DNA of 64,000 nucleotides from Fibrobacter sp. (GTDB lineage Bacteria > Fibrobacterota > Fibrobacteria > Fibrobacterales > Fibrobacteraceae), in NCBI GenBank assembly GCA_024399065.1, contig JAKSIB010000003.1, positions 1-64,000 on the forward strand, written 5' to 3'. The notes below the pieces were generated by a model. It had not been told where the DNA came from and made no database searches. It saw nothing but the letters and a program-made list of their open reading frames with translations. The position numbers were made by a program, and so were the translations under genes. Positions 1 through 64,000 of the stretch are shown here, in pieces; the first letter of the stretch is position 1; each line of letters opens with the position of its first letter.

Positions 1-179
1 GTGCTAAGAAGATGGACGTCCTCAAGGCTGTCCGCGCTATCACCGGTCTCGGCCTTAAGGAAGCTAAGGACCTCGTCGAAAAGGCCAACAGCGTCGTTAA
101 GGAAGCTATGCCGAAGGCTGACGCTGAAAAGCTCAAGAAGGAATTGGAAGATCTCGGAGCAAAGGTCGCTCTGAAGTAA
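1..179 (+). CDS. rplL: Ribosomal protein L7/L12, C-terminal part
   Basis: The window opens inside this gene; the reading frame starts at base 3 and runs 58 codons to TAA at 177-179. The visible part is the C-terminal globular domain of the L7/L12 stalk protein, which recruits translation GTPases to the 50S subunit. The run [20 protein letters not shown] followed by KDLVEKA is the family signature. rpoB follows after an attenuator-like hairpin, the usual rplJL-rpoBC order. The 5' end lies outside the window. Confidence 0.97.
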
Positions 180-214
180 TGCTTTCACTTCACTGAATCT
201 TTTTTACGCCAATC

Positions 215-238
215 GCCTGCACTTCCGTGCGGGCTTTT
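215..238 (+). terminator. Attenuator-like hairpin between rplL and rpoB
   Basis: A perfect 8-bp stem (GCCTGCAC / GTGCGGGC, one G-U pair) with loop TTCC is followed by only four T. It sits between the ribosomal protein and polymerase parts of the operon, where E. coli has a partial terminator that lowers rpoB expression. The short T-run fits partial readthrough; the function is inferred. Confidence 0.6.
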
Positions 239-368
239 GGTGTATTAAGATTTTCTGCTTTTTCTACCGAAAAAAGCCCATGGCAGCAAGGTCAAGAAGA
301 TAGTCATTCTTAATATTTTTCTACCTTTGGTGCCAACATTTAGCTCTTTACCGGATGAGGTATTTCAA

Positions 369-3300
369 ATGACCACGGAGAGAAAGTCATACTCCTCCAA
401 CAAATTCCAGTTGGAACTCCCGTACCTGATTGAAGTCCAGAAGGCTTCGTACGAGCAATTCCTCCAGAAGGATATTCCGCAAGAAAAACGTCTCAAGGTT
501 GGCTTGGAACGCGTGTTCCAGGACATTTTCCCGATTACTGACGTCAAGGGTCTCTACTCCCTTAATTACGAAGGTTACTATTTCGGCATCCCGAAATACA
601 GCATCCCCGAGTGCCGCGAACGTGGACTTACTTACTCCATGGAATTGTTCGCCACTCTGTCTTTGCAGATTTTTGAAGAAGACGGCGAAGACCGCAAGCT
701 CAAGGAAGAAGTCAAGAATGACGTTCTCGTTTGCGAACTCCCGATCATGACTGAAAATGGTACGTTCATCGTCAATGGCGCTGAACGCGTTGTCGTTTCC
801 CAGTTGCATCGTTCCTACGGTGTCAGCTTCGACAAGGAAATGCAGGTTACCGGTCGTGACGACTACAAGAGCCGTATCATCCCGCACCGTGGTGCTTGGG
901 TTGAATTCAACACCGAAGGTGACATCCTTTACCTCATCATCGACCGTAAGAAGAAGTTGGCTGCATCTGCCATGCTTCGTTGCATCGGATTCGAAACCAC
1001 TCAGGACATTCTCAAGCTCTTCTACAAGAAGACCGAAACTGTCAACGTTGCTGAAATGTCCGAACAGTTCGATGAAAACGGCGTTTGCGTTCTCATCGAC
1101 CGCATCATTTTCGAAGACATCATCGACACCAGCACTGGCGAAGTTATTCTCGAAGCCAACACTGTTATCGACGAAAAGAAGTTGGACCGCCTCCGCGAGA
1201 GCAGCGTAGAATCTATCGTTCTCCTCTCCAAGGAAGAAGACAACCTCCTCATCCACTACACCCTCGCTGCAGACAAGACCAAGTCTCGTGAAGATGCTCT
1301 CAAGGCTATCTACTCCGTCACTCATCAGCAGCAGGACGAAGCTCCGGATATGCGCACTGCCGAAATCTACTTCGACAGCCAGTTCATTTCCGATCCGCAC
1401 AAGTATGACCTTGGTGAAGTCGGTCGTTACCGCTTGAACACCAAGATTTACAACAAGGCCGAAATCCGCGAAGTCCTCGCAGAACTTGGTCCGGAATTCA
1501 AGATTCCGTCCCTCAATACCATGACCATGAGCAAGGCAGACTTCCTTGCCATCATCGAATACATGGTCGGCCTCTACAACGGCACCGAAGGTTACGCTCT
1601 CGATGATATCGACCACTTGGGCAACCGTCGTACCCGTTCCGTTGGCGAACTTCTCGCTAACCAGATTTCCGTTGGCCTCAGCCGTATGTCTCGCGTCATC
1701 CGCGAAAACCTGAACCTCCACGGTGAAGACGAACAGACCACTCCTCGTGAACTGGTCAACACCCGCATGGTGTCCACCGTCGTCCAGGCATTCTTCGGCT
1801 CCAGCCAGCTGTCCCAGTTCATGGACCAGATGAACCCGCTTTCTGAATTGACTCATAAGCGTCGTCTCTCCGCTCTCGGTCCTGGTGGTCTTTCCCGCGA
1901 ACGCGCAGGCTTCGAAGTCCGTGACGTGCACTACACTCACTATGGCCGTCTCTGCCCGATCGAAACTCCGGAAGGCCCGAACATCGGTCTTATCAACTCC
2001 CTCGCTTCCTTCGCTGTTGTTAACCACTTCGGCTTCATTGAAACCCCGTACCGTATCGTGGGCCTCATTGACTTCAAGGACGCAAAGGGCAACACTGTAA
2101 AGGTTCCGGAATCCAAGTGGCATTTCGGTATCTTCAAGGCTTTCGTTCATGACCCGCACCTGTTCCTGGAACTTGAACTTTCCAAGAAGCAGATGGACCA
2201 GGTCCGCATGACTTTGGACAACACCCAGCGTGACTTGTTCGATGGCTTTGTGAACAAAGTATTTGCATTCAAGGATGCTGATGGTCAGGTGACCTACTAC
2301 CGTAACGGCTTCACCGTTGAAAACTTCAACGGCAAGGCTGACTACGAACAGGTCGGCAACTGTGTCGAACAGATCGTTTCCGACTACATCACCTTCCTCA
2401 CCGCTGACGAAGAAGACTCCTTCCGCGTCGCTCCGGCTTCCACCGAACTCACTGACGACAATCGCTTCAAGGGCGACATGGACGGTCTCGTAATCGTTCG
2501 TGACAAGAGTGAATACACTCACCTCATGCGTCAGGATTCCTTCGAACTGGATGACATGGAAACTGAACGTATCGACCTCATGGACGTTGCTCCGATGCAG
2601 ATCGTTTCCGTTGCAGCAGGTCTTATCCCGTTCCTTGAACACGACGATGCTAACCGTGCATTGATGGGTTCCAACATGCAGCGTCAGGCTGTGCCTCTGC
2701 TCCGCGCAGAAGCTCCGGTCGTTGGCACTGGTCTGGAACGTCGTGCCGCTCTCGACTCCGGTACCGTTGTCCGTGCTAAGCACGACGGTCGCGTGAAGTT
2801 CGTTGACGCTCGTAACGTTGTCGTTGAACGCGGCGACATGGTCGACGGCAACTTCGTTCCGCTCACCGGTCTCGGCGAAGACTATGAATTCCTCGGCAAG
2901 GATCCTATCGACGAATACGTTCTCCGCAAGTTCGAACGTTCCAACCAGGATTCCTGCATCAACCAGAAGCCCATCGTTAACGTTGGTGACTTCGTCAAGG
3001 CTGGCGACGTGCTGGCTGACGGCGTTTCCACTGACCACGGTGAACTGGCTCTCGGTAAGAACATTCTCATCGGCTTCTTGCCGTGGAATGGTTATAACTA
3101 CGAAGACGCAGTTATCATCTCCGAAGAATTGGCTATCAAGGACACCTTCACTTCCATCCATATCGAAGAATACGAATTGGAAGTTCGCGACACCAAGCGT
3201 GGTCCGGAAGAACTGACCCGCGAAATCCCCAACGTTGGCGAAGATGCTCTCCGCAACTTGGACGAAAACGGTGTGATCCGCGTTGGTGCCGAAGTTACCG

Positions 3301-4640
3301 CTGACGATATCCTCGTCGGTAAGGTTACTCCGAAGGGCGAAACCGAACTTTCTCCTGAAGAACGTTTGCTCCGTGCAATCTTCGGTGAAAAGGCCGGCGA
3401 TGTCCGCGACTCTTCTCTGAAGGCTCCTCCGGGAATGAAGGGCATCGTGCTCGAAACCCGCATCTTCAGCAAGAAGGAAAAGTCTGACAAGAACAGCAAG
3501 GAAAAGGATCAGGAAACTATCGCAGAAATCCGCGCTAACTTCCAGACCCAGATCGACAAGATCAAGGATTCCTGCTCCGAACACTTGTTCGAACTCCTCG
3601 GCGGCAAGGCTGCCGGCAAGGTGATGGACAACGAAACTCACGAACTCCTGATTCGCGAAGGCACTACCTATACCGAACAGAACCTCGCCATGATCGACGT
3701 GACCAAGGTTTCTCCGGCTTCTACCTTCGTTGTCGGCGACGACGAACTCCAGGAACGTGTCCTCACCCTCGTGCTCGTTGCACGTGATAACCTCGATACC
3801 CTTACCCGCACCATGGAAAAGGAAATTGACAAGGTGACTAAGGGCGATGAACTCAAGCCGGGCGTTCTCAAGTCCGTCAAGGTCTACATCGCCAAGAAGC
3901 GTTGCCTCTCCATCGGTGACAAGATGGCAGGTCGCCATGGTAACAAGGGTGTCGTGTCCAAGATCGTTCCGGTCGAAGACATGCCGTTCACCGAAGACGG
4001 TCGTCCGCTTCAGATCCTTCTGAACCCGCTGGGCGTGCCTTCTCGTATGAACATCGGTCAGGTGCTGGAAGTGCACTTGGGCTGGGCTGCAAAGACCCTC
4101 GGCTTCAAGGTTACGACTCCCGTGTTCGACGGTGCAAAGTTCGAAGACATCTGTGAAGAACTTAAGAAGGCTTACGAAAAGAACCCGATCGTTAACTACG
4201 AAATGGATCCGGACAATGGCAAGATCATTGGTAAGGCAAAGCTTTACGACGGTAAGACCGGTGAAGCATTCCTCAACCCGGTTACCATCGGTTACATGTA
4301 CTACCTCAAGCTGGGCCACTTGGTAGACGACAAGATTCATGCTCGTTCTATCGGTTCCTACGCTCTGGTTACTCAGCAGCCTCTCGGCGGTAAGAGCCAG
4401 TTCGGTGGTCAGCGCTTCGGTGAAATGGAAGTGTGGGCTATGGAAGCTTACGGTGCCGCTTACACCTTGCAGGAACTCCTCACCGTCAAGTCTGACGATG
4501 TCCAGGGCCGTTCCAAGGTCTATGACGCCATCGTTCATGGTCAGAACACTCCGAAGCCGGGTGTACCTGAATCCTTTAACGTTATGATCCGCGAAGTTCG
4601 TTCTTTGGGTCTGAACATCCAGACCAATGGAGACAAGTAA
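369..4640 (+). CDS. rpoB: DNA-directed RNA polymerase subunit beta
   Basis: Beta subunit of RNA polymerase, 1423 aa (E. coli 1342), which builds one side of the active-centre cleft. The rifampicin region is near residues 477-505 (SQLSQFMDQMNPLSELTHKR); the residues equivalent to E. coli D516, H526 and S531 are the wild-type D, H and S. The catalytic motif GDKMAGRHGNKG is near residue 1183. The ATG at 369 is chosen because GATGAGG lies 7 nt upstream and the protein then begins MTTERKSYSSNKF; an in-frame TTG at 327 would add 14 unconserved residues. rpoC starts one base after the stop, so the two are probably translationally coupled. Codon use is strongly biased, as in a highly expressed gene. 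Confidence 0.98.
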   Translation: MTTERKSYSSNKFQLELPYLIEVQKASYEQFLQKDIPQEKRLKVGLERVFQDIFPITDVKGLYSLNYEGYYFGIPKYSIPECRERGLTYSMELFATLSLQIFEEDGEDRKLKEEVKNDVLVCELPIMTENGTFIVNGAERVVVSQLHRSYGVSFDKEMQVTGRDDYKSRIIPHRGAWVEFNTEGDILYLIIDRKKKLAASAMLRCIGFETTQDILKLFYKKTETVNVAEMSEQFDENGVCVLIDRIIFEDIIDTSTGEVILEANTVIDEKKLDRLRESSVESIVLLSKEEDNLLIHYTLAADKTKSREDALKAIYSVTHQQQDEAPDMRTAEIYFDSQFISDPHKYDLGEVGRYRLNTKIYNKAEIREVLAELGPEFKIPSLNTMTMSKADFLAIIEYMVGLYNGTEGYALDDIDHLGNRRTRSVGELLANQISVGLSRMSRVIRENLNLHGEDEQTTPRELVNTRMVSTVVQAFFGSSQLSQFMDQMNPLSELTHKRRLSALGPGGLSRERAGFEVRDVHYTHYGRLCPIETPEGPNIGLINSLASFAVVNHFGFIETPYRIVGLIDFKDAKGNTVKVPESKWHFGIFKAFVHDPHLFLELELSKKQMDQVRMTLDNTQRDLFDGFVNKVFAFKDADGQVTYYRNGFTVENFNGKADYEQVGNCVEQIVSDYITFLTADEEDSFRVAPASTELTDDNRFKGDMDGLVIVRDKSEYTHLMRQDSFELDDMETERIDLMDVAPMQIVSVAAGLIPFLEHDDANRALMGSNMQRQAVPLLRAEAPVVGTGLERRAALDSGTVVRAKHDGRVKFVDARNVVVERGDMVDGNFVPLTGLGEDYEFLGKDPIDEYVLRKFERSNQDSCINQKPIVNVGDFVKAGDVLADGVSTDHGELALGKNILIGFLPWNGYNYEDAVIISEELAIKDTFTSIHIEEYELEVRDTKRGPEELTREIPNVGEDALRNLDENGVIRVGAEVTADDILVGKVTPKGETELSPEERLLRAIFGEKAGDVRDSSLKAPPGMKGIVLETRIFSKKEKSDKNSKEKDQETIAEIRANFQTQIDKIKDSCSEHLFELLGGKAAGKVMDNETHELLIREGTTYTEQNLAMIDVTKVSPASTFVVGDDELQERVLTLVLVARDNLDTLTRTMEKEIDKVTKGDELKPGVLKSVKVYIAKKRCLSIGDKMAGRHGNKGVVSKIVPVEDMPFTEDGRPLQILLNPLGVPSRMNIGQVLEVHLGWAAKTLGFKVTTPVFDGAKFEDICEELKKAYEKNPIVNYEMDPDNGKIIGKAKLYDGKTGEAFLNPVTIGYMYYLKLGHLVDDKIHARSIGSYALVTQQPLGGKSQFGGQRFGEMEVWAMEAYGAAYTLQELLTVKSDDVQGRSKVYDAIVHGQNTPKPGVPESFNVMIREVRSLGLNIQTNGDK

Positions 4641-4641
4641 T

Positions 4642-7600
4642 ATGGTCGAAGAAATTGAACGTGAAAATTCTGGTGATATTTCCATTCACCTTGCAGCTCC
4701 GGAAATGATCCGTAGCTGGTCTCACGGCGAAGTGACCAAGCCGGAAACCATTAACTATCGTTCTTTCAAGCCCGAAAAGGATGGTCTTTTCTGCGAAAAG
4801 ATCTTCGGACCTGTGAAGAACTGGGAATGTAACTGCGGTAAGTTCAAGCGTATCCGTTACAAGGGTGTCGTTTGTGACCGTTGCGGTGTTGAAGTGACTC
4901 ACTCCAACGTCCGTCGTAAGTACATGGGCCATATCGAACTGGCCATTCCTCTGACCCACACCTGGTTCGTTCGTAACCAGCCGTGCGTCATTGGCGCCCT
5001 CCTCAACTTGAGCACCAAGGACCTGGACAACATCATCTACTACGAAAAGTACGTAGTGATCGACCCGGGTACCACTGACCTCGCTCCGAACACCCTCATC
5101 GACGAAGCCCAGTATCAGGACCTCTCCGCTGAAGGCCGTAAGTTCGATGCCAAGATGGGTGCATCTGCTATTAAGCAGCTCCTCGACCGCGTTGACCTCG
5201 TTGCACTTTCTGCAGATCTCCGCATTCAGGCTCAGTCCAAGTCCCGCACCAAGCAGGAAGACGCCCTGAAGCGTTTGAAGATCGTTGACGCTTTCCTGAA
5301 GTCTCAGCGCGACAGCTTCCGTAACTACTACGAAAACCCGGAAAAGGCTATGAAGCAGGATGCTCAGCAGCCGTGGCTCCGTGGTCTCGCAGAAGCCGTT
5401 GCTGAATTCAAGGTTTCCTACGAAGCTTCTCACGACAAGTTCATTGTCGCTGACGCATACGACGAATTCCGCGCAAAGTATCCGTCCGAATCCCGCTTGC
5501 TGGCTAACCAGCCGTCTTGGATGATCCTCGACGTTCTTCCGGTGATTCCGCCTGATCTGCGCCCGCTCGTTCCGCTGGAAGGTGGCCGTTTCGCTACTTC
5601 CGACTTGAACGAACTCTATCGTCGCGTCATCAACCGTAACAACCGCTTGAAGAAGCTCATTGACATCCGTGCCCCGAACGTCATTCTCTGCAACGAAAAG
5701 CGTATGCTGCAGGAAGCAGTGGACCAGCTGTTCGATAGCGGCCGTCGTACCGCACGTACTGGTTCCGCACGTCCGATGAAGAGCCTCGCTGAACTCTTGA
5801 AGGGTAAGCAGGGTCGCTTCCGTATGAACCTCCTCGGTAAGCGCGTTGACTACTCTGGTCGTTCTGTGATCGTCGTCGGTCCGGAACTTCGCATGCACCA
5901 GTGCGGTCTCCCGAAGCGTATGGCCTTGGAACTTTACAAGCCGTTCATCATCCAGCGTTTGGAAGAAGAAGGTATCGTATATACCCTCAAGTCCGCTAAG
6001 AAGTACGTTGATGCAGAACGTCCTGAAGTTTGGGACATCCTCGAAGAAATTATTGAAGACCATCCGGTTATGTTGAACCGTGCTCCGACGCTTCACCGCC
6101 TCGGTATCCAGGCCTTCTACCCGAAGCTCATCGAAGGTAATGCAATCCGCCTCCACCCCCTCGTCTGTACTGCATTTAACGCAGACTTCGACGGTGACCA
6201 GATGGCTTGCCACCTTCCGCTTTCCTTCGAAACTCAGTTGGAATGCCGCGTCCTCATGCTGTCTTCCAACAACATTCTTCACCCGGCATCCGGTCAGCCG
6301 ATTGCTGTGCCGGGCCAGGACATCGTGCTCGGTCTTTACTACTTGACCAAGCCCCGTCCGGGTCGCAAGGGCGAAGGCATGCACTTCTTTGACGCCGCTG
6401 AAGCAGTCCGTGCTTACGAAAACGGTGTCGTTGATCTGAACGCCTACGTTTACCTCAAGCTCCCTGCAGGTCGCAAGATCTACATCGGCGCTGTGGAAAA
6501 GGATTGCGTCATGACCCGTGAATCTGCCGACGATAACGGCAACTGGGATGTGAACGTCAAGGCTGGCGACAAGATCAAGTTCCTTACCCTTAAGGAAGAA
6601 AACATTATCAAGACCACTGTCGGTCGAATCATCTTCAACGAATTCGTTCCGCCGCAGCTCGGCTACGCCAACGAAACCTTCGGTAAGAAGGTTATCGCCA
6701 AGTCCATTGACGACCTCTATCGTCGTACCGGCAACCGCATCACGGTTGACTACCTTGATGACCTGAAGGCCAATGGTTACAAGTGGGCTACCCGCGCTGG
6801 TTCCTCTGTGGCTATCGCCGAAATGGTGATCCCGAAGGAAAAGCAGGAAATGCTCGACAAGGCTGCAGAAGCTGTGTCCCGCATCCGCGGCCTGTACGAA
6901 GACGGTGTGATTACCGATGGCGAACGTTACAACCAGGTTGTTGACGTTTGGTCTAAGACCACCGCAGAAGTCGCTGCTAAGCAGTGGGATCTTCTCTCCG
7001 GTGACCGTGACGGCTTCAACCCCGTTTACATGATGGCTGATTCCGGCGCTCGTGGTAGCCGTGAACAGATTAAGCAGCTGTCTGGTATGCGTGGTTTGAT
7101 GCAGAAGCCGACTAAGTCCCTCGATGGTCGTGAAGTTATTGAAAACCCGATTAAGTCCTGCTTCCGTGAAGGTTTGAACGTAATGGAATACTTCATTTCT
7201 TCTCACGGTGCTCGTAAGGGTTTGGCTGATACCGCTATGAAGACCGCTGACGCAGGTTACCTTACCCGCCGTCTCGTCGACGTAGGTCAGGACCTCGTGG
7301 TTACCGAAGAAGACTGCGGTACCACCAACGGTATTGAAGTTTCCGCATTCAAGGACGGTGATGACACCATCATCGCTCTCGAAGAACGTCTCCTCGGTCG
7401 CGCACCGGTTGAAGACATCAAGCATCCGGTCACTGGCGAAGTGATCGTGAAGGCTGGCGAACTCGTTACCGAACGCGTCCTCCCGAAGATTACCGCAACT
7501 GGTCTGGAACACATCAAGATGCGTTCCGTGCTCACTTGCGATTCCCGTACCGGTGTCTGCTCCAAGTGCTATGGCCGTATGCTGGCTTCCGGTCGCCCTG

Positions 7601-9087
7601 TTGACCTGGGCGAAGCCGTGGGCGTGCTCGCTGCACAGTCCATCGGTGAACCGGGTACTCAGCTTACCCTCCGTACCTTCCATATCGGTGGTGCTTCCTC
7701 TCGTCTTGCTGTTGAAAACAACAAGAAGGCTCTCGTTGACGGCCGCGTCGAATTGACCGACGTTGAAACCGTTGAACACGAAGGCCAGAAGATCGTGACC
7801 AGCCGTATGGCAGAACTCGTGATTTTTGACAAGACCGGCATTAATAAGGGTCGTTACCAGATTCCTTATGGTGCAATCCTCTCCGTAACTAACGGCGCTT
7901 CCGTTAACAAGGGCGACGTGATGTTCGAATGGGATCCGTATAACAGCCCGATTATCAGTAACGTTGCTGGTAAGGTCGTGTTTGCGGACATGGTCGAAAA
8001 CCGTACCTACCGTTCCGAAACTGACGAAGTTACCGGCGTTGAAACCTGGACCGTGATTAGCGATAAGCAGCACGGTAAGAAGGACCTCCATCCGGCAGTC
8101 GTCATCGTAGACGCCAACAACGTAAAGATTGGTAACTACATGCTTCCGGACGGCGCTATCCTCACCGTGAAGTCCGGCGATGCTGTAAGCGTTGGTCAGA
8201 CTGTTGCTAAGTTGCCGCGTGCAGCTGGTAAGACCCGCGATATTACCGGTGGTCTTCCCCGCGTTGCTGAACTCTTCGAAGCTCGCGTTCCGAAGGGCAA
8301 GGCATTCATCGCTCCGATCGACGGCTTGGTGAGCTACGGTGAAGAAGTTCGCAACAATCAAGTTGTTATTATCAAGATGGACGACCAGGAAGAGAAAGTG
8401 CTGGTTCCCCGCGGCGTCCACTTGGCGGTCAACGAAGGTGACCGTGTCCGTGCTGGTCACAAGATCAGCGAAGGCAGCGTAGATCCTCATGACATCCTCG
8501 ATGTTCTCGGACCTGAAGAAGTCCAGCGTCACTTGGTGAACGAAATCCAGGCAGTTTACCGCCTGCAGGGTGTGGCTATCGCAGATAAGCACATCGAATG
8601 TATCGTTCGTCAGATGATGCGTAAGGTGAAGATCAAGGATTCTGGTGATTCCGAACTGCTTCCGGGCGAAGAAATTTCCAAGGCTCGTCTCCGCGCCATC
8701 AACGACCAGTTGGAAGCTGTTGGCAAGACTCCGGCGACCTTCACGCCGATGCTCCTTGGTATCACGAAGGCTTCCTTGGCAACAGACAGCTTCATCTCTG
8801 CCTGTTCCTTCCAGGAAACCACTAAGATCCTTACCCGCGCTTCCATCGAAGGTAGCGTGGACCCGCTCATGGGCCTTAAGGAAAACGTGATTATGGGTCG
8901 TCTTATTCCGTGTGGTACCGGTGCCCGCCATCTGAGGAACGTCCAGGTGGTCGATGCCGATGCAGCATTGGAAGCTGAGACACGTCCTTACAGTACTCAG
9001 GTCGAATTCGAAGATGAAATCGATACCGGAATCCAGATGATGGACAACGAAATCGGTGCTTCTGACGAAGAAGATTCGGAGAATTAA
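4642..9087 (+). CDS. rpoC: DNA-directed RNA polymerase subunit beta'
   Basis: Beta-prime subunit, 1481 aa, carrying the catalytic Mg-binding loop NADFDGDQM near residue 513. The N-terminal zinc site (CNCGKF ... CDRCG) is near residues 63-82 and the second zinc site (a CG pair near 891, then CDSRTGVCSKC near 965) is intact. The start at 4642 is preferred over the in-frame ATG at 4627 because GGAGAC at 4629-4634 is then a Shine-Dalgarno at normal spacing and the gap after the rpoB stop is one base. The C-terminus is acidic. Co-transcribed with rpoB. Confidence 0.98.
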   Translation: MVEEIERENSGDISIHLAAPEMIRSWSHGEVTKPETINYRSFKPEKDGLFCEKIFGPVKNWECNCGKFKRIRYKGVVCDRCGVEVTHSNVRRKYMGHIELAIPLTHTWFVRNQPCVIGALLNLSTKDLDNIIYYEKYVVIDPGTTDLAPNTLIDEAQYQDLSAEGRKFDAKMGASAIKQLLDRVDLVALSADLRIQAQSKSRTKQEDALKRLKIVDAFLKSQRDSFRNYYENPEKAMKQDAQQPWLRGLAEAVAEFKVSYEASHDKFIVADAYDEFRAKYPSESRLLANQPSWMILDVLPVIPPDLRPLVPLEGGRFATSDLNELYRRVINRNNRLKKLIDIRAPNVILCNEKRMLQEAVDQLFDSGRRTARTGSARPMKSLAELLKGKQGRFRMNLLGKRVDYSGRSVIVVGPELRMHQCGLPKRMALELYKPFIIQRLEEEGIVYTLKSAKKYVDAERPEVWDILEEIIEDHPVMLNRAPTLHRLGIQAFYPKLIEGNAIRLHPLVCTAFNADFDGDQMACHLPLSFETQLECRVLMLSSNNILHPASGQPIAVPGQDIVLGLYYLTKPRPGRKGEGMHFFDAAEAVRAYENGVVDLNAYVYLKLPAGRKIYIGAVEKDCVMTRESADDNGNWDVNVKAGDKIKFLTLKEENIIKTTVGRIIFNEFVPPQLGYANETFGKKVIAKSIDDLYRRTGNRITVDYLDDLKANGYKWATRAGSSVAIAEMVIPKEKQEMLDKAAEAVSRIRGLYEDGVITDGERYNQVVDVWSKTTAEVAAKQWDLLSGDRDGFNPVYMMADSGARGSREQIKQLSGMRGLMQKPTKSLDGREVIENPIKSCFREGLNVMEYFISSHGARKGLADTAMKTADAGYLTRRLVDVGQDLVVTEEDCGTTNGIEVSAFKDGDDTIIALEERLLGRAPVEDIKHPVTGEVIVKAGELVTERVLPKITATGLEHIKMRSVLTCDSRTGVCSKCYGRMLASGRPVDLGEAVGVLAAQSIGEPGTQLTLRTFHIGGASSRLAVENNKKALVDGRVELTDVETVEHEGQKIVTSRMAELVIFDKTGINKGRYQIPYGAILSVTNGASVNKGDVMFEWDPYNSPIISNVAGKVVFADMVENRTYRSETDEVTGVETWTVISDKQHGKKDLHPAVVIVDANNVKIGNYMLPDGAILTVKSGDAVSVGQTVAKLPRAAGKTRDITGGLPRVAELFEARVPKGKAFIAPIDGLVSYGEEVRNNQVVIIKMDDQEEKVLVPRGVHLAVNEGDRVRAGHKISEGSVDPHDILDVLGPEEVQRHLVNEIQAVYRLQGVAIADKHIECIVRQMMRKVKIKDSGDSELLPGEEISKARLRAINDQLEAVGKTPATFTPMLLGITKASLATDSFISACSFQETTKILTRASIEGSVDPLMGLKENVIMGRLIPCGTGARHLRNVQVVDADAALEAETRPYSTQVEFEDEIDTGIQMMDNEIGASDEEDSEN

Positions 9088-9097
9088 CCCTAAGTAC

Positions 9098-9126
9098 TTG
9101 AAATAATTGGAAATAAGAACTATATT
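9098..9126 (+). promoter_or_regulatory. Sigma70-type promoter of rpsL-rpsG
   Basis: TTGAAA at 9098-9103, a 17-nt spacer, and TATATT at 9121-9126. The same -35/spacer/-10 combination is found upstream of the PRPP synthetase gene. The GTG start of rpsL lies 30 nt downstream, so rpsL-rpsG can be transcribed independently of rpoBC. Confidence 0.7.
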
Positions 9127-9155
9127 TGCACTCCAAAATCTAGGAGATTAATAAA

Positions 9156-9545
9156 GTGCCTACTATTCAACAGCTCGTCCGCAACGGACGTGAACAGATC
9201 AGCAACAAGACCGCTTCCGTGGCCTTGAAGTCCTGCCCCCAGAAGCGCGGCGTTTGCACCCGTGTCTATACCAGCACCCCGAAGAAGCCGAACTCTGCTC
9301 TTCGTAAGATCGCTCGTGTGCGCCTTTCCAACAAGATGGAAGTTACCGCTTACATCCCCGGTGAAGGCCACAACCTCCAGGAACACTCCATCGTGCTCAT
9401 CCGCGGTGGTCGTGTGAAGGACGTTCCGGGTGTTCGTTACCACATCATCCGTGGCACCCTGGATACCCAGGCTGTTAACGGTCGTCAGAACGGTCGCTCC
9501 AAGTACGGTGTCAAGAAGAAGGGCGCCGCTCCTGCAAAGAAGTAA
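9156..9545 (+). CDS. rpsL: 30S ribosomal protein S12
   Basis: S12, 129 aa, part of the decoding centre of the small subunit. The conserved [11 protein letters not shown] stretch carries the lysine that is changed in many streptomycin-resistant strains; it is wild type here. Initiation is at GTG 9156, with AGGAG at 9142-9146 upstream; starting here gives the expected [10 protein letters not shown]-terminus. rpsG follows 20 nt downstream in the same operon. Unlike many bacteria, no fusA or tuf follows rpsG. Confidence 0.98.
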
Positions 9546-9565
9546 TAAGGAAAGGAAGGTAAAAC

Positions 9566-10042
9566 ATGTCTAGAAGAAGAAAGGCTCTCCATCGCTCTAT
9601 CCTCCCGGATCCGCGTTACAAGTCTACCCTCGTTACCGAACTCGTCGGTGTCGTTCTCAAGCAGGGCAAGAAGACCATCGCTGAACAGATCGTTTACACC
9701 ACCCTCGAAACTCTCGACAAGAAGATCGAAGGTTCTGAAACCGCTCTCGAAAAGTTCGAAATGTGCCTCGACAACATCAAGCCGCGTCTCGAAGTCAAGT
9801 CCCGTCGTATCGGTGGTGCAAACTACCAGGTTCCGATGGAAGTTGCACCGGACCGCGCTAAGGCTCTGGCTCTCCGCTGGTTGCTCGATGCAGCTCGCAA
9901 GCGCACCGAACCGAACATGGCTCAGCGTCTCTCTGCAGAACTCGTTGCTGCAAAGAACGGTGAAGGCAATGCTGTCCGTAAGAAGAACGATACCCACAAG
10001 ATGGCTGAAGCTAACAAGGCTTTCGCTCACTTCCGTTTCTAA
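9566..10042 (+). CDS. rpsG: 30S ribosomal protein S7
   Basis: S7, 158 aa, a primary 16S rRNA binding protein of the 30S head. It begins MSRRRKALHRSILPDPRY, the usual N-terminus, and ends in the conserved NKAFAHFRF region. A purine-rich Shine-Dalgarno (AAGGAAAGGAAGG) precedes the ATG. It is the last gene of the rpsL operon and is followed by two tandem intrinsic terminators. Confidence 0.98.
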   Translation: MSRRRKALHRSILPDPRYKSTLVTELVGVVLKQGKKTIAEQIVYTTLETLDKKIEGSETALEKFEMCLDNIKPRLEVKSRRIGGANYQVPMEVAPDRAKALALRWLLDAARKRTEPNMAQRLSAELVAAKNGEGNAVRKKNDTHKMAEANKAFAHFRF

Positions 10043-10072
10043 TTCTTGCGATAGTAAAGAATATCCTAGAAG

Positions 10073-10104
10073 AGAACCTGTACTTACGGTGCAGGTTCTT
10101 TTTT
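10073..10104 (+). terminator. Intrinsic terminator of rpsLG, first
   Basis: AGAACCTG pairs with CAGGTTCT around a loop that can extend by three more pairs, followed by T6. Confidence 0.9.
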
Positions 10105-10117
10105 GTTGTAGAATGGA

Positions 10118-10144
10118 CCTGCGAGAAATCGCAGGCCCTTTTTT
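10118..10144 (+). terminator. Intrinsic terminator, second of a tandem pair
   Basis: CCTGCGA, loop GAAA, TCGCAGG, then CCC and T6. It lies 13 nt after the first terminator and gives a strong block downstream of highly transcribed ribosomal genes. Confidence 0.85.
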
Positions 10145-10202
10145 ACTTATATTAAGCGTGGGGATTAGCGCTGTTGGGTGCGCGTTAAAAAAAAGGGGAA
10201 CC

Positions 10203-10823
10203 ATGCGTTCGATTAAAGTTTTCATGTTGTTGTGTGTCCTGGTTTCAGGACTCGCTTTTGCTCAGGAACCTGTCAAGCGTCAGTCGCGACTGTTCATGGA
10301 TGTGGAACTGGGGCTATCCCATTCTCATTACGGCTATCCGTCTAAGGAATTCGATGGTCTAGGCCCTGTGGTTGACCTCAAGTTTGGCGGGGCTCACAGC
10401 AGCCAGTCTTTCGTCTTCTTCGCGGCGGTCAAGTATTCCCAGGTGTTCGGTTCCATCGGTAGTATGGATGCTTCCGGCTATCGCTTCTTCTTGGGTGGCG
10501 GCACCGCGTGGTATCCCTTTGACGGAGGCGATTCTCCCATGCATGGCGCCTTTGTCGGTGTATCGGCAGGTATCATGATGATTGCCGCTGACTGGAGAGG
10601 GCAGAGCATGATGGACACTTTCGCAATGGGTTCTACTTGCGAAATAGAGGAGCAGGGCTTTAGCCTTGCATTTGAGCTTGGCAAGACCTGGCCTATTACT
10701 GAAAAGTGGAGATTGGGCTTCGTTGTAACCTCGGCCGTGGATTTACCAGTCCGCTATGGGGAGGGTAAATACGAAAATGACCTATATTCTATTGGCGCGA
10801 GCGTTAGGTTTGCAAGAAAATAA
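10203..10823 (+). CDS. Predicted outer-membrane beta-barrel protein
   Basis: A 206-aa protein of unknown function. Residues 1-20 form a signal peptide (hydrophobic core FMLLCVLVSGLAF, cleavage near AFA-Q). The rest alternates glycine/aromatic strands and ends in an aromatic-rich strand (SIGASVRFARK), typical of small outer-membrane barrels. The start at ATG 10203 follows GGGGAA; longer in-frame readings run through the two terminators and are not credible. The next gene encodes a paralogue with the same layout (GLGPVVDLKFG here, GIGPGFDLKVG there), so the pair probably arose by tandem duplication. A TATATT element lies at 10148-10153 without a clear -35. Confidence 0.75.
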   Translation: MRSIKVFMLLCVLVSGLAFAQEPVKRQSRLFMDVELGLSHSHYGYPSKEFDGLGPVVDLKFGGAHSSQSFVFFAAVKYSQVFGSIGSMDASGYRFFLGGGTAWYPFDGGDSPMHGAFVGVSAGIMMIAADWRGQSMMDTFAMGSTCEIEEQGFSLAFELGKTWPITEKWRLGFVVTSAVDLPVRYGEGKYENDLYSIGASVRFARK

Positions 10824-10844
10824 GGTTAAGAAAGGAGAGTTTGT

Positions 10845-11591
10845 ATGAAGGTTATCAAGGCTGCCTTGCTGATGGTTTCTGCCCTTGCGGCCAGTGCCTT
10901 TGCGGGCTTTTATGCGGACCTTGGAACCGGCCTGACCTACTCCTATTTCCAGGTGGAGGACAAGCCCTACTACGTTTCCAAGACGGATGCGGGCAAGACC
11001 TATAGCGATAGTTCCGCCAACACAGTCAAGGTGGATTCCGACCGTCAGAAGTTTACTGGCATTGGCCCTGGCTTTGATCTTAAGGTGGGCTATGCCTGGG
11101 AGTATGGCGCCTTGTTTGGGGACTTCGGCCTGAGCATGGGTTATGGCTCCCATGAGGGCGAAGACTACTTTGTTGTCGAGGATTGCGCATACGCGAAAAC
11201 CAACGCGGAGAAGTGTATCGGCCATGAGAAGTATGAATTGCAGCAGTCCAGCTCCACCCGTTTCACTGCCGCGGCAGGCTTTATGCTTACGCCTTTCGGA
11301 GGCACGGAGGCGATGTCCCGCATGTCCGGATTCTACTTTGGCGCCTCCTGCGGTTTCTCCCTTGTAGAAACATCTACGGACGATTCCGAATATGCGAACC
11401 ACCGTTCCACCCTTAGCGACTTGGGCCTGGGCCTCCAGGTTGAAATCGGCCAGAAGTGGCTTATCGCCGGCCGTTGGGATACGGGCTTCTCCATCATTGG
11501 TTCCTGGGATTTCCCGGCCAGGTATTCCGACGGAATCGCACCAGAGAGCTATTACACCATCGGTGCGCAGATCCACGTGTCTAGACATTAG
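10845..11591 (+). CDS. Predicted outer-membrane beta-barrel protein, paralogue of preceding gene
   Basis: A 248-aa secreted protein with signal peptide at residues 1-20 (ends ASAFA-G) followed by beta-rich glycine/tyrosine segments and a terminal strand (YTIGAQIHVSRH). It shares the GIGPGFDLKVG block, a central FYFGASCGFSL strand and the 'W..G......DFPARYSDG' C-terminal block with the upstream gene. An extra cysteine-containing loop (roughly residues 110-130) is present. The gap to the previous gene is 21 nt with AAGGAGAG as Shine-Dalgarno, so they are likely one operon. Function unknown. Confidence 0.72.
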   Translation: MKVIKAALLMVSALAASAFAGFYADLGTGLTYSYFQVEDKPYYVSKTDAGKTYSDSSANTVKVDSDRQKFTGIGPGFDLKVGYAWEYGALFGDFGLSMGYGSHEGEDYFVVEDCAYAKTNAEKCIGHEKYELQQSSSTRFTAAAGFMLTPFGGTEAMSRMSGFYFGASCGFSLVETSTDDSEYANHRSTLSDLGLGLQVEIGQKWLIAGRWDTGFSIIGSWDFPARYSDGIAPESYYTIGAQIHVSRH

Positions 11592-11623
11592 TTTGTTCTT
11601 AATTTGCTAGAGTCGATTAATTC

Positions 11624-12625
11624 ATGAAGTGTCAAAAGCTCATTGTGCTGTTGCTAGCCTGCTTGTGCGGGCTTGGCAGTTTGTGTTTTGCTAGGCTGCC
11701 TGAAGGGCGCTATGATAATGACAATGGCGCGTCAAAGAAAGCCTACTACGATAAGATGAAGTCGACTGAGGCTAGCCTGAAGAAAGATTCTGATTTCGTG
11801 AAACTGGTTCAGGCTTATGACATTTTTAAGAAGTATGCCGTAGAGATTCGTACGACCCGTTTTGACATGGAAGCGTTTCGACAGTTGAATTGGGATGAGG
11901 AGTCTATTGAAATTCCAAAAGATGGCGATCCTGTAGATTATGCGTTGGGGGGTCGTGTGTGGGTTGTTAGAATGGGCGATTCTATAAAGCAGGCGAAAGT
12001 TGTTGATTCTGTCAATACGTTGAATCATCCGTTCTTTGAAAGAATCCACCAGCGATCCGAAAAGGTCTGTAAGAATCGCGTTTTGAATAACGATACCTTG
12101 AAAGAATTGAGTGACGTACTTTTGGCATGGTATCTGAAAAACGGCAAGAAAGATTACTTTGTTGAAAAAACAGAAATCTATTATACGACGAAACCATGTG
12201 TTATGGAAGACGTAGATGATTACGTTGATTTAATCGGTCGTACTGTTCAGGAATGCCGAAACAAATTTGAGGATTATCAAAAAATTGATACGCTTTGCGT
12301 GGACACCAAAGGCCTTGATTTTAAGAGAATGTTTTTGACGAATGAAGATGAGGAAGCGTTAGACGTCTTTTCGGGCTGTGATCGTTGGACAGGAAGTATG
12401 AAGGTAGAAGACGATCGATACAACAAGAACGGATTCCTGCCTTTTGAGATTGGCTACAACAGTGTTGACATGTGTTTTGACTATGGCCCGTACATAGGGA
12501 GAATTAATCTGGATTTAGAAAATGGCAAGGCGACCGTCGAAAGCGGGCTTGCCGCATATAATTTCAAAAAAATTGATGGCGTATGGAAATATGTGAATTT
12601 TTCGGTGGACGGATTTATTAACTAG
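11624..12625 (+). CDS. Secreted protein of unknown function, first of two paralogues
   Basis: A 333-aa protein with an N-terminal hydrophobic segment (LIVLLLACLCGLGSLCF) that reads as a signal peptide; cysteines are present but no clean lipobox. It is not recognised. It is about the same size as the following gene and shares with it several blocks: K..D..F..L..AYDIF..YAV near residue 65, HQRSE.VCK..VL..DTLKELS near 145, and DTLCVDT.G...KR.FLT..DEE.LD.FSGC near 225-250. Conserved cysteines in these blocks suggest disulfides in an extracytoplasmic protein. More AT-rich than the ribosomal block. Confidence 0.65.
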   Translation: MKCQKLIVLLLACLCGLGSLCFARLPEGRYDNDNGASKKAYYDKMKSTEASLKKDSDFVKLVQAYDIFKKYAVEIRTTRFDMEAFRQLNWDEESIEIPKDGDPVDYALGGRVWVVRMGDSIKQAKVVDSVNTLNHPFFERIHQRSEKVCKNRVLNNDTLKELSDVLLAWYLKNGKKDYFVEKTEIYYTTKPCVMEDVDDYVDLIGRTVQECRNKFEDYQKIDTLCVDTKGLDFKRMFLTNEDEEALDVFSGCDRWTGSMKVEDDRYNKNGFLPFEIGYNSVDMCFDYGPYIGRINLDLENGKATVESGLAAYNFKKIDGVWKYVNFSVDGFIN

Positions 12626-12633
12626 GATTTCAG

Positions 12634-13605
12634 ATGGCTTTTAGTAAACGGTTTCTTTATGTGTTTGCCTTGATTCTCCTTTATATGGTGAATGTTTCTT
12701 GTTTTGCTATCCAGCCTGAAGGGGGGAAGGAAGAAGCCGTAAGATGGTGGATGTTGGATTATCCTGCTCGAGAAAATGCCTATTGTAAAATGGTGGATAC
12801 GACGGAGGCTCGTCTAGAAAATGATACTGCATTCATTCAACTGAAACGCGCTTATGAAATTTTTCAGCAGTATGCTGTAAAGACAAAGGTGCCGAGTTTG
12901 CTATATCCTGAGGACTCGGGACGCACTGATGAAATATTGACTGTGAAGCGGACCAAAATCGCCGACTCTATCAAGGCTTTAAGTTATCCCTACTTCGAAA
13001 GATTGCACCAACGATCAGAACTTGTCTGTAAAGACAGGGTGTTGCAAAATGACACATTAAAAGAATTAAGCAAGATTCTTTTGGCGTGGTACACGAAAAC
13101 TGGCAGGAATGAATATTTCGTTGAAAGAATGAATGTTGCCTATACCACACAGCCTTGTGTTCAGAAACCTCGAAGACCGCAAGCCCCGGGTACTATGAGA
13201 CTAGTCCTTGATTCAATAGGGGATTACGAAAGTAACTGTGAAGCTCGGGATTACATATATGCAGATACCTTGTGCGTTGATACGAGAGGAACGAAATACA
13301 AGAGAATATTCTTGACGTATGATGATGAGGAAGAACTGGATATTTTTTCAGGGTGTAATCGCCTCAAGGGGGTAATGGAGTTCGAGTATGATCGTTATGA
13401 CATGAACGGATTTATGCCCATTGAAACCAGTTTGAATCAATACGATATGTGTTTTGATTACGGCTCGAGTTCCTTTGATCATGTGAATCTGTATTTGGAC
13501 AAGGGAGAGGCTTACCTACCTAGCGGCTGTGATATTTTCAAATTCAAGAAGGTTGATGGTGTTTGGAAATATATGGGGATGTTCGTGGGGCTTTGCTTCC
13601 ATTGA
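12634..13605 (+). CDS. Secreted protein of unknown function, second paralogue
   Basis: A 323-aa paralogue of the preceding gene, starting 8 nt after its stop. Residues 1-25 form a signal peptide (YVFALILLYMVNVSCFA). It shares the HQRSE.VCKDRVLQNDTLKELSK block, the DTLCVDTRG...KRIFLTYDDEEELDIFSGC block and the C-terminal 'FKKVDGVWKY' motif. The two together look like a tandem duplication of a lineage-specific envelope or secreted protein. Function not known. Confidence 0.65.
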   Translation: MAFSKRFLYVFALILLYMVNVSCFAIQPEGGKEEAVRWWMLDYPARENAYCKMVDTTEARLENDTAFIQLKRAYEIFQQYAVKTKVPSLLYPEDSGRTDEILTVKRTKIADSIKALSYPYFERLHQRSELVCKDRVLQNDTLKELSKILLAWYTKTGRNEYFVERMNVAYTTQPCVQKPRRPQAPGTMRLVLDSIGDYESNCEARDYIYADTLCVDTRGTKYKRIFLTYDDEEELDIFSGCNRLKGVMEFEYDRYDMNGFMPIETSLNQYDMCFDYGSSSFDHVNLYLDKGEAYLPSGCDIFKFKKVDGVWKYMGMFVGLCFH

Positions 13606-13716
13606 TTACTTGTTCTTTTTCGCCCCCATTTCTTTCACCCTTTACTACAAACATTTTCACAATTGTTCTATATTTTGTGTAGTTGAAATTTTTTCACTCT
13701 AACCAAAGGTCAAATA

Positions 13717-15132
13717 ATGGCTTCTAAAATCAAATCCGTTGTTGCTCGCCAGATCCTCGACTCTCGCGGCAATCCTTCTCTCGAAGTTGATGTTACTCTT
13801 GAAAACGGCGTGACCGGTCACGCAGCTGTCCCGAGTGGTGCTTCCACCGGTGAACGCGAAGCTTGCGAACTCCGCGACGGCGACAAGAAGACCTACCTCG
13901 GTAAGGGCACCCTCACCGCTGTTAAGAACGTCAACACCAAGATTGCTAAGAAGCTCGTCGGCATGGATCCTTCCAAGCAGGTCGAAATCGATGACGCTAT
14001 GATCGCTCTCGACGGCAACCGCATGCTCAAGAACAAGCTCGGTGCAAACGCTATCCTCGGCGTTTCCATGGCTGTTTGCGTTGCTGCTGCTAACGACGCT
14101 AAGATGCCGCTCTACCAGTACATCGCTAAGATGCACGGCACCACCAAGCTCACTCTCCCGTGCCCGATGTGCAACGTCATCAACGGCGGTGCTCACTCTT
14201 CCGCTCCGATCGACTTCCAGGAATTCATGATCGCTCCGGTTGGCGCTAAGACTTTCTCCAAGGGTCTCCAGATGGTGACCGAAATCTTCCACGCTCTTAA
14301 GGCTGTCCTTAAGAAGGCTGGCTTCGACACCACCGTTGGTGACGAAGGTGGCTTCGCTCCTGGTGTTTCCATCAAGCCGGCTAAGAACAAGTTCGGTTAT
14401 GAAATCACTGGCGTTATGACCCTCGAAAAGGCTCTCGACGCTCTCAAGACTGCAACCACCAATGCTGGTTACAAGTTCGGCACCGACATCAAGATCGCTC
14501 TTGACGTTGCTTCTTCTGAATTCTGCGACAAGAACACCAAGAACGGCAAGCCGGAAACCTACACCTTCAAGAAGTCCACCAAGAAGACCCTCAAGTCTGC
14601 TGACATGGTGAAGCTCTATGAAAAGCTCATCGACAAGTATTCCATCTTCTCCATTGAAGACGGTCTCGATGAAGCTGACTGGGCAGGTTGGAAGGTTATG
14701 ACCGACAAGCTCGGTTCTAAGCTCAACCTCGTGGGTGACGACCTGTTCGTTACCAACCCGACCATCTTCGACGAAGGCATCAAGGCTGGCATCGCCAACG
14801 CTATCCTCATCAAGGTGAACCAGGTTGGTTCCGTTTCTGAAACTCTCGCTGCTATCAAGCGCGCTCAGAACGAAGGCTATGCTCCGATCGTTTCTCACCG
14901 TTCCGGCGAAACCGAAGACACCTTCATTGCTGACCTCGCTGTTGGTACCGCTGCTGGCCAGATCAAGACCGGTTCTCTCTCTCGTACCGACCGCGTCTGC
15001 AAGTACAACCGTCTTCTCCGCATCGAAGAAGAACTTGGCAAGGCTGCTGTCTACGCTGGTGATCCGCGTAAGGCTGCTAAGGCTGCAAAGCCGGCTGCTA
15101 AGAAGGCCGCTTGCAAAAAGTGCGCTAAGTAA
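13717..15132 (+). CDS. eno: Enolase with lysine/alanine-rich C-terminal extension
   Basis: Enolase converts 2-phosphoglycerate to phosphoenolpyruvate in glycolysis. At 471 aa it is about 40 residues longer than E. coli enolase (432). Motifs are intact: [18 protein letters not shown], catalytic lysine in LIKVNQVGS and [10 protein letters not shown]. The surplus is C-terminal: after [10 protein letters not shown] the protein ends in Lys/Ala/Pro runs with a C-x-x-C pair (residues about 451-471). This tail resembles the N-terminal tail of the histone-like gene at 37382. Codon use is highly biased. TATATT at 13669-13674 may be its -10; no convincing -35 was seen. Confidence 0.97.
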
Positions 15133-15159
15133 TTTTTAACTCTGTTAGAAATTGAAGAG

Positions 15160-15190
15160 AGCTCCGACTTAGGTCGGGGCTTTCTTTTTT
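15160..15190 (+). terminator. Intrinsic terminator of eno
   Basis: GCTCCGAC, loop TTAG, GTCGGGGC (8 pairs, one G-U), then a T-rich tail TTTCTTTTTT. The 270 nt from here to the next gene contain an AT-rich stretch with TATATT at 15401-15406 and no convincing gene. Confidence 0.9.
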
Positions 15191-15462
15191 TTTGTGGTCG
15201 CAACTTTTTGATTTTGTACAAACTAATTCATCAGATCCCGTTATTGATGAGGGCTTCACCTATGTCGCGGAAAAAATGGGAATGGCGGTTCTGTCCTATT
15301 TTGTAAACTTTTGGAAACTGTTGAAAATCGGTGTTGCGATTTTATTACTCGCTGTAAACGATATTTTCCCAAATAAAAAAACATTTTGTTTTTTAAAAAC
15401 TATATTACGAGAGAAATTTTTTTCACAGAAGCTTGATTTTAAGCTTATAAACGAGGACACAA

Positions 15463-17289
15463 ATGATTGGATTGAAATCGATTGCCAGAACGGCCGTTGC
15501 GCTTTCTGCTGCAGGCGCTCTCCTTTCCGGTTGCGGCGACGCTTCGGATGGTAGCCTTGCGGGCGGCGCTTTGCCCCGTCAGGAAACGCTCTACTTGTCT
15601 GGTCAGCAGACTTCTGCTCCGGGTTCTTTCAACCCCTTGGCTGAAAGCTGGGCTGCATCTTGGCCGGTAGGTGGCCGCTTCAACTTGATGTATGAACCGC
15701 TCATCACCTATAACTCCCTCAACGGTCAGATCGAAGACCTTTTGGGCCACTTGGTTGAAGAACTCTCCAACAACGACAGCATCGTTGTGGACTTGAACCC
15801 CGCTGCAAAGTGGAGCGATGGCAAGCCGGTTACCTCTACCGACGTTACCTTCATGTTCCTCCGCGGTTCTTTGAACACTGCAGAACAGATTTCCGCAATT
15901 CACGTCGACACCTTGAAGAACGGACCGGAAGGTCAGGTTACCGAACGTCTTTCCTTCATGGTTAACAAGCAGGCTCGTAACAACCCGCTTACCGTCCGTG
16001 ACTTGCTCCAGGCAACCCGTATTGCTCCGTCTCACGTCTTCGAACCCATGATCAAGGAAAAGGGTCTGGACGAAGTCAAGAAGATGGCTATGGACCAGAA
16101 TCCGGTCGTTTCCGGCCCGTATGGTCTCCGCTCTACCAACGAAACCAAGATCGTTCTCGAACGTCGTGACGACTACTGGGGCAACGCTGCTCTCCACAAT
16201 GGTCAGCTCCCTGCTCCGAAGTACATCGTTCACCCGATTTACAAGAACAACGAACATAACACCATCGCAATGCGCGAAGGTAACTTGGACGCTTCTCAGA
16301 GCTTCATTCCCCGTATCAACCGCAAGGCCGGCGCAGGCGTCCACACCTGGTGGAACGAACCGCCTTACTTCCGTCCGGGTGCAATGCCGATGCTCGTCAT
16401 CAACACCACTAAGGAACCTTTGAACGACAAGCGTTTCCGTCGCGCTCTTGCTACCGCAATCGACTACAACGCTCTCCGTCAGTTCGCAGTCTCCAACTAC
16501 ACCTCTACCCTCAAGGCTGGCCTCATCATGCCGACCGACCTCGAAGGCAAGTATATTGTTGACGAAGACCTCCCGAAGTACGGTGCAAACCTTTCCATCA
16601 ACGACGACGCAGAACGTCTCGCTACAGTTAAGCAGATGCTTACCGAAGCAGGCTACAAGTCTGTGTTCAATTCCGATGGTTCCCTGGACCACATGGAAAA
16701 CGCCAAGGGCGAAAAGCTCCCCACTCTCTCCATTACTTCCCCTGCTGGTTGGACCGACTGGGAAGCTATGGTCACCATCGCTGTCGACGGTATGCGTAAG
16801 GCTGGTATCGACATTCGCGAAGGCTTCGTAGATGGCGGTGCTTACTGGCCTGCTATGGGTCTCGGCAACTTCGACCTCGTGATGCACAAGCCGGTTGCTG
16901 ACGTTACCCCGTCTCTCCCGTGGAGCCGCTTCAACGAAATCATGTCTTCTCGTGACTGGCAGCCGCTTGGTGGCTGGGCTGGCGTGAACATCGGCCGTTA
17001 CAACAAGCCGGGTTCTCCTGAATACCGTCCGGAAGTCGACAAACTGTTGTCTGCAATTCCTCTGATGACTGACTCCACCGAAATCGCTAAGGCTTACCGC
17101 GAACTGAACAAGATCTTCATGGAAGATCAGCCGTCCATTCCGCTGGTATACCTCCCGGAACAGTTCTACGAATTCAGCGACCGCGTATGGACCAACTGGC
17201 CCACCGCTGAAAATCCGTATGCTCCTGCCCAGCTTCCTTGGGTAGCATCCGGCACCAAGATTCTCTGGAACTTGAAGCTTGCTAAATAA
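15463..17289 (+). CDS. oppA: Peptide ABC transporter substrate-binding lipoprotein (OppA-like)
   Basis: A 608-aa extracytoplasmic solute-binding protein of the SBP_bac_5 family, the receptor of an oligopeptide or dipeptide importer. It has a lipoprotein signal with lipobox LSGC (Cys24) and the family features KWSDGKPVTSTDVTFMF and WGNAALHNGQLPAPKYI. It is the first gene of a five-gene operon with two permeases and two ATPases. TATATT at 15401-15406 is a possible -10 with a 57-nt leader. The family also binds nickel or sugars in some bacteria, so the substrate is uncertain. Confidence 0.9.
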   Translation: MIGLKSIARTAVALSAAGALLSGCGDASDGSLAGGALPRQETLYLSGQQTSAPGSFNPLAESWAASWPVGGRFNLMYEPLITYNSLNGQIEDLLGHLVEELSNNDSIVVDLNPAAKWSDGKPVTSTDVTFMFLRGSLNTAEQISAIHVDTLKNGPEGQVTERLSFMVNKQARNNPLTVRDLLQATRIAPSHVFEPMIKEKGLDEVKKMAMDQNPVVSGPYGLRSTNETKIVLERRDDYWGNAALHNGQLPAPKYIVHPIYKNNEHNTIAMREGNLDASQSFIPRINRKAGAGVHTWWNEPPYFRPGAMPMLVINTTKEPLNDKRFRRALATAIDYNALRQFAVSNYTSTLKAGLIMPTDLEGKYIVDEDLPKYGANLSINDDAERLATVKQMLTEAGYKSVFNSDGSLDHMENAKGEKLPTLSITSPAGWTDWEAMVTIAVDGMRKAGIDIREGFVDGGAYWPAMGLGNFDLVMHKPVADVTPSLPWSRFNEIMSSRDWQPLGGWAGVNIGRYNKPGSPEYRPEVDKLLSAIPLMTDSTEIAKAYRELNKIFMEDQPSIPLVYLPEQFYEFSDRVWTNWPTAENPYAPAQLPWVASGTKILWNLKLAK

Positions 17290-17306
17290 AGGTAAAAGGA
17301 ATACAA

Positions 17307-18701
17307 ATGCTTAAACAATATCCTATGCTACGCTATGTCCTGCAGAAGGGGTTCTGGTATGTCCTGACCTTCATTTTTGCAGTGGCATTGAACTTTGCGC
17401 TGCCCCGTATCGGCGGTAGCGATCCGGTCGATATCATCATGGGTCAGGCCGGTAAGGGCCTTTCTCCGACTGAAGCTCAGTTGAAGAAGGCTGAACTCCT
17501 GGTTTCCTTCGGCATGGCCGAAACCGATGACCAGGGCAACGCTGTCTATGAACCGCTGGTCGACGAAAACGGCCAGATGGTCACCAAGAAGGTTGCCAAG
17601 CTCGACGAAAACGGCGCTCCTGTTACCACCAAGTACATGGTCAAGGACGTGGACGCTGAAGGCAACCCGGTGATGGTCGAACGCCAGAAGGTTGACGCTG
17701 AAGGCCTGCCCATGTTCGAAGAAAAGCCGGTGCTCGACGCAAAGGGCAAGCCGGTCATGATCAAGGACAAGAAGACCAAGAAGAAGGTTGCCAAGGTTGA
17801 ACAGGTTGCAGTTATGGAATCTGTCCAGTCTGAACACGAACAGATCGATACCGTCATGGTCGACGAAGTCGTCATGAACCCGGAACCGAAGCGTGCTTCT
17901 GCTGTGTCTCAGTTCTTTGCTTACATTGGCAACGTTTTCAAGGGTGACCTTGGTAAGTCCTATACCAACAACACTGAAGTTACCACCATCATCAAGAATG
18001 CTCTTCCCTGGACCCTCCTCATCCAGGCTCCGACCATTCTCCTTGGCTGGATCATTGGTAACCTCCTCGGTGCCTTCGCTGCTTACAAGCGCGGCATCTT
18101 CGACAAGGTGTTCTTCCCCTGCGCCATGTTCTTGAACGGTGTTCCGTACTTCGTGTTCGGTATGCTCCTCGTGGCACTCTTCTCCATCACTCTCGGCTGG
18201 TTCCCGGCTGTGGGTAACATGAGCCCGGATATTCAGGAATTCTCCTTCTCCTGGACTTGCTTGAAGAGCGTCGGTTGGTACTACATTCTTCCGTTCTTCT
18301 CTTGCTTCCCGATTCTTCTCTCTGGTCAGGCAACTGGTATGCGTTCCATGTCCATCTATGAACTTGGTACCGACTACATGAAGTATGCTAAGTGGCTGGG
18401 TCTTAAGGAAGGCAAGATCATTAGCTATGTGTTCCGTAATGCAATGCTCCCGCAGCTCACCGGTCTTGCCCAGTCTCTCGGTGCAATGGTGGGTGGTGCT
18501 CTCATTACCGAAATGATCTTCTCTTACCCGGGCCTCGGCATGGCTATGCTCGACGCCATTAACAAGCAGGACTACGCAACCATCCAGGGTTGTACCTTGA
18601 TGATCTCTACCTGCGTGCTTATTGCTAACTTCGCCGTTGACGTGTTGATCGCAATCTTCGACCCGCGCGTTAAGGCTGGTCTCCAGATGGGAGGTAAGTA
18701 A
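17307..18701 (+). CDS. oppB: Peptide ABC transporter permease (OppB-like) with large repeat insert
   Basis: Inner-membrane permease, 464 aa where the family is usually 305-340. TM1 is at about residues 14-35. The conserved core begins near residue 198 (SQFFAYIGNVFKGDLGKSY) and includes the permease EAA-like region near GTDYMKYAKWLGLKEGKI. Between them, residues about 71-195 are an insert containing six copies of a 12-16 residue motif 'D-[EAQ]-x-G-x-x-[VM]' (near residues 74, 86, 100, 116, 130, 144), rich in Lys/Glu/Val. Topology places the insert outside the membrane, next to where OppA docks. It begins 17 nt after oppA. Confidence 0.9.
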   Translation: MLKQYPMLRYVLQKGFWYVLTFIFAVALNFALPRIGGSDPVDIIMGQAGKGLSPTEAQLKKAELLVSFGMAETDDQGNAVYEPLVDENGQMVTKKVAKLDENGAPVTTKYMVKDVDAEGNPVMVERQKVDAEGLPMFEEKPVLDAKGKPVMIKDKKTKKKVAKVEQVAVMESVQSEHEQIDTVMVDEVVMNPEPKRASAVSQFFAYIGNVFKGDLGKSYTNNTEVTTIIKNALPWTLLIQAPTILLGWIIGNLLGAFAAYKRGIFDKVFFPCAMFLNGVPYFVFGMLLVALFSITLGWFPAVGNMSPDIQEFSFSWTCLKSVGWYYILPFFSCFPILLSGQATGMRSMSIYELGTDYMKYAKWLGLKEGKIISYVFRNAMLPQLTGLAQSLGAMVGGALITEMIFSYPGLGMAMLDAINKQDYATIQGCTLMISTCVLIANFAVDVLIAIFDPRVKAGLQMGGK

Positions 18702-18703
18702 TC

Positions 18704-19549
18704 ATGGGAAAGCTCTTTAGAAACCTTCTCAAGTCCCCGATGTTCGTCGTCGGTTTGTCCATCTTCGTGCTCACCTTGTTGATCGCCGTCTTTGGACCCA
18801 TCTTCTACAACGTAGACACCCATGCTCGTGACATTCTCGCTGGTCCCTATGCTGGTTCTAGCTCCGCTCACTTGCTCGGTACCGACCACCTCGGCCGTGA
18901 CTACGTTTCCCTGTTGATCGAAGGCCTTGGCAACTCCCTCTATGTGGGTTTCCTTGCTGGTATCATCGCTACTACTCTCGGTGTTCTTATCGGCTTGTTC
19001 GGCGGTTTCCGCGGCGGCTGGATCGACGAAGTCCTGAACATGTTCACCAACCTGTTCATCGTGATCCCGCAGTTCGTGATTCTCGTGCTCATCAGCTCTG
19101 CCTTTAAGGATGGCCGTTCCCTGACCCTCATCGGCGTGGTGATTGGTCTTACCGCTTGGAGCTGGTCTGCTCGTGCAGTCCGTGCACAGGCTTCCTCCCT
19201 CCGTAGCCGCGACCACATCTCCCTTGCACGTATCAACGGTGCAAGCACCCTGACCATCGTTATCAAGCATGTGCTCCCGTACTTGCTCTCCTACGTGTTC
19301 ATGGTGTTCATCATGCAGGTCGGTTCCGGTATTCTTTCCGAAGCTTCCATCTCTATGATCGGTCTTGGCCCGGTCGATACCACTTCTCTCGGTATCATCC
19401 TGAACCAGGCTAAGGATAACGGCGCTCTTGCTGACTCCATCTGGATCGCATTCCTGCCGGCAACTCTCGTCGTTACCTTGACGGTGTTCGCACTTTACCT
19501 GATCAATACTTCTATGGAAGGCGTCTTCAACCCGCGTCTCCGCAAGTAA
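18704..19549 (+). CDS. oppC: Peptide ABC transporter permease (OppC-like)
   Basis: Second permease of the importer, 281 aa, normal length. An N-terminal hydrophobic segment is followed by the family motif HLLGTDHLGRDYVSLLIEG near residue 63, further TM segments, and the loop SLRSRDHISLARINGAS that contacts the ATPases. The ATG lies 2 nt after the oppB stop with GGGAGG upstream, so translation is coupled. Confidence 0.95.
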   Translation: MGKLFRNLLKSPMFVVGLSIFVLTLLIAVFGPIFYNVDTHARDILAGPYAGSSSAHLLGTDHLGRDYVSLLIEGLGNSLYVGFLAGIIATTLGVLIGLFGGFRGGWIDEVLNMFTNLFIVIPQFVILVLISSAFKDGRSLTLIGVVIGLTAWSWSARAVRAQASSLRSRDHISLARINGASTLTIVIKHVLPYLLSYVFMVFIMQVGSGILSEASISMIGLGPVDTTSLGIILNQAKDNGALADSIWIAFLPATLVVTLTVFALYLINTSMEGVFNPRLRK

Positions 19550-19559
19550 GAGGTAAAAA

Positions 19560-20558
19560 ATGTCTGAAAATGTATTTGAAGTAGAAAACCTCGGCCTCTA
19601 TTACTTGGGTCGTTTTGGCGACAAGACTCACGCTGTTACCGACGTGTCCTTCTCCATGAAGCAGGGCGAAATCCTCGGTATCGCAGGTGAATCTGGTTGC
19701 GGTAAGTCCACTCTCGTGTCTGGCCTTATGGGTATGTGCATTCCTCCTCTGTACCCGGAACACGGCGATGTCCGCGTTAAGTCCGGTGACAAGATGGAAT
19801 CCCTCATGAACCGCTCCATCGAAGACGTCCGCGCCAACGTTTTGGCTCAGAAGGTCTCCATGATTCCTCAGGGCGCATTCAACGCTCTGAACCCGGTTCG
19901 TAAGATCAAGGATATCGCTGCCGACGTTATCGCAGCTCATCAGCAGCCCGGCAAGAAGCTGGACAAGGCTGAAATCTACAAGCGTCTTTGCGAACGTTTC
20001 GACTTGTTCGGCATGGACACTCAGCGTGTGCTGAACTCCTATCCGATCCAGCTCACCGCTGGTGAACGTCAGCGTTCCGTGATCGGTATCTCCACCTTGC
20101 TCAACCCGCAGATGGTGATTGCTGACGAACCCACATCCGCTCTGGACGTTTCCACCCAGAAGGAAGTGATTTCCATGATCTTCGACCTTCTCGACAAGAA
20201 GATCTTCAGCACCATGATCTTCATTACCCACGAACTTCCGCTCCTCTACCATGTGGCTGACAACATCGCCATCATGTACGCTGGCGAAATCGTTGAAATG
20301 GGTACTGCAGAACAGGTCGTCAAGGATCCGCGTCATCCGTACACCCAGGCTCTCATGGGCGCTATGCTCTCTACCGAAGCTTCTCAGCGTACTCGCCATC
20401 CGGAAGCTATCGAAGGTGCTCCTCCTAGCCTCAAGAACAAGATCGTGGGTTGCCGCTTTGCAGACCGCTGCAAGAAGGCATGCCCGGATTGCAAGAAGAA
20501 CACTCAGGAAATCCGCATTGTTGGCGGCCGTCAAGTGAGGTGCGATTATGCTGTCTAA
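19560..20558 (+). CDS. oppD: Peptide ABC transporter ATPase (OppD-like)
   Basis: ATP-binding subunit, 332 aa. Walker A GESGCGKST is near residues 46-54, the signature region (LTAGERQR) near 170 and Walker B MVIADEPTSALD near 185. The C-terminal cysteine cluster (CRFADRCKKACPDC) is the motif found at the end of oligopeptide/dipeptide ATPases, which supports a peptide substrate. The signature has TAGER in place of LSGGQ. Confidence 0.95.
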   Translation: MSENVFEVENLGLYYLGRFGDKTHAVTDVSFSMKQGEILGIAGESGCGKSTLVSGLMGMCIPPLYPEHGDVRVKSGDKMESLMNRSIEDVRANVLAQKVSMIPQGAFNALNPVRKIKDIAADVIAAHQQPGKKLDKAEIYKRLCERFDLFGMDTQRVLNSYPIQLTAGERQRSVIGISTLLNPQMVIADEPTSALDVSTQKEVISMIFDLLDKKIFSTMIFITHELPLLYHVADNIAIMYAGEIVEMGTAEQVVKDPRHPYTQALMGAMLSTEASQRTRHPEAIEGAPPSLKNKIVGCRFADRCKKACPDCKKNTQEIRIVGGRQVRCDYAV

Positions 20559-21360
20559 TAAGCCCGTTGTTTTTTCCGCTAAGCGCATCAGCAAGGACTT
20601 TGGTGCCGGCAAGTCTCTGAAGACTGCAGTGAAGGATGTCTCCTTCGACATTTACGACGAAGAATTCATCTCCATCGTGGGTGGTTCCGGTTGCGGTAAG
20701 TCTGTTCTCGCAAAGATCATGCTCGGTCTTTACGAACCGACCCGCGGTCAGTTCCTCTATCGCGACAAGCCCATCAAGAACCTGAAGGACCACTGGAACG
20801 AAGTCCAGTCCGTGTTCCAGGATCCGTTCGGCTGCTTCAACCAGTTCTTCACCATCCGCTCTCAGCTGGAAGACGCTCTCAACATCCTGAAGGACAAGCC
20901 CTCCAAGGAAGAAATCCGTCGCCGCGTTGACGAAGGCCTCATGGCTGTGAACGTTAAGCCGTCTGATATCGAAGGCAAGTATCCGTTCGAACTTTCCGGT
21001 GGTCAGATGCAGCGTATGCTTCTCGCTCGTATCTTCGCACTCCGTCCGAAGGTTTTGATCGCTGACGAAGCTACCTCCATGGTGGACGCTTGCGTTCGTG
21101 CAAACATCCTCGATTACCTCCGTAAGTTGAAAGACGAACTGAAGATGACCGTGGTGTTCGTTACCCACGATATCGGTCTTGCAAACTACGTTTCCGACCG
21201 TATCTTCATTATGCACGATGGTAAGATCGTTAACCAGGGTACTCCGGCTGAAGTGTTGGATAACACCAACGAACCGCACACCCTGAAGCTGCTCGACGAT
21301 ATTCCTGAAGTCCACAAGACCGAATGGATCAAGAACAGCCGTCGTTCTAAGAAGGGCTAA
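20548..21360 (+). CDS. oppF: Peptide ABC transporter ATPase (OppF-like)
   Basis: Second ATP-binding subunit, 270 aa. Walker A GGSGCGKSV is near residue 46, signature LSGGQMQR near 150, Walker B VLIADEATSMVD near 170. It overlaps oppD by 11 nt, indicating coupled translation. It lacks the C-terminal cysteine extension of its partner and is shorter than E. coli OppF (334 aa). It is the last gene of the operon and is followed by a strong terminator. Confidence 0.94.
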   Translation: MLSNKPVVFSAKRISKDFGAGKSLKTAVKDVSFDIYDEEFISIVGGSGCGKSVLAKIMLGLYEPTRGQFLYRDKPIKNLKDHWNEVQSVFQDPFGCFNQFFTIRSQLEDALNILKDKPSKEEIRRRVDEGLMAVNVKPSDIEGKYPFELSGGQMQRMLLARIFALRPKVLIADEATSMVDACVRANILDYLRKLKDELKMTVVFVTHDIGLANYVSDRIFIMHDGKIVNQGTPAEVLDNTNEPHTLKLLDDIPEVHKTEWIKNSRRSKKG

Positions 21361-21413
21361 TCAATCCTAAGGTTAATGGTCCCGCGTAGGTAACTGCGCA
21401 AACTATTGAAAAA

Positions 21414-21449
21414 CCCCGGTACCAAGAAATTGGCGCCGGGGATTTTTTT
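21414..21449 (+). terminator. Intrinsic terminator of the opp operon
   Basis: CCCCGGTACCAA, loop GAAA, TTGGCGCCGGGG (11 of 12 positions paired), then A and T7. Confidence 0.92.
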
Positions 21450-21496
21450 ATACCGAATTTGCTTTTCAAGCCAAATCCTGGCGGCTCAGCCATACT

Positions 21497-21539
21497 AGAG
21501 CACAAGTGCTCTGTTGCGACATTCGCCTTGGGGGGGGGG
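21497..21539. promoter_or_regulatory. Inverted repeat and G10 tract upstream of lipoprotein gene
   Basis: AGAGCAC-AA-GTGCTCT at 21497-21512 is a perfect palindrome suited to a dimeric regulator. A run of ten G follows at 21530-21539, 77 nt before the GTG start of the next gene. Homopolymer tracts of this length can slip; whether this one lies between promoter elements cannot be told from sequence. Confidence 0.4.
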
Positions 21540-21615
21540 ATTGTAAAGAAATAATTCCTTGATGAGGGAAGGATTTTTTTTTATGATATGAAAGTATTCT
21601 TGTTAGGAGGATAAT

Positions 21616-22674
21616 GTGAAAAAATGTTTCGTTATCGTGGCGTGTGCCATGAGTTTCTTTGGGTGTAGCGAAGAAGCTTCAATTAATTCGAAAAATGTCG
21701 TCTCCAATGATTCTTCCTTGGCAGAAGAGGAATATATCCTGCCGTATTTTGATTTTGGTGAAAATGGGCAACGAATTCGTTATGAGCAAGGTGTTAGGGC
21801 TTTGTTCAAACAGCCTGAAACTCGTAATGTACTAATTGTGGGTTCTTTTGATGAATTTGCAAAGCTAGAAAGAGATTATGCCATACATTTGCAAGAAGAT
21901 GTAGATTATAAACGAAGCATAGAACGTCCTTTAGACTACGTTTGCCGTTTATCTTTGCTTGCAATGGGACAGAATTATGAGTATATCATGACTCAATCTG
22001 GAGATACATTGCTTTCAGATAAAATTATATATGAGGGTTGTGAGTATATCGGTTTAGAGTGTGATGATTGCGATGAATCTTCTGAGGAGGATCCGTATTT
22101 AAAGCATAAAACTTTGAAAAAAATTGCAAAAGAAGAATCGTTTGAAAATGAGGTCTCCGTAGAAGTCTATCCTTATAGAATGGTGGCTAGTTCATTCATA
22201 ACGAATATTTCTTCGCTCTATTCATCGGCTGGAGCTGAAACATATTTTAAGAAAAGGCAACAGGTTTGGCGAGGACCTTTTGTTGGAACTGTTTGGCGTT
22301 GGGCCGCTTTTGACCCGGATAGAAACGGCGTTCGTGCTTATTGTTTTGAAAGGTGTACTGTAGATGCGGGGGCTCTTTCTTGTACTAAACCTACGTCGAG
22401 TTCAGATTTAGATACATCAGGTGATACTGAAGATATTACTGAACGATGTGCATTGAGGTTTGGTATTTCAGTGAGTGGTAGTATAGATGATGATGGACCG
22501 TCAGATGTTTCTGTTTCTCCTGTGAACGATAATGTTAAGGAGTTCAATGGAGGTGTCGTAGGATTGCATTATGTTAAACATAAAGATATTGAGTTTAAGG
22601 CTATGACAAGTAAGGGTTTTTCAAGTGAGGTTCGTAAATTGTTGCACACTTATTCGGGATTCAATTATAGATAA
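21616..22674 (+). CDS. Lipoprotein of unknown function
   Basis: A 352-aa predicted lipoprotein. It starts at GTG 21616 behind a perfect AGGAGG (21605-21610, 5-nt spacing). The signal ends in a lipobox-like FFGC at residue 17, followed by a Ser/Glu/Asn linker. No recognisable domain was found; the central part has an acidic Cys cluster (CEYIGLECDDCDESSEED, near residue 143) and a Ser/Asp-rich stretch near 260. AT-rich compared with neighbours, which suggests low expression or recent acquisition. Confidence 0.7.
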   Translation: MKKCFVIVACAMSFFGCSEEASINSKNVVSNDSSLAEEEYILPYFDFGENGQRIRYEQGVRALFKQPETRNVLIVGSFDEFAKLERDYAIHLQEDVDYKRSIERPLDYVCRLSLLAMGQNYEYIMTQSGDTLLSDKIIYEGCEYIGLECDDCDESSEEDPYLKHKTLKKIAKEESFENEVSVEVYPYRMVASSFITNISSLYSSAGAETYFKKRQQVWRGPFVGTVWRWAAFDPDRNGVRAYCFERCTVDAGALSCTKPTSSSDLDTSGDTEDITERCALRFGISVSGSIDDDGPSDVSVSPVNDNVKEFNGGVVGLHYVKHKDIEFKAMTSKGFSSEVRKLLHTYSGFNYR

Positions 22675-22687
22675 AGGATGGTTGAGA

Positions 22688-23209
22688 ATGAAAAAATTAA
22701 TTGTAATGATGTTGATGTTTGTTTGTGTTGCATTTTCAGAGACTGCTTTGAATTTTGGCTTTGGCCCATATCATGGTATGTTGGGCCTAGAACAGACTTT
22801 TTTGGAAAATAAATATTCTGTGAATATTCACTTGGCTAATTATGATTCCGATTATGATTTTTTAGCGGGAGTAGGTGTGGCGTATCACTTCGAGGGCTTG
22901 AATGGTCCATATGTATTTCATAGCTCAGAATGGATTCGTGGTGAAAAAAATCTTTCAACTTACACATATAAGGACGGGATAGAAAAATTAGTCTCGGAAA
23001 ATATTATTGATATAAATTATTGGCGTCTTGTTTTTGGATTTGGATATCAACATCGTTTTTATAGGCATTTGAGCGCTTATTTTGAAATGGGTTTTGAATT
23101 TTATGCTGGAAATGGAAGCTATTTCCTGGAATTCAATCAGGGTCGAGGGACCTTAGATAATGATGCGCTTGGTTTCCCGTGTGGCTTTGGTCTTTCCCTT
23201 ATATTTTAA
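22688..23209 (+). CDS. Small predicted outer-membrane barrel protein
   Basis: A 173-aa protein with a clear signal peptide (KKLIVMMLMFVCVAFS, residues 2-17) and glycine/aromatic-rich beta segments ending FPCGFGLSLIF, a terminal strand typical of outer-membrane barrels. The ATG at 22688 puts the signal peptide at the N-terminus; an in-frame start at 22625 would bury it. It follows the lipoprotein gene after 13 nt, so the two are probably one transcript. Confidence 0.68.
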   Translation: MKKLIVMMLMFVCVAFSETALNFGFGPYHGMLGLEQTFLENKYSVNIHLANYDSDYDFLAGVGVAYHFEGLNGPYVFHSSEWIRGEKNLSTYTYKDGIEKLVSENIIDINYWRLVFGFGYQHRFYRHLSAYFEMGFEFYAGNGSYFLEFNQGRGTLDNDALGFPCGFGLSLIF

Positions 23210-23280
23210 TCGTCGAATTTTGAGTTTGGCAATCGTTGCCCCTCCCAAAAAATTTTTTTCTTGTTTCCTGCTGAAAACGC

Positions 23281-23311
23281 AAAAAAGGGGAGCTATAGTT
23301 CCCCTTTTTTT
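23281..23311. terminator. Bidirectional terminator
   Basis: A6, GGGGAG, CTATAG, TTCCCC, T7. The U-tract is available on either strand. It ends the 21616-23209 transcript only 23 nt before the GH9 start codon. Confidence 0.85.
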
Positions 23312-23321
23312 ATTTTGTGTG

Positions 23322-23327
23322 TATATT
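23322..23327 (+). promoter_or_regulatory. -10 element TATATT directly before GH9 start
   Basis: TATATT ends 6 nt before the ATG at 23334, so a normal start point would fall on or next to the start codon and give a leaderless or near-leaderless mRNA. The macro-domain gene at 38066 has the same arrangement. No good -35 is visible because the upstream bases belong to the terminator. Confidence 0.4.
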
Positions 23328-23333
23328 CAAGTC

Positions 23334-25148
23334 ATGAAGAAAAGAAATTTTGGTTTTGCTAAGGTGGCCTTGGCCGCCGCACCTTTGATGCTCGCCTCCA
23401 ACTCTGTTGCTGGCCCCCTCCTGATCAACCAACTGGGCTTTGCTCCCAATTCCGAGAAGCTTGCCGTGATTCCCGGTAGCGACGCCAACCCGGCCGAAAT
23501 CCGTGACCTGAACGGCAAGACTGTTTTTACCATGGAAGCCCCGTTGGTCTACGACTGGGACTTTAGCGGCGAAGAAGTCCAGACATACGATTTTTCTGCA
23601 GTGAAGACTCCGGGTACCTACCGCTTCTATCGCGACGGCTACCTGGGCAATCCCATTGTGATTGGCGACCGCGTTTACGAAGAAGTCACCAAGGGCGCTA
23701 TCAAGTGGTTCTACTACCAGCGCGCCAGCATGCCTATTGAAGCCCAGTACGGCGACAAGTGGGTTCGTGCCGCAGGCCATCCCGACGACAAGGTGATCGT
23801 TTACGGTACCGACGCTCGTACCGCTGCAGGCTACGAAAAGTCCGTTGGCAAGAAGCATCCCAAGGCTGGCCAAAATGTCATCATCAACTCCTCCAAGGGT
23901 TGGTACGATGCTGGCGACTACGGCAAGTACATTGTGAATTCCGGTATTACCGTGTTCACCTTGCTCCAGCTTTACGAAAACTTTCCGACCTACATGGACA
24001 CCCTCACCTGGAACATTCCTCGTGAACTGAAGAACATGCCGCTGATTCTTGAAGAGGTGAAGTACAATCTGGACTGGATGCTCACCATGCAGGATGCAGA
24101 CGGTGGTGTTTACCACAAGGTGACTACCTTGATGTTCGGCGGTTCCGTGATGCCGGAATTTGATGGCGCACCCCGCTACGCCATTATCAAGAACGTGACC
24201 GCTTCCCTGGACTTTGCCGCAGTCATGGCTCAGGCAAGCGTTGTGTACAAGAAGTTCGACGCTGCTTATGCCGACCAGATGCTGAAGGCTGCAGAAAAGG
24301 CCTACGCCTGGGCAAAGAAGTACCCCAAGGCATTCTACAAGCAGCCCGAGGACGTTCAGACCGGTAGCTACGCTCCCGGCGACGAAAACGGCAAGGATGA
24401 ATTCCGCTGGGCCGCTACCGAACTTTACCGTGCCAAGGTTGTGGCCAGCCAGAAGGACAAGGCTGCCAACGGCTATCTCGCCGACCTGAAGGCAAACAAG
24501 TTCACTCCCGATGGCGCCTGGTGGGGCAACGTGAATATGCTTGCTGCATTCCGCGTGGCTATGGACAAGGCTACCTACGGTGCAGACCTGAACAAGGCCG
24601 CAAAGAAGGTGGTGATGGACGAAGCCAACAACCTCCGCGCCGTGGGCGATACCAGCGGCTACCATCTGCCTGCATTCCCCTGGAGCTGGAACTGGGGCTC
24701 CAACAGTGCAATGGCAAACAACGCCATGGTGCTGCTCCACGCCTACTATCTCACCGGCGACAAGAGCTATGTGGATGGCGCCCAGCAGGTGCTCGACTAT
24801 CTTTTGGGCAAGAACCCCATGGAAATCTCCTACGTCACTGGCTTTGGCTACCGCGCCGCACGTAACCCGCACCATCGCCCCAGCGAAGGCGACTGGGTAG
24901 ACGATCCGGTGCCCGGCATGCTGGTGGGTGGTCCTCACCTGGGCAAGCAGGACATTAACCTGGATGGCAAGGAATCCTGGAAGTGCGAAAACTACGCAGC
25001 TGCCGACAAGCCGGCCCTGGCCTACATCGACAACCGCTGCAGCTACGCAACCAACGAAGTGGCTATCAACTGGAATTCTCCCTTGGTTTATGTGGCTGGC
25101 GCCCTGCAGGCAATTTACTTGGGCGTTGCCAACACCCCGGCTAAGTAA
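23334..25148 (+). CDS. GH9 family endoglucanase
   Basis: A 604-aa secreted family 9 glycoside hydrolase that cleaves beta-1,4-glucan with inversion. Residues 1-27 are a signal peptide ending VAG. An Ig-like N-terminal module (about residues 28-112, LLINQLGFAPNSEKLAVI) precedes the (alpha/alpha)6 catalytic domain. Catalytic aspartates lie in WYDAGDYGKY (near 190), the active-site histidine block is NPHHRPS (near 508), and the general acid Glu is near 574 in ATNEVAINWNSPLV. It has no recognisable carbohydrate-binding module or sorting tail. Likely exported to attack cellulose or mixed-linkage glucan. Confidence 0.94.
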   Translation: MKKRNFGFAKVALAAAPLMLASNSVAGPLLINQLGFAPNSEKLAVIPGSDANPAEIRDLNGKTVFTMEAPLVYDWDFSGEEVQTYDFSAVKTPGTYRFYRDGYLGNPIVIGDRVYEEVTKGAIKWFYYQRASMPIEAQYGDKWVRAAGHPDDKVIVYGTDARTAAGYEKSVGKKHPKAGQNVIINSSKGWYDAGDYGKYIVNSGITVFTLLQLYENFPTYMDTLTWNIPRELKNMPLILEEVKYNLDWMLTMQDADGGVYHKVTTLMFGGSVMPEFDGAPRYAIIKNVTASLDFAAVMAQASVVYKKFDAAYADQMLKAAEKAYAWAKKYPKAFYKQPEDVQTGSYAPGDENGKDEFRWAATELYRAKVVASQKDKAANGYLADLKANKFTPDGAWWGNVNMLAAFRVAMDKATYGADLNKAAKKVVMDEANNLRAVGDTSGYHLPAFPWSWNWGSNSAMANNAMVLLHAYYLTGDKSYVDGAQQVLDYLLGKNPMEISYVTGFGYRAARNPHHRPSEGDWVDDPVPGMLVGGPHLGKQDINLDGKESWKCENYAAADKPALAYIDNRCSYATNEVAINWNSPLVYVAGALQAIYLGVANTPAK

Positions 25149-25226
25149 TTTGGCTTATGCTTGCTTTTAAGCCAAATAAAAAGGATTGATTGAAAAGGAC
25201 CTCGCGAAAGCGAGGCCTTTTTTTTT
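25149..25226 (+). terminator. Double hairpin terminator of GH9 gene
   Basis: A first stem TTTGGCTTA / TAAGCCAAA (25149-25176) is followed by CCTCGC, loop GAAA, GCGAGG flanked by AAAAGG/CCTTTT (25193-25226). The second is the intrinsic terminator. Confidence 0.85.
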
Positions 25227-25276
25227 AAGTTTAGTGCCACGGAAAACTTTCTATTATAAAGTGACAGGCCTTGGTT

Positions 25277-26986
25277 ATGGAATATTTGTATTTGACATGC
25301 CTTCTGGTTTCGATGGGTATGTTGGTATGGCTAAAGTTGTTTGACGTTAGAAAAAGCGTCTCCCAATATTTGAACTTGGTCATTGTAATTATTTCAAGCT
25401 TCGGGTATTATTTCTTGTCGATTTCAAGGACCCTCGAGGAGGCCCTTTACTCTCAAATCATTGGATACGTCGGTGGTGTTTTTCTACCGGTATTCTTCTT
25501 CTTTTTAGTCCTGGAAATTTGCCACCTGGATTTATCCAGGTTCGTGAAAGTCGTTCTTGTATTAGGCCAATGCTGTATCTATGGCTTTGTATGTACAATC
25601 GGAAGAAACGAGCTGTTTTATAAAAGCGTAGAAATGCACCTGGACAATGGGATGGTGGTACTGGATAAAGTTTATGGGCCGCTTCATATGCTGGCAATCG
25701 GCTCCATGTACTTGTATCTGTTTTTGGCCTTCGCTGTCGTGATCTACGCCCTTGTCAAGAAGAAGTCCGTAGATGTCAAAAACACCATAACCATGTTGGT
25801 GCTGATGGCCATTGCCACGGATGTGTATGTCATGGAAAAAGTACTTGGCTTGGAACATACCATTATTCCGCTTGCCTTCGACGTGCTTATGTTCGGTGCC
25901 TTGTTCCCGATCTATGACTCCAATATTTTTACGGTCTACGAAAACAAGAACATTGTAGACGAACAGCTTGGCAATGTTGGATTTTTGACATTCGATAAGA
26001 ACAAGGCCTATAAAGGCTGTAACGGCTACATGGAAAAAATATTCCCGGAACTGTCGAAGTATAGGCTTGGCCAGATTATCGAAAATAGCAGCCAGGAATT
26101 GCAGTGCATTATCGACAAGATTGAAAGTATAGAAGAACTATATAAAGGTAGTTCGACCAGGGAACACATACATGTTTCAATAGAATCGTTTTTGTTGAAC
26201 GACCGGTACTACGACGGCAAGATTCATGTACTGACAAATTCATTCGGAAAGCTTAAGGGATATACAGTAGAACTTCGCGACAATACGGAGCACTACAAGA
26301 CCTTGGCGCTTCAGGAACGATACAACGACGAGCTGTCCGAAGAAGTTGATAAAAAGACAAGGCGCATAAAGAGCATCCAGGAAAAGACGATCCTTGGAAT
26401 GGCCCAGATGGTGGAATCGAGAGACCTAAGCACTGGCGGGCACATTAAAAGGACAAGCGATGTCGTAAGAATCTTTGCGCGAAAACTGATTGATGCTGGC
26501 CTTGGTCTGGATTCTGAATTCTTGCAGCTGGTTATACGAAGCGCACCTATGCATGACCTAGGAAAGATTGGTGTGGACGATGCAGTGCTGCGAAAGCAGG
26601 GCAGGTTTACGGATGAAGAGTACAACAAGATGAAGGGACACTCGGAAATCGGGTACCGCATGGTAAGCGAGATACTGTCTGGTGTCGAGGAACCAGACTT
26701 TGTCCGTGTGGCAGAAAACGTTGCCCACTATCATCACGAGAAAGTCAACGGAACCGGATACCCCAAAGGATTGAAGGGTGAGGAAATTCCCATCGAGGCA
26801 AGAATCATGGCCCTTGCAGATGTGTTTGACGCCCTGGTTTCAAAGAGATGCTACAAGGATGCGTTCTCTTACGAAAGAGCCTACGAAATAATCGAAAAGG
26901 ACTCAGGAACGCATTTCGACAAGCAGCTGGCCACAGTCTTCTTGTCTTGCAAGGAAGAACTCGAAAAGTATTACAACGCCGGCTAA
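25277..26986 (+). CDS. Membrane HD-GYP domain cyclic-dinucleotide phosphodiesterase
   Basis: A 569-aa signalling protein. The N-terminal ~215 residues contain about seven hydrophobic segments, like the 7TM sensor of some histidine kinases. A PAS-like region follows (about 220-350) with a short coiled coil. The C-terminal HD-GYP domain has the HD pair in MHDLGKIG (near 425-432) and HHEKVNGTGYP (near 486-496), so the metal and GYP motifs are complete. It probably hydrolyses c-di-GMP or a related dinucleotide in response to a membrane signal. ATG 25277 is chosen over a TTG two codons upstream. It is a single-gene unit between two terminators. Confidence 0.9.
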   Translation: MEYLYLTCLLVSMGMLVWLKLFDVRKSVSQYLNLVIVIISSFGYYFLSISRTLEEALYSQIIGYVGGVFLPVFFFFLVLEICHLDLSRFVKVVLVLGQCCIYGFVCTIGRNELFYKSVEMHLDNGMVVLDKVYGPLHMLAIGSMYLYLFLAFAVVIYALVKKKSVDVKNTITMLVLMAIATDVYVMEKVLGLEHTIIPLAFDVLMFGALFPIYDSNIFTVYENKNIVDEQLGNVGFLTFDKNKAYKGCNGYMEKIFPELSKYRLGQIIENSSQELQCIIDKIESIEELYKGSSTREHIHVSIESFLLNDRYYDGKIHVLTNSFGKLKGYTVELRDNTEHYKTLALQERYNDELSEEVDKKTRRIKSIQEKTILGMAQMVESRDLSTGGHIKRTSDVVRIFARKLIDAGLGLDSEFLQLVIRSAPMHDLGKIGVDDAVLRKQGRFTDEEYNKMKGHSEIGYRMVSEILSGVEEPDFVRVAENVAHYHHEKVNGTGYPKGLKGEEIPIEARIMALADVFDALVSKRCYKDAFSYERAYEIIEKDSGTHFDKQLATVFLSCKEELEKYYNAG

Positions 26987-26991
26987 GTGTG

Positions 26992-27017
26992 AAAAAGACC
27001 TCGCGGGGTCTTTTTTT
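26992..27017 (+). terminator. Intrinsic terminator of HD-GYP gene
   Basis: AAAGACC / GGTCTTT stem with loop TCGCGG and a T7 tail. Confidence 0.85.
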
Positions 27018-27089
27018 GATGAATAAAGCTTATGCTGATGTACTATTTTTTCGCTTCGTATTCTTCTTTGGATATTTCCTTCCACATAT

Positions 27090-27346
27090 TCTTTGTTAAA
27101 GTCTGCGGCCAAGATTGCCAAGGGTATCGGCGTCACCGCAAAAATCGTGTGCAGGTGGGTCCAGGATTACAGAAGGCAAAACAACTTGCCGTCCTACGAG
27201 GAAGATCGCCGGCTCAAGAGAAACTCCATTGAAGAGCTTATCTATCGTCGAACCTATGCCGACATGGACGATGTCAGGAGGACATCTTCAAATACATCGA
27301 GCTATTCTACAATCAATACGAAAAAAGAGTATATTTAAAACTTCAG
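27090..27346 (+). pseudogene. Degraded IS3-family transposase remnant
   Basis: Fragments of both IS3 reading frames are fused. The first ~43 codons (SAAKIAKGIGVTAKIVCRWV ... RRLKR) match the OrfA helix-turn-helix and leucine-zipper start. They join in frame to EELIYRRTYADMDDV, the C-terminal part of the OrfB integrase. A frameshift near 27283 then separates the rest (DIFKYIELFYN), which continues in another frame to about 27346. The DDE catalytic core is missing, so the element is dead. Terminal inverted repeats were not identified. It marks a past insertion between the HD-GYP gene and the next operon. Confidence 0.75.
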
Positions 27347-27455
27347 ATTAATGAATATGGTTTATGAAAAACCCTCTAAAAAAATCAACAAGTCCAAGTT
27401 TAATTGATTATATGGGTTATTACGGAAATTCAGATAATAAAAAGTTGAGGTGGGC

Positions 27456-28205
27456 ATGGTTGTTAAATTCTCTAAAATTTTAATTCTGTTATGCGTTACG
27501 ATAATATTGCAAGCGTTTGCTGAAGAATCTTTTGCAAGTCGTTCTGTAGCAGAGTCTCCGGTTACTGTGCAAAATATTTCTATCGAAAGAATTAAAGAAC
27601 GTTTTGATGGGTTTAGATGTGTTTTTCGCGATGATCGAGGGGTGATCGTGACCCTTGAAGAGTTGTTTTCTCCTATGAAAACAATGGAGGCTGGCATTTA
27701 TTTGGTGTATAACTATGACTCTAAGGCCTCGAAGAATGAATACTATGTTGGCAACAATGTGTATGCCTACATACCTCCAAACGGAGAGAATGCCTCAATT
27801 CTAAAAATTCCGGGAAGCCCCACGGAAAAATTGGAGGATGCAACTTCTGAACAATTCGAATTATGGGATAGGTTTGCCACTCGGAAAATGCTTAGTTCCA
27901 AGAATTTTAAAGAATACTGTTCCTCAAAAACAAATATTCGTTTCGTCGATGATTTGAACAACTTGTTAAAAGAATCTATTGATATTGAGTTGTCCGTCTT
28001 ATTGACTAATCCCGATAACAGAGAAGGTTTTTCAATTTACATGGTTAAAGATGGAATGCCTGTAAAAATGTTGCATATGGATAATGTAAATCTTATTAAT
28101 CCTGACATGAAGAAACGTTTTTTTTTGAAATATATTTCCCTGTACAACCAATTGAAGAAGGCAATGTTACGTGTGGATGAACGTTGCTCCTATAAGAATT
28201 TATGA
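27456..28205 (+). CDS. Secreted protein of unknown function, first gene of an overlapping trio
   Basis: A 249-aa protein with a signal peptide at residues 1-23 (FSKILILLCVTIILQAFA-E). It is not recognised and shows no repeats or metal motifs. The ATG at 27456 follows GAGG with 5-nt spacing; an in-frame GTG at 27450 is the alternative. Its TGA overlaps the ATG of the next gene (ATGA), so the trio 27456-29534 is translationally coupled. All three products are envelope-directed. Codon use is AT-rich, unlike the flanking hydrolase genes, and an IS3 remnant lies just upstream, so the operon may have been acquired. Confidence 0.68.
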   Translation: MVVKFSKILILLCVTIILQAFAEESFASRSVAESPVTVQNISIERIKERFDGFRCVFRDDRGVIVTLEELFSPMKTMEAGIYLVYNYDSKASKNEYYVGNNVYAYIPPNGENASILKIPGSPTEKLEDATSEQFELWDRFATRKMLSSKNFKEYCSSKTNIRFVDDLNNLLKESIDIELSVLLTNPDNREGFSIYMVKDGMPVKMLHMDNVNLINPDMKKRFFLKYISLYNQLKKAMLRVDERCSYKNL

Positions 28206-28810
28206 AAAACGTTGTGATAATTCTGCTATTGTTCTTTTGCTCCACTTTTGTTTACTCTCAACCAAAATTGGAATTGCATTTGACCAAATACGAAGCATCT
28301 TTTTTAAGAGAAGAATTTAGGATGTATGATTCATCTGACTCGTTGATAAATGCTGGTAAGGCGACATACATTTTCTATGAACGACGTAATGAAATTTTTC
28401 TGTTTATAGTTCCTCATGAAGGAGATTTTCTTTTCTTTGTTCGGTTTCCTGAAATAAAAGCCAATCGTTTTACTGAACCTCATCAATTCTTTTTAGAACG
28501 AAAGGAAATACTTCAACAGGGTACCGTGCAAAAGTCCACTCTACGAGGGGATGCTATTGCAAAAATCCATGAATTCGATTTAAAGACAATCCCTTATGTT
28601 CGTGTTATTGTAAAAAACGATTCCAATGAACGTTCACACATTTTCAAGAATACAATATGGGGCGTAGATGTAGACAAAGACGTTAGTTATTTTCACATAA
28701 AGGACAATCGATCTTTGATCGAAACCCCTCCTCAATTTTTGAAAATATATATCGAGTTGTTTGACTATCTAGAAAAACTTGAAAAGGAACTAGTTGAAAA
28801 TGACAAATAG
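28202..28810 (+). CDS. Secreted protein of unknown function, second gene of trio
   Basis: A 202-aa protein with a signal peptide (VVIILLLFFCSTFVYS, cleavage near residue 19). The remainder is charged and beta-rich without a known motif. It starts in a 4-nt ATGA overlap with the upstream stop, and the next gene starts 8 bases before its stop codon, so it is in the middle of a tightly packed operon. Confidence 0.66.
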   Translation: MKNVVIILLLFFCSTFVYSQPKLELHLTKYEASFLREEFRMYDSSDSLINAGKATYIFYERRNEIFLFIVPHEGDFLFFVRFPEIKANRFTEPHQFFLERKEILQQGTVQKSTLRGDAIAKIHEFDLKTIPYVRVIVKNDSNERSHIFKNTIWGVDVDKDVSYFHIKDNRSLIETPPQFLKIYIELFDYLEKLEKELVENDK

Positions 28811-29534
28811 ATTGTTTTTAGTTCTAGTTGCTTTGGGAAGCGTTCTTCTGGTTTCATGCGCACCAAGCTCCCCGAACCTCTTTGAAATTGGTATGCAGTC
28901 CCTATTTCCCAAGAACAGCGGTATCGAGTTTGGTACGATGCGTTTGGATTATTACAGAGAATGGAACGAGATCGTACTTGTCGGAACCGATGTAAGAGTC
29001 AAAGACACTTCTCGTGAAGACGAAATTCTAGATTTAGCTATTGAAAAAGCGAAAGTTGATTCATTCTGCAAGGAAAACGTTTTCAATGAGTTTAGTTTTT
29101 CAAATGCTTCGTTGTATGGTGATCCTTTATTCATTGGTGAAAAAATTGAACAGGATTCGAATTTTACTGTAACTTGTTTATACAGTCATTACGACATGCC
29201 TATTCATGGGTATTCAAATCAATTTGAGCTCCAAGATTGGATTAAATTTTTAACAAGGCGGCAATCACAACTGTTTGACCAAGACTCCGTTTATCGCATT
29301 GTTTATTGGGGAGACTCTGTCTATGTGGAAAGTTCGCAAATTAAGGAACATCGATCGAACAGCACCTTCGCAGAAGGAACTGTGGTCCATGAATTCTATA
29401 TCAGTAAATCGGAACCAGTGATCTCCATTGTTGCAAAACATGAATCATCTTTCCCAGTTGTAAAAAGACGGGCAGGCAATTTGTTGGTTGAAAGTCCTAG
29501 ATACAAAGAACTCAAGAAACGGGAAGGACTTTGA
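28800..29534 (+). CDS. Lipoprotein of unknown function, third gene of trio
   Basis: A 244-aa lipoprotein: hydrophobic stretch LFLVLVALGSVLLVSC with lipobox LVSC at about residue 20. The rest is not recognised. ATG 28800 overlaps the preceding gene by 11 nt; an in-frame TTG six bases upstream is possible but lacks support. The 237 nt after the stop hold no gene that I can support and end in a terminator. Confidence 0.68.
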   Translation: MTNRLFLVLVALGSVLLVSCAPSSPNLFEIGMQSLFPKNSGIEFGTMRLDYYREWNEIVLVGTDVRVKDTSREDEILDLAIEKAKVDSFCKENVFNEFSFSNASLYGDPLFIGEKIEQDSNFTVTCLYSHYDMPIHGYSNQFELQDWIKFLTRRQSQLFDQDSVYRIVYWGDSVYVESSQIKEHRSNSTFAEGTVVHEFYISKSEPVISIVAKHESSFPVVKRRAGNLLVESPRYKELKKREGL

Positions 29535-29679
29535 TTTGTCCTTTAGAAATTGAATAGAATTATCTCTGCAAGACGCGCCCATAGGAAGGAAAGAAGGTTC
29601 CCTTATTGTCGGAGAAGGGGACACTAGTCGCAAAAAACGGCTCTTGCCATTGCATTTTTAACAATACTATCTGTTTTAG

Positions 29680-29702
29680 AGGGGTGCAAAACCCCTTTTT
29701 TT
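29680..29702 (+). terminator. Intrinsic terminator of the envelope trio
   Basis: AGGGGT, loop GCAAA, ACCCCT, then T6 or more. Confidence 0.8.
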
Positions 29703-29771
29703 GTGGGTAATTTTATTCTCGTAACCTACGGGCGGGTTGGGTGTTTCGCCTGTGCAACAAAAGGAATGAGA

Positions 29772-32507
29772 ATGTTTGGAGTTGATTTCCGTGGGCTTTT
29801 CTCTGGAAAGTCCTGTGTTTCGGGCAAGTTCCGTGCCGTGGCTTTGTCCTTGGGTATTGCGGCGAGTGCAGGTTTTGCTCAGGATCAGTTGTATCCTGAA
29901 ATGTTTCCGCTGTCAGCGGTGAAGCTTTTGGCTGGCCCCCTGCAGGAACGCCAGGACTTGAATGGCGAAACTTTGCTGGCTTATGATACTGACAGGTTGA
30001 TTGCGCCTTTCTACGAAGAGGCGGGCATGCGCCCTAAGGCAACCAAGTTCAGCAACTGGGCTGGTTTGGATGGCCATGTTCTGGGGCACTACTTGAGCGC
30101 CTTGGCTATGCATTATGCGGCTACCGGCGATACGGAAATCAAGAAGCGCATGGAATATGTGGTGGATGAACTGGAAATCATCCAGAAGCAGAATTCCAAG
30201 GACGCAAACTTTGTAGGCTACATCAGTGGCGTTCCCAACGGAAAGTCCATGTGGCTCAAATTCAAGAACGGCGATGCCGGCGCACAGAACGGCTATTGGG
30301 TTCCCTGGTACAATATTCACAAGACATACGCAGGCCTGCGTGACGCCTGGATGTACGGCGGAATTTCCAAGGCCAAGACCATGTTCCTTGCCCTTTGCGA
30401 CTGGGGCATTACCATTACCAACGGCCTTAACGATTCCAAGATGGAATCCATGATGGGTACGGAATACGGCGGAATGAACGAAGTGTACGCCGACGCTTAC
30501 GAAATCACCAAGAATTCCAAGTACCTGGATGCAGCAAAGAAATGGTCCCACAAGTGGCTGCTGAATTCCATGGCTTCCAACAACGACGTGCTTTCCAATA
30601 GGCATGCCAATACCCAGGTGCCGAAAGTTGTGGGTTTTGCTCGCGTGGCGGAACTGAGTGGCGACAAGACTTACAAGGCCGGCGCCGAAACCTTCTGGGA
30701 CATCGTGGTGAACAAGCGTAGTATTGCCATCGGTGGCAACAGCATTTCGGAACACTTCCCGGATTACGACAAGTACAACAAGTATATCGAGGAACGTGAA
30801 GGACCTGAATCCTGCAATACTTATAACATGCTGAAGCTGACGGAGCGTTTGTTCCATATGACGCCCAATGCCAAGTATGCGGATTTCTATGAACGTGCCT
30901 TGTTCAACCATATTTTGTCTACAATCCACCCGAAGCACGGCGGGTACTGCTACTTTACTCCGGCTCGTCCCCGTCATTACCGCGTGTATTCCAAGGTGAA
31001 TGCAGGCATGTGGTGTTGTGTGGGTTCCGGCATGGAAAATCCCGGCAAGTATGCCCAGTTCATTTACACCAAGGAAAATGATGCACTGTACGTGAACCTT
31101 TACGCAGCCACCGAATTGGACTGGAAGGAAAAGGGCGTAAAGATCAAGCAGGAAACTGCATTCCCCAAGGGGGAGGTGTCGAAATTTACTGTTAGCGGTG
31201 CGGGCAGTTTCAAGATGATGCTGCGTCACCCCTACTGGGTGAAGGCCGACGAATTCAAGGTTGTGGTGAATGGCGATACCGTTGTGTCGAAGTCTGATGT
31301 GTCCAGCTATGTTTCTGCGGGCACTGTCAAGGGTGGCGATGTGGTGGAAGTTGTTTACCCCATGCACACTCATACCGAGGACTTGCGCGGCATGAGCAAC
31401 TACGTGGCTCTCCTCCATGGTCCTATTGTGCTGAGCGCAAAGACAGGTACTGAAGGTCTCTCTGGCTTGGTGGCTGATGATGGTCGCTGGAGCCATATTG
31501 CAGGTGGCCCCCTCCAGTCTCTGGATGCCGCCCCCATGCTGGCTAGCGAAAAGAAGGACATTCCTTCCAAGGTGACGCCGGTGAAGGGCGAACCGCTCCA
31601 CTTTAAGGCACCCTACTTGTTCGCCGCCCAGAAGGATGCGAACCTGTTGCTGGAACCCTTCTACGAAGTACACGACGCCCGCTACATGATGTATTGGATG
31701 GTGCTGACGGATCCTGCAATTCTTGAAAAGCTGAAGAAGGAACAGGCCGAGGCGTTGGCTCTTGACGAAAAGACAGTGGACAAGGTGTCGCCGGGTGAAC
31801 AGCAGCCCGAAGCAGATCACCGCATGCAGAAGGAGAATTCCTCTACCGGAAATCATCAGGGTGAATTCTACCGCGATGCGGGTCAGTGTTCCGGTGGTGA
31901 TGGCGGATTCATTAGCTACGAGCTGGAAACCAACAGCGAAGACTCCTTGGACCTGATGGTGCGTTACTGGGGTAACGAAGGTTGCAATCGCGCCTTTGAC
32001 ATCATGATCGACGGTGAAAAGCTTGCCAGCGAAAATATTTCCAACAAGTGGAAGAAGGATGAATTCGTCAACGTGAAGTATCCTATTCCCGACAACATGG
32101 TGAAGGGCAAGAAGGTGATTACCGTAAAGTTCCAGGCAAGCACCGGCATGGTGGGCGGTATCTTCGGAGTACGTCTGTTGCGCAACAAGCCGAAGCCGGA
32201 ACCTGTTGTAGAAGATTCGACCGACGCAATTGTTGCTAGCCGAAAAGTTGCAAGCTCTGTGCCGCAGCTCCGTGCCCGCGCAAATTCCGATGTGTTGCAG
32301 ATCGAAGCTAGCTCTCCGTTGCAGAACAATGTGGCTGTGAAGATTTTCTCCATGGATGGCCGCCTGGTGAAGGCTCAAACATTGAATGCCGGCAGCGCAA
32401 CTTTCAGCATTGGCATTGGTGACATGAAGAATGGCATGTACATTATGCGTGTGCTGCAGAACGGAAATCTGTTCGGCAATACCATCTTCACGAAAAAGGG
32501 AATTTGA
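29772..32507 (+). CDS. GH127 beta-L-arabinofuranosidase-like enzyme with C-terminal sorting domain
   Basis: A 911-aa secreted enzyme of the DUF1680/GH127 clan; characterised members release beta-L-arabinofuranose from plant glycans. A signal peptide covers residues 1-37 (ends AGFA-Q). The zinc/nucleophile site of the family is intact: E346 and C348 in GPESCNTYN, and the C415-C416 pair in MWCCVGSG. A second beta domain (about 680-800) and a ~70-residue C-terminal module (VKIFSMDGRLVKAQTL ... GMYIMRVLQNG) follow; the last resembles type IX secretion sorting domains. ATG 29772 is chosen because AAGGA lies 6 nt upstream. First of three polysaccharide-acting genes in a row. Confidence 0.88.
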   Translation: MFGVDFRGLFSGKSCVSGKFRAVALSLGIAASAGFAQDQLYPEMFPLSAVKLLAGPLQERQDLNGETLLAYDTDRLIAPFYEEAGMRPKATKFSNWAGLDGHVLGHYLSALAMHYAATGDTEIKKRMEYVVDELEIIQKQNSKDANFVGYISGVPNGKSMWLKFKNGDAGAQNGYWVPWYNIHKTYAGLRDAWMYGGISKAKTMFLALCDWGITITNGLNDSKMESMMGTEYGGMNEVYADAYEITKNSKYLDAAKKWSHKWLLNSMASNNDVLSNRHANTQVPKVVGFARVAELSGDKTYKAGAETFWDIVVNKRSIAIGGNSISEHFPDYDKYNKYIEEREGPESCNTYNMLKLTERLFHMTPNAKYADFYERALFNHILSTIHPKHGGYCYFTPARPRHYRVYSKVNAGMWCCVGSGMENPGKYAQFIYTKENDALYVNLYAATELDWKEKGVKIKQETAFPKGEVSKFTVSGAGSFKMMLRHPYWVKADEFKVVVNGDTVVSKSDVSSYVSAGTVKGGDVVEVVYPMHTHTEDLRGMSNYVALLHGPIVLSAKTGTEGLSGLVADDGRWSHIAGGPLQSLDAAPMLASEKKDIPSKVTPVKGEPLHFKAPYLFAAQKDANLLLEPFYEVHDARYMMYWMVLTDPAILEKLKKEQAEALALDEKTVDKVSPGEQQPEADHRMQKENSSTGNHQGEFYRDAGQCSGGDGGFISYELETNSEDSLDLMVRYWGNEGCNRAFDIMIDGEKLASENISNKWKKDEFVNVKYPIPDNMVKGKKVITVKFQASTGMVGGIFGVRLLRNKPKPEPVVEDSTDAIVASRKVASSVPQLRARANSDVLQIEASSPLQNNVAVKIFSMDGRLVKAQTLNAGSATFSIGIGDMKNGMYIMRVLQNGNLFGNTIFTKKGI

Positions 32508-32549
32508 CGATAGCTTGAATGCTTGAATGGACTTAAAAAACGACAAATG

Positions 32550-32766
32550 GGGTACTAAATTGAGCGAAAACTTGGTTTGGTATCCCATTTTTTATACAAA
32601 CTAAACTTTTATGGCGCTTAATTAAGCTTGATGTGCGTTGGGAAGGGTATTAAATCCGTTTTATTATTTGTTTAGTACCCTAAATGCAAAATGTTTGAAT
32701 GACTTTGTTTATTACAAATTAATTTTTTGGGTACTATTTTATGTGTTTTACTTGTTTAGTACCCTA
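32550..32766. promoter_or_regulatory. Cluster of GGGTACTA/TAGTACCC boxes upstream of DUF4832-GH44 genes
   Basis: The 378-nt AT-rich gap 32508-32885 has no gene. It holds four perfect copies of an octamer in alternating orientation: GGGTACTA at 32550-32557 and 32729-32736, TAGTACCC at 32673-32680 and 32757-32764. The two reverse copies sit in identical 15-mers (TTGTTTAGTACCCTA). A near match GGGTATTA is at about 32645. This looks like binding sites for a regulator of the downstream hydrolase genes. Confidence 0.5.
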
Positions 32767-32885
32767 TTTTTTGAAAAATGTGAAATTTGTGGGCTCATTT
32801 CCTTGCAAAATGGCATTTTTCGGGTGTACCCGATTTGCGTAAAACTGCCTCAGGGTGTATCTTTAGAATATCCCTGGGGTTTATT

Positions 32886-34652
32886 ATGAGTTTGAAAAAG
32901 TTTTTCAAGATGGTTTGTGGGGTGGTCGTTGCGCAGTGTGCTTTGGCAGGTTCCGCTATCGCAGCACAGCCTGTCGCGGGAGATAAGGTCGGCGGTTTAG
33001 TGCTTCAGGATTTGAACTACACGGACCATCTGCAGACTTTGCCCAATTACGATCGTGGTTTTTATTATTCCCAGGCGCTCCACGTTAAGGTGGAAGGTTC
33101 CAAGCCTATTGAAAAGCCATATGGTAAGCTGGTTCACCTTCGTGCAGACCTTGCGGAATTCAGCAGCCGCGCCTGGCTGAAGATTGATACTACCGGGGGC
33201 CGGCGCGATACCACTTGGGGCAAGTCCCAGGACTTAACGGAAGATGCCTTGAACGTTTTGCAGACCACCTTCGATAACATCCGCAAGAACGGCAGCAAAG
33301 TCATTGTGCGATTCTGTTACGACCCGTGGTTTGATGGGCATTCCAACACTACTGCGGAACACGAGTGGGTGCTGCGCCACATTGAACAGCTGGCTCCGCT
33401 TCTGACAAAGAACGTAGACATCATCGTGGCTCTTGAAATGGGCATGCACGGCGCCTTCGGTGAAATGCATAGCGATACGGCGATTACGTACCCCCGCGTG
33501 GCCGAGGCGGTAAACAAGATGTTGCGCCTGACGACTCCGGAACTTAAGATTCTCACCCGCACGGGAAATTACTCTGCCGCAGTTCTTGGCTTTGAAAACT
33601 GGGGCGTTGATTTCAACATCGACAGCGATGTCTTTAAGAAGATTGCGGAAGCCAAGGGCGATACCATGTACCGCGTGGGAATGTTTAACGACGGCTATCT
33701 TGGAACCCAGTATGATTACGGTACCTGGGGCTCGAATTGTGAAACATCCATCTGTCGTGAAGAAGGTGTGGCCTGGCTTGAAAAGTACAGCATCAACACG
33801 CCTTATGGTGGCGAGGCTGTGGCGACGGCCAGCGGTTACCAAGTCATCAATACGCCGGAGTTCCTGGCCTACGAAGGCTTCCGTACCCACACCAGTTACT
33901 TGAACATGCATTGGAATAACAATGTGGTGGATGGCTGGAAGGCCAAGCATTTTAGCGGCAAGGATTTTGAATACGACGGAACAAAAATTGATTCCCTTAC
34001 AGGTTACAAGTTTATTGAAGACCATCTGGGATATCGTTTTGTGCTGCGAGAATCCTGGTTGCCCGATACAATTGGTTCTAGCCGACATTTTCAGGCGAAG
34101 CTGAAAATTCAAAACGTGGGCTTTGGAAATCTGACTAAAGATCAGCCAGTGTATCTTCTTATTGAACAGGACCGTGACATGGGCGGCCTTGCTGTTGAAC
34201 CGAGTGGTGATTCTCTTCTGCTAGAAAATCTTGACTTTAGAAATGTGTTGAGTAGGAAAATCGTCGTTGCCGATGGTGATACCAACATGACTTTTGATGG
34301 AGTCAATGACATTGATATTGATGTAAAGGATTGCCCCATGGCTTATGGAAAGAATGATGTTTACCTCCTTGTGGGTAACGTGTCCTTTGCCAATAAATCA
34401 TCAAGAGATCCTTTTGTTTTTCATGAAAATAAAAATGCAATGTACTTAGGTTCTTTTGTGTATGATCGCGAGAAATCAGATGCTATTGGAGTGTTGCGCA
34501 ATGTTCGAAACAAGGGGACTGAAACTCGCGTAGAACGTGCCGACCAGAAAATCCAGGTCCGCGATGGTCGCAGTCGTTCAAACGCACTTGGCAAAAATCG
34601 CGACGGGTCTGGCGATAAGTTGTTCCGTGCGAATGGAAAAGCCGTGAAATAA
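32886..34652 (+). CDS. DUF4874/DUF4832 domain secreted putative glycosidase
   Basis: A 588-aa secreted protein. Residues 1-27 form a signal peptide (ends GSAIAA). The N-terminal region (NYDRGFYY near 50, then LVHLRADLAEF) matches DUF4874 and the middle (GTQYDYGTWG near 275, TPYGGEAV) matches DUF4832; these occur together in proteins thought to be TIM-barrel glycoside hydrolases with no assigned substrate. The last ~45 residues are basic and end in LFRANGKAVK, like the tail of the next gene, and may be a Fibrobacter-type basic terminal domain. ATG 32886 places the signal peptide at the N-terminus. Confidence 0.8.
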   Translation: MSLKKFFKMVCGVVVAQCALAGSAIAAQPVAGDKVGGLVLQDLNYTDHLQTLPNYDRGFYYSQALHVKVEGSKPIEKPYGKLVHLRADLAEFSSRAWLKIDTTGGRRDTTWGKSQDLTEDALNVLQTTFDNIRKNGSKVIVRFCYDPWFDGHSNTTAEHEWVLRHIEQLAPLLTKNVDIIVALEMGMHGAFGEMHSDTAITYPRVAEAVNKMLRLTTPELKILTRTGNYSAAVLGFENWGVDFNIDSDVFKKIAEAKGDTMYRVGMFNDGYLGTQYDYGTWGSNCETSICREEGVAWLEKYSINTPYGGEAVATASGYQVINTPEFLAYEGFRTHTSYLNMHWNNNVVDGWKAKHFSGKDFEYDGTKIDSLTGYKFIEDHLGYRFVLRESWLPDTIGSSRHFQAKLKIQNVGFGNLTKDQPVYLLIEQDRDMGGLAVEPSGDSLLLENLDFRNVLSRKIVVADGDTNMTFDGVNDIDIDVKDCPMAYGKNDVYLLVGNVSFANKSSRDPFVFHENKNAMYLGSFVYDREKSDAIGVLRNVRNKGTETRVERADQKIQVRDGRSRSNALGKNRDGSGDKLFRANGKAVK

Positions 34653-34686
34653 AAGTCGGGTGGCGCCGACAAAAAAAGGTGGTGTT

Positions 34687-36501
34687 ATGAAAAAGTTGTT
34701 TGGGTTTGCGGGAAGTTTGGTTCCTGCGCTTTCTCTGGTGGCGTTCCTCGGAACTTCTGCCCAGGCGGAGATTTCTGTAACGGTGGATGCATCTGCCGGC
34801 GTCAAGAAAATTTCCCCTTACCTCTATGGCCGAAACATTGACAAGGTCAGCGCCGATAGCGCCCGCCTCAGCGATGAAGACCAAACTTCCATCAAGACGA
34901 TGAACGAAGCCGGCATTCGTTTTATTCGTGCAAACTACGGCAACAATTCTACCCGCTACAACTGGCGAAAAAAGTTGACCGTTCATCCGGACTGGTACAA
35001 CAACGTGAATGCCGTAGACTGGGACATTACCGCCAAGAAGATTCTGGACAACATGCCTCAAGCAGATGCCATGTATGCTTTCCAGTTGACGGGTTATGCG
35101 GCCGCCACCAACGAATACAACTTTGCAGATTGGACTTTCTACAAGGCTCATAACGATACCTGGGCCAAGGCAACCCTTGACTTGGCTGGCGGTGGCGAAG
35201 TTGCCGACGATGGCGAAACTCTCATCAAGGCCGGCGATTACAGTTTGTATTGCGAGCCTTGGCCTGCTGATTCCACTGTGGGAATTATTGACCACTGGGC
35301 AAAAGAATTGAAGTACGATATGTCCAGACTTCAGTATTGGAGCATGGACAATGAAATGGAAATTTGGAATGGTACCCACGGCGACTTGCCCTTGGATATG
35401 GATCCGGATTTCTTGGTGGAACGTTATGTTGATGTGGCCAAGAAGGCCCGCGCCGTATGGCCCGAAATCAAGTTGACTGGTCCTGTGGTTGCAAACGAAT
35501 GGCAGTGGTGTACAACTGGTGCCTCGGAAGGAAAGTCTGGCCTGGGCAAGGGCGAAGACCGCAATTACTGCTGGCTTGAATACTTTATCAAGCGCCTTGC
35601 CGAAGAACAGAAAAAGTCCGGCGTCCGCATGTTGGATGTTTTCGATATGCATTGGTATCCTACGGAGAAAACATATGCAGAGCGCGTGAACTGGCATCGT
35701 GTATTCTTTGATACCACCTACAACTATTCCGGTGCCAATGGAATCAAGTTGGTGAGCGGAAAGTGGGATAACAACCAGACAAAGGAATATGTTTTTGCCC
35801 GCGTCAATGGATGGCTGGAAAAGTACTTTGGCAAGGACCATGGAATTACCTTGGGCTTGACCGAAACAGATATTATTGACAAGGACGATCCCATGACCAC
35901 TGCGCTTACGTACGCCTCCTGGCTTGGAACCTTTATGGATAATGGTGTGGAAATTTTCACGCCTTGGACATGGGGCGAAGGCATGTACGAAGTGGTGCAT
36001 CTCTTTAGCCGCTATAATCAGCAATTCCGGGTGCAGTCTGAATCCAGCAACGATTCCTTGCTTTCGGCATATGCCTCTGTAAGCAATGCAAGAGATTCCA
36101 TGACGGTGATTCTTGTGAACCGCGCAGAAAAGGATGCACAAAGCGTGACCTTGAATGTGAAGGGCTTGAAGAATGTGGGTGCTTCTGCAGAAACTTTGAC
36201 ATTGGCTGGAATCAGCGGCGAGACTTTTGTTTCTCACGAAAGCAATGCATTGAAGAAGGGCGCTGCAACTGTTGATGTTGCTGCTGGTACGGTGGCTCTC
36301 GAAGTGCCTGCAAAGTCCATTGTGGCGGTGCGCTTGACTGCTGACCCGGGCGATGTGATTGACGCTATTTTCAAGCCATATGATCGTCGCACCGTCAGAA
36401 ACCAGCCCATGGTTTTCCGTGAAGATCATCAAGTGAAAGTCCGTGGCGGCGAACGATATGGTGAAAAGATCTTCCATGTGAACGGAAAAGTCGTGAAGTA
36501 A
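34687..36501 (+). CDS. GH44-like endo-beta-1,4-glucanase
   Basis: A 604-aa secreted enzyme. A signal peptide (about 1-28, ends AQA-E) is followed by ISPYLYGRNIDK, the typical GH44 N-terminal motif. The putative acid/base Glu lies in SMDNEMEIWNGTH (near 222; GH44 usually has NEP, here NEM) and the nucleophile Glu in LGLTETD (near 393). DVFDMHWYPTEK is also a family feature. A beta domain (about 455-560) and a basic tail ending IFHVNGKVVK complete it. GH44 enzymes cut cellulose and xyloglucan. It begins 34 nt after the DUF4832 gene, so co-transcription is likely. Confidence 0.85.
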   Translation: MKKLFGFAGSLVPALSLVAFLGTSAQAEISVTVDASAGVKKISPYLYGRNIDKVSADSARLSDEDQTSIKTMNEAGIRFIRANYGNNSTRYNWRKKLTVHPDWYNNVNAVDWDITAKKILDNMPQADAMYAFQLTGYAAATNEYNFADWTFYKAHNDTWAKATLDLAGGGEVADDGETLIKAGDYSLYCEPWPADSTVGIIDHWAKELKYDMSRLQYWSMDNEMEIWNGTHGDLPLDMDPDFLVERYVDVAKKARAVWPEIKLTGPVVANEWQWCTTGASEGKSGLGKGEDRNYCWLEYFIKRLAEEQKKSGVRMLDVFDMHWYPTEKTYAERVNWHRVFFDTTYNYSGANGIKLVSGKWDNNQTKEYVFARVNGWLEKYFGKDHGITLGLTETDIIDKDDPMTTALTYASWLGTFMDNGVEIFTPWTWGEGMYEVVHLFSRYNQQFRVQSESSNDSLLSAYASVSNARDSMTVILVNRAEKDAQSVTLNVKGLKNVGASAETLTLAGISGETFVSHESNALKKGAATVDVAAGTVALEVPAKSIVAVRLTADPGDVIDAIFKPYDRRTVRNQPMVFREDHQVKVRGGERYGEKIFHVNGKVVK

Positions 36502-36523
36502 GGTTTGCGTTTGCTTTAATACA

Positions 36524-36553
36524 AAAAAGCCCCGGCACAAAGTGTCGGGGTTT
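36524..36553 (+). terminator. Terminator between GH44 gene and rpe
   Basis: CCCCGGCAC, loop AAA, GTGTCGGGG (9 pairs, one G-U) with A6 upstream and TTT downstream. It can serve the GH44 transcript and, on the opposite strand, rpe. Confidence 0.85.
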
Positions 36554-36566
36554 AATGCTTTTTGGA

Positions 36567-36624
36567 TCCTTCGGTCACTGCGTTCCCTCAGGATGACGCG
36601 GTTGAGTCCCTCAGGATGACGCGG
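36567..36624. repeat. Short repeat: two 18-bp copies
   Basis: TCCCTCAGGATGACGCGG occurs at 36584-36601 and 36607-36624, next to GGATCCTTCGGTCACTGCG. Related strings (GTCATCC ... GATAGGATC) occur at 45105-45136, 53284-53330, 55697-55730, 57452-57480 and 57650-57733, always between genes or inside gene remnants. Confidence 0.6.
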
Positions 36625-36637
36625 ACGATACAAAAAA

Positions 36638-37285
36638 TTAGCCGTTGACCAACTTTACGAATTCGCGGCAGACTTCTTCGGGATTGGGCTTGCCGAAGAT
36701 TGCGGAGCCTACGACGAATACGTTTGCGCCAGCTTCCTTGCAAGCGAGGATGTTGTCCAGCTTGACGCCGCCATCGATCTGGATGTCAAGTTCCGGCTTC
36801 ATCTGGCGAAGTTCGCGAATTTTGTCCAGGCAGTAGGGAATGAGGCTCTGGCCGCCGAAACCCGGATTCACAGACATCACCAGAACCATGTCAACGATGT
36901 CGAGAACATGCTTGATGCTTGTAAGCGGGGTTGCCGGGTTGATGGCAACAGCGGGCTTTACGCCAAGTTCTGCAATCTGGTGCAGCAAACGATCCAGATG
37001 GTTAGTGGTTTCGGCGTGGACGCTGATGAGGTGTGCGCCAGCCTTTGCAAATTCACCTACGTAGTTTTCGGGATTGGCGATCATCAAGTGGCAATCCAGC
37101 GGAAGGCTTGTGCCCTTCTTGACGCAGGCGGAAATGCCCGGGCCAAAGCTGATGTTCGGAACAAAGTGTCCGTCCATGATGTCCAAGTGAACGAGGCCTG
37201 CGCCGCCGTTTTCGATGGCCTTGAGGCCGTTGCCTAATTCCAGAAAGTTTGCGTTTAAGACGCTGGGTGCGATAATTTGCTTCAT
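36638..37285 (-). CDS. rpe: Ribulose-phosphate 3-epimerase
   Basis: A 215-aa TIM-barrel enzyme interconverting ribulose-5-phosphate and xylulose-5-phosphate in the pentose phosphate pathway. Metal and catalytic motifs are present: IAPSVLNANF at the N-terminus, HLDIMDGHFVPNISFGP near 30-46, VMSVNPGFGGQ near 135, and IDGGV near 173. The start at 37285 gives MKQIIAPSVL; a longer in-frame reading to 37321 adds 12 residues with no support. Transcribed alone, opposite to its neighbours. Confidence 0.95.
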   Translation of the reverse strand: MKQIIAPSVLNANFLELGNGLKAIENGGAGLVHLDIMDGHFVPNISFGPGISACVKKGTSLPLDCHLMIANPENYVGEFAKAGAHLISVHAETTNHLDRLLHQIAELGVKPAVAINPATPLTSIKHVLDIVDMVLVMSVNPGFGGQSLIPYCLDKIRELRQMKPELDIQIDGGVKLDNILACKEAGANVFVVGSAIFGKPNPEEVCREFVKLVNG

Positions 37286-37381
37286 GGCGTGCAAGTTAGA
37301 AATTTTGCATTCATTTGCCAATCTAGACAGATAAACTTTATTTTACTATTATTGGGCGCAAATAAAATTAAGGAGAAAAAT

Positions 37382-37912
37382 ATGTCCAAAGGTACTAAGA
37401 CTGTAGTTGCAAAGCCGGCTGCTAAGAAGGCCGCTGCTAAGCCCGCAGCAAAGGCCGCTAAGCCCGCTGCAGAAAAGAAGGTTGCTGCTAAGGCTGCTAA
37501 GCCGGCTGCAAAGAAGGAAGCCCCGAAGGCTGCAGCAAAGGCTGAAAAGAAGGTTGTCGCTAAGGCTGCTCCCGCCAAGAAGGCTGCTGCTCCTAAGGCT
37601 GCCGCAGTTAAGGCTGTCAAGCCGGCTGCAGAAAAGAAGCCCGCTGCAAAGAAGGCCGCAGCTCCTAAGGCTGCCAAGAAGGTTGCAGTTGTTCTCACCA
37701 CTCCGACCGCTTACGAACTCGCTTCCAAGGTGACCGTTGCAGGTTCCTTCAACGAATGGAACCAGGCTACCGCTGTTGTTTGCAAGAAGGACAAGAAGAC
37801 TGGCCTCTGGTCTGCAAAGCTTTCCCTCGTTGCTGGCACCTATCAGTACAAGTTCATTTGCGATGACCAGTACTGGGACGAAGGCGACAACAAGGTTGTT
37901 GAAGTCAAGTAA
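37382..37912 (+). CDS. Histone-H1-like Lys/Ala/Pro tail fused to a glycogen-binding (CBM48/AMPK-type) domain
   Basis: A 176-aa protein in two parts. Residues 1-100 are almost only Ala, Lys and Pro with a few Glu/Val (repeats of [11 protein letters not shown]), like eukaryotic H1 tails and bacterial DNA-compacting proteins. Residues about 101-176 form a carbohydrate-binding fold: VTVAGSFNEWNQAT, W-S-A-K-L-S-L and GTYQYKFICDDQYWDEGDN match AMPK/CBM48 glycogen-binding domains. The ATG at 37382 follows AAGGAG. Inference: it may tether glycogen to nucleic acid or another polyanion. Codon use is strongly biased, implying high expression. Single-gene unit with its own terminator. Confidence 0.82.
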   Translation: MSKGTKTVVAKPAAKKAAAKPAAKAAKPAAEKKVAAKAAKPAAKKEAPKAAAKAEKKVVAKAAPAKKAAAPKAAAVKAVKPAAEKKPAAKKAAAPKAAKKVAVVLTTPTAYELASKVTVAGSFNEWNQATAVVCKKDKKTGLWSAKLSLVAGTYQYKFICDDQYWDEGDNKVVEVK

Positions 37913-37969
37913 TCGTTGCACCCGGTAATTCGCGGCTCTGTGCTGCGGCGACCCGTGACATGCATTTGG

Positions 37970-37997
37970 AAAGGCCCCTCCTCGGAGGAGCCTTTTT
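37970..37997 (+). terminator. Intrinsic terminator of the histone-like gene
   Basis: AAAGGC pairs with GCCTTT around an inner CTCC/GGAG stem, then T5. Confidence 0.75.
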
Positions 37998-38053
37998 CGT
38001 TTGATGAAACCAAATAAATTAATATTTGTCAGCTTTTGTCACTGCTTTTGATC

Positions 38054-38059
38054 TATATT
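38054..38059 (+). promoter_or_regulatory. -10 element TATATT directly before macro-domain gene
   Basis: TATATT ends 6 nt before the ATG at 38066, the same geometry as at the GH9 gene. It predicts a leaderless or nearly leaderless transcript. No match to TTGACA at 16-18 nt spacing. Confidence 0.4.
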
Positions 38060-38065
38060 AAAGGC

Positions 38066-39232
38066 ATGGCATTCAAGATTATACGAAACGATATTACTAA
38101 GGTCAAGGCCGATGTCCTTGTAAATTCGGCCAATACTGAACCCATTTGCGCAGGTTACCGTACCGACGCCGCCATTTACGAGGCTGCCGGTTTTGATGAT
38201 ATGCTTGCCGCCCGCCAAAAGATCGGCAAGATCGAGGTGGGCCATGCCGAGGTTACCCCGGCATTCAAGCTTCCGGCCAAGTATGTCATCCATACGGTGG
38301 GCCCCATGTGGGTGGATGGCAAGTCTGGCGAGCCCGAGGCCTTGCGCAGCTGCTATCGCGAATGCCTTTCAAAGGCTGTTTCTCTGAGGGCAAAGTCCAT
38401 TGCCTTCCCGCTGATTTCTACGGGAGCCTTCAAGTTCCCCAAGGATCAAGCGCTGGATATTGTTACCGAAATTGCCAAGGAATTTACCAGCGAGCATAAG
38501 CTGGATGTGATTCTTGTTGTGTACGATGAGGAATCCTTTGGTTTGACCTCCGACTTGACGGACTTTGTGCAGGCCTACATTGACGAACATTACGTTGGCA
38601 AAGTTACCGAAGAACGCCTGGAGATGTACAGCGAAATGAATTCCTCGGAGGAGGAACGCTGGCAGTGGCGTGGCGAAAGCTCGCTGCCTCGGCGCGGAAA
38701 ATTCAATGGAAAAATTCGTGATGAGAATCCGCTTTGCGAACAGGCTGCGATTGACAAAATTTCAGTTTGCATGTCTCCTCGCGGGGTTGTGCCGTTAGAA
38801 AAGAGCAAGAAAAAGGAAACGCCAAAGCCGGTTTTCGCATCCTTTAAGGGCAAGTTAGAAGAGGATCTTGGTAGAAAAATTAAAGATTTTGATATTCAGC
38901 CTTTTAGTCAGCGCTTGATTTATTACATTAATCAGAAGGGTCTTGACTCTGCTGCCGTTTACAATGCAATATTTATGGATCGTAAGCACTTTTCAAAAAT
39001 CCTTAATGATAGAATCAAGACAATAAGGCGCGAAACAGTTTTGGCCCTTGCCGTAGGTATGAAGTTAAATGTTGTTGAAACGACTGATTTACTTTCGTAC
39101 GCAGGTTATTCATTTACTCCAAACATTAACCTGACTGATGTGATTGTTGAAGCGTTCATTGAACGGAAAGTTTACGACCTCATGCGAATAAACATTGCAT
39201 TATCAGATAACAATCAACCTCAGTTAGGTTAA
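38066..39232 (+). CDS. Macro-domain protein with C-terminal helix-turn-helix-like region
   Basis: A 388-aa protein. Residues 1-165 are a macro domain (NDITKVKADVLVNSAN, VIHTVGPMWV, IAFPLISTGAFKFP), a fold that binds ADP-ribose and removes it or O-acetyl-ADP-ribose products. A linker follows, then a C-terminal domain (about 275-380; YYINQKGLDSAAVYNAIFMD and RKHFSKI) that reads as a winged or XRE-like helical domain. The start at 38066 begins MAFKIIRNDI; ten extra in-frame codons upstream would overlap the -10 element. The next gene encodes a vWA protein. Role unknown; ADP-ribose signalling or repair is inferred. Confidence 0.85.
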   Translation: MAFKIIRNDITKVKADVLVNSANTEPICAGYRTDAAIYEAAGFDDMLAARQKIGKIEVGHAEVTPAFKLPAKYVIHTVGPMWVDGKSGEPEALRSCYRECLSKAVSLRAKSIAFPLISTGAFKFPKDQALDIVTEIAKEFTSEHKLDVILVVYDEESFGLTSDLTDFVQAYIDEHYVGKVTEERLEMYSEMNSSEEERWQWRGESSLPRRGKFNGKIRDENPLCEQAAIDKISVCMSPRGVVPLEKSKKKETPKPVFASFKGKLEEDLGRKIKDFDIQPFSQRLIYYINQKGLDSAAVYNAIFMDRKHFSKILNDRIKTIRRETVLALAVGMKLNVVETTDLLSYAGYSFTPNINLTDVIVEAFIERKVYDLMRINIALSDNNQPQLG

Positions 39233-39238
39233 CAATAG

Positions 39239-39262
39239 CGCCGGGAAACCGGCGTTTTTTTT
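39239..39262 (+). terminator. Intrinsic terminator of macro-domain gene
   Basis: CGCCGG, loop GAAA, CCGGCG, then T8. Confidence 0.92.
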
Positions 39263-39362
39263 GTCGCTTGTCAGGCGACCTCGCGGGCCTTGCGATAGGG
39301 TATCTTTGTTTTTGTTAAGAGGGAACGGCAATCCCGCCGACCCGAACAAAAAGAGGTAAAAT

Positions 39363-40013
39363 ATGAAGCAGGGTTTGACTGAAATGGTTTTCATCATGGA
39401 CCGTAGCGGTTCCATGAGCGGCTTGGAAAAGGACACTATCGGCGGTTTCAACTCCACTATCGAAAAGCAGAAGCAGGAACCTGGCGAAGCCATTGTTTCC
39501 ACCGTCCTCTTTGACAACGAAATGGAAGTTCTCCATGACCGTATTCCCATTGCCAATGTTCCCGCCATGACTGACAAGGAATACTATGCCCGTGGCTGCA
39601 CCGCCTTGCTGGATGCTGTAGGCTTGGCAATCCACCACATCGGAAACGTGCACAAGTACGCCCGCGACGAAGATCGCCCTGAAAAGACCATCTTCGTGAT
39701 TACCACCGACGGCTACGAAAATGCCAGCCACATTTATACCGCCAAGAAGGTGAAGGAAATGGTGGAACGTCAAAAGTCCAAGTACGGCTGGGAATTCATT
39801 TTCCTGGGAGCAAACATTGACGCCGTGGAAACAGCCCGTGGTTTTGGTATCGCCGAAAACCGTGCCGCCAACTTCGTGAACGATGACGCAGGAATTATTA
39901 AGTGCTGTGCCGCTCAGAACACGGTCATTAGAAATATCCGTATGAATATTGAGGATGCTTCCTGGAAGGACGACATTGAAGCCGACGTAAAGAAGCGTGG
40001 CCGCCGCCGTTAA
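39363..40013 (+). CDS. von Willebrand factor A domain protein
   Basis: A 216-aa single-domain cytoplasmic vWA protein. The metal-ion-dependent adhesion site is complete: D13-x-S15-x-S17 in MDRSGSMSG, the Thr in RGCTALLDA (near 80) and the Asp in ITTDGYENAS (near 119). No signal peptide or membrane segment. The C-terminus is basic (KKRGRRR). Proteins like this often mediate metal-dependent protein contacts in tellurite-resistance-type or chaperone systems; the partner here is unknown. It starts 131 nt after the macro gene, beyond a terminator, so it is probably a separate unit. Purine-rich AAAAAGAGG precedes the ATG. Confidence 0.85.
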   Translation: MKQGLTEMVFIMDRSGSMSGLEKDTIGGFNSTIEKQKQEPGEAIVSTVLFDNEMEVLHDRIPIANVPAMTDKEYYARGCTALLDAVGLAIHHIGNVHKYARDEDRPEKTIFVITTDGYENASHIYTAKKVKEMVERQKSKYGWEFIFLGANIDAVETARGFGIAENRAANFVNDDAGIIKCCAAQNTVIRNIRMNIEDASWKDDIEADVKKRGRRR

Positions 40014-40060
40014 AAACATCAATAAAGCGTGCAAACGGCAAATCGTTTCTACGCAAGTCA

Positions 40061-40112
40061 TATAATTAAAAGGGGAGCAGGGTCGCCGGGAGAAATCCTG
40101 GCGTCCTTTTTT
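40061..40112 (+). promoter_or_regulatory. -10 element and leader hairpin of CotH gene
   Basis: TATAAT at 40061-40066 is followed by a hairpin at 40081-40109 (GGTCGCCGGGA, loop GAAA, TCCTGGCGTCC, one mismatch and one G-U) and a T-run. The hairpin lies between the likely transcription start and the CotH ATG, so it may be an attenuator; alternatively it is simply the terminator of the vWA gene. Confidence 0.4.
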
Positions 40113-40145
40113 AATTTATCTTTAAGATTATAAGGATGTGAGAGT

Positions 40146-42893
40146 ATGAAGTTCTTTTGTTTTGGTGTTTTAGGCGCGCTGGCGCTTGGCCTTTCGGCTT
40201 GCGGTGGCGATAACGGATCCTCGGCAACGCAGGATGACTTGTCTTCCAGTTCCTCTGCGGATTCCGTGGCTGATACAAACGCCATTGTGGTACTGAAAAA
40301 TCCACCGGTGATTTTTACCGAAGTGGACCCTGTGAACTTGGTGTACAAGGATGAAGAGGGAGGTGACGCCGGCTGGGTGGAAATTTATAACCCTGCAGAC
40401 ACGGCGGTGAACCTCAAGGGTTATTACTTGACCAACTCTGCGGCTACCCCGACGAAATTCCAGTTTGGCGATGTGGTGGTCAAGCCCAAGTCCCACATGA
40501 TTGTTTATTTGTCTGGTAGAAACTTGCCGGACTATGTGGCTCCTCACGATACGGTCAATCTTTTGACTTCCTTTTGCGAAGTGGAGTACGATGCGATTAC
40601 CAGTCCGGGCCGCGGCAAGAGCGAAATGAAACCTCTTCCGGGAAAGTCCGATTTCTGCTTTGTAGAAAACGGAAAGAACATGGCCGGCGCCCAGATGATT
40701 CCTGTGAAGGGCGACCTGAGTTATTTCCAGTTGGCTTTGAGCGTTGGCTCTACGGACGAGGGCAAGGTTCCTGTTGATCTTTCCAAGGCAAATCAGTTCC
40801 TGCTAAAGGCTTACATTCCCAAGGGCGAATCTCTTAACTTCAGATTCTTGCAGAAGGGTTTCCGCGAAGTCAAAAGCTGGGCCAAACTTCTGACGGGAAC
40901 AGGGGACTCCAATACGGTTTATTCCATTAGGCCGCCCCTTTATACGGACTATCCTAACTTGAATGAATTTACGGGACTTCGTCTGGACTTCGATTATCAT
41001 GATTCCATTGCGAAGGATGTGAAGCTTTTCAGCTACATCGCTTACAGCCGCGGCAACGAACCTCACGCCAATTTCAAGTCCAAGAAGGAAGGCGGTTCCC
41101 TCTACTTGTTCAATAACGAAAAGCAGTTGGTGGATTCCGTGATGTATCCGGCGGCTGTTATTGGAAAAACTTGGTCCCGCGAAACTGTAGTTGCCGGTGG
41201 TTTGAATAGCGCAAATGGCAAGTGGGGTTTCGCTGTGGCAACGCCTAATGGTGCTACAGCAGGCACTGTGGAAAATGCGGCTTCCCAGAACGTGAAGACT
41301 GAATTCCCCAACTCCGGTTTTTATTCCAAGCCGTTTACCATTGCTTTTGATAGTGATAGCAATATCCGTTGCGAAAAGGGCGGCACTGTTCCTACCGTAA
41401 AGAGCCCGCTGATGAACGCCAGCTTGACCATCGAAGAAACTACGGTTTTGCGCTGCGCTACTTTTGAAGAGGGCGCCGTTCCTGGAAACGTCATCAACCG
41501 TACTTACATTTTCGAAGACCAGCCCACGGTAGCTTCTGTATTCATTACCGGCGATCCGTTGCAGATGTTCCATGCGGATTCCGGCTTGTTCAAGAATGAA
41601 AATTTCTGGAGCGACAAGGAAATCCCTGTGAACATTGAATTGCTGGAAGCTGGGCAGAAGACGCCTGGCTTTAGCGAGAATGCGGGCCTTGCCATTAGCG
41701 GTAACGCCACACGAACCTGGCCGAAGAAATCTGTGGAAATCACTTTCCGCGAAAAGTACGGAAAGAACAAGTTGGATTATGCGTTGTTCCCGGAATTCCC
41801 TGAACTGAAAAAGTTCAAGAGTTTCAAGCTGCGCAACAACGGAAACAATTTCCATTTCGACTACATCCGCGATATGCTGGCATCCTCCATTACGGAGGGG
41901 CTGGGCGTTGATTACCAGCATGGCCGTGCATCCATTGTTTTCTACAACGGTGAATACTTCGGCATCCACAACATCCGCGAATCTTCCAATAAGAACTATT
42001 ACCTGGCCAAGTACAACTTGGACGGCGATGAAATTGATTTGGTGAACAGCTCCGGTGAATATGTGGACGGCTCTCCGGTGGAATTTGTTTCGATGACCAA
42101 CTTCTTGCTCAGCAAGACAATGACCGATGAAAACCTGGCCATTGTGAATGAACAGCTGGACCTGAACAATCTCATCAATTACTATGCGGCAGAAATTTTC
42201 GCGGACAATCGCGACTGGCCCGGAAACAACCGCAAAATGTGGCGAGCTAAAAATCCGAAGACTGCCTGGAAGTGGTTCATGTTCGATACAGATATGGCCT
42301 TCGATAATACCCAGAGTAAGTTGACGGGAAATATTTTCGAGTTCGTAACTGCAGAAAATTCCGGTTGGCCCAACAATCCTGAATTCACTCAGCACTTGCG
42401 TCGTTTGCTGACTAACGCAAACTTCAAGGCAGCTTTCATTAATCAAATTGCAACCAACCTTTGCATGAACTTTAGTGCCGAACGCGTGCTTGCCCGCATG
42501 GAAAAACTGAAGGGCGATATCGCCGCCGAAGTGGAACGGGATCAGAAGCGCTGGGGCAAAAACGTGGCCACCATGACAGAACACGATGGCCGAATCAAGA
42601 CCTTCGCCACCACCCGCCAGGATGTGGTCCGCAAGGAAATGCAGGAGCATTTTGCCTTGGGAGAAATGGTCGACGTAACTATTGCGAGTTCCGGAAATGG
42701 CGTCGTGCAAGTTCATTACTTGCCTTTGGACGAGTCTTCGTTGAAAATCAAGTTTTTCAAAGGAACTCCTGTGACGCTTACCGCAGTTCCGAAGGCCGGA
42801 GGAACATTCGTGGGTTGGAACGATGGCGTTACCGATGTGACTCGCATCATCGATCCTGAAAGTGGCCTGAAGGTGACGGCAAATTTTAAGTAG
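40146..42893 (+). CDS. CotH-family protein kinase-like lipoprotein with lamin-tail domain
   Basis: A 915-aa lipoprotein. The signal has lipobox LSAC (Cys19), then a Ser-rich linker. Domains in order: lamin-tail domain (about 57-150, GWVEIYNPADTAVNLKGYYL), a beta region with a chitobiase-like C-terminal segment (about 380-450), a CotH kinase-like domain (about 510-770) and a C-terminal bacterial repeat (about 845-915, LTAVPKAGGTFVGWNDG). The CotH domain has KKSVEITFREKYG, RNNGNNFHFDYIRDML and the metal-binding DTDMAFDNT. CotH of Bacillus spores phosphorylates coat proteins; here a surface-protein substrate is inferred. Confidence 0.87.
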   Translation: MKFFCFGVLGALALGLSACGGDNGSSATQDDLSSSSSADSVADTNAIVVLKNPPVIFTEVDPVNLVYKDEEGGDAGWVEIYNPADTAVNLKGYYLTNSAATPTKFQFGDVVVKPKSHMIVYLSGRNLPDYVAPHDTVNLLTSFCEVEYDAITSPGRGKSEMKPLPGKSDFCFVENGKNMAGAQMIPVKGDLSYFQLALSVGSTDEGKVPVDLSKANQFLLKAYIPKGESLNFRFLQKGFREVKSWAKLLTGTGDSNTVYSIRPPLYTDYPNLNEFTGLRLDFDYHDSIAKDVKLFSYIAYSRGNEPHANFKSKKEGGSLYLFNNEKQLVDSVMYPAAVIGKTWSRETVVAGGLNSANGKWGFAVATPNGATAGTVENAASQNVKTEFPNSGFYSKPFTIAFDSDSNIRCEKGGTVPTVKSPLMNASLTIEETTVLRCATFEEGAVPGNVINRTYIFEDQPTVASVFITGDPLQMFHADSGLFKNENFWSDKEIPVNIELLEAGQKTPGFSENAGLAISGNATRTWPKKSVEITFREKYGKNKLDYALFPEFPELKKFKSFKLRNNGNNFHFDYIRDMLASSITEGLGVDYQHGRASIVFYNGEYFGIHNIRESSNKNYYLAKYNLDGDEIDLVNSSGEYVDGSPVEFVSMTNFLLSKTMTDENLAIVNEQLDLNNLINYYAAEIFADNRDWPGNNRKMWRAKNPKTAWKWFMFDTDMAFDNTQSKLTGNIFEFVTAENSGWPNNPEFTQHLRRLLTNANFKAAFINQIATNLCMNFSAERVLARMEKLKGDIAAEVERDQKRWGKNVATMTEHDGRIKTFATTRQDVVRKEMQEHFALGEMVDVTIASSGNGVVQVHYLPLDESSLKIKFFKGTPVTLTAVPKAGGTFVGWNDGVTDVTRIIDPESGLKVTANFK

Positions 42894-42910
42894 GTTGCTT
42901 GACACTTTTG

Positions 42911-42939
42911 TTGCCATCTTTGAAAAAAAATTGTAGAAT
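42911..42939 (+). promoter_or_regulatory. Promoter of paralogous-domain lipoprotein
   Basis: TTGCCA at 42911-42916, 17-nt spacer, TAGAAT at 42934-42939. AAGGAG follows just before the ATG at 42964. Confidence 0.55.
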
Positions 42940-42963
42940 AGTGACTGCAAAAAAGGAGTTTTT

Positions 42964-43620
42964 ATGAAGAAGGTTTTTGCAAGAATGGGTGTCGCTGTTT
43001 TGGTTTCTGCAATGGCTTTTGCATTGAATGCCTGCGGCAGCGATTCGGGTTCCTCGGCAGGAGATGACCCTGGTTCTTCCAGTGGTTCCTCAGAATCCGG
43101 TTCCATGACCGACTCCAGAGATGGCCAGAAATATAAGACCGTGAAGATTGGAAAGATGGTCTGGATGGCGGAAAATATGAATTACAAGACTGTGGCCAGC
43201 AAGTGCTATGACGACAAGCCTGAAAACTGCGAAAAGTATGGTCGCCTGTATAACTGGGACGATGCCATGGCTGCCTGCCCCAATGGCTGGCACCTGCCCA
43301 GTCAGCAGGAATTCGAAGATCTCTTTGAAGCCGCCGAGAAAGCAGGCGACGATGCTGGCATTGTGCTGAAGTCAACCTCTGGTTGGATCGACGATGGCGA
43401 AGGAACCGATGCTCTCAAGTTTGGCGCTGAACCCTCCGGCTGGTACGCCCCCGAAGAAGAAGCCTTCTTGGAAGAAGGCGTTGTGGCTCGACTCTGGTCT
43501 TCCGAAGAGGAAAATGCAACCGATTCCTACTACGCACATTTTGACTACGCCTATGACAACGTTGAAATGTACATGCATAGCAAGGGAAGCCTGCACGCCG
43601 TTCGCTGCGTGAAGAATTAG
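42964..43620 (+). CDS. Fibrobacter succinogenes major paralogous domain lipoprotein
   Basis: A 218-aa lipoprotein with lipobox LNAC (Cys24) and a Ser/Gly linker (GSDSGSSAGDDPGSSSGSS). The rest is the TIGR02145-type domain: DGQKYKTVKIGKMVWMAENM, KYGRLYNWDDAMAACPNGWH, LPSQQEFEDL and the terminal HAVRCVKN. The domain is massively expanded in Fibrobacter and also occurs in Bacteroidetes; no biochemical function is established. Its presence is the best single clue to the organism. Confidence 0.92.
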   Translation: MKKVFARMGVAVLVSAMAFALNACGSDSGSSAGDDPGSSSGSSESGSMTDSRDGQKYKTVKIGKMVWMAENMNYKTVASKCYDDKPENCEKYGRLYNWDDAMAACPNGWHLPSQQEFEDLFEAAEKAGDDAGIVLKSTSGWIDDGEGTDALKFGAEPSGWYAPEEEAFLEEGVVARLWSSEEENATDSYYAHFDYAYDNVEMYMHSKGSLHAVRCVKN

Positions 43621-43660
43621 GCTTGCTTTCCTGTTAGGGACCGAAGTGGCGTAGCCATTC

Positions 43661-43765
43661 GAACGGGTTTACGTTTTTTGTAAGATGTTCCGTAAACCCG
43701 GTTGAACGAAAAACGCCGAAGGCGTTTATAGCGCAAGGGCCCGGCTGGCGCAAGCCGGCAACAGC
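43661..43765. repeat. Cluster of three inverted repeats
   Basis: In the 220-nt gap before lysA: CGGGTTTACG (43664-43673) pairs with CGTAAACCCG (43691-43700); AAACGCC-GAA-GGCGTTT follows near 43715; then CCGGCT / AGCCGG near 43743-43760. None ends in a clear T-run, so they look like a repeat element or an mRNA-end structure, not a simple terminator. Confidence 0.5.
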
Positions 43766-43840
43766 CAAAAAGTTTTTAAATTTTTCCCGTTAATTTGAAT
43801 AGGGCGAGCGTAGTTTGTTTCGCCCCAAAAGGGAATTAAA

Positions 43841-45103
43841 ATGAAGAATACTAACATCCCCGAAGAACAGTTTGTGAAGGCTGCCGCTGAGTTCGGCACC
43901 CCGCTTTGGATTTACGACCGCGCAACTATCGAACAGCGTTGCAAGGAAGTGAAGGTTTTTGATAACGTGCGTTTTGCCCAGAAGGCATGCCCGAACCTCA
44001 GCGTGATTTCTCTTGTGCGCAAGCAGGGCTGCGTGGTGGACGCTGTCAGCGCCGGTGAAATTGTCCGCGCTCTCAAGGCCGGTTACAAGGGCGGCTGCGA
44101 AAAGGGTAAGGTTCCCGAAATTGTTTACACTGCCGACATCTTCGACAAGGATGCTCTGGAACTGGTGAAGGAACACAACATCGCTGTGAACGTTGGCTCT
44201 CCCGACATGATCCAGCAGCTTGCCGATGCAGGCGTGAAGTCCGAGCTGACCATCCGCGTGAACCCGGGCTTTGGTCACGGCCACTCCCGCAAGACCAACA
44301 CCGGTGGCGATCTTTCCAAGCACGGTATCTGGCACGAACAGATCAAGGACTGCGTGAAGTTGGCTCAGGAAAACGGCATGTGGATCACTGGCCTGCATAT
44401 GCATATCGGTTCCGGTTCTGACTTTGAACATTTGGCTTCTGTTGCCGACGCCATGTGCGACGCTAGCCGTCGTCTCGGCTCTCACCTCCGCACTATCAGC
44501 GCAGGCGGTGGTCTTCCCATTGAATACCACGAAGAGAACAAGGGCCCGCACATCGACATGGCTGCCTACTATGGCATTTGGGATGGCGCCCGCAAGAAGA
44601 TCCAGCAGAGCATCGGTCACGACGTTCATCTGGAAGTGGAACCGGGTCGCTACCTGGTTGCAGAAAGCGGCTACCTCATGGCTGAAATCCGCGCTGTCAA
44701 GAAGCAGGGCGACAATCTGTTCTACATCGTGGACGCTGGCTTTACCGACCTGGTTCGCCCCAGCTTCTACGGTTCCTACCATCAGATCTCTGTCATCGCC
44801 CGCGATGGCCGCGAACTGAACGAAACTGTTGACGCCGTTGTTGGCGGCCCGCTCTGCGAATCCGGTGACGTGTTCACCCAGGAAGAAGGCGGCTTCGTTG
44901 TGACCCGTAAGCTCCCCAAGGCTAAGGTGGGCGACCTGCTGGTTCTCCACGATGCAGGCGCTTACGGTGCTGCAATGTCCAGCAACTACAACAGCCGTCG
45001 TTACGCTGCCGAAGTGATGTACACCAACGGCGAAATGAAGGTTGTCCGCGAACGTCAGACTTGGGAACAGCTCCTCCAGAACGATCGCATTATTGAATTG
45101 TAA
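43841..45103 (+). CDS. lysA: Diaminopimelate decarboxylase
   Basis: A 420-aa fold-type III PLP enzyme that makes lysine from meso-diaminopimelate. The PLP lysine is K48 in FAQKAC. HIGSGSDF (189-196) and EPGR (268-271) bind cofactor phosphate, and CESGDVF (340-346) supplies the active-site Cys from the other subunit. The HIGSGS and CESGD motifs favour LysA over ornithine or carboxynorspermidine decarboxylases, which are the main alternatives. It is a single gene with its own terminator. Confidence 0.9.
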   Translation: MKNTNIPEEQFVKAAAEFGTPLWIYDRATIEQRCKEVKVFDNVRFAQKACPNLSVISLVRKQGCVVDAVSAGEIVRALKAGYKGGCEKGKVPEIVYTADIFDKDALELVKEHNIAVNVGSPDMIQQLADAGVKSELTIRVNPGFGHGHSRKTNTGGDLSKHGIWHEQIKDCVKLAQENGMWITGLHMHIGSGSDFEHLASVADAMCDASRRLGSHLRTISAGGGLPIEYHEENKGPHIDMAAYYGIWDGARKKIQQSIGHDVHLEVEPGRYLVAESGYLMAEIRAVKKQGDNLFYIVDAGFTDLVRPSFYGSYHQISVIARDGRELNETVDAVVGGPLCESGDVFTQEEGGFVVTRKLPKAKVGDLLVLHDAGAYGAAMSSNYNSRRYAAEVMYTNGEMKVVRERQTWEQLLQNDRIIEL

Positions 45104-45104
45104 A

Positions 45105-45136
45105 AGGAGATCCCGGGCTAAACCCGGGATGACATC
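45105..45136. repeat. Dispersed short repeat with perfect hairpin
   Basis: ATCCCGGG (45110-45117), loop CTAAA, CCCGGGAT (45123-45130), followed by GACATCC. It shares GGAGATCC and CGGGATGACA with the element inside the gene remnant at 57650-57733. Confidence 0.5.
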
Positions 45137-45146
45137 CAAAAACTTT

Positions 45147-45176
45147 AAAGCCGGCGATTTACTCGTCGGCTTTTTT
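45147..45176 (+). terminator. Intrinsic terminator of lysA
   Basis: AAAGCCGGCGA, loop TTTAC, TCGTCGGCTTT (11 pairs, one G-U), with T6. Confidence 0.92.
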
Positions 45177-45198
45177 CGTGCAATCTGTTTTCAAATTT

Positions 45199-45585
45199 TT
45201 AAGGGTGCTTGTTAGGGTCGTAGTTCTTGTCGTATTTTGGTCTGGGATCTGGACCTGTGGTGAGCCAATCGATGGTTCCTACGATAGCGCCTATGGCTCC
45301 GCCGATCAGAGCTCCGCCAGCCATAGCGGCAAGGGAACCGAGAAAAAGGCCGTCCTCGATTTTTCGCTCTCTTTCAGACTTGTCATAATAGTCTTCGTCA
45401 TCATCTTCTGAAATGGCGGCGAACCCTAGGAACATGACTACTCCCGGGGCTACGCCTATGCTTGCTCCGCATGCCATGCCATCTGTGATGGGATGCATTC
45501 CCGTACTGCAGGTGGAGCACCCGGTGGTACCCAGCAAAACAGCGGCGCACAAAAGAATTGAAATAATCTTTGAAATCCTAACCAT
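45199..45585 (-). CDS. Small glycine-rich lipoprotein
   Basis: A 128-aa lipoprotein. The signal ends in lipobox TTGC (Cys23). The mature part has two glycine-zipper-like hydrophobic stretches (GASIGVAPGVVMFLGFAA and GSLAAMAGGALIGGAIGAI) separated by an acidic linker, ending in a proline/lysine-rich tail. Such proteins sit in or across the outer membrane; the function is unknown. Confidence 0.72.
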   Translation of the reverse strand: MVRISKIISILLCAAVLLGTTGCSTCSTGMHPITDGMACGASIGVAPGVVMFLGFAAISEDDDEDYYDKSERERKIEDGLFLGSLAAMAGGALIGGAIGAIVGTIDWLTTGPDPRPKYDKNYDPNKHP

Positions 45586-45599
45586 AAATTCAAAACTAT

Positions 45600-45633
45600 A
45601 AAAAAATCCGTAGGAATTGCTTCCTACGGATTT
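45600..45633 (-). terminator. Intrinsic terminator of GH74 gene
   Basis: A perfect 13-bp stem AAATCCGTAGGAA / TTCCTACGGATTT with loop TTGC. The A6 run on the left becomes a U-tract on the minus strand, downstream of the GH74 stop. Confidence 0.92.
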
Positions 45634-45713
45634 CGTTTTGGTTGTTGGAGAGATTCGTGCGCGGTTTAAGACCCGCGCGGCCTTGTACTGAGCGGAGCCT
45701 GTCCGCGAAACTT

Positions 45714-48299
45714 TTACTTCAGGCTTACCTTGCGGACCATGAGCACTGCGCCGTGGTTGGAGATTACCTTGGCGAAGTAGGTGCCTGCGCTCAGGCTTTC
45801 CAGGGAGATGGTGGCGCTGCCGTTAACAGCGTGCATCTGCTTGACGCGTCCCTTGGTGTCCATCAGCATCACGCGGGAGTCTGCAGGAGCGGCCACGAAG
45901 AGGTTGCGGCCTGCCAGCTGCATGCTTGCGGAAATTCTGTTCGACATGTGGACGGTCTTGATACCCTGAATCACGGTGCCTTCCGGAGCACCCACGATGG
46001 TGCCGCGGCCTACGGTACTCATGTACACGACGCCGTAGGTATTCATGTCGCCTACAACGAACTTGCCGTTACCCGGACCGCCGAACTGGTGCATGTCATC
46101 GTTGATGCGTTCGAAGGTCTTGCACTTGTCGGTACTGCGGTAGATGCCAACGGGGGAGTACTTGTATTCCGTGCCGCCCCACTGCTTTTCGCCGATGGAA
46201 TCCTTGGTGCCACCCCAGATGTAGATGGTTTCGTAGTCGGAGCCTTCCTTGGCCTTTCCGATACCAACTGCAACTGCGGTACCCACGATGTTGCAATCAG
46301 TCCAGGTCTTGCCGCCGTCTTCGGTGTAGCTGAGACCGTTATGAGAGTAACCGTCGGCTTGCCAAATCTGTTCCTGGTCGCGGGCTACCCAAACGTGGCC
46401 TTCCTTGCCGGGAACCGTGCGGATGGGGTTGCCTGCACCAGACCAGTTTTCGTTGGTCTTGAGGTTGGATGCCTGCTTGAATGTTTTGCCTGCGTCGCTG
46501 GAAACGTAGAACTCGCCATTGTCGCCGGCCAGGTAGAATACATCAGGATTTACCGGGTCCGGAGTCATGCGGCCGCTGCCTGCGCTAAGGGTCACTGCAG
46601 TCCATGTCTTGCCGTTATCTGCGGAGCGGTAGTAGGAAGATCCGTTTTCCGGCTTGTGCATGATGACCTTGCCATCTGCGGAGAGTGCCACGATACCCTT
46701 GGAACCCTTGATGATGCCGTCAACTTCCAGGTCGGTCCATGTTTCGCCCATGTCGTCGGAGCGGTACATCATGTTGTGGTTCTTGCTTTCGTACTGCAGG
46801 TATTCCGTTGTCACGCCTGTGCGGACCAGTGTACCCGTCAGGGGAGCGTAGCCCATGCTTTCGGTGGAGCCCACAGTGGGGAAGTGGCGCTTGACCGGAG
46901 CATTAATATCAGTATAGACGCCGCCGTCGTAGTCACCGATGGCAGTAACCAGCGGGCCGCCCGGAATGCTTACGATATCCAGAGGAACGGTTTCTTCGAT
47001 GCCCTTGGATTCAAACTTCCATACGGGAACCTTGGCGGTGATGTCGTCGGTAGTGAAAATGCCGTTACCGCTGGTGACCCACACCTTCTTGTTATCGAAG
47101 GGGTCGAATTCCAAAGAGCCTGCCCAGTGGATGGCGTTACCCGGAATCCAGTCGGTGCCGTTGGCGTCGATGTTGGGAATATCGTTGTAGTGCTGGCCGT
47201 GAATCCAGTTCTTGCCGCCGTCGGTGGTGACGTAAATGCGGTCGCCGTAGTTGTCGCGTTCGTCCTTGGTCACGTGACGGCCGGTGTACTTACCCAAAGT
47301 GGAAACCACGATATGGTTCTTGTCCTTGGGATCGATGGCGATGCCGCCGTAGGAACTTTCGTTCTTCTTGTGCTGCATGTTGCCCTGATCGTCTTCTTCG
47401 TCATCGTAGGGCGTAATGTCGGTCCAGGTGTTGGTCTTGAGATCCAGCTTCATCACAGCGCCGCTGTTGATGGTGTGTGGGCCCGGGCCATCGGCGTAGG
47501 TAATGAACATTTCGCCGTCCACGATCTTTGCGCGGTGGGGCATGTACTTGGCGGGGCCACCTTCGATAACCTTCCAGGTCTTGCCGCCGTCCTTGGAAAC
47601 CTGCAGGTTGTCCTTGGTGTCGGAAATGCCGATATAAATAGTGGCGGTGCTACCGTCGGCCAACTTGCCCTGAGTTTCGTCGAACATGACGAAGGCTACA
47701 CCGTTCACGCCATTCAAGGCGCTCTGGGTGGCGCTGGAGATGGCTACCTTGTAGAAACTCTCCCAGGTCTTGCCGTAGTCGGTACTTCTATAGATACCTG
47801 CGTTACGGCTGCCGCAAAGGATGATGTTCGGCATGTTGGGGTCCACAGCCAGCTTTTCGCCGGTCTGGCGGCCCATGCCGTTACCGTGTGCCAAAATACC
47901 GGTGCCGTCCTTGAAGCCCACGTAGGTGGTGTCCCAGGTGTTACCATAGTCTTCGGAGCGGAGCACAGCGGTACGTCCCCAGCTAAAGTAGCCGGTACCT
48001 GCCAGCACATAGATGCGCTTGGGGTCGGTGGGGTCCAGGGCGAAGGATTCGGTGCCGTAAAGGCCCTTGTCCAATTCGCTGAACTGGTCCATGAGGGGGA
48101 GCCAAATGCCGTGGCCAGCGTCCCAGCGGTAAATGCCGCCCACGTCGGTACGTGCGTACAAAAGATTCTTTTCTGCCGGATGGGGGAGGACGGCGCTAAC
48201 AAAGCCACCGCCGTCGAAACGGACGTTGCCCCAGTCGTACTTTTCTGCCATACTTGCGGTGGCAAGCAGAGAAAGGCCCAAAACGATAAACTTTTTCAT
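45714..48299 (-). CDS. GH74 xyloglucanase with C-terminal sorting-type domain
   Basis: An 861-aa secreted family 74 enzyme that cuts the xyloglucan backbone. Signal peptide 1-18 (ends ASMA-E). Two seven-bladed propeller halves are built from Asp-box-type repeats (YRSTDYGKTWES, YTEDGGKTWTD, RSADNGKTWTA). The first catalytic Asp is probably D52 in ARTDVGGIYRWD. The last ~75 residues (VMLMDTKGRVKQMHA ... GTYFAKVI) resemble the type IX sorting-type module of the GH127 protein. The start at 48299 begins MKKFIVLGLSLL; four codons upstream is an alternative ATG. A long open frame on the opposite strand is an antisense shadow. Confidence 0.92.
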   Translation of the reverse strand: MKKFIVLGLSLLATASMAEKYDWGNVRFDGGGFVSAVLPHPAEKNLLYARTDVGGIYRWDAGHGIWLPLMDQFSELDKGLYGTESFALDPTDPKRIYVLAGTGYFSWGRTAVLRSEDYGNTWDTTYVGFKDGTGILAHGNGMGRQTGEKLAVDPNMPNIILCGSRNAGIYRSTDYGKTWESFYKVAISSATQSALNGVNGVAFVMFDETQGKLADGSTATIYIGISDTKDNLQVSKDGGKTWKVIEGGPAKYMPHRAKIVDGEMFITYADGPGPHTINSGAVMKLDLKTNTWTDITPYDDEEDDQGNMQHKKNESSYGGIAIDPKDKNHIVVSTLGKYTGRHVTKDERDNYGDRIYVTTDGGKNWIHGQHYNDIPNIDANGTDWIPGNAIHWAGSLEFDPFDNKKVWVTSGNGIFTTDDITAKVPVWKFESKGIEETVPLDIVSIPGGPLVTAIGDYDGGVYTDINAPVKRHFPTVGSTESMGYAPLTGTLVRTGVTTEYLQYESKNHNMMYRSDDMGETWTDLEVDGIIKGSKGIVALSADGKVIMHKPENGSSYYRSADNGKTWTAVTLSAGSGRMTPDPVNPDVFYLAGDNGEFYVSSDAGKTFKQASNLKTNENWSGAGNPIRTVPGKEGHVWVARDQEQIWQADGYSHNGLSYTEDGGKTWTDCNIVGTAVAVGIGKAKEGSDYETIYIWGGTKDSIGEKQWGGTEYKYSPVGIYRSTDKCKTFERINDDMHQFGGPGNGKFVVGDMNTYGVVYMSTVGRGTIVGAPEGTVIQGIKTVHMSNRISASMQLAGRNLFVAAPADSRVMLMDTKGRVKQMHAVNGSATISLESLSAGTYFAKVISNHGAVLMVRKVSLK

Positions 48300-48314
48300 A
48301 AATCCCAACAACCT

Positions 48315-48335
48315 TTGGGGTGAAACCCCTTTTTT
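48315..48335. other. Hairpin in the GH74 5' leader
   Basis: GGGGT-GAA-ACCCC flanked by T6 on the plus strand, 16-36 nt upstream of the GH74 start on the minus strand. It may stabilise or regulate the GH74 leader, or act as a barrier to plus-strand transcription. Confidence 0.35.
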
Positions 48336-48452
48336 GCCACTATAATTTATACCCCTTTGATTGAAAAGGAGTTAACGAATTGGGAAGTGTGATAATAAAC
48401 GTTGAGAGGTGTTCTACAACCCTGCAACAGGGAATGTGAGAATCAAAAAACA

Positions 48453-48481
48453 TTGAAAATTGCCCCTTATCTAACTATATT
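48453..48481 (+). promoter_or_regulatory. Sigma70-type promoter of PRPP synthetase gene
   Basis: TTGAAA at 48453-48458, 17-nt spacer, TATATT at 48476-48481. Both hexamers and the spacing are identical to the rpsL promoter. Confidence 0.7.
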
Positions 48482-48523
48482 TTTACGCACAAACCACTAA
48501 AAACCTTTAAAAAAGGCAATCTT

Positions 48524-49690
48524 ATGTCAGATCGTTTTATCGTGACCGGTAACTTCACCGATGATCCGTTCGCCATCGACATGGCCCAGTACATTGGTCT
48601 TCGTGAAGATATTTCCGACGTGGTCTCCCTCAAGACCTTCGCCAACTCCGAATTCTGCCCCCGCTACATGCTGGATGCCGATGACATCGAACATATCGGT
48701 CGCCGCCTCGAAGGCAAGATTGTCCTTATCTGCTCCGTTTCCAACCACGAACGCAGCCGTAACGACTACGCCATGCGTAACATGATCCTCGCCCGCGCCG
48801 CCAAGGACAACGGTGCCGAACAGGTCGTTCTCGTGGAACCGGACTTGTTCTACTCTGCACAGGACCGCGGCCCGCACCGCGTTGGCGAACTTGAAAAGGA
48901 TCGCCCGGATGCAGACCTCAAGAAGTTCGACGGCCAGGCTTTCTCCAGCATGCTCTATGCTGAACTCCTGAAGAAGTCCGGTGTGGACGCTGTGGTCACC
49001 TGCCACAACCACTCCATCAAGGTCCAGAACCTCTTCAACGACATTTTCGAAGGTCACTTCCACAACCTGATTCCGACTGACGTTTACGCTCACTACATCA
49101 AGAACAGCAACTTCGTGCAGTGCGGTAAGGATGGCAACAACCTCGTTATCGTTTCCCCGGACAAGGGCGCACGCCCCTTCATGAACGCTGTCTACGATGC
49201 CCTCCAGCTCCCGGAATGCAAGCGCGTGGTGATGGACAAGGTCCGTACCGGCGAACGTGAAATCTCCATGACCTTCAACCCGGAACTTTCCGACATCAGC
49301 ATCGACGAAATCGAAGGCAAGGACGTAATCGTGTTCGACGACATGGTCCGTACCGGTACCACCATCGTTCAGTGCTGCGAACACATCAAGAAGGGCAACC
49401 CCAACCGCGTGTGCTTCGGCGTCACCCACTTCCACACCAGTGCAGAAGCTCGTGAAAAGCTGAACAGCCCCGCAATCGACGAAATTCTTACCACCTCCAC
49501 CCTGCCGGATATCATGAACCGTGACTGCCAGGGTCGTCTCCGTAAGAAGCTCACCGTTTTGAAGCTCGGTAAGTGGATTGCTCGCCACGTGATGCAGATG
49601 TACGGCATGGACGACGGTCGTTTCGAACGCGACTTCTACAAGATCGACATGTCCTCCAAGAACCCCCGTTGGCCGCCTCAGCAGTACTAA
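48524..49690 (+). CDS. prs: Divergent ribose-phosphate pyrophosphokinase
   Basis: A 388-aa PRPP synthetase-like enzyme, which transfers pyrophosphate from ATP to ribose-5-phosphate. The PRPP-binding loop VIVFDDMVRTGTT (near 264-276) and NHERSRNDYAMRNMILARAA (near 74-93) are present. It is about 70 residues longer than classical Prs (315 aa) with extra sequence in the middle (LFYSAQDRGPHRVGELEKDR) and at the C-terminus, so it belongs to a divergent class. As no other prs is in view, it may be the housekeeping enzyme; its promoter and codon bias support strong expression. Confidence 0.85.
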   Translation: MSDRFIVTGNFTDDPFAIDMAQYIGLREDISDVVSLKTFANSEFCPRYMLDADDIEHIGRRLEGKIVLICSVSNHERSRNDYAMRNMILARAAKDNGAEQVVLVEPDLFYSAQDRGPHRVGELEKDRPDADLKKFDGQAFSSMLYAELLKKSGVDAVVTCHNHSIKVQNLFNDIFEGHFHNLIPTDVYAHYIKNSNFVQCGKDGNNLVIVSPDKGARPFMNAVYDALQLPECKRVVMDKVRTGEREISMTFNPELSDISIDEIEGKDVIVFDDMVRTGTTIVQCCEHIKKGNPNRVCFGVTHFHTSAEAREKLNSPAIDEILTTSTLPDIMNRDCQGRLRKKLTVLKLGKWIARHVMQMYGMDDGRFERDFYKIDMSSKNPRWPPQQY

Positions 49691-49723
49691 TTTAGGCGCG
49701 AGGCTCGAGGTACGAGGCTTTAT

Positions 49724-49758
49724 AAAATCTCCGGACGTTCGGTCCGGGGATTATTTTT
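49724..49758 (+). terminator. Intrinsic terminator of prs
   Basis: AATCTCCGGAC, loop GTTCG, GTCCGGGGATT, then ATTTTT. It lies between convergent genes. Confidence 0.88.
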
Positions 49759-50311
49759 AAATGCCGATCATGCATTTGGTGGTGTGGACCGCGAGTATTT
49801 TCGTTAGCTCGTTGCGGTCGTTCACCACGATGTTCAACAGTTCCTTGACGCCGTACTGTTCCGTGACGGCATCCACGATGCAGGGGCACAGGCCCTTGGG
49901 AATGCCGTTGTCGATGCAGGCGTTGACCAGGGCCTTTTTCATGGTGGCGTTGTATTCGTCGGGGGCGCATTCCACAAAGAACTCGTAACCGATGAATTGG
50001 GCCTCTTCGTCGGCCACCTCGAACATCTTGTTGTAGCGGGGAACGTCGGCCACCACCTTGCCGTAGGCGCAGGTGCATACGCTCTGGGCGGTGGACTGTC
50101 CCACGAATTCCACGCCGTTCTCCATGCAGTATTCCATGAACTCGGTCTTGTCGGGAGGCAAGAGCTTTACCTGTGCGTTGGCGGTCTGCGCGGCGGCGGG
50201 AACAGCCAAGACGGAAACTGCCAAGACGGCGGCGGTCAAGCCAGAAACCGCCAGAACGGAGGCGAATGAAACTGCGGACGAAACGGCGGCAAATCTACGG
50301 GAAAAATTCAT
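49757..50311 (-). CDS. Secreted cysteine-rich protein of unknown function
   Basis: A 184-aa protein with a long Ala/Val-rich signal peptide (about 1-42, ends AAAQ). The mature part contains two similar cysteine blocks: YCMENGVEF...SVCTCAYGKV and ACIDNGIPKGLCPCIVDAV (pattern C-x(4)-G-...-C-x-C). This suggests an internal duplication stabilised by disulfides or binding a metal. Not recognised. The start at 50311 puts the signal peptide first; in-frame codons upstream to 50410 cross the intergenic region. Confidence 0.7.
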   Translation of the reverse strand: MNFSRRFAAVSSAVSFASVLAVSGLTAAVLAVSVLAVPAAAQTANAQVKLLPPDKTEFMEYCMENGVEFVGQSTAQSVCTCAYGKVVADVPRYNKMFEVADEEAQFIGYEFFVECAPDEYNATMKKALVNACIDNGIPKGLCPCIVDAVTEQYGVKELLNIVVNDRNELTKILAVHTTKCMIGI

Positions 50312-50400
50312 GGGCTTAAATATATATAAAAGCGCCATAGCCCGTGACTTTTCGTGAGGTAACTTTTTTTTCAAAGTTCCTTTGTTGCGATGTTTGAAAT

Positions 50401-50434
50401 AAAAAAACATCCCGACATCATTGCGATGCCGGGA
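50401..50434 (-). terminator. Terminator of DUF6261-like gene
   Basis: TCCCG-A-CATC, loop, GATG-C-CGGGA; the A7 run on the left gives a U-tract on the minus strand and a TTTTATTTT tail is available on the plus strand. Confidence 0.75.
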
Positions 50435-50473
50435 CTTTTATTTTCTCCTATTTCCTTATGTGTGTAGTGTAGA

Positions 50474-51298
50474 TCATGCCGCATTTTCTACACCCACCGT
50501 GGAAGCATTGTCCGTGGTGGGTGCGGCGTTTACCGCTTCGGCAACAGTCGCCGCGTTATCAGTCGCGTTATTCGCCGGGTTCCCGTTTTCTCCCTGTTCG
50601 TTGTTCTTTCGTTCTCGGCGGATCTTGACCTGCAGCTTCTTGGCGACAACGGCCGCGTCCATGCTTTCGAGGAATACCTTGCAGGATTCGCTTCCGGTTG
50701 CCGCCTTGAATGTTGCGGCACCAATCATGATGTTGTATGCGTCGGCGCAGGCGGCGCGCAACTTCTTGCAGTGATCCAGTTCCCTCATGCCGCTTTCCGA
50801 GAACCTGGCCATGTCGGCTTCGATGAACTGGTTGTTTACGCTTTCCAACCTTTCGAGCCATTCCTTGAATCCGCAGGCCTCCAGCTTTTCTGCTTCGATA
50901 TCCTTGATGCCCTGGATGATGTTCAGGATGATACCCGTGGATTGCACCTGGTTGTTATTGAGGGGGGAGGGGCTTTCGCTGAAGATCTTACAGATCAAGG
51001 CTCCTGTTTCGGCGGCGCTTGCGTCGGGGATGCGGGCTGCGGCCTTGGCCACGTTGCGGCATGCCACATAGATCTTGTTGCGTTCCTCGTCCAGGTTCTT
51101 CGCCAAGCTTGCCGTGGTTTCGGTGATGCTTGCTTTCAAGAAGTTGCCCAGGTTCTGCACCGCTGTTTCGTAGTCGGTAATGGCCTGCTGGATTTCCTTG
51201 TCGGTAACCGCCTTGGCGTATTTCACGCCTTCGGTATGAAGGCCGAGGAACTCGTCGTTGCGGAGGGAAGGGAAGTTGATAATAGTCATGTTTTTCAT
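50474..51298 (-). CDS. DUF6261-like helical protein
   Basis: A 274-aa predicted cytoplasmic, mainly helical protein. Its start (MTIINFPSLRNDEFLGLHTE) resembles proteins grouped as DUF6261 in Bacteroidetes, from memory only. Residues about 225-274 are a low-complexity tail rich in Asn, Ala, Thr and Val with repeats of DNAATV/DNASTV. Function unknown. Upstream lies a set of five helically phased GTCAC boxes and then the 43-bp repeat array. Confidence 0.65.
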   Translation of the reverse strand: MKNMTIINFPSLRNDEFLGLHTEGVKYAKAVTDKEIQQAITDYETAVQNLGNFLKASITETTASLAKNLDEERNKIYVACRNVAKAAARIPDASAAETGALICKIFSESPSPLNNNQVQSTGIILNIIQGIKDIEAEKLEACGFKEWLERLESVNNQFIEADMARFSESGMRELDHCKKLRAACADAYNIMIGAATFKAATGSESCKVFLESMDAAVVAKKLQVKIRRERKNNEQGENGNPANNATDNAATVAEAVNAAPTTDNASTVGVENAA

Positions 51299-51347
51299 TT
51301 TTGTAACCTCGTTTTATGAGTGTACCTTTAAACTACGAAGTTTGTTT

Positions 51348-51416
51348 GTCACAGATGGTCACAAACGGTCACGATTGTGTAAAAGTTTATGCCACTTTTG
51401 TCACGTTTTTGTCACG
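51348..51416. promoter_or_regulatory. Five phased GTCAC boxes upstream of DUF6261-like gene
   Basis: GTCACA at 51348 and 51358, GTCACG at 51368, 51400 and 51411, all in the same orientation. Start-to-start spacings of 10, 10, 32 and 11 bp place them on roughly one face of the helix. They begin 50 bp upstream of the minus-strand start codon at 51298. Likely operator sites for a cooperative regulator. Confidence 0.5.
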
Positions 51417-52245
51417 TTTTGACCATTGTATGACACTGTATTTTTGTTGTCATTCATTTGTTTTTCGTGTGGACCATCATGCGCGTAGGAAAATGCTCGG
51501 AAATTTTTAGGCTGCGAATTATTTGTACGAAATCATGTGGCGTTTTTTGCTCTCTGGACCATCTTGTACAAATTAGACGGCGTCCCTTTTTGGCCTTAGG
51601 GCGATCTTTTGCACATTATCCTGCGACAACCTTTTGCCCACGGACGATGATACGCGTATTCTGTACCGTGTGCTTTTGTGACGGTGCCGTGATGCGCGTA
51701 GTCCGTACCGTCCATTTTAGCGACGGTGCCGTGATGCGTGTATTCTGTACCGTATACTTTTTGCGACGGGACCGTGATGCGCGAATTCTGTACCATCTAT
51801 TTTTTGCGATGGGATGATGATGCACGTAATCTGTACCGATCACTTTTTGTAACGGGTCCATGATGCGCGTAATATATATACTCCGCCTTATGCCTGCGGG
51901 CGATTCTACTCGCAATATATAGTGGCCGCCTTTAGCGCATGGCACGGCATTTGCGCATTTTTCTGCGACAATTCATTTTCTACGGATCCCTTTACGTGCA
52001 ATATACGGCAACCGATTTTCACCTGCGGTATATATTGCGTGCAAAACGTAGTGCCGGAATTTTGTTTACGGGCAACCATACGCGCATTACCCCGCGCCGA
52101 CTTTTTTCCGGTGGATGATTCTACGCATATTAAGTACCATCGGCTTTTTACCTGCGGGCGATCCTATGCGCAAAATGCGGCAACGGAATTTTGTCAAATG
52201 AAATCTCTTGCGCATGATGGTGCGCGTGTCGTTTGAAATCCCGCG
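51417..52245. repeat. Array of about 19 degenerate 43-bp units
   Basis: No gene is supportable between 51299 and 52383. T-tracts recur at about 51461, 51504, 51545, 51587, 51632, 51674, 51715, 51759, 51801, 51844, 51887, 51930, 51976, 52016, 52060, 52103, 52145, 52189 and 52232 (mean spacing 42.8 bp, range 40-46). In most units a near-palindromic core (GATGATACGCGTA, TGATGCGCGTA, CCTATGCGCAAAA, CTTGCGCATGATG) sits 12-16 bp after the tract. Units from 51632 to 51844 also share TGTACCGT. Unit lengths vary, so no reading frame is kept; repeats are too divergent and have no spacers for CRISPR. Confidence 0.75.
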
Positions 52246-52351
52246 CGGGCCTTTTTGGGGCGATTACCGGTGCCCGATTCTGCAAAAAAAACGTGTATAG
52301 AGTAGGCAGTGGCGTTTTCCGGATTCGGCAAAAACGCTCTTTGCCTGCAAA

Positions 52352-52367
52352 CCGGCTGCGTTGCCGG
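52352..52367 (+). other. Conserved leader hairpin, Rpn copy 1
   Basis: CCGGC, TGCGTT, GCCGG, preceded by CCTGCAAA, 17 nt before the Rpn copy 1 start codon. The same hairpin with CGCGTC loop precedes copies 2 and 3. Confidence 0.5.
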
Positions 52368-52383
52368 AACAAAAGGACTATAC

Positions 52384-53205
52384 ATGAATAAAAATACAAC
52401 AACTGTTGCTGCAGACATTGATAACGAAATAAAAGTCATCGACTTCTCGAAAATTACCATCACCAACCGCTTCATGTTCCCGCTGGTCATGAGCCACAAG
52501 GAAATCGCCAAGCCCTTCATCGAGGCGGCGCTTGGCATCAAGATCTACGACTTGAAAGACCCCGAGCAGGAAAAGACCGACCAGGTAAGCCTCTTCGGCA
52601 AGAGTGTCCGCTACGACGTCTATGCCCAGGAAATCAGTGAAAAGGGCGAGACTATCCGCACCTTTGACTTGGAAATGCAGGTAAAGGATACCAAGGAATT
52701 GCCGAAGCGAGCACGCTACTATCAGTCGGTCCGCGACACTCACGAGTTGCACAAGGGTGCGCTGTACAGCAATCTCCGTGACCAGTATGTGCTCTTCATC
52801 TGCCCCGACGATATTTTCGGTGCGGGACTGCCTGTCTACAGTTTCCAGAATTATGCTGCCGAAGACAGGAATGTGGCCCTGAATGACCGCACCTTCAAAA
52901 ATTTCTATATATTTAACGAGTACGAAAAGTTACCGGATTCGCACCCCTTGAAACCGTACTTGAAGTATTTCGCCACCAACACCGCAAATTCCTCCGAGAC
53001 GAGGGCTATCCACGACAAAGTGGAATGGTATCGTACGGACGGCTTGACCCAGGAGCGCATCATGACTCATGAACAGGAAATCCAGCTTGCCGCAGCATTC
53101 GCCGAGGAGAAGGAGCGCGAACGCAACGAGAAGATTATTGCCGAGAAGGATGCTGAATTGGCTGCTCTCCGGGCGGAAATAGAACGCCTTAAGAACGCCA
53201 AGTAA
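52384..53205 (+). CDS. Rpn-family PD-(D/E)XK nuclease / putative transposase, copy 1
   Basis: A 273-aa member of the Rpn/PDDEXK_2 family (TIGR01784-like). The nuclease core spans about residues 12-225: NRFMFPLVMSHKEIAKPF at its start, the catalytic Asp in SVRYDVYA and the E-x-Q in FDLEMQVKDTKELPKRARYY. The last ~45 residues are a charged coiled coil. E. coli Rpn proteins are DNA endonucleases linked to recombination and phage defence. The ATG at 52384 follows AAAAGGAC and a conserved leader hairpin. Residues from 13 onward are identical to copy 2 except for a shorter coiled coil. It contains an internal in-frame start at 53062. Confidence 0.85.
   Translation: MNKNTTTVAADIDNEIKVIDFSKITITNRFMFPLVMSHKEIAKPFIEAALGIKIYDLKDPEQEKTDQVSLFGKSVRYDVYAQEISEKGETIRTFDLEMQVKDTKELPKRARYYQSVRDTHELHKGALYSNLRDQYVLFICPDDIFGAGLPVYSFQNYAAEDRNVALNDRTFKNFYIFNEYEKLPDSHPLKPYLKYFATNTANSSETRAIHDKVEWYRTDGLTQERIMTHEQEIQLAAAFAEEKERERNEKIIAEKDAELAALRAEIERLKNAK
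53062..53205 (+). CDS. Possible intragenic C-terminal product of Rpn copy 1
   Basis: In-frame ATG at 53062 with AGGAG at 53051-53055 (6-nt spacing). It would give a 47-aa coiled-coil protein starting MTHEQEIQLAAAFAEE. The same arrangement exists in copies 2 and 3. E. coli Rpn genes are reported to make such a short C-terminal protein that inhibits the full nuclease; here it is inferred. Confidence 0.45.
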   Translation: MTHEQEIQLAAAFAEEKERERNEKIIAEKDAELAALRAEIERLKNAK

Positions 53206-53232
53206 CTTCCGCGGATAACCTCCGTGATACCA

Positions 53233-53258
53233 AGGACCCCGCGTGGGGTCTTTTTTTT
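53233..53258 (+). terminator. Terminator of Rpn copy 1
   Basis: GACCCC, GCGT, GGGGTC, T8. The preceding ~30 bp are repeated after copy 2. Confidence 0.85.
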
Positions 53259-53283
53259 GCAAATGGAGGCGCATCTCTCCACA

Positions 53284-53330
53284 CGTCATCCCTTCGGCAG
53301 GCTCAGGAGCGGCGAAGTTGCGATAGAATC
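53284..53330. repeat. Dispersed short repeat before Rpn copy 2
   Basis: CGTCATCCCTTCGGCAGGC then GCGGCGAAGTTGCGATAGAATC; the same kind of string (CGTCATCC...GCGAAGCTGCGATAGGATC) precedes copy 3 at 55697-55730. Confidence 0.5.
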
Positions 53331-53347
53331 CATTCTTATCCCACGGG

Positions 53348-53466
53348 TAGTGAAAGTTTTTTTTACAAAGATTTCTTGCGCAAATGAGACGTTTGCTGCG
53401 TGTATATAAGTAGGTAGGGACTGTTCTACCTGCGAACCGGCCGCGTCGCCGGATGTCTAGGTAACT
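53348..53466 (+). promoter_or_regulatory. Conserved promoter/leader of Rpn copy 2
   Basis: About 115 bp matching the upstream region of copy 3 (55743-55868): TTTACAAAGATTTCTTGCGC, then GTGTATATAAG at 53400-53410 as a likely -10 region, a purine/GTAG stretch, and hairpin CCGGC-CGCGTC-GCCGG at 53437-53452. Only the hairpin and part of the -10 area are kept in copy 1. Confidence 0.5.
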
Positions 53467-54366
53467 ATGAGCGAAAGCATTAAAACGGAAAACATTGGCG
53501 CCGGAATCGCTGACACCGATAACGAAATAAAAGTCATCGACTTCTCGAAAATTACCATCACCAACCGCTTCATGTTCCCGCTGGTCATGAGCCACAAGGA
53601 AATCGCCAAGCCCTTCATCGAGGCGGCGCTTGGCATCAAGATCTACGACTTGAAAGACCCCGAGCAGGAAAAGACCGACCAGGTAAGCCTCTTCGGCAAG
53701 AGTGTCCGCTACGACGTCTATGCCCAGGAAATCAGTGAAAAGGGCGAGACTATCCGCACCTTTGACTTGGAAATGCAGGTAAAGGATACCAAGGAATTGC
53801 CGAAGCGAGCACGCTACTATCAGTCGGTCCGCGACACTCACGAGTTGCACAAGGGTGCGCTGTACAGCAATCTCCGTGACCAGTATGTGCTCTTCATCTG
53901 CCCCGACGATATTTTCGGTGCGGGACTGCCTGTCTACAGTTTCCAGAATTATGCTGCCGAAGACAGGAATGTGGCCCTGAATGACCGCACCTTCAAAAAT
54001 TTCTATATATTTAACGAGTACGAAAAGTTACCGGATTCGCACCCCTTGAAACCGTACTTGAAGTATTTCGCCACCAACACCGCAAATTCCTCCGAGACGA
54101 GGGCTATCCACGACAAAGTGGAATGGTATCGTACGGACGGCTTGACCCAGGAGCGCATCATGACTCATGAACAGGAAATCCAGCTTGCCGCAGCATTCGC
54201 CGAGGAGAAGGAGCGCGAACGCAACGAGAAGATCATCGCCGAGAAGGACAATGCCCTGGCTGAGAAAGATAATGCCTTGGCCGAGAAGGACAATGCCTTG
54301 ATCGAGAAGGATGCTGAATTGGCTGCTCTCCGGGCGGAAATAGAACGCCTTAAGAACGCCAAGTAA
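53467..54366 (+). CDS. Rpn-family PD-(D/E)XK nuclease / putative transposase, copy 2
   Basis: A 299-aa protein identical to copy 1 from the DNEIKVIDF block to EKIIAEKD; the nucleotide sequence is also the same at an offset of 1098 bp wherever I compared it. It differs at the N-terminus (MSESIKTENIGAGIADT) and by 63 extra bases near the end, which add three heptads of the type EKDNALA. The catalytic Asp and E-x-Q are intact. The 3' flank and terminator are also duplicated. This points to recent duplication or gene conversion. An internal in-frame start is at 54160. Confidence 0.85.
   Translation: MSESIKTENIGAGIADTDNEIKVIDFSKITITNRFMFPLVMSHKEIAKPFIEAALGIKIYDLKDPEQEKTDQVSLFGKSVRYDVYAQEISEKGETIRTFDLEMQVKDTKELPKRARYYQSVRDTHELHKGALYSNLRDQYVLFICPDDIFGAGLPVYSFQNYAAEDRNVALNDRTFKNFYIFNEYEKLPDSHPLKPYLKYFATNTANSSETRAIHDKVEWYRTDGLTQERIMTHEQEIQLAAAFAEEKERERNEKIIAEKDNALAEKDNALAEKDNALIEKDAELAALRAEIERLKNAK
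54160..54366 (+). CDS. Possible intragenic C-terminal product of Rpn copy 2
   Basis: ATG 54160 with AGGAG at 54149-54153 (6-nt spacing), giving 68 aa. The three extra EKDNALA heptads fall inside this product, so it is 21 residues longer than its counterpart in copy 1. Confidence 0.45.
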   Translation: MTHEQEIQLAAAFAEEKERERNEKIIAEKDNALAEKDNALAEKDNALIEKDAELAALRAEIERLKNAK

Positions 54367-54392
54367 CTTCCGCGGATAACCTCCGTGATACC

Positions 54393-54416
54393 AAGGACCC
54401 CGCGGGGTCCTTTTTT
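54393..54416 (+). terminator. Terminator of Rpn copy 2
   Basis: AAGGACCC, CGCG, GGGTCCTT, T6. Duplicate of the copy 1 terminator with a shorter loop. Confidence 0.88.
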
Positions 54417-54455
54417 ATTCTTCCAAAAGCAGGACCGCCTTTAGGCTCCCATCAT

Positions 54456-54770
54456 TCATTTGTTTTAGAATTTGAGAATCTCAAGAATCCACATCTTGAC
54501 AGACAATGTTCAATAGCAGATTTTTTTAAGTATTCAAAGGAATACATTGACATCGGAAAAAGAACTCTGATTGAGCATGCGGCAGCAGAAATTGTTGCAA
54601 CTGGGGTGAAATTTATGGATGCATGCCATGTGGCGTGTGCAGAACTTGCAAAATGTGATTATTTTTTAACCACAGACAAGAGGCTTTTGAAGTACAAAAG
54701 TTCTACAATGAAACTTGTCAATCCAATTGATTTTCTTTTTGAACTGGAGGGCAACTACAATGGAAACTAA
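54456..54770 (+). pseudogene. 5'-truncated PIN-domain (VapC-like) toxin
   Basis: An open frame without start codon runs ~105 codons to TAA at 54768-54770. Reading SFVLEFENLKNPHL ... EYIDIGKRT ... FMDACHVACAELAKCDYFLT, then TDKRLLKYK ... VNPIDFL, it matches the C-terminal two thirds of PIN-family RNases, including the acidic residues in MDACH and TTDKR. The N-terminal Asp-bearing strand is missing. The break lies ~40 bp after the Rpn copy 2 terminator, so arrival of that element probably removed the 5' end. The downstream partner gene overlaps its stop by 11 nt. Confidence 0.7.
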
Positions 54771-54990
54771 AGACGTGAAAACACCCTCTACCATGGAAAT
54801 TCTCAACAAGGGCATGAAATGCCTTACTGAGCATTTGGGCGTTGTAGATGCAGAATACTTTATCTCGGCAGTAAAGCGAGAGAACTTCGACTACACAGAG
54901 TGGCGAAAAACAGCCTTTAATGAGTATAAATCTCTAAAAGATCTGCTAGATGATGCCGAACGGACTCTTAAAAAGGAAGATGTTGGATAA
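54760..54990 (+). CDS. Small partner (putative antitoxin) of the PIN toxin
   Basis: A 76-aa protein (METKDVKTPSTMEILNKGMK ... LGVVDAEYFISAVKRENFDY). It resembles small proteins regularly encoded next to PIN-domain toxins, recalled from memory. It starts inside the toxin gene (11-nt overlap) behind GGAGGGC, the usual coupling of toxin-antitoxin pairs. It looks intact although its toxin is truncated. A terminator follows directly. Confidence 0.65.
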   Translation: METKDVKTPSTMEILNKGMKCLTEHLGVVDAEYFISAVKRENFDYTEWRKTAFNEYKSLKDLLDDAERTLKKEDVG

Positions 54991-54993
54991 AGT

Positions 54994-55018
54994 AAAGGAC
55001 CCTTGCGGGTCCTTTTTT
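54994..55018 (+). terminator. Intrinsic terminator after putative antitoxin
   Basis: AAAGGACCC, loop TTGC, GGGTCCTTT, T-run. Confidence 0.9.
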
Positions 55019-55094
55019 GCAAATGGTGGCGTGTTCCATGGGCAATATTGTCTAGAGTTGACTATGTTGCGGAATTTGGCGAAAGGAAAAGGCA

Positions 55095-55220
55095 ATGGCT
55101 CTCAACATGAAACCTGTGGTAATCCGTCGGTCTCAGGTAGACGAGTTCCTGAAATATCTTTCTGAAGGCAAAAAGACCCAGGAAGACGTGAACCGTTCTG
55201 CAAAGCCTGCGTCCAAATAA
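55095..55220 (+). CDS. Possible 41-residue protein
   Basis: ATG 55095 behind AAAGGAAAAGG; 41 residues beginning MALNMKPVVIRRSQVDEFL and ending RSAKPASK. Basic and amphipathic, with the look of a small antitoxin N-terminus or an adaptor. A second tiny frame at 55225-55296 (MDIESIVIESYLPIDESEF, 23 aa) starts 4 nt downstream and may be the left-over 5' end of its partner. Neither is recognised. Confidence 0.4.
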   Translation: MALNMKPVVIRRSQVDEFLKYLSEGKKTQEDVNRSAKPASK

Positions 55221-55296
55221 ATTCATGGATATAGAATCTATCGTGATAGAATCTTATTTGCCCATTGACGAAAGCGAGTTCCATGAATTGATTTGA

Positions 55297-55742
55297 CCCG
55301 GTAACCGACGGAAATAATGACGTCTAAATTATAAAATTTCGTTTTATATTTTTTCGAATCTCTTGCAGTTAGTAAGAAATCCTTACTAACTGAATTTTCT
55401 AGCAACTCGCATTCTTGGAATATATTTTTTATGTGCAAGGTGATGTTTCATTCTTCCTCCAGTCGCTACATGCCTAAAAAGCGACGGCTTGATTCTTTAT
55501 GCAAAAGTTTGCGCAGCGTCAAGGCTCTGCGAGAAATTATGGTTCTTCCATAAGTAACTTTCCCTCCATGGCACTATGCGGAGTGGTGATTCGGAATTTC
55601 CGAACTACCGCATTTTATGAGCGTTCCCCGGCTCCCCGGAACTGCACTATAGAATCGCCGCCGGGGGCGGGCTCTGGAACAGCGCCTTTCTTCCAACGTC
55701 ATCCTGGAGCAGCGAAGCTGCGATAGGATCTAGGAACTCCCC
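55297..55742. other. Gene-poor stretch between TA remnant and Rpn copy 3
   Basis: No supportable gene. It contains a perfect 11-bp inverted repeat CAGTTAGTAAG-AAATC-CTTACTAACTG at 55366-55392 followed by AATTTTCT (possible weak terminator), a 15-bp palindrome TTCGGAATTTCCGAA at 55590-55604, and a dispersed repeat at 55697-55730. Confidence 0.5.
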
Positions 55743-55868
55743 GCGAGAGGAAAAGTATTTTTTACAAAGATTTCTTGCGCAAAAGAGAAGTTTGCTACGT
55801 GTATATAAGCAGGTAGAAACAGTCCTACCCGCGAACCGGCCGCGTCGCCGGATGTACAGGAACTTTCC
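55743..55868 (+). promoter_or_regulatory. Conserved promoter/leader of Rpn copy 3
   Basis: Matches the copy 2 leader: TTTACAAAGATTTCTTGCGC, GTGTATATAAG near 55800, GCGAACCGGC and hairpin CCGGC-CGCGTC-GCCGG at 55836-55851. The leader is better conserved than would be expected from the diverged coding sequence. Confidence 0.5.
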
Positions 55869-56693
55869 ATGAACGAAAGCAGGACTTCGGAGGACTTTGG
55901 CACTGGAGCCGGAGGCTTCTCAAAATTCACCATCACCAACAGTTTCGTTTTCCCGCTGGTCATGAGCCACAAGGAAATAGCCAAGCCCTTCATCGAGGCG
56001 GCGCTTGGCATCAAGATTTACGACCTGAAGGAACCCGAGCAGGAAAAGACGGAGCAGGTGAGCATCTTCAACAAGAGCGTCCGCTACGACGTGTTCACCC
56101 AGCAGATCGACGAGAACGGCGAGACCATCAGCTCCTTTGACCTTGAGATGCAGGTAAAGGACACCAAGGAACTTCCCAAGCGCGCCCGCTACTACCAGTC
56201 CGTCCGCGACACTCACGAGCTGCACAGGGGCACCATGTACAAGAGTCTCAAGGACCAATACGTGCTTTTCATCTGCCCAGATGACATCTTTGGGGAGGAC
56301 CTGCCTATTTACAGTTTCCAGAATTTCGCGGTGGAGAATAAAGATATCGCTTTGAACGACCGCACCTTCAAGAATTTTTATATCTTTAACGAGTATAAAA
56401 AACTTCCGGACGAGCATCCCCTCAAGCCGTACCTGAAGTATTTCGCAACCAACACTGCTGACTCCACGGAGACCGAGGAAATCGACACCAAGGTAAAGTG
56501 GTACCAGACCGACAACCAGACGCAGGAGCGCTACATGACATGGGAACAGGAAATCCAGCTCGCCAGGGAAGATGAACGCGAAAAAGAGCGCGAACGCAGT
56601 CAGAAGATTATTGCCGAGAAGGACCGTGCGTTGACCGAGAAGGATCGCGAGATTGCCGAACTCAAGGCGAAGCTCGCTGAAATGCAGAAATAG
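55869..56693 (+). CDS. Rpn-family PD-(D/E)XK nuclease / putative transposase, copy 3
   Basis: A 274-aa member of the same family, clearly diverged from copies 1 and 2 (for example SVRYDVFTQQIDENGE against SVRYDVYAQEISEKGE). The nuclease core and its motifs (SVRYDV, FDLEMQ, RARYYQSVRDTHEL) are intact. The C-terminal coiled coil has a different sequence (EKDRALTEKDREIAELKAKL). ATG 55869 follows CAGGAAC and the conserved leader. An internal in-frame start is at 56535. Confidence 0.84.
   Translation: MNESRTSEDFGTGAGGFSKFTITNSFVFPLVMSHKEIAKPFIEAALGIKIYDLKEPEQEKTEQVSIFNKSVRYDVFTQQIDENGETISSFDLEMQVKDTKELPKRARYYQSVRDTHELHRGTMYKSLKDQYVLFICPDDIFGEDLPIYSFQNFAVENKDIALNDRTFKNFYIFNEYKKLPDEHPLKPYLKYFATNTADSTETEEIDTKVKWYQTDNQTQERYMTWEQEIQLAREDEREKERERSQKIIAEKDRALTEKDREIAELKAKLAEMQK
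56535..56693 (+). CDS. Possible intragenic C-terminal product of Rpn copy 3
   Basis: ATG 56535 with AGGAG at 56524-56528 (6-nt spacing), giving 52 aa starting MTWEQEIQLAREDER. Signal and spacing are conserved although the coding sequence has diverged from copies 1 and 2. Confidence 0.45.
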   Translation: MTWEQEIQLAREDEREKERERSQKIIAEKDRALTEKDREIAELKAKLAEMQK

Positions 56694-56697
56694 AACG

Positions 56698-56721
56698 AAA
56701 GGACCCCACGCGGGTCCTTTT
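56698..56721 (+). terminator. Terminator of Rpn copy 3
   Basis: AAAGGACCC, loop CACGC, GGGTCCTTTT. Confidence 0.85.
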
Positions 56722-56742
56722 GTTTGCCTTGTCGGCACATCC

Positions 56743-56940
56743 TCACCATAGAAGCGGTATGGCGCCTGGGGCGATCTGCCCGTAGGCGTAGCGCATCACC
56801 GTTCCCAGGACATCGAAAGAATCTTCCTTCAGCAAAATTATTCCGCTGTCGATACATTCCATGGGCAAGTCCCCGTCGATATCGAGGCACTCCGGCCGGA
56901 ACCGGTTCCAGATTACATAATCGGTATAGCCCTCGGCAAC
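56743..56940 (-). pseudogene. Fragment A of an unknown gene family
   Basis: An open 66-codon stretch on the minus strand with no start, reading AEGYTDYVIWNRFRPECLD, then IDGDLPMECIDSGIILLKED and a stop. The same order of motifs (GYTDYVLW, IDGELDMECLDSG, VLL) is in the remnant at 57376. Both appear to be C-terminal ends of one unrecognised family. Confidence 0.55.
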
Positions 56941-57075
56941 TTTTCAACAGTCTTTGTTTTAGGATTGATTCTGAATGTTTTGGGAGCATCTATTCCGATA
57001 ATCAATAACGGAGATGTTAATTGGTTGCACAAATGATGATTCCAGCCGAGGTTTGAATTGCCTTTTCCACATGGT
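56941..57075. other. Unassigned junction sequence
   Basis: On the plus strand an open stretch 56944-57036 reads TVFVLGLILNVLGASIP ... NWLHK and stops; it looks like the last residues of a membrane protein without its gene. Low confidence; the stretch lies between two other fragments and may be recombination debris. Confidence 0.3.
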
Positions 57076-57333
57076 TCAGCTCAGTCGCCAGGCATCGCCT
57101 GTGTAGGCTTCGTCTTTGAAGATGGGACAGTCTGTATTCCATTGCAAGGATGTCAAACGTTCTTTTAAAAGCTCAAAAAAGGACTCGGAAAGGCTATTTT
57201 TGAAATTTTGGATTAAATCTTCATCCAGTATTGAATCAATGGCTGTTAATACCTCTCTGTAGAGAGACGAGTATTTTTCAATTTTCTTGAAGATCGTTTC
57301 TGCGTTTCTGTGGCTATATGTTTTAAATAACAT
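57076..57333 (-). CDS. Small protein or gene fragment, possibly start of a BglII/BstYI-like endonuclease
   Basis: An 85-aa frame beginning MLFKTYSHRNAETIFKKIEK. The 'YSH-N-ae-il' start is reminiscent of the N-terminus of BglII/BstYI-type restriction enzymes, but those are more than twice as long and their catalytic motifs are absent here. It ends soon after FKDEAYTGDAWRLS. Either a small independent gene or a truncated one; a cognate methyltransferase is not in the window. Confidence 0.35.
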   Translation of the reverse strand: MLFKTYSHRNAETIFKKIEKYSSLYREVLTAIDSILDEDLIQNFKNSLSESFFELLKERLTSLQWNTDCPIFKDEAYTGDAWRLS

Positions 57334-57375
57334 AAGGTGGAAGTCCTCCTAAAAATATTATGGAAATGAAAGTCG

Positions 57376-57780
57376 CTAGTCCCCTAGAAGAAAAACAGTA
57401 TCCAGGCTCCTGTCGCCATACGCCTGCTCTAGAACAGCCTCTAGAATGTCACCCTGGAGCGCAGCGATAGGGTCCATAAGTAACACCATCCCACTATCCA
57501 AACACTCCATATCCAGTTCCCCGTCGATGCCTAGGTCCAGCGGCTTGAAGGTACTCCACAGCACATAATCAGTGTAACCCAGAGCCCTGTCTTCGCGAAG
57601 CAGGTTGTCGCCCGTACCCGGCTGAATCTTGAGGAACTCCCCGCCACATGTCATCCCGGCCCCCGAGCCGGCTGCAACACACTTAGGAACTTGTTCCTTA
57701 GTGTGGCTGGTCCCCGTAGGGGGAGGATCTCCTTTTACAGGTATAAAGTAAAGCAACGCATGTTCTAACATGCGCTGCAA
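57376..57780 (-). pseudogene. Fragment B of the unknown family, interrupted by a dispersed repeat
   Basis: An open frame whose last ~75 codons (ALGYTDYVLW, LGIDGELDMECLDSGMVLL) are paralogous to the fragment at 56743-56940. Its first ~60 codons are translated repeat DNA: 57650-57733 carries GTCATCCCGG and GGAGGATCTCC plus an imperfect palindrome around 57678-57705. The true N-terminus is therefore missing. Confidence 0.5.
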
Positions 57781-57816
57781 TGTAGAGATCGTTCTTTAGA
57801 TCGTCAAGGGGAAACG

Positions 57817-57968
57817 TCTATTTGACTTTTTACATTACATTTCTTCGTTTCGACTCACGAAAAATCAAATAGAAATGGCCTTAAATGAGAGAAAAAGGCG
57901 GTTTTTACTGTTTTGCGCATCTAACAAGTTCAATGAAACTTTTTTCAACTCACAAAAAGTCAAATAGA
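57817..57968. repeat. Three copies of a 15-bp repeat
   Basis: AAAAAGTCAAATAGA at 57954-57968 and, inverted, at 57817-57831; one-base-shorter AAAAATCAAATAGA at 57860-57873, preceded like the third by ACTCAC. The last copy overlaps the stop codon of the AlbA_2 gene. The stretch 57781-57959 has no gene. Confidence 0.55.
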
Positions 57969-59612
57969 AGATTCTACCATTTCGTATTCGGTCCAGCGGG
58001 ATTGTCCTATGATTCTTACCAGTCCTTCATCAACAAGTTTTTTTAGCTGTAGCCATATCTTTCTCTGTGAGATCTCTTCTCCGATACGCTTGTTGATGTC
58101 TGCTATTTTAGATTTTTTATGGATGCTAAGATCAGTAAGAATTAGCTCTCGTAATCTGTACGGTTCAATACGCTTTAAGGATGTCCTTCCTTTATATTGC
58201 CCTTTTCTTAAAATATCTGCGGCAATCCTGTATTCTTTTGCCTTAGACCTTGTGTCTGTAGAAATCACAATGCCTAATTCTAGTAGTTTTTGAATCCAGG
58301 ATCTTAATTCGTTGGCATCTTTTAAATTCAACTTTGATATAAGAAAAGAGGCTGTTACACTCTCGTGCAGCGCAATAAGCCCGAGGCAAATTTTTTGTTT
58401 TTGTGTTAAGTGATACACGCTATCTGCTGCATCTGCGAATTGAATTGCCTCTTGGTTTATTACTTGGCGTTTAATTATTACTCTGACACAATCGTTTTCT
58501 TCTACGACTTCGGGAACATCCTTGCCGTAAGCAAGTAGCGTTTCGTACATCATGTCGTAACCGGAACCTTCCCGTTCCATCAAATGTAGAACATAAAACA
58601 AACTTGCGAAGTGATCGTTACGTTTCTTTGTCACGTGCAAAATATTTTTTGTGGTGACTCCTAGGGGAAGTGATCCTGGGTTTACAATTTCAATATGGTT
58701 CGGATAAATATTGATGTAAATATCGCCTCGAATGGTATAAGGTCGATGAACTAACGCATTGCAAAGGAGCTCTCGAATAACGGACTCTGGATATGCAGGA
58801 ATATTGCGACGAAATAGCCCGTCCGTGATTTCTGTACTTTCAGTCCATTCTGGAACAATTTCCCAAATATCGTTAATGAGTTCTTCTGGGCTGAAACGAT
58901 AGTCGTCCCAAACCCATTTGTTTACTTTTTTTCCTTGCTGGTCATATTTTATGCATTGAACAATTGGGGCTGCAGGAAGTCTAGATCGTTGGACTTGTTT
59001 GCCGATGAATAGGACCCCCAAATTTGTTAGCATACTTCCATCCTCGGAAACGAGGTTGTAGTAGCTTAGTAACTCTTTGTTGTCTTTTTCTTTCAAGAAA
59101 GAAGAAACGCGATCTGATGTCCTTATTTTCTTGAGAAGATGGTTAAGCTTCTCTTGATCGCATTCTTCGACTTTGTATTTAGATTCGGCATCTTCCCAAT
59201 TAAAACAGCCTTTTTCTGCGGCGAGACGAGGAATATCTTCGGGGCCAACAGGTTGGCTTTGATCTCCAATACGAATGTAAATCTTGCCGGAAGAAGTTGC
59301 ACAAACGGAACCATGGGACCGTGCTATGTGTAATTTTATGTAGGATCCTCCATTGGTGGAGGTTAATATTTCTGATGAAAGTATCAAATTGTGCGCTAGC
59401 CCAGAAAGTCTAGTTATAATGGAACTTTCTAAGTCTTCGGGAATGGTTTGCCCAGCAGGTGGCAGTGAGTCCGTATTTTCAATGCCTATGTCAATGTCTC
59501 CGCCTTGAGCGTTTGCGAAAGCGACGCAGTCTTTTGCCAATTCATTGAAATCTGCAGTCTTTCCTAATACGGTCTTTAGGGATTTTTTATCGTATGACAG
59601 ATTTTCATTCAT
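57960..59612 (-). CDS. AlbA_2 (Schlafen-type) domain protein with ATPase module
   Basis: A 550-aa protein. Residues about 1-115 form an AlbA_2/divergent AAA-4-type domain (ELAKDCVAFANAQGGDIDIG, then GKIYIRIGDQSQPV). The middle (about 270-380) has the HATPase_c_4 layout (YPESVIRELLCNALVHRPYT, IEIVNPGSLPLGV, REGSGYDMM). The C-terminal ~150 residues contain winged-helix-like repeats. Such proteins are often annotated as RecG-like helicases or transcriptional regulators and are frequent in defence islands. ATG 59612 is preferred over a start 15 codons upstream, which would add the unconserved MNLFFIFRYRKRY. Confidence 0.8.
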   Translation of the reverse strand: MNENLSYDKKSLKTVLGKTADFNELAKDCVAFANAQGGDIDIGIENTDSLPPAGQTIPEDLESSIITRLSGLAHNLILSSEILTSTNGGSYIKLHIARSHGSVCATSSGKIYIRIGDQSQPVGPEDIPRLAAEKGCFNWEDAESKYKVEECDQEKLNHLLKKIRTSDRVSSFLKEKDNKELLSYYNLVSEDGSMLTNLGVLFIGKQVQRSRLPAAPIVQCIKYDQQGKKVNKWVWDDYRFSPEELINDIWEIVPEWTESTEITDGLFRRNIPAYPESVIRELLCNALVHRPYTIRGDIYINIYPNHIEIVNPGSLPLGVTTKNILHVTKKRNDHFASLFYVLHLMEREGSGYDMMYETLLAYGKDVPEVVEENDCVRVIIKRQVINQEAIQFADAADSVYHLTQKQKICLGLIALHESVTASFLISKLNLKDANELRSWIQKLLELGIVISTDTRSKAKEYRIAADILRKGQYKGRTSLKRIEPYRLRELILTDLSIHKKSKIADINKRIGEEISQRKIWLQLKKLVDEGLVRIIGQSRWTEYEMVESSI

Positions 59613-59705
59613 CGTTGTATACCTTTTTCTGTACCGAAAGATAAAAAATAAATTCAACTTGATTGAATAGCTGATTGCGAGGGCGTTTAAATGGAGTTTT
59701 TCTCT

Positions 59706-60314
59706 CTAAATTAACTTGTTCTTCACGTATTTCTCACGAATGCTTTTTACGCGGTTTTGCCTTCTGTTCGCAATGTCCGCGAGTTCACCAAGATGCTCAA
59801 AAATAAACTTTTGCGCGTTAATAGGGCAGAGGGTGAAAAGGTTTGTTTTATTCTTCCATGTTAAATAGTTCTGTTCAAAACCAATAGATTTTCCGTAATC
59901 AGTAAGTACATCTATCTTGTGGTCTCGTTCGTCTAATTGCCTAGACAGAACGCCCGTGATGTGCAGCAGGCTGTTTATATCTCTCCACTTCAAGGTTGTG
60001 TGACCATCAGGAATTATTCGATTGATGTTGGATGCAACCGCTTTTAGGGTGATGTTCCCCTCAACTACAGGTAACGAATTTAAATCTATAAGAGACGCGT
60101 CTAATGGTTTTGCTGAATATTTCTTTTGCCGGTAATCCAGCCGTTTGACTTGCTTCTGCAGCAAGTCGGCTACATAAGTTAGACATTTGCAGATTCGCTC
60201 CTGCTTACAAATGTCACTGTCTGTGACATCTTGGTCATTTAGAGGATTTATTCCAAGTGACATCTTACGCAGATACATCTCTGCACGAGTCAAAATTTCT
60301 AGTTCTGTAGCCAT
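59706..60314 (-). CDS. Uncharacterised 202-aa protein with GINPL motif
   Basis: Not assigned to a known function. The N-terminus (RAEMYLRKMSLGINPLNDQD, then CKCLTYVADLLQKQV) is like a widespread uncharacterised family with a 'GINPL' signature, recalled from memory. The rest is helical and basic at the end. It lies between the AlbA_2 gene (93 nt downstream) and the divergent Mza-like operon, and has its own promoter (minus strand TTGCAT 60362-60357, 17 nt, TATATT 60339-60334). Confidence 0.65.
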   Translation of the reverse strand: MATELEILTRAEMYLRKMSLGINPLNDQDVTDSDICKQERICKCLTYVADLLQKQVKRLDYRQKKYSAKPLDASLIDLNSLPVVEGNITLKAVASNINRIIPDGHTTLKWRDINSLLHITGVLSRQLDERDHKIDVLTDYGKSIGFEQNYLTWKNKTNLFTLCPINAQKFIFEHLGELADIANRRQNRVKSIREKYVKNKLI

Positions 60315-60333
60315 AGTGAGAGCCTTTTTTAGG

Positions 60334-60362
60334 AATATAGGCTAGAAAAGGTGATTATGCAA
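60334..60362 (-). promoter_or_regulatory. Promoter of the GINPL-motif gene
   Basis: On the minus strand: TTGCAT, 17-nt spacer, TATATT, with the start codon 20 nt further on. Third instance in this window of a 17-nt-spaced TATATT promoter. Confidence 0.55.
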
Positions 60363-60401
60363 AATTTAGTGTATGGTTGATTGAATTTTTCTCAAAAAAG
60401 T

Positions 60402-60452
60402 TTGACAAAATGGCTCTCTTTTCACGACATGACACTAAAGTGTCATTTTTTT
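60402..60452 (+). promoter_or_regulatory. -35 box and palindromic attenuator/operator before Mza-like genes
   Basis: TTGACA at 60402-60407. ATGACACT-AA-AGTGTCAT (60429-60446) is a perfect palindrome followed by T7 (60446-60452), i.e. also an intrinsic-terminator shape. It ends 18 nt before the ATG of the MutL-like gene. Either a repressor operator or an attenuator limiting expression of the defence genes. Confidence 0.55.
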
Positions 60453-60470
60453 AGCTTATTTTTAAATTAT

Positions 60471-61952
60471 ATGAAAGAAAGTTTAAAACTTGAGAGAAAT
60501 GAACCCGCGGCAGATGTTCTATCTAAATCCATCCGTTCTATGGGTTATTCTTTAGAATCGGCAATTGCTGATGTCATTGACAATAGCATTAGTGCTGGTG
60601 CTCATGATATTCAAGTAAAATTTCCTGTAGATCCAAATGAGGTTTACATCGCCATTTGCGATAACGGTTCTGGCATGAATAAGGCTGAACTTTTTGATGC
60701 AATGAAATATGGGAGTGTTCTAAAGGGCGATAATCGTAGTGAGTCAGATTTGGGTCGTTTTGGAATGGGTTTAAAATCGGCTTCTCATTCCCAATGCAGG
60801 CGCTTGACTGTAATTAGCAAAAAAAGTGATATGATCTCAGGTTATGTATGGGATCTTGACCTCGTTGATGAAAAGAAAGATTGGATCATGATAAATCTTT
60901 CTGAAAATCAAGTTTGCGATGTTCGCCATTATGACTATTTGAGTAATAAAAAGTCTGGTACAGTGGTCGTTTGGGAAAATTTTGATTTCATTCGGAAAGA
61001 AACTGGTGATGAATACGCAGGCATTGTTGATCAGCAAAATGCAGTGAGTGATTATTTGTCTCTGATTTTTCATCGTTTTCTTAGTAAGGATAAGAAGGAT
61101 CGACTCTCCATTAAGGTTAACAATTTCTCATTAATTCCTTTTGATCCATTTTTGGAAAGTCATAAAAAGACGACGGTGAGAAAAGAAATCACTTTGCCAA
61201 TTGAAGATGCAAATGGCGTCGAAAGAAAGATTACCGCTATCCCCTATGTCTTGCCGTTCCAAAAGGACTTGAGCGAAGAGGATAAAAAACTGTCTGGTGG
61301 CATTGAAAATTACAGAACTAAGCAAGGCTATTATATCTATCGTAATGAGCGCTTGATTGTTTGGGGAACCTGGTTTAATCGTCATCGTGATGAACTTTCC
61401 AAATATGCTCGAGTTAAGGTAGATATACCCAACACTTTGGATGACATTTGGGGTATTGACATTAAAAAGCAGAGCGCAAAGATTCCTGCAAGTATTCGTC
61501 AGCGATTGAACAGGGCTGTTGACGATGTAATGGATGCTGCGGTTAAAAAGCAGACTTATAGAGGACGTATTGCGAAAGTTAACGACGATTTTGAATATGT
61601 GTGGAATCGCATTGATAACCGAGGCAATTTTGTCTATTCCATCAATCGTGAATCCAGTCTTTTTAAACTGCTAGAATCTAAGGTCAATGAAGATGCTATG
61701 CCTTATGTAGAGATGGTTCTTAAGGAAATTGAACAAAATGTTCCATTTCAGCAGATTTATGTTGACAAATCTCAAGATAAGATCGATGAAATAGTTAGTG
61801 ATGAAAGAATTGCGGAAATTACAGAAAACGCAAAGATGATGGTCCAGATGGTTATGGAACTTAATTCCTCTCTTACGAGGGAAGAAGCTGTCGAAAACGT
61901 TTTTAAGAAAGAACCTTTCTGCAAGCATCCTGAAATTAAAGAAAAGGTGTAA
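60471..61952 (+). CDS. MutL/GHKL-like ATPase of a putative Mza defence system
   Basis: A 493-aa protein with the GHKL ATP-binding motifs of MutL/Hsp90/MORC-type proteins: N-box E29/D34/N38 in LESAIADVIDNSIS, G1 DNGSGM (64-69) and G2 GRFGMGLKSAS (95-105). The rest lacks MutL endonuclease motifs and is helical at the C-terminus. A Z1-helicase gene follows after 8 nt; the MutL-like/Z1 pair is characteristic of the Mza (MutL-Z1-AIPR) antiphage systems. ATG 60471 gives MKESLKLERN; an in-frame ATG at 60381 would place the promoter and palindrome inside the gene. Confidence 0.82.
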   Translation: MKESLKLERNEPAADVLSKSIRSMGYSLESAIADVIDNSISAGAHDIQVKFPVDPNEVYIAICDNGSGMNKAELFDAMKYGSVLKGDNRSESDLGRFGMGLKSASHSQCRRLTVISKKSDMISGYVWDLDLVDEKKDWIMINLSENQVCDVRHYDYLSNKKSGTVVVWENFDFIRKETGDEYAGIVDQQNAVSDYLSLIFHRFLSKDKKDRLSIKVNNFSLIPFDPFLESHKKTTVRKEITLPIEDANGVERKITAIPYVLPFQKDLSEEDKKLSGGIENYRTKQGYYIYRNERLIVWGTWFNRHRDELSKYARVKVDIPNTLDDIWGIDIKKQSAKIPASIRQRLNRAVDDVMDAAVKKQTYRGRIAKVNDDFEYVWNRIDNRGNFVYSINRESSLFKLLESKVNEDAMPYVEMVLKEIEQNVPFQQIYVDKSQDKIDEIVSDERIAEITENAKMMVQMVMELNSSLTREEAVENVFKKEPFCKHPEIKEKV

Positions 61953-61960
61953 GGGATACA

Positions 61961-64000
61961 ATGGCTGTAGATTTTAAGAAGGTCAATAACATTTTGCGTG
62001 CTGCAAAGAGTCTTATTGAGACTAGTGGCATCGAAAAAGAGCTGAATGAAGAAAAAATTGCAGATGTCATACAAAAGGCTGCGTTTTTTACAGGTACCGA
62101 GCTTAGCGCTGAAGAGACTGAGGCTGCAAAACGTGATTTGCAGTATCAGTACCAGGTCTATAGCGCTCCGGGTCAGAGCATTTTGGATGATTATGATCAA
62201 GAACTTTGGTATGACGATGTTAAGGGTGACATTGAACCGAAGTTTTGGAATCGCTATCGTGATTATTTAATTGATTCACAGAATTTTAGTCCGAATGTAG
62301 TGAATATCCTTGGTGATGATACCATTGATAAAAAGCTCATGAATTGTTTGGGTGATCCGAATTCATCGAAACCTTTCCTACGTCGCGGTTTGATTATTGG
62401 TGATGTTCAGTCTGGTAAGACCTCTACCTATATTGGCTTGATGTGCAAGGCTGCTGATGCCGGATATAAGGTATTCATTCTTTTGACTGGTACCATTGAG
62501 TCTTTGCGTAGACAGACTCAGGAACGTGTCGAAGAAGGATTTATTGGCATTGATATGACTGCCGATACTTCTGGCGGCAAGCGTGTAGGTGTTGGTCTTG
62601 ATAATAAGCCCCTATTCGCAAAGGCTATGACTTCTCGTATCCAGGATTTTACTGGAAACATCGACAAGATCGCGGATACTCTTGCAGGCAACAACAATGC
62701 AATTGTTTTCGTAATTAAGAAAAATACAACGTCTCTTAAGAAACTTAAGAATTGGCTTGTTTCTTTGAATGCGGATCCTGTAACAAAGAAGATTGATCAG
62801 CCCATGGTTCTGATTGATGATGAAGCCGATAACGCTTCTATCAATACCAGTGGTGATTCTGAGAACCCGACTGTGATTAATAGGATGATTCGTGAATTGG
62901 CAAGCGTATTTACTAAGTCTAATTACGTTGGCTTTACCGCGACGCCTTTTGCCAATGTGTTCATCGATCCGATTACAACGGAAGAAATGACCACTCAGGA
63001 TTTGTTCCCTGAGAACTTCATTGTCACTTTACCTACGCCTTCTAATTATGTTGGTCCCAAAAATATCTTTGACAAAGATGGCAAGCATTATAATCAGCTT
63101 GTTCCTATCACTGATGCGGGGTGCGTAGAAGATGATGGAATGCCCTTCTATTATAAACATAAAAAAGAATGGCGTGGCGATCTCCCTGAGAGTTTGACAG
63201 ATTCCATTTACGCTTTCTTCATTGCAAATACAATTCGAGATTTACGAGGTGATGAGGATAAGCATCGCTCTATGCTGATCAATATCAGTCGTTTTGTTGC
63301 AGTGCAAAAGTATATCAAGGATTGCGTTGATGAAATTTACACAAAGGCTTATAGAGCCGTTAAACACAATTTAACTGGAGCTGCAAGCGACTTAAAGGAT
63401 CCAATTCTTAAACGGATTCATGAGGTTTTTGAAGATCAATTTACGAATGCCGGAGTAACTTGGCGAGATGTGGCTAAGAATATGTTCAAGGCAATCGAAA
63501 AAATAAAGATCTGTATTGTGAACAGCTCCAAAAATTCGGAAAAGCTGGTATATAAAAAAGATGATCCGCAACGAGTTATTGCTATTGGCGGTCTCGCCCT
63601 ATCTCGCGGTCTTACTTTGGAAGGCCTCATTATCAGCTATTTCTATCGCAACACATCTACCTACGATGTTTTGATGCAAATGGGACGCTGGTTTGGTTAT
63701 CGTCGCAATTACGAGGATTTGTTCCGTATTTGGATTGCCGAAAGTTCAGCAGAATGGTATGCCGAAATTTCCGAAGCCACTGAGGCATTGAAGATAGACA
63801 TGGAACTCATGCGTGATCTTAAGTTGAAACCGAAGGACTTTGGTATTCGCGTTCGCAACAATTCCAGTGAGTTGAATATTACATCTTACAACAAGATGCG
63901 TAATACTTCTACGGAATATGAAACCGAAAGCTATTTTGGCGGCTGTGTTGAAACTCCGTATTTGCCCACTAATTATGCTGCAATTAAACAGAATTTTGAT
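61961..64000 (+). CDS. Z1-domain helicase-like ATPase of a putative Mza system, 3' end beyond window
   Basis: An open frame of 680 codons reaching the window edge. Walker A is GDVQSGKTS (147-155), Walker B-like IDDEAD (285-290), then GFTATPFAN (324-332) and the Z1 core (GGLALSRGLTLEG near 546, MQMGRWFGYR near 570). It is the helicase/translocase component expected next to the MutL-like ATPase. Nuclease and AIPR-type genes should follow to the right if the system is complete. The start lies behind AAGGGATACA. Confidence 0.88.
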   Translation, partial: MAVDFKKVNNILRAAKSLIETSGIEKELNEEKIADVIQKAAFFTGTELSAEETEAAKRDLQYQYQVYSAPGQSILDDYDQELWYDDVKGDIEPKFWNRYRDYLIDSQNFSPNVVNILGDDTIDKKLMNCLGDPNSSKPFLRRGLIIGDVQSGKTSTYIGLMCKAADAGYKVFILLTGTIESLRRQTQERVEEGFIGIDMTADTSGGKRVGVGLDNKPLFAKAMTSRIQDFTGNIDKIADTLAGNNNAIVFVIKKNTTSLKKLKNWLVSLNADPVTKKIDQPMVLIDDEADNASINTSGDSENPTVINRMIRELASVFTKSNYVGFTATPFANVFIDPITTEEMTTQDLFPENFIVTLPTPSNYVGPKNIFDKDGKHYNQLVPITDAGCVEDDGMPFYYKHKKEWRGDLPESLTDSIYAFFIANTIRDLRGDEDKHRSMLINISRFVAVQKYIKDCVDEIYTKAYRAVKHNLTGAASDLKDPILKRIHEVFEDQFTNAGVTWRDVAKNMFKAIEKIKICIVNSSKNSEKLVYKKDDPQRVIAIGGLALSRGLTLEGLIISYFYRNTSTYDVLMQMGRWFGYRRNYEDLFRIWIAESSAEWYAEISEATEALKIDMELMRDLKLKPKDFGIRVRNNSSELNITSYNKMRNTSTEYETESYFGGCVETPYLPTNYAAIKQNFD

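Follow-up and report, generated by a model that had tools for sequence, protein, structure and literature searches.

A 43-bp Array beside a DUF6261 Gene

The window, a 64,000-nucleotide stretch of a Fibrobacter genome, contains a tandem array at 51461–52232 (no strand assigned), made of about 18–19 degenerate units with a mean period of 43 bp. On one side and divergent from the array lies a minus-strand gene (50474–51298) encoding a 274-aa protein of the family DUF6261 (PF19775, E 2.2e-17), with a profile match of 63.9 bits against a gathering score of 27. The leader of this gene (51400–51464, minus strand), whose end touches the array, is common to two paralogous loci in the same genome at 95 and 91% identity. 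The neighbor on the far side is a gene for a PDDEXK_2/Rpn-type nuclease (52384–53205, plus strand; E 8.5e-6, just below the curated cut-off). It stands in tandem with a near-identical gene at 53467–54366, which has extra 21-bp (7-aa) repeats near the C terminus; the Rpn leader contains a related TTCTTGCGCA string. The original prediction located the array correctly between the DUF6261 and Rpn genes but missed DUF6261 as the constant partner. The far-side gene varies between loci, being a Transposase_31 gene at the paralogous locus L004 and housekeeping genes elsewhere, and we therefore rejected the Rpn gene as the partner of the array.

Within 51417–52245, the identity at lag 43 was 0.462, compared with 0.258 ± 0.016 over 500 dinucleotide-shuffled sequences (z 12.8); in these, the maximum over lags 20 to 129 had a 99.8th percentile of 0.332. 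The next highest values were found at the harmonics, with 0.420 at lag 86 and 0.397 at lag 129. The autocorrelation thus confirmed the array of ~43 bp as genuine. TRF reported 43 bp × 5.3 copies at 51648–51871 (score 222), as well as an 86-bp version. When 18 T-tract–anchored units were laid out across 51461–52232, the best-kept columns were those of the T-tract, together with a small number of isolated bases. The spacings between T-tracts were mostly 39–44 bp, and the irregular stretch, at 51845–51976, has decayed T-tracts.

As the period is not a multiple of three and the unit length varies, the array has no reading frame, and the identical repeats and unique spacers of a CRISPR are absent from it; the anatomy of the array rules out both a coding repeat and CRISPR, as had been claimed. 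The orthologous locus in genome G034 (L011) has a homologous array with an exact 43-bp triplication at about 4260–4390, reflecting recent unit amplification. The window array is thus a live tandem repeat rather than the remnant of a protein gene. The predicted near-palindromic core fared less evenly. Inverted repeats are weak in the window array (p about 0.03 in one test and 0.07 in another), which makes it an outlier, as most of its relatives have strong ones.

A candidate promoter, ATGACA-17-TACAAT (51425–51453, minus strand), was found between the array and the DUF6261 gene as a consensus match only. Chance alone would yield about two such matches in the region, but the two hexamers are also present in the leaders of L018 and L051. 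Given this position, inside the 65-nt leader shared at 91–95% identity, the transcript of the DUF6261 gene probably does not include the window array.

Arrays Accompany DUF6261 Genes in Two Phyla

Each of the nine DUF6261 genes of the window's genome is accompanied on its 5′ side by an array with a period of 42 or 43 bp, the weakest being that of L015. At L004, a period-42 array occupies the same place as the window's, with an unrelated sequence. In 464 kb of this genome, including the window, only two noncoding 41- to 43-bp arrays exceeded a z of 6, and both adjoin DUF6261 genes; L242, the third such gene in the sample, has only a degenerate array, as seen at L005 and L015. DUF6261 was detected in 39 of 168 Fibrobacterota genomes, and most of the loci examined carry arrays of 41–43 bp. 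A scan of genome contigs recovered relatives in Fibrimonas, Bacteroidales, Prevotellaceae, Alistipes, Paludibacter, and Parabacteroides, with arrays mostly of 41–43 bp and 5′ of the gene. Ten Bacteroidota genomes reached via these loci have 1 to 38 copies of DUF6261 each, and some gut Bacteroidales carry 14–38 loci combining the gene and an array.

With all lags from 28 to 61 tested, the best lag was 40–43 in 68 of the 70 Bacteroidales DUF6261 loci, where L185 was read from its two separate arrays (both of its genes have one). In Bacteroidales and the window's genome, the arrays are usually directly 5′ of the DUF6261 start codon, and many of those in Bacteroidales and Fibrimonas stop 12–50 nt before the ATG; at three loci (L072, L082, and L091), the array is 3′ of the gene. 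The window array thus exemplifies a two-part locus not described before, which consists of a DUF6261 gene and its own tandem array of ~42-bp units and is present in two phyla, Fibrobacterota and Bacteroidota. A search of the open literature returned no description of such arrays and no function for DUF6261, the name being found in a single paper on an unrelated subject.

We found DUF6261 without an array in one Fibrobacter subgroup (L038–L042 and L045), at the single locus L037, and in the phage-collection record L054; a few contig-end or partial loci are further exceptions. Several arrays lie at contig ends (G034 C36:1–228 and C7:1–130; L033 and L034), suggesting that they probably break assemblies and are undercounted in draft genomes. 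Viral contigs contained no relatives, and the phage collection gave only the weak, array-less L054, on which grounds we rejected a phage origin. In this record, an HU-HIG gene is placed just upstream.

The DUF6261 Protein

The AlphaFold2 model of the window's DUF6261 protein is all-helical and confident (pLDDT 84; 86 for a second model), with blocks above 90 over most of residues 10–230; its final helix is long and is followed by a disordered tail. Searches of the PDB and viral folds with Foldseek and VIA-align returned generic helical bundles only, and a PDB sequence search found no relative. DUF6261 was the sole significant Pfam family of the protein, and neither a Nop nor a Cas domain was matched. 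Many Fibrobacter DUF6261 proteins (L017, L018, L016, L043, L047, L030, and others) end in ...ENAA or ...INAA after a variable low-complexity linker, recalling C-terminal degradation tags. Among the copies of Parabacteroides sp. An277 (L133, L143, L152, and L163–L190), most share a near-identical C-terminal domain of ~105 aa, with weak, below-threshold similarity to the Ig-like DUF4469, next to strongly divergent N-terminal DUF6261 parts, as if the tails had been homogenized by gene conversion.

Unit Geometry and Inverted Repeats

Across 109 arrays with 790 units (median 7 per array), the spacing between units was 41–43 bp in 96% of the cases and averaged 41.72 bp, equal to four helical turns at about 10.5 bp; the proposal of four turns, made for the 43-bp period of the window array, thus extends to its relatives. 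In most arrays, the unit combines two inverted repeats: the main one, whose ~6-bp arms flank a center of about 4 nt, and a second one half a period away, at a mean distance of 21.2 bp. Arm complementarity was on average 0.70, compared with 0.57 in column-permuted arrays, and exceeded 0.7 in 51% of the observed and 7% of the permuted arrays. The surroundings of the main dyad show a recurrent weak consensus, CTTTC..GAAAG or CTTGC..GCAAG. Within a unit, one dyad does not share its half-sites with the other (p 0.68), and a homodimer operator with one shared half-site was rejected for this reason. Significant dyads were absent in the arrays of L018, L021, L083, L089, and L093. Units of one array resemble each other along their whole length, agreeing with the consensus at 66–96% and leaving no spacer columns.

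Arrays Evolve Faster Than the Protein

Array sequences differ completely between loci, even next to proteins that are 99% identical, and, as judged from these comparisons, the array changes much faster than the DUF6261 protein. Pairs of loci with closely similar proteins showed different outcomes. The arrays of L165 and L167 (protein identity above 90%) are alike; at L163/L164 and L111/L114, also above 90%, the consensuses, read by eye, have kept the frame with both dyad arms replaced together; and at L021/L022 (99%) and L055/L095 (90%), the arrays are unrelated. L027 and L028 share both flanks (92% identity on the left and 99% on the right), and their arrays, of periods 43 and 42, have nothing in common. 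Compensatory arm changes were also seen between the related arrays of L030 and L070.

Solitary Arrays in Parabacteroides

We found 7 DUF6261-linked arrays and at least 18 solitary arrays, the latter beside unrelated genes and with no DUF6261 remnants found next to them, in 400 kb of Parabacteroides sp. An277 (G169). The corresponding numbers of solitary arrays were three in Parabacteroides faecalis, none in a Paludibacter, and zero and one in two other Bacteroidales samples. The solitary arrays of Parabacteroides adjoin unrelated housekeeping genes, often between convergent genes, and contradict the idea that arrays are exclusive to the DUF6261 neighborhood. The two Parabacteroides genomes together contributed 21 solitary arrays, of which eight scored at least 16 (maximum 40 of 42) when compared with the DUF6261-linked arrays in the same genome. 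One of the 21 did so against the other Parabacteroides genome, and shuffled units scored at most 16. Array classes are thus private to the genome and, at least partly, to the paralogue. In Fibrobacter, the arrays of L028 and L004 matched no other array in their own genome, and we rejected a regulon of dispersed operators for this genus; the L028 array had no other notable match among Fibrobacter genomes and no match in phages.

DNA Element or RNA

The original prediction named an RNA of repeated units among its options, and the arrays could be transcribed as tandem hairpins that bind DUF6261, similarly to type III toxin–antitoxin systems, or act as 5′-UTR regulators. The placement of many arrays directly 5′ of the gene, 12–50 nt from the ATG and with promoter motifs at the 5′ edge, is consistent with this, as are the 41- to 43-nt units that are near-identical within many arrays and private to the locus, the covarying arms, and the common ~4-nt loops. 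RNA-paired arms are expected to tolerate G–U far better than A–C. However, the inverted-repeat mismatches within arrays comprised 77 G–T and 79 A–C events, although the neutral drift of single units in a redundant array could equalize the types; the count between arm consensuses, less exposed to this, was 23 G–T and 36 A–C. G–U was thus not in excess in any class, and we disfavored RNA stems on this ground.

The promoter positions point in the same direction. If an array reaches up to the ATG, the –7 elements of Bacteroidota (TAnnTTTG) are found at its 5′ edge (8 sense vs. 2 antisense), but at the 34 loci with a gap of at least 60 bp between the array and the start codon, they are concentrated within the gap (15 vs. 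5), which is also the place of the candidate promoter in the window. Adjacency to a promoter is therefore constant for the arrays, and cotranscription with the gene is not. The antisense strand folded with slightly higher stability, an effect that its composition may explain, and an Rfam search returned no match. The equal numbers of G–T and A–C mismatches and the many arrays outside the DUF6261 transcript, some upstream of the promoter and those of three loci downstream of the gene, favor a DNA element, and we regard an RNA as unlikely. The likeness to type III toxin–antitoxin systems (ToxIN, CptIN, and TenpIN) lies in repeats of a few tens of nucleotides 5′ of a single gene, forming private pairs with many per genome. 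Beyond the transcript positions and the missing G–U signature, the protein differs: ToxN-type endoribonuclease toxins fold as a compact barrel, unlike the all-helical DUF6261 models.

Comparison with Other Repeat Systems

Arrays could also be mobile or copied palindromic repeats, similar to REP/BIME elements, with DUF6261 as their spreading or maintenance factor. With REP elements and their RAYT (TnpA-REP) proteins, the loci share private palindromic intergenic repeats in alternating orientation and, in Parabacteroides, the combination of a linked gene and dispersed copies. The same-class solitary arrays beside housekeeping genes and between convergent genes, and the pair L027/L028, where shared flanks enclose unrelated arrays in a pattern resembling array exchange, are in line with such copying. 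The DUF6261 loci nevertheless have no Y1 (HUH) transposase, and the protein, modeled as helical, has neither the family nor the fold of one; the GTAG/CGTC foot of the palindrome is absent, the arrays having CTTTC..GAAAG or CTTGC..GCAAG instead; and the arrays are strictly 42-bp tandem and mostly confined to the DUF6261 locus. Moreover, solitary arrays were lacking in 464 kb of the window's genome and in several Bacteroidales samples, and two Fibrobacter arrays (L028 and L004) are found nowhere else in their own genome. We consider this origin rather improbable.

A guide-RNA array of the TIGR-Tas or CRISPR kind could be suspected from tandem units of ~42 nt beside the gene of a helical protein, and some Tas clades have stem-loop arrays with palindromic units similar to those seen here (PMC12045711). 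In TIGR-Tas, however, edge and loop repeats alternate with variable spacers of about 9 nt (PMC12045711), whereas the units of a DUF6261 array are alike and leave no room for unique spacers. As the protein also lacks a match to Nop or Cas domains and the L028 array had no notable match in the genus and none in phages, a guide function is very improbable. Tandem duplication does occur, as the exact triplication in G034 demonstrates, but the same 40- to 43-bp period is seen across two phyla next to a single gene family, in arrays whose sequences are unrelated and whose periods are not divisible by three. This leaves next to no room for neutral slippage or the decay of a coding repeat, both of which are refuted by the statistics on period and linkage. 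Centromere-type and operator arrays (parC, parS, and iterons) are similar in the helical phasing of their repeats and in their place next to a gene for a presumed binding protein, but the DUF6261 loci that we read have no ParA or ParM neighbor, reach 38 chromosomal copies, and contain sequences not fixed by the protein. Type III toxin–antitoxin systems, TIGR-Tas, REP/RAYT, and CRISPR each share one aspect with the DUF6261 loci, and each fail in a defining feature that was tested.

DUF6261 as a Candidate Array-Binding Protein

A multisite binding platform, already proposed for the window array, is still a leading reading. We give a probability of roughly one half to the array being the DNA half of the two-part locus, on which DUF6261 would assemble as a DNA-binding protein that reads the spacing and the dyads. 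The protein would be placed on the array at about one protomer per two helical turns and in alternating orientation, bringing all protomers to one face of the helix, and would recognize the spacing, the dyad geometry, and a few bases and not a fixed sequence. The array adjoins the promoter of the DUF6261 gene, from one side or the other, which suggests that the first role of the complex is probably autoregulation. In Parabacteroides, with its dispersed arrays of the same class, the complex may additionally mark chromosomal sites that are insulated from those of other paralogues.

The main difficulty of the DNA-assembly reading is the presence of unrelated arrays beside near-identical proteins (L021/L022 and L055/L095). 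Such pairs argue against sequence-specific recognition and leave structure-specific recognition as the fallback; the reading thus needs recognition at the level of structure or a recent exchange of arrays. The unlike half-sites, the dyad-poor arrays, the weak dyads of the window array itself, and the DUF6261 loci without arrays also count against it.

More tentatively, the loci may form a chromosomal system of wide distribution, with every DUF6261 paralogue having its private partner in a rapidly evolving DNA array that carries dyads every two turns, so that the protein would read the geometry and the array would provide the identity. If this is true, one genome could run dozens of mutually insulated protein–DNA assemblies in parallel. 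A noncoding partner of constant geometry is the first functional handle on the DUF6261 family, and it poses the problem of a nucleic-acid partner that is fixed in its spacing and symmetry and yet free in its sequence.
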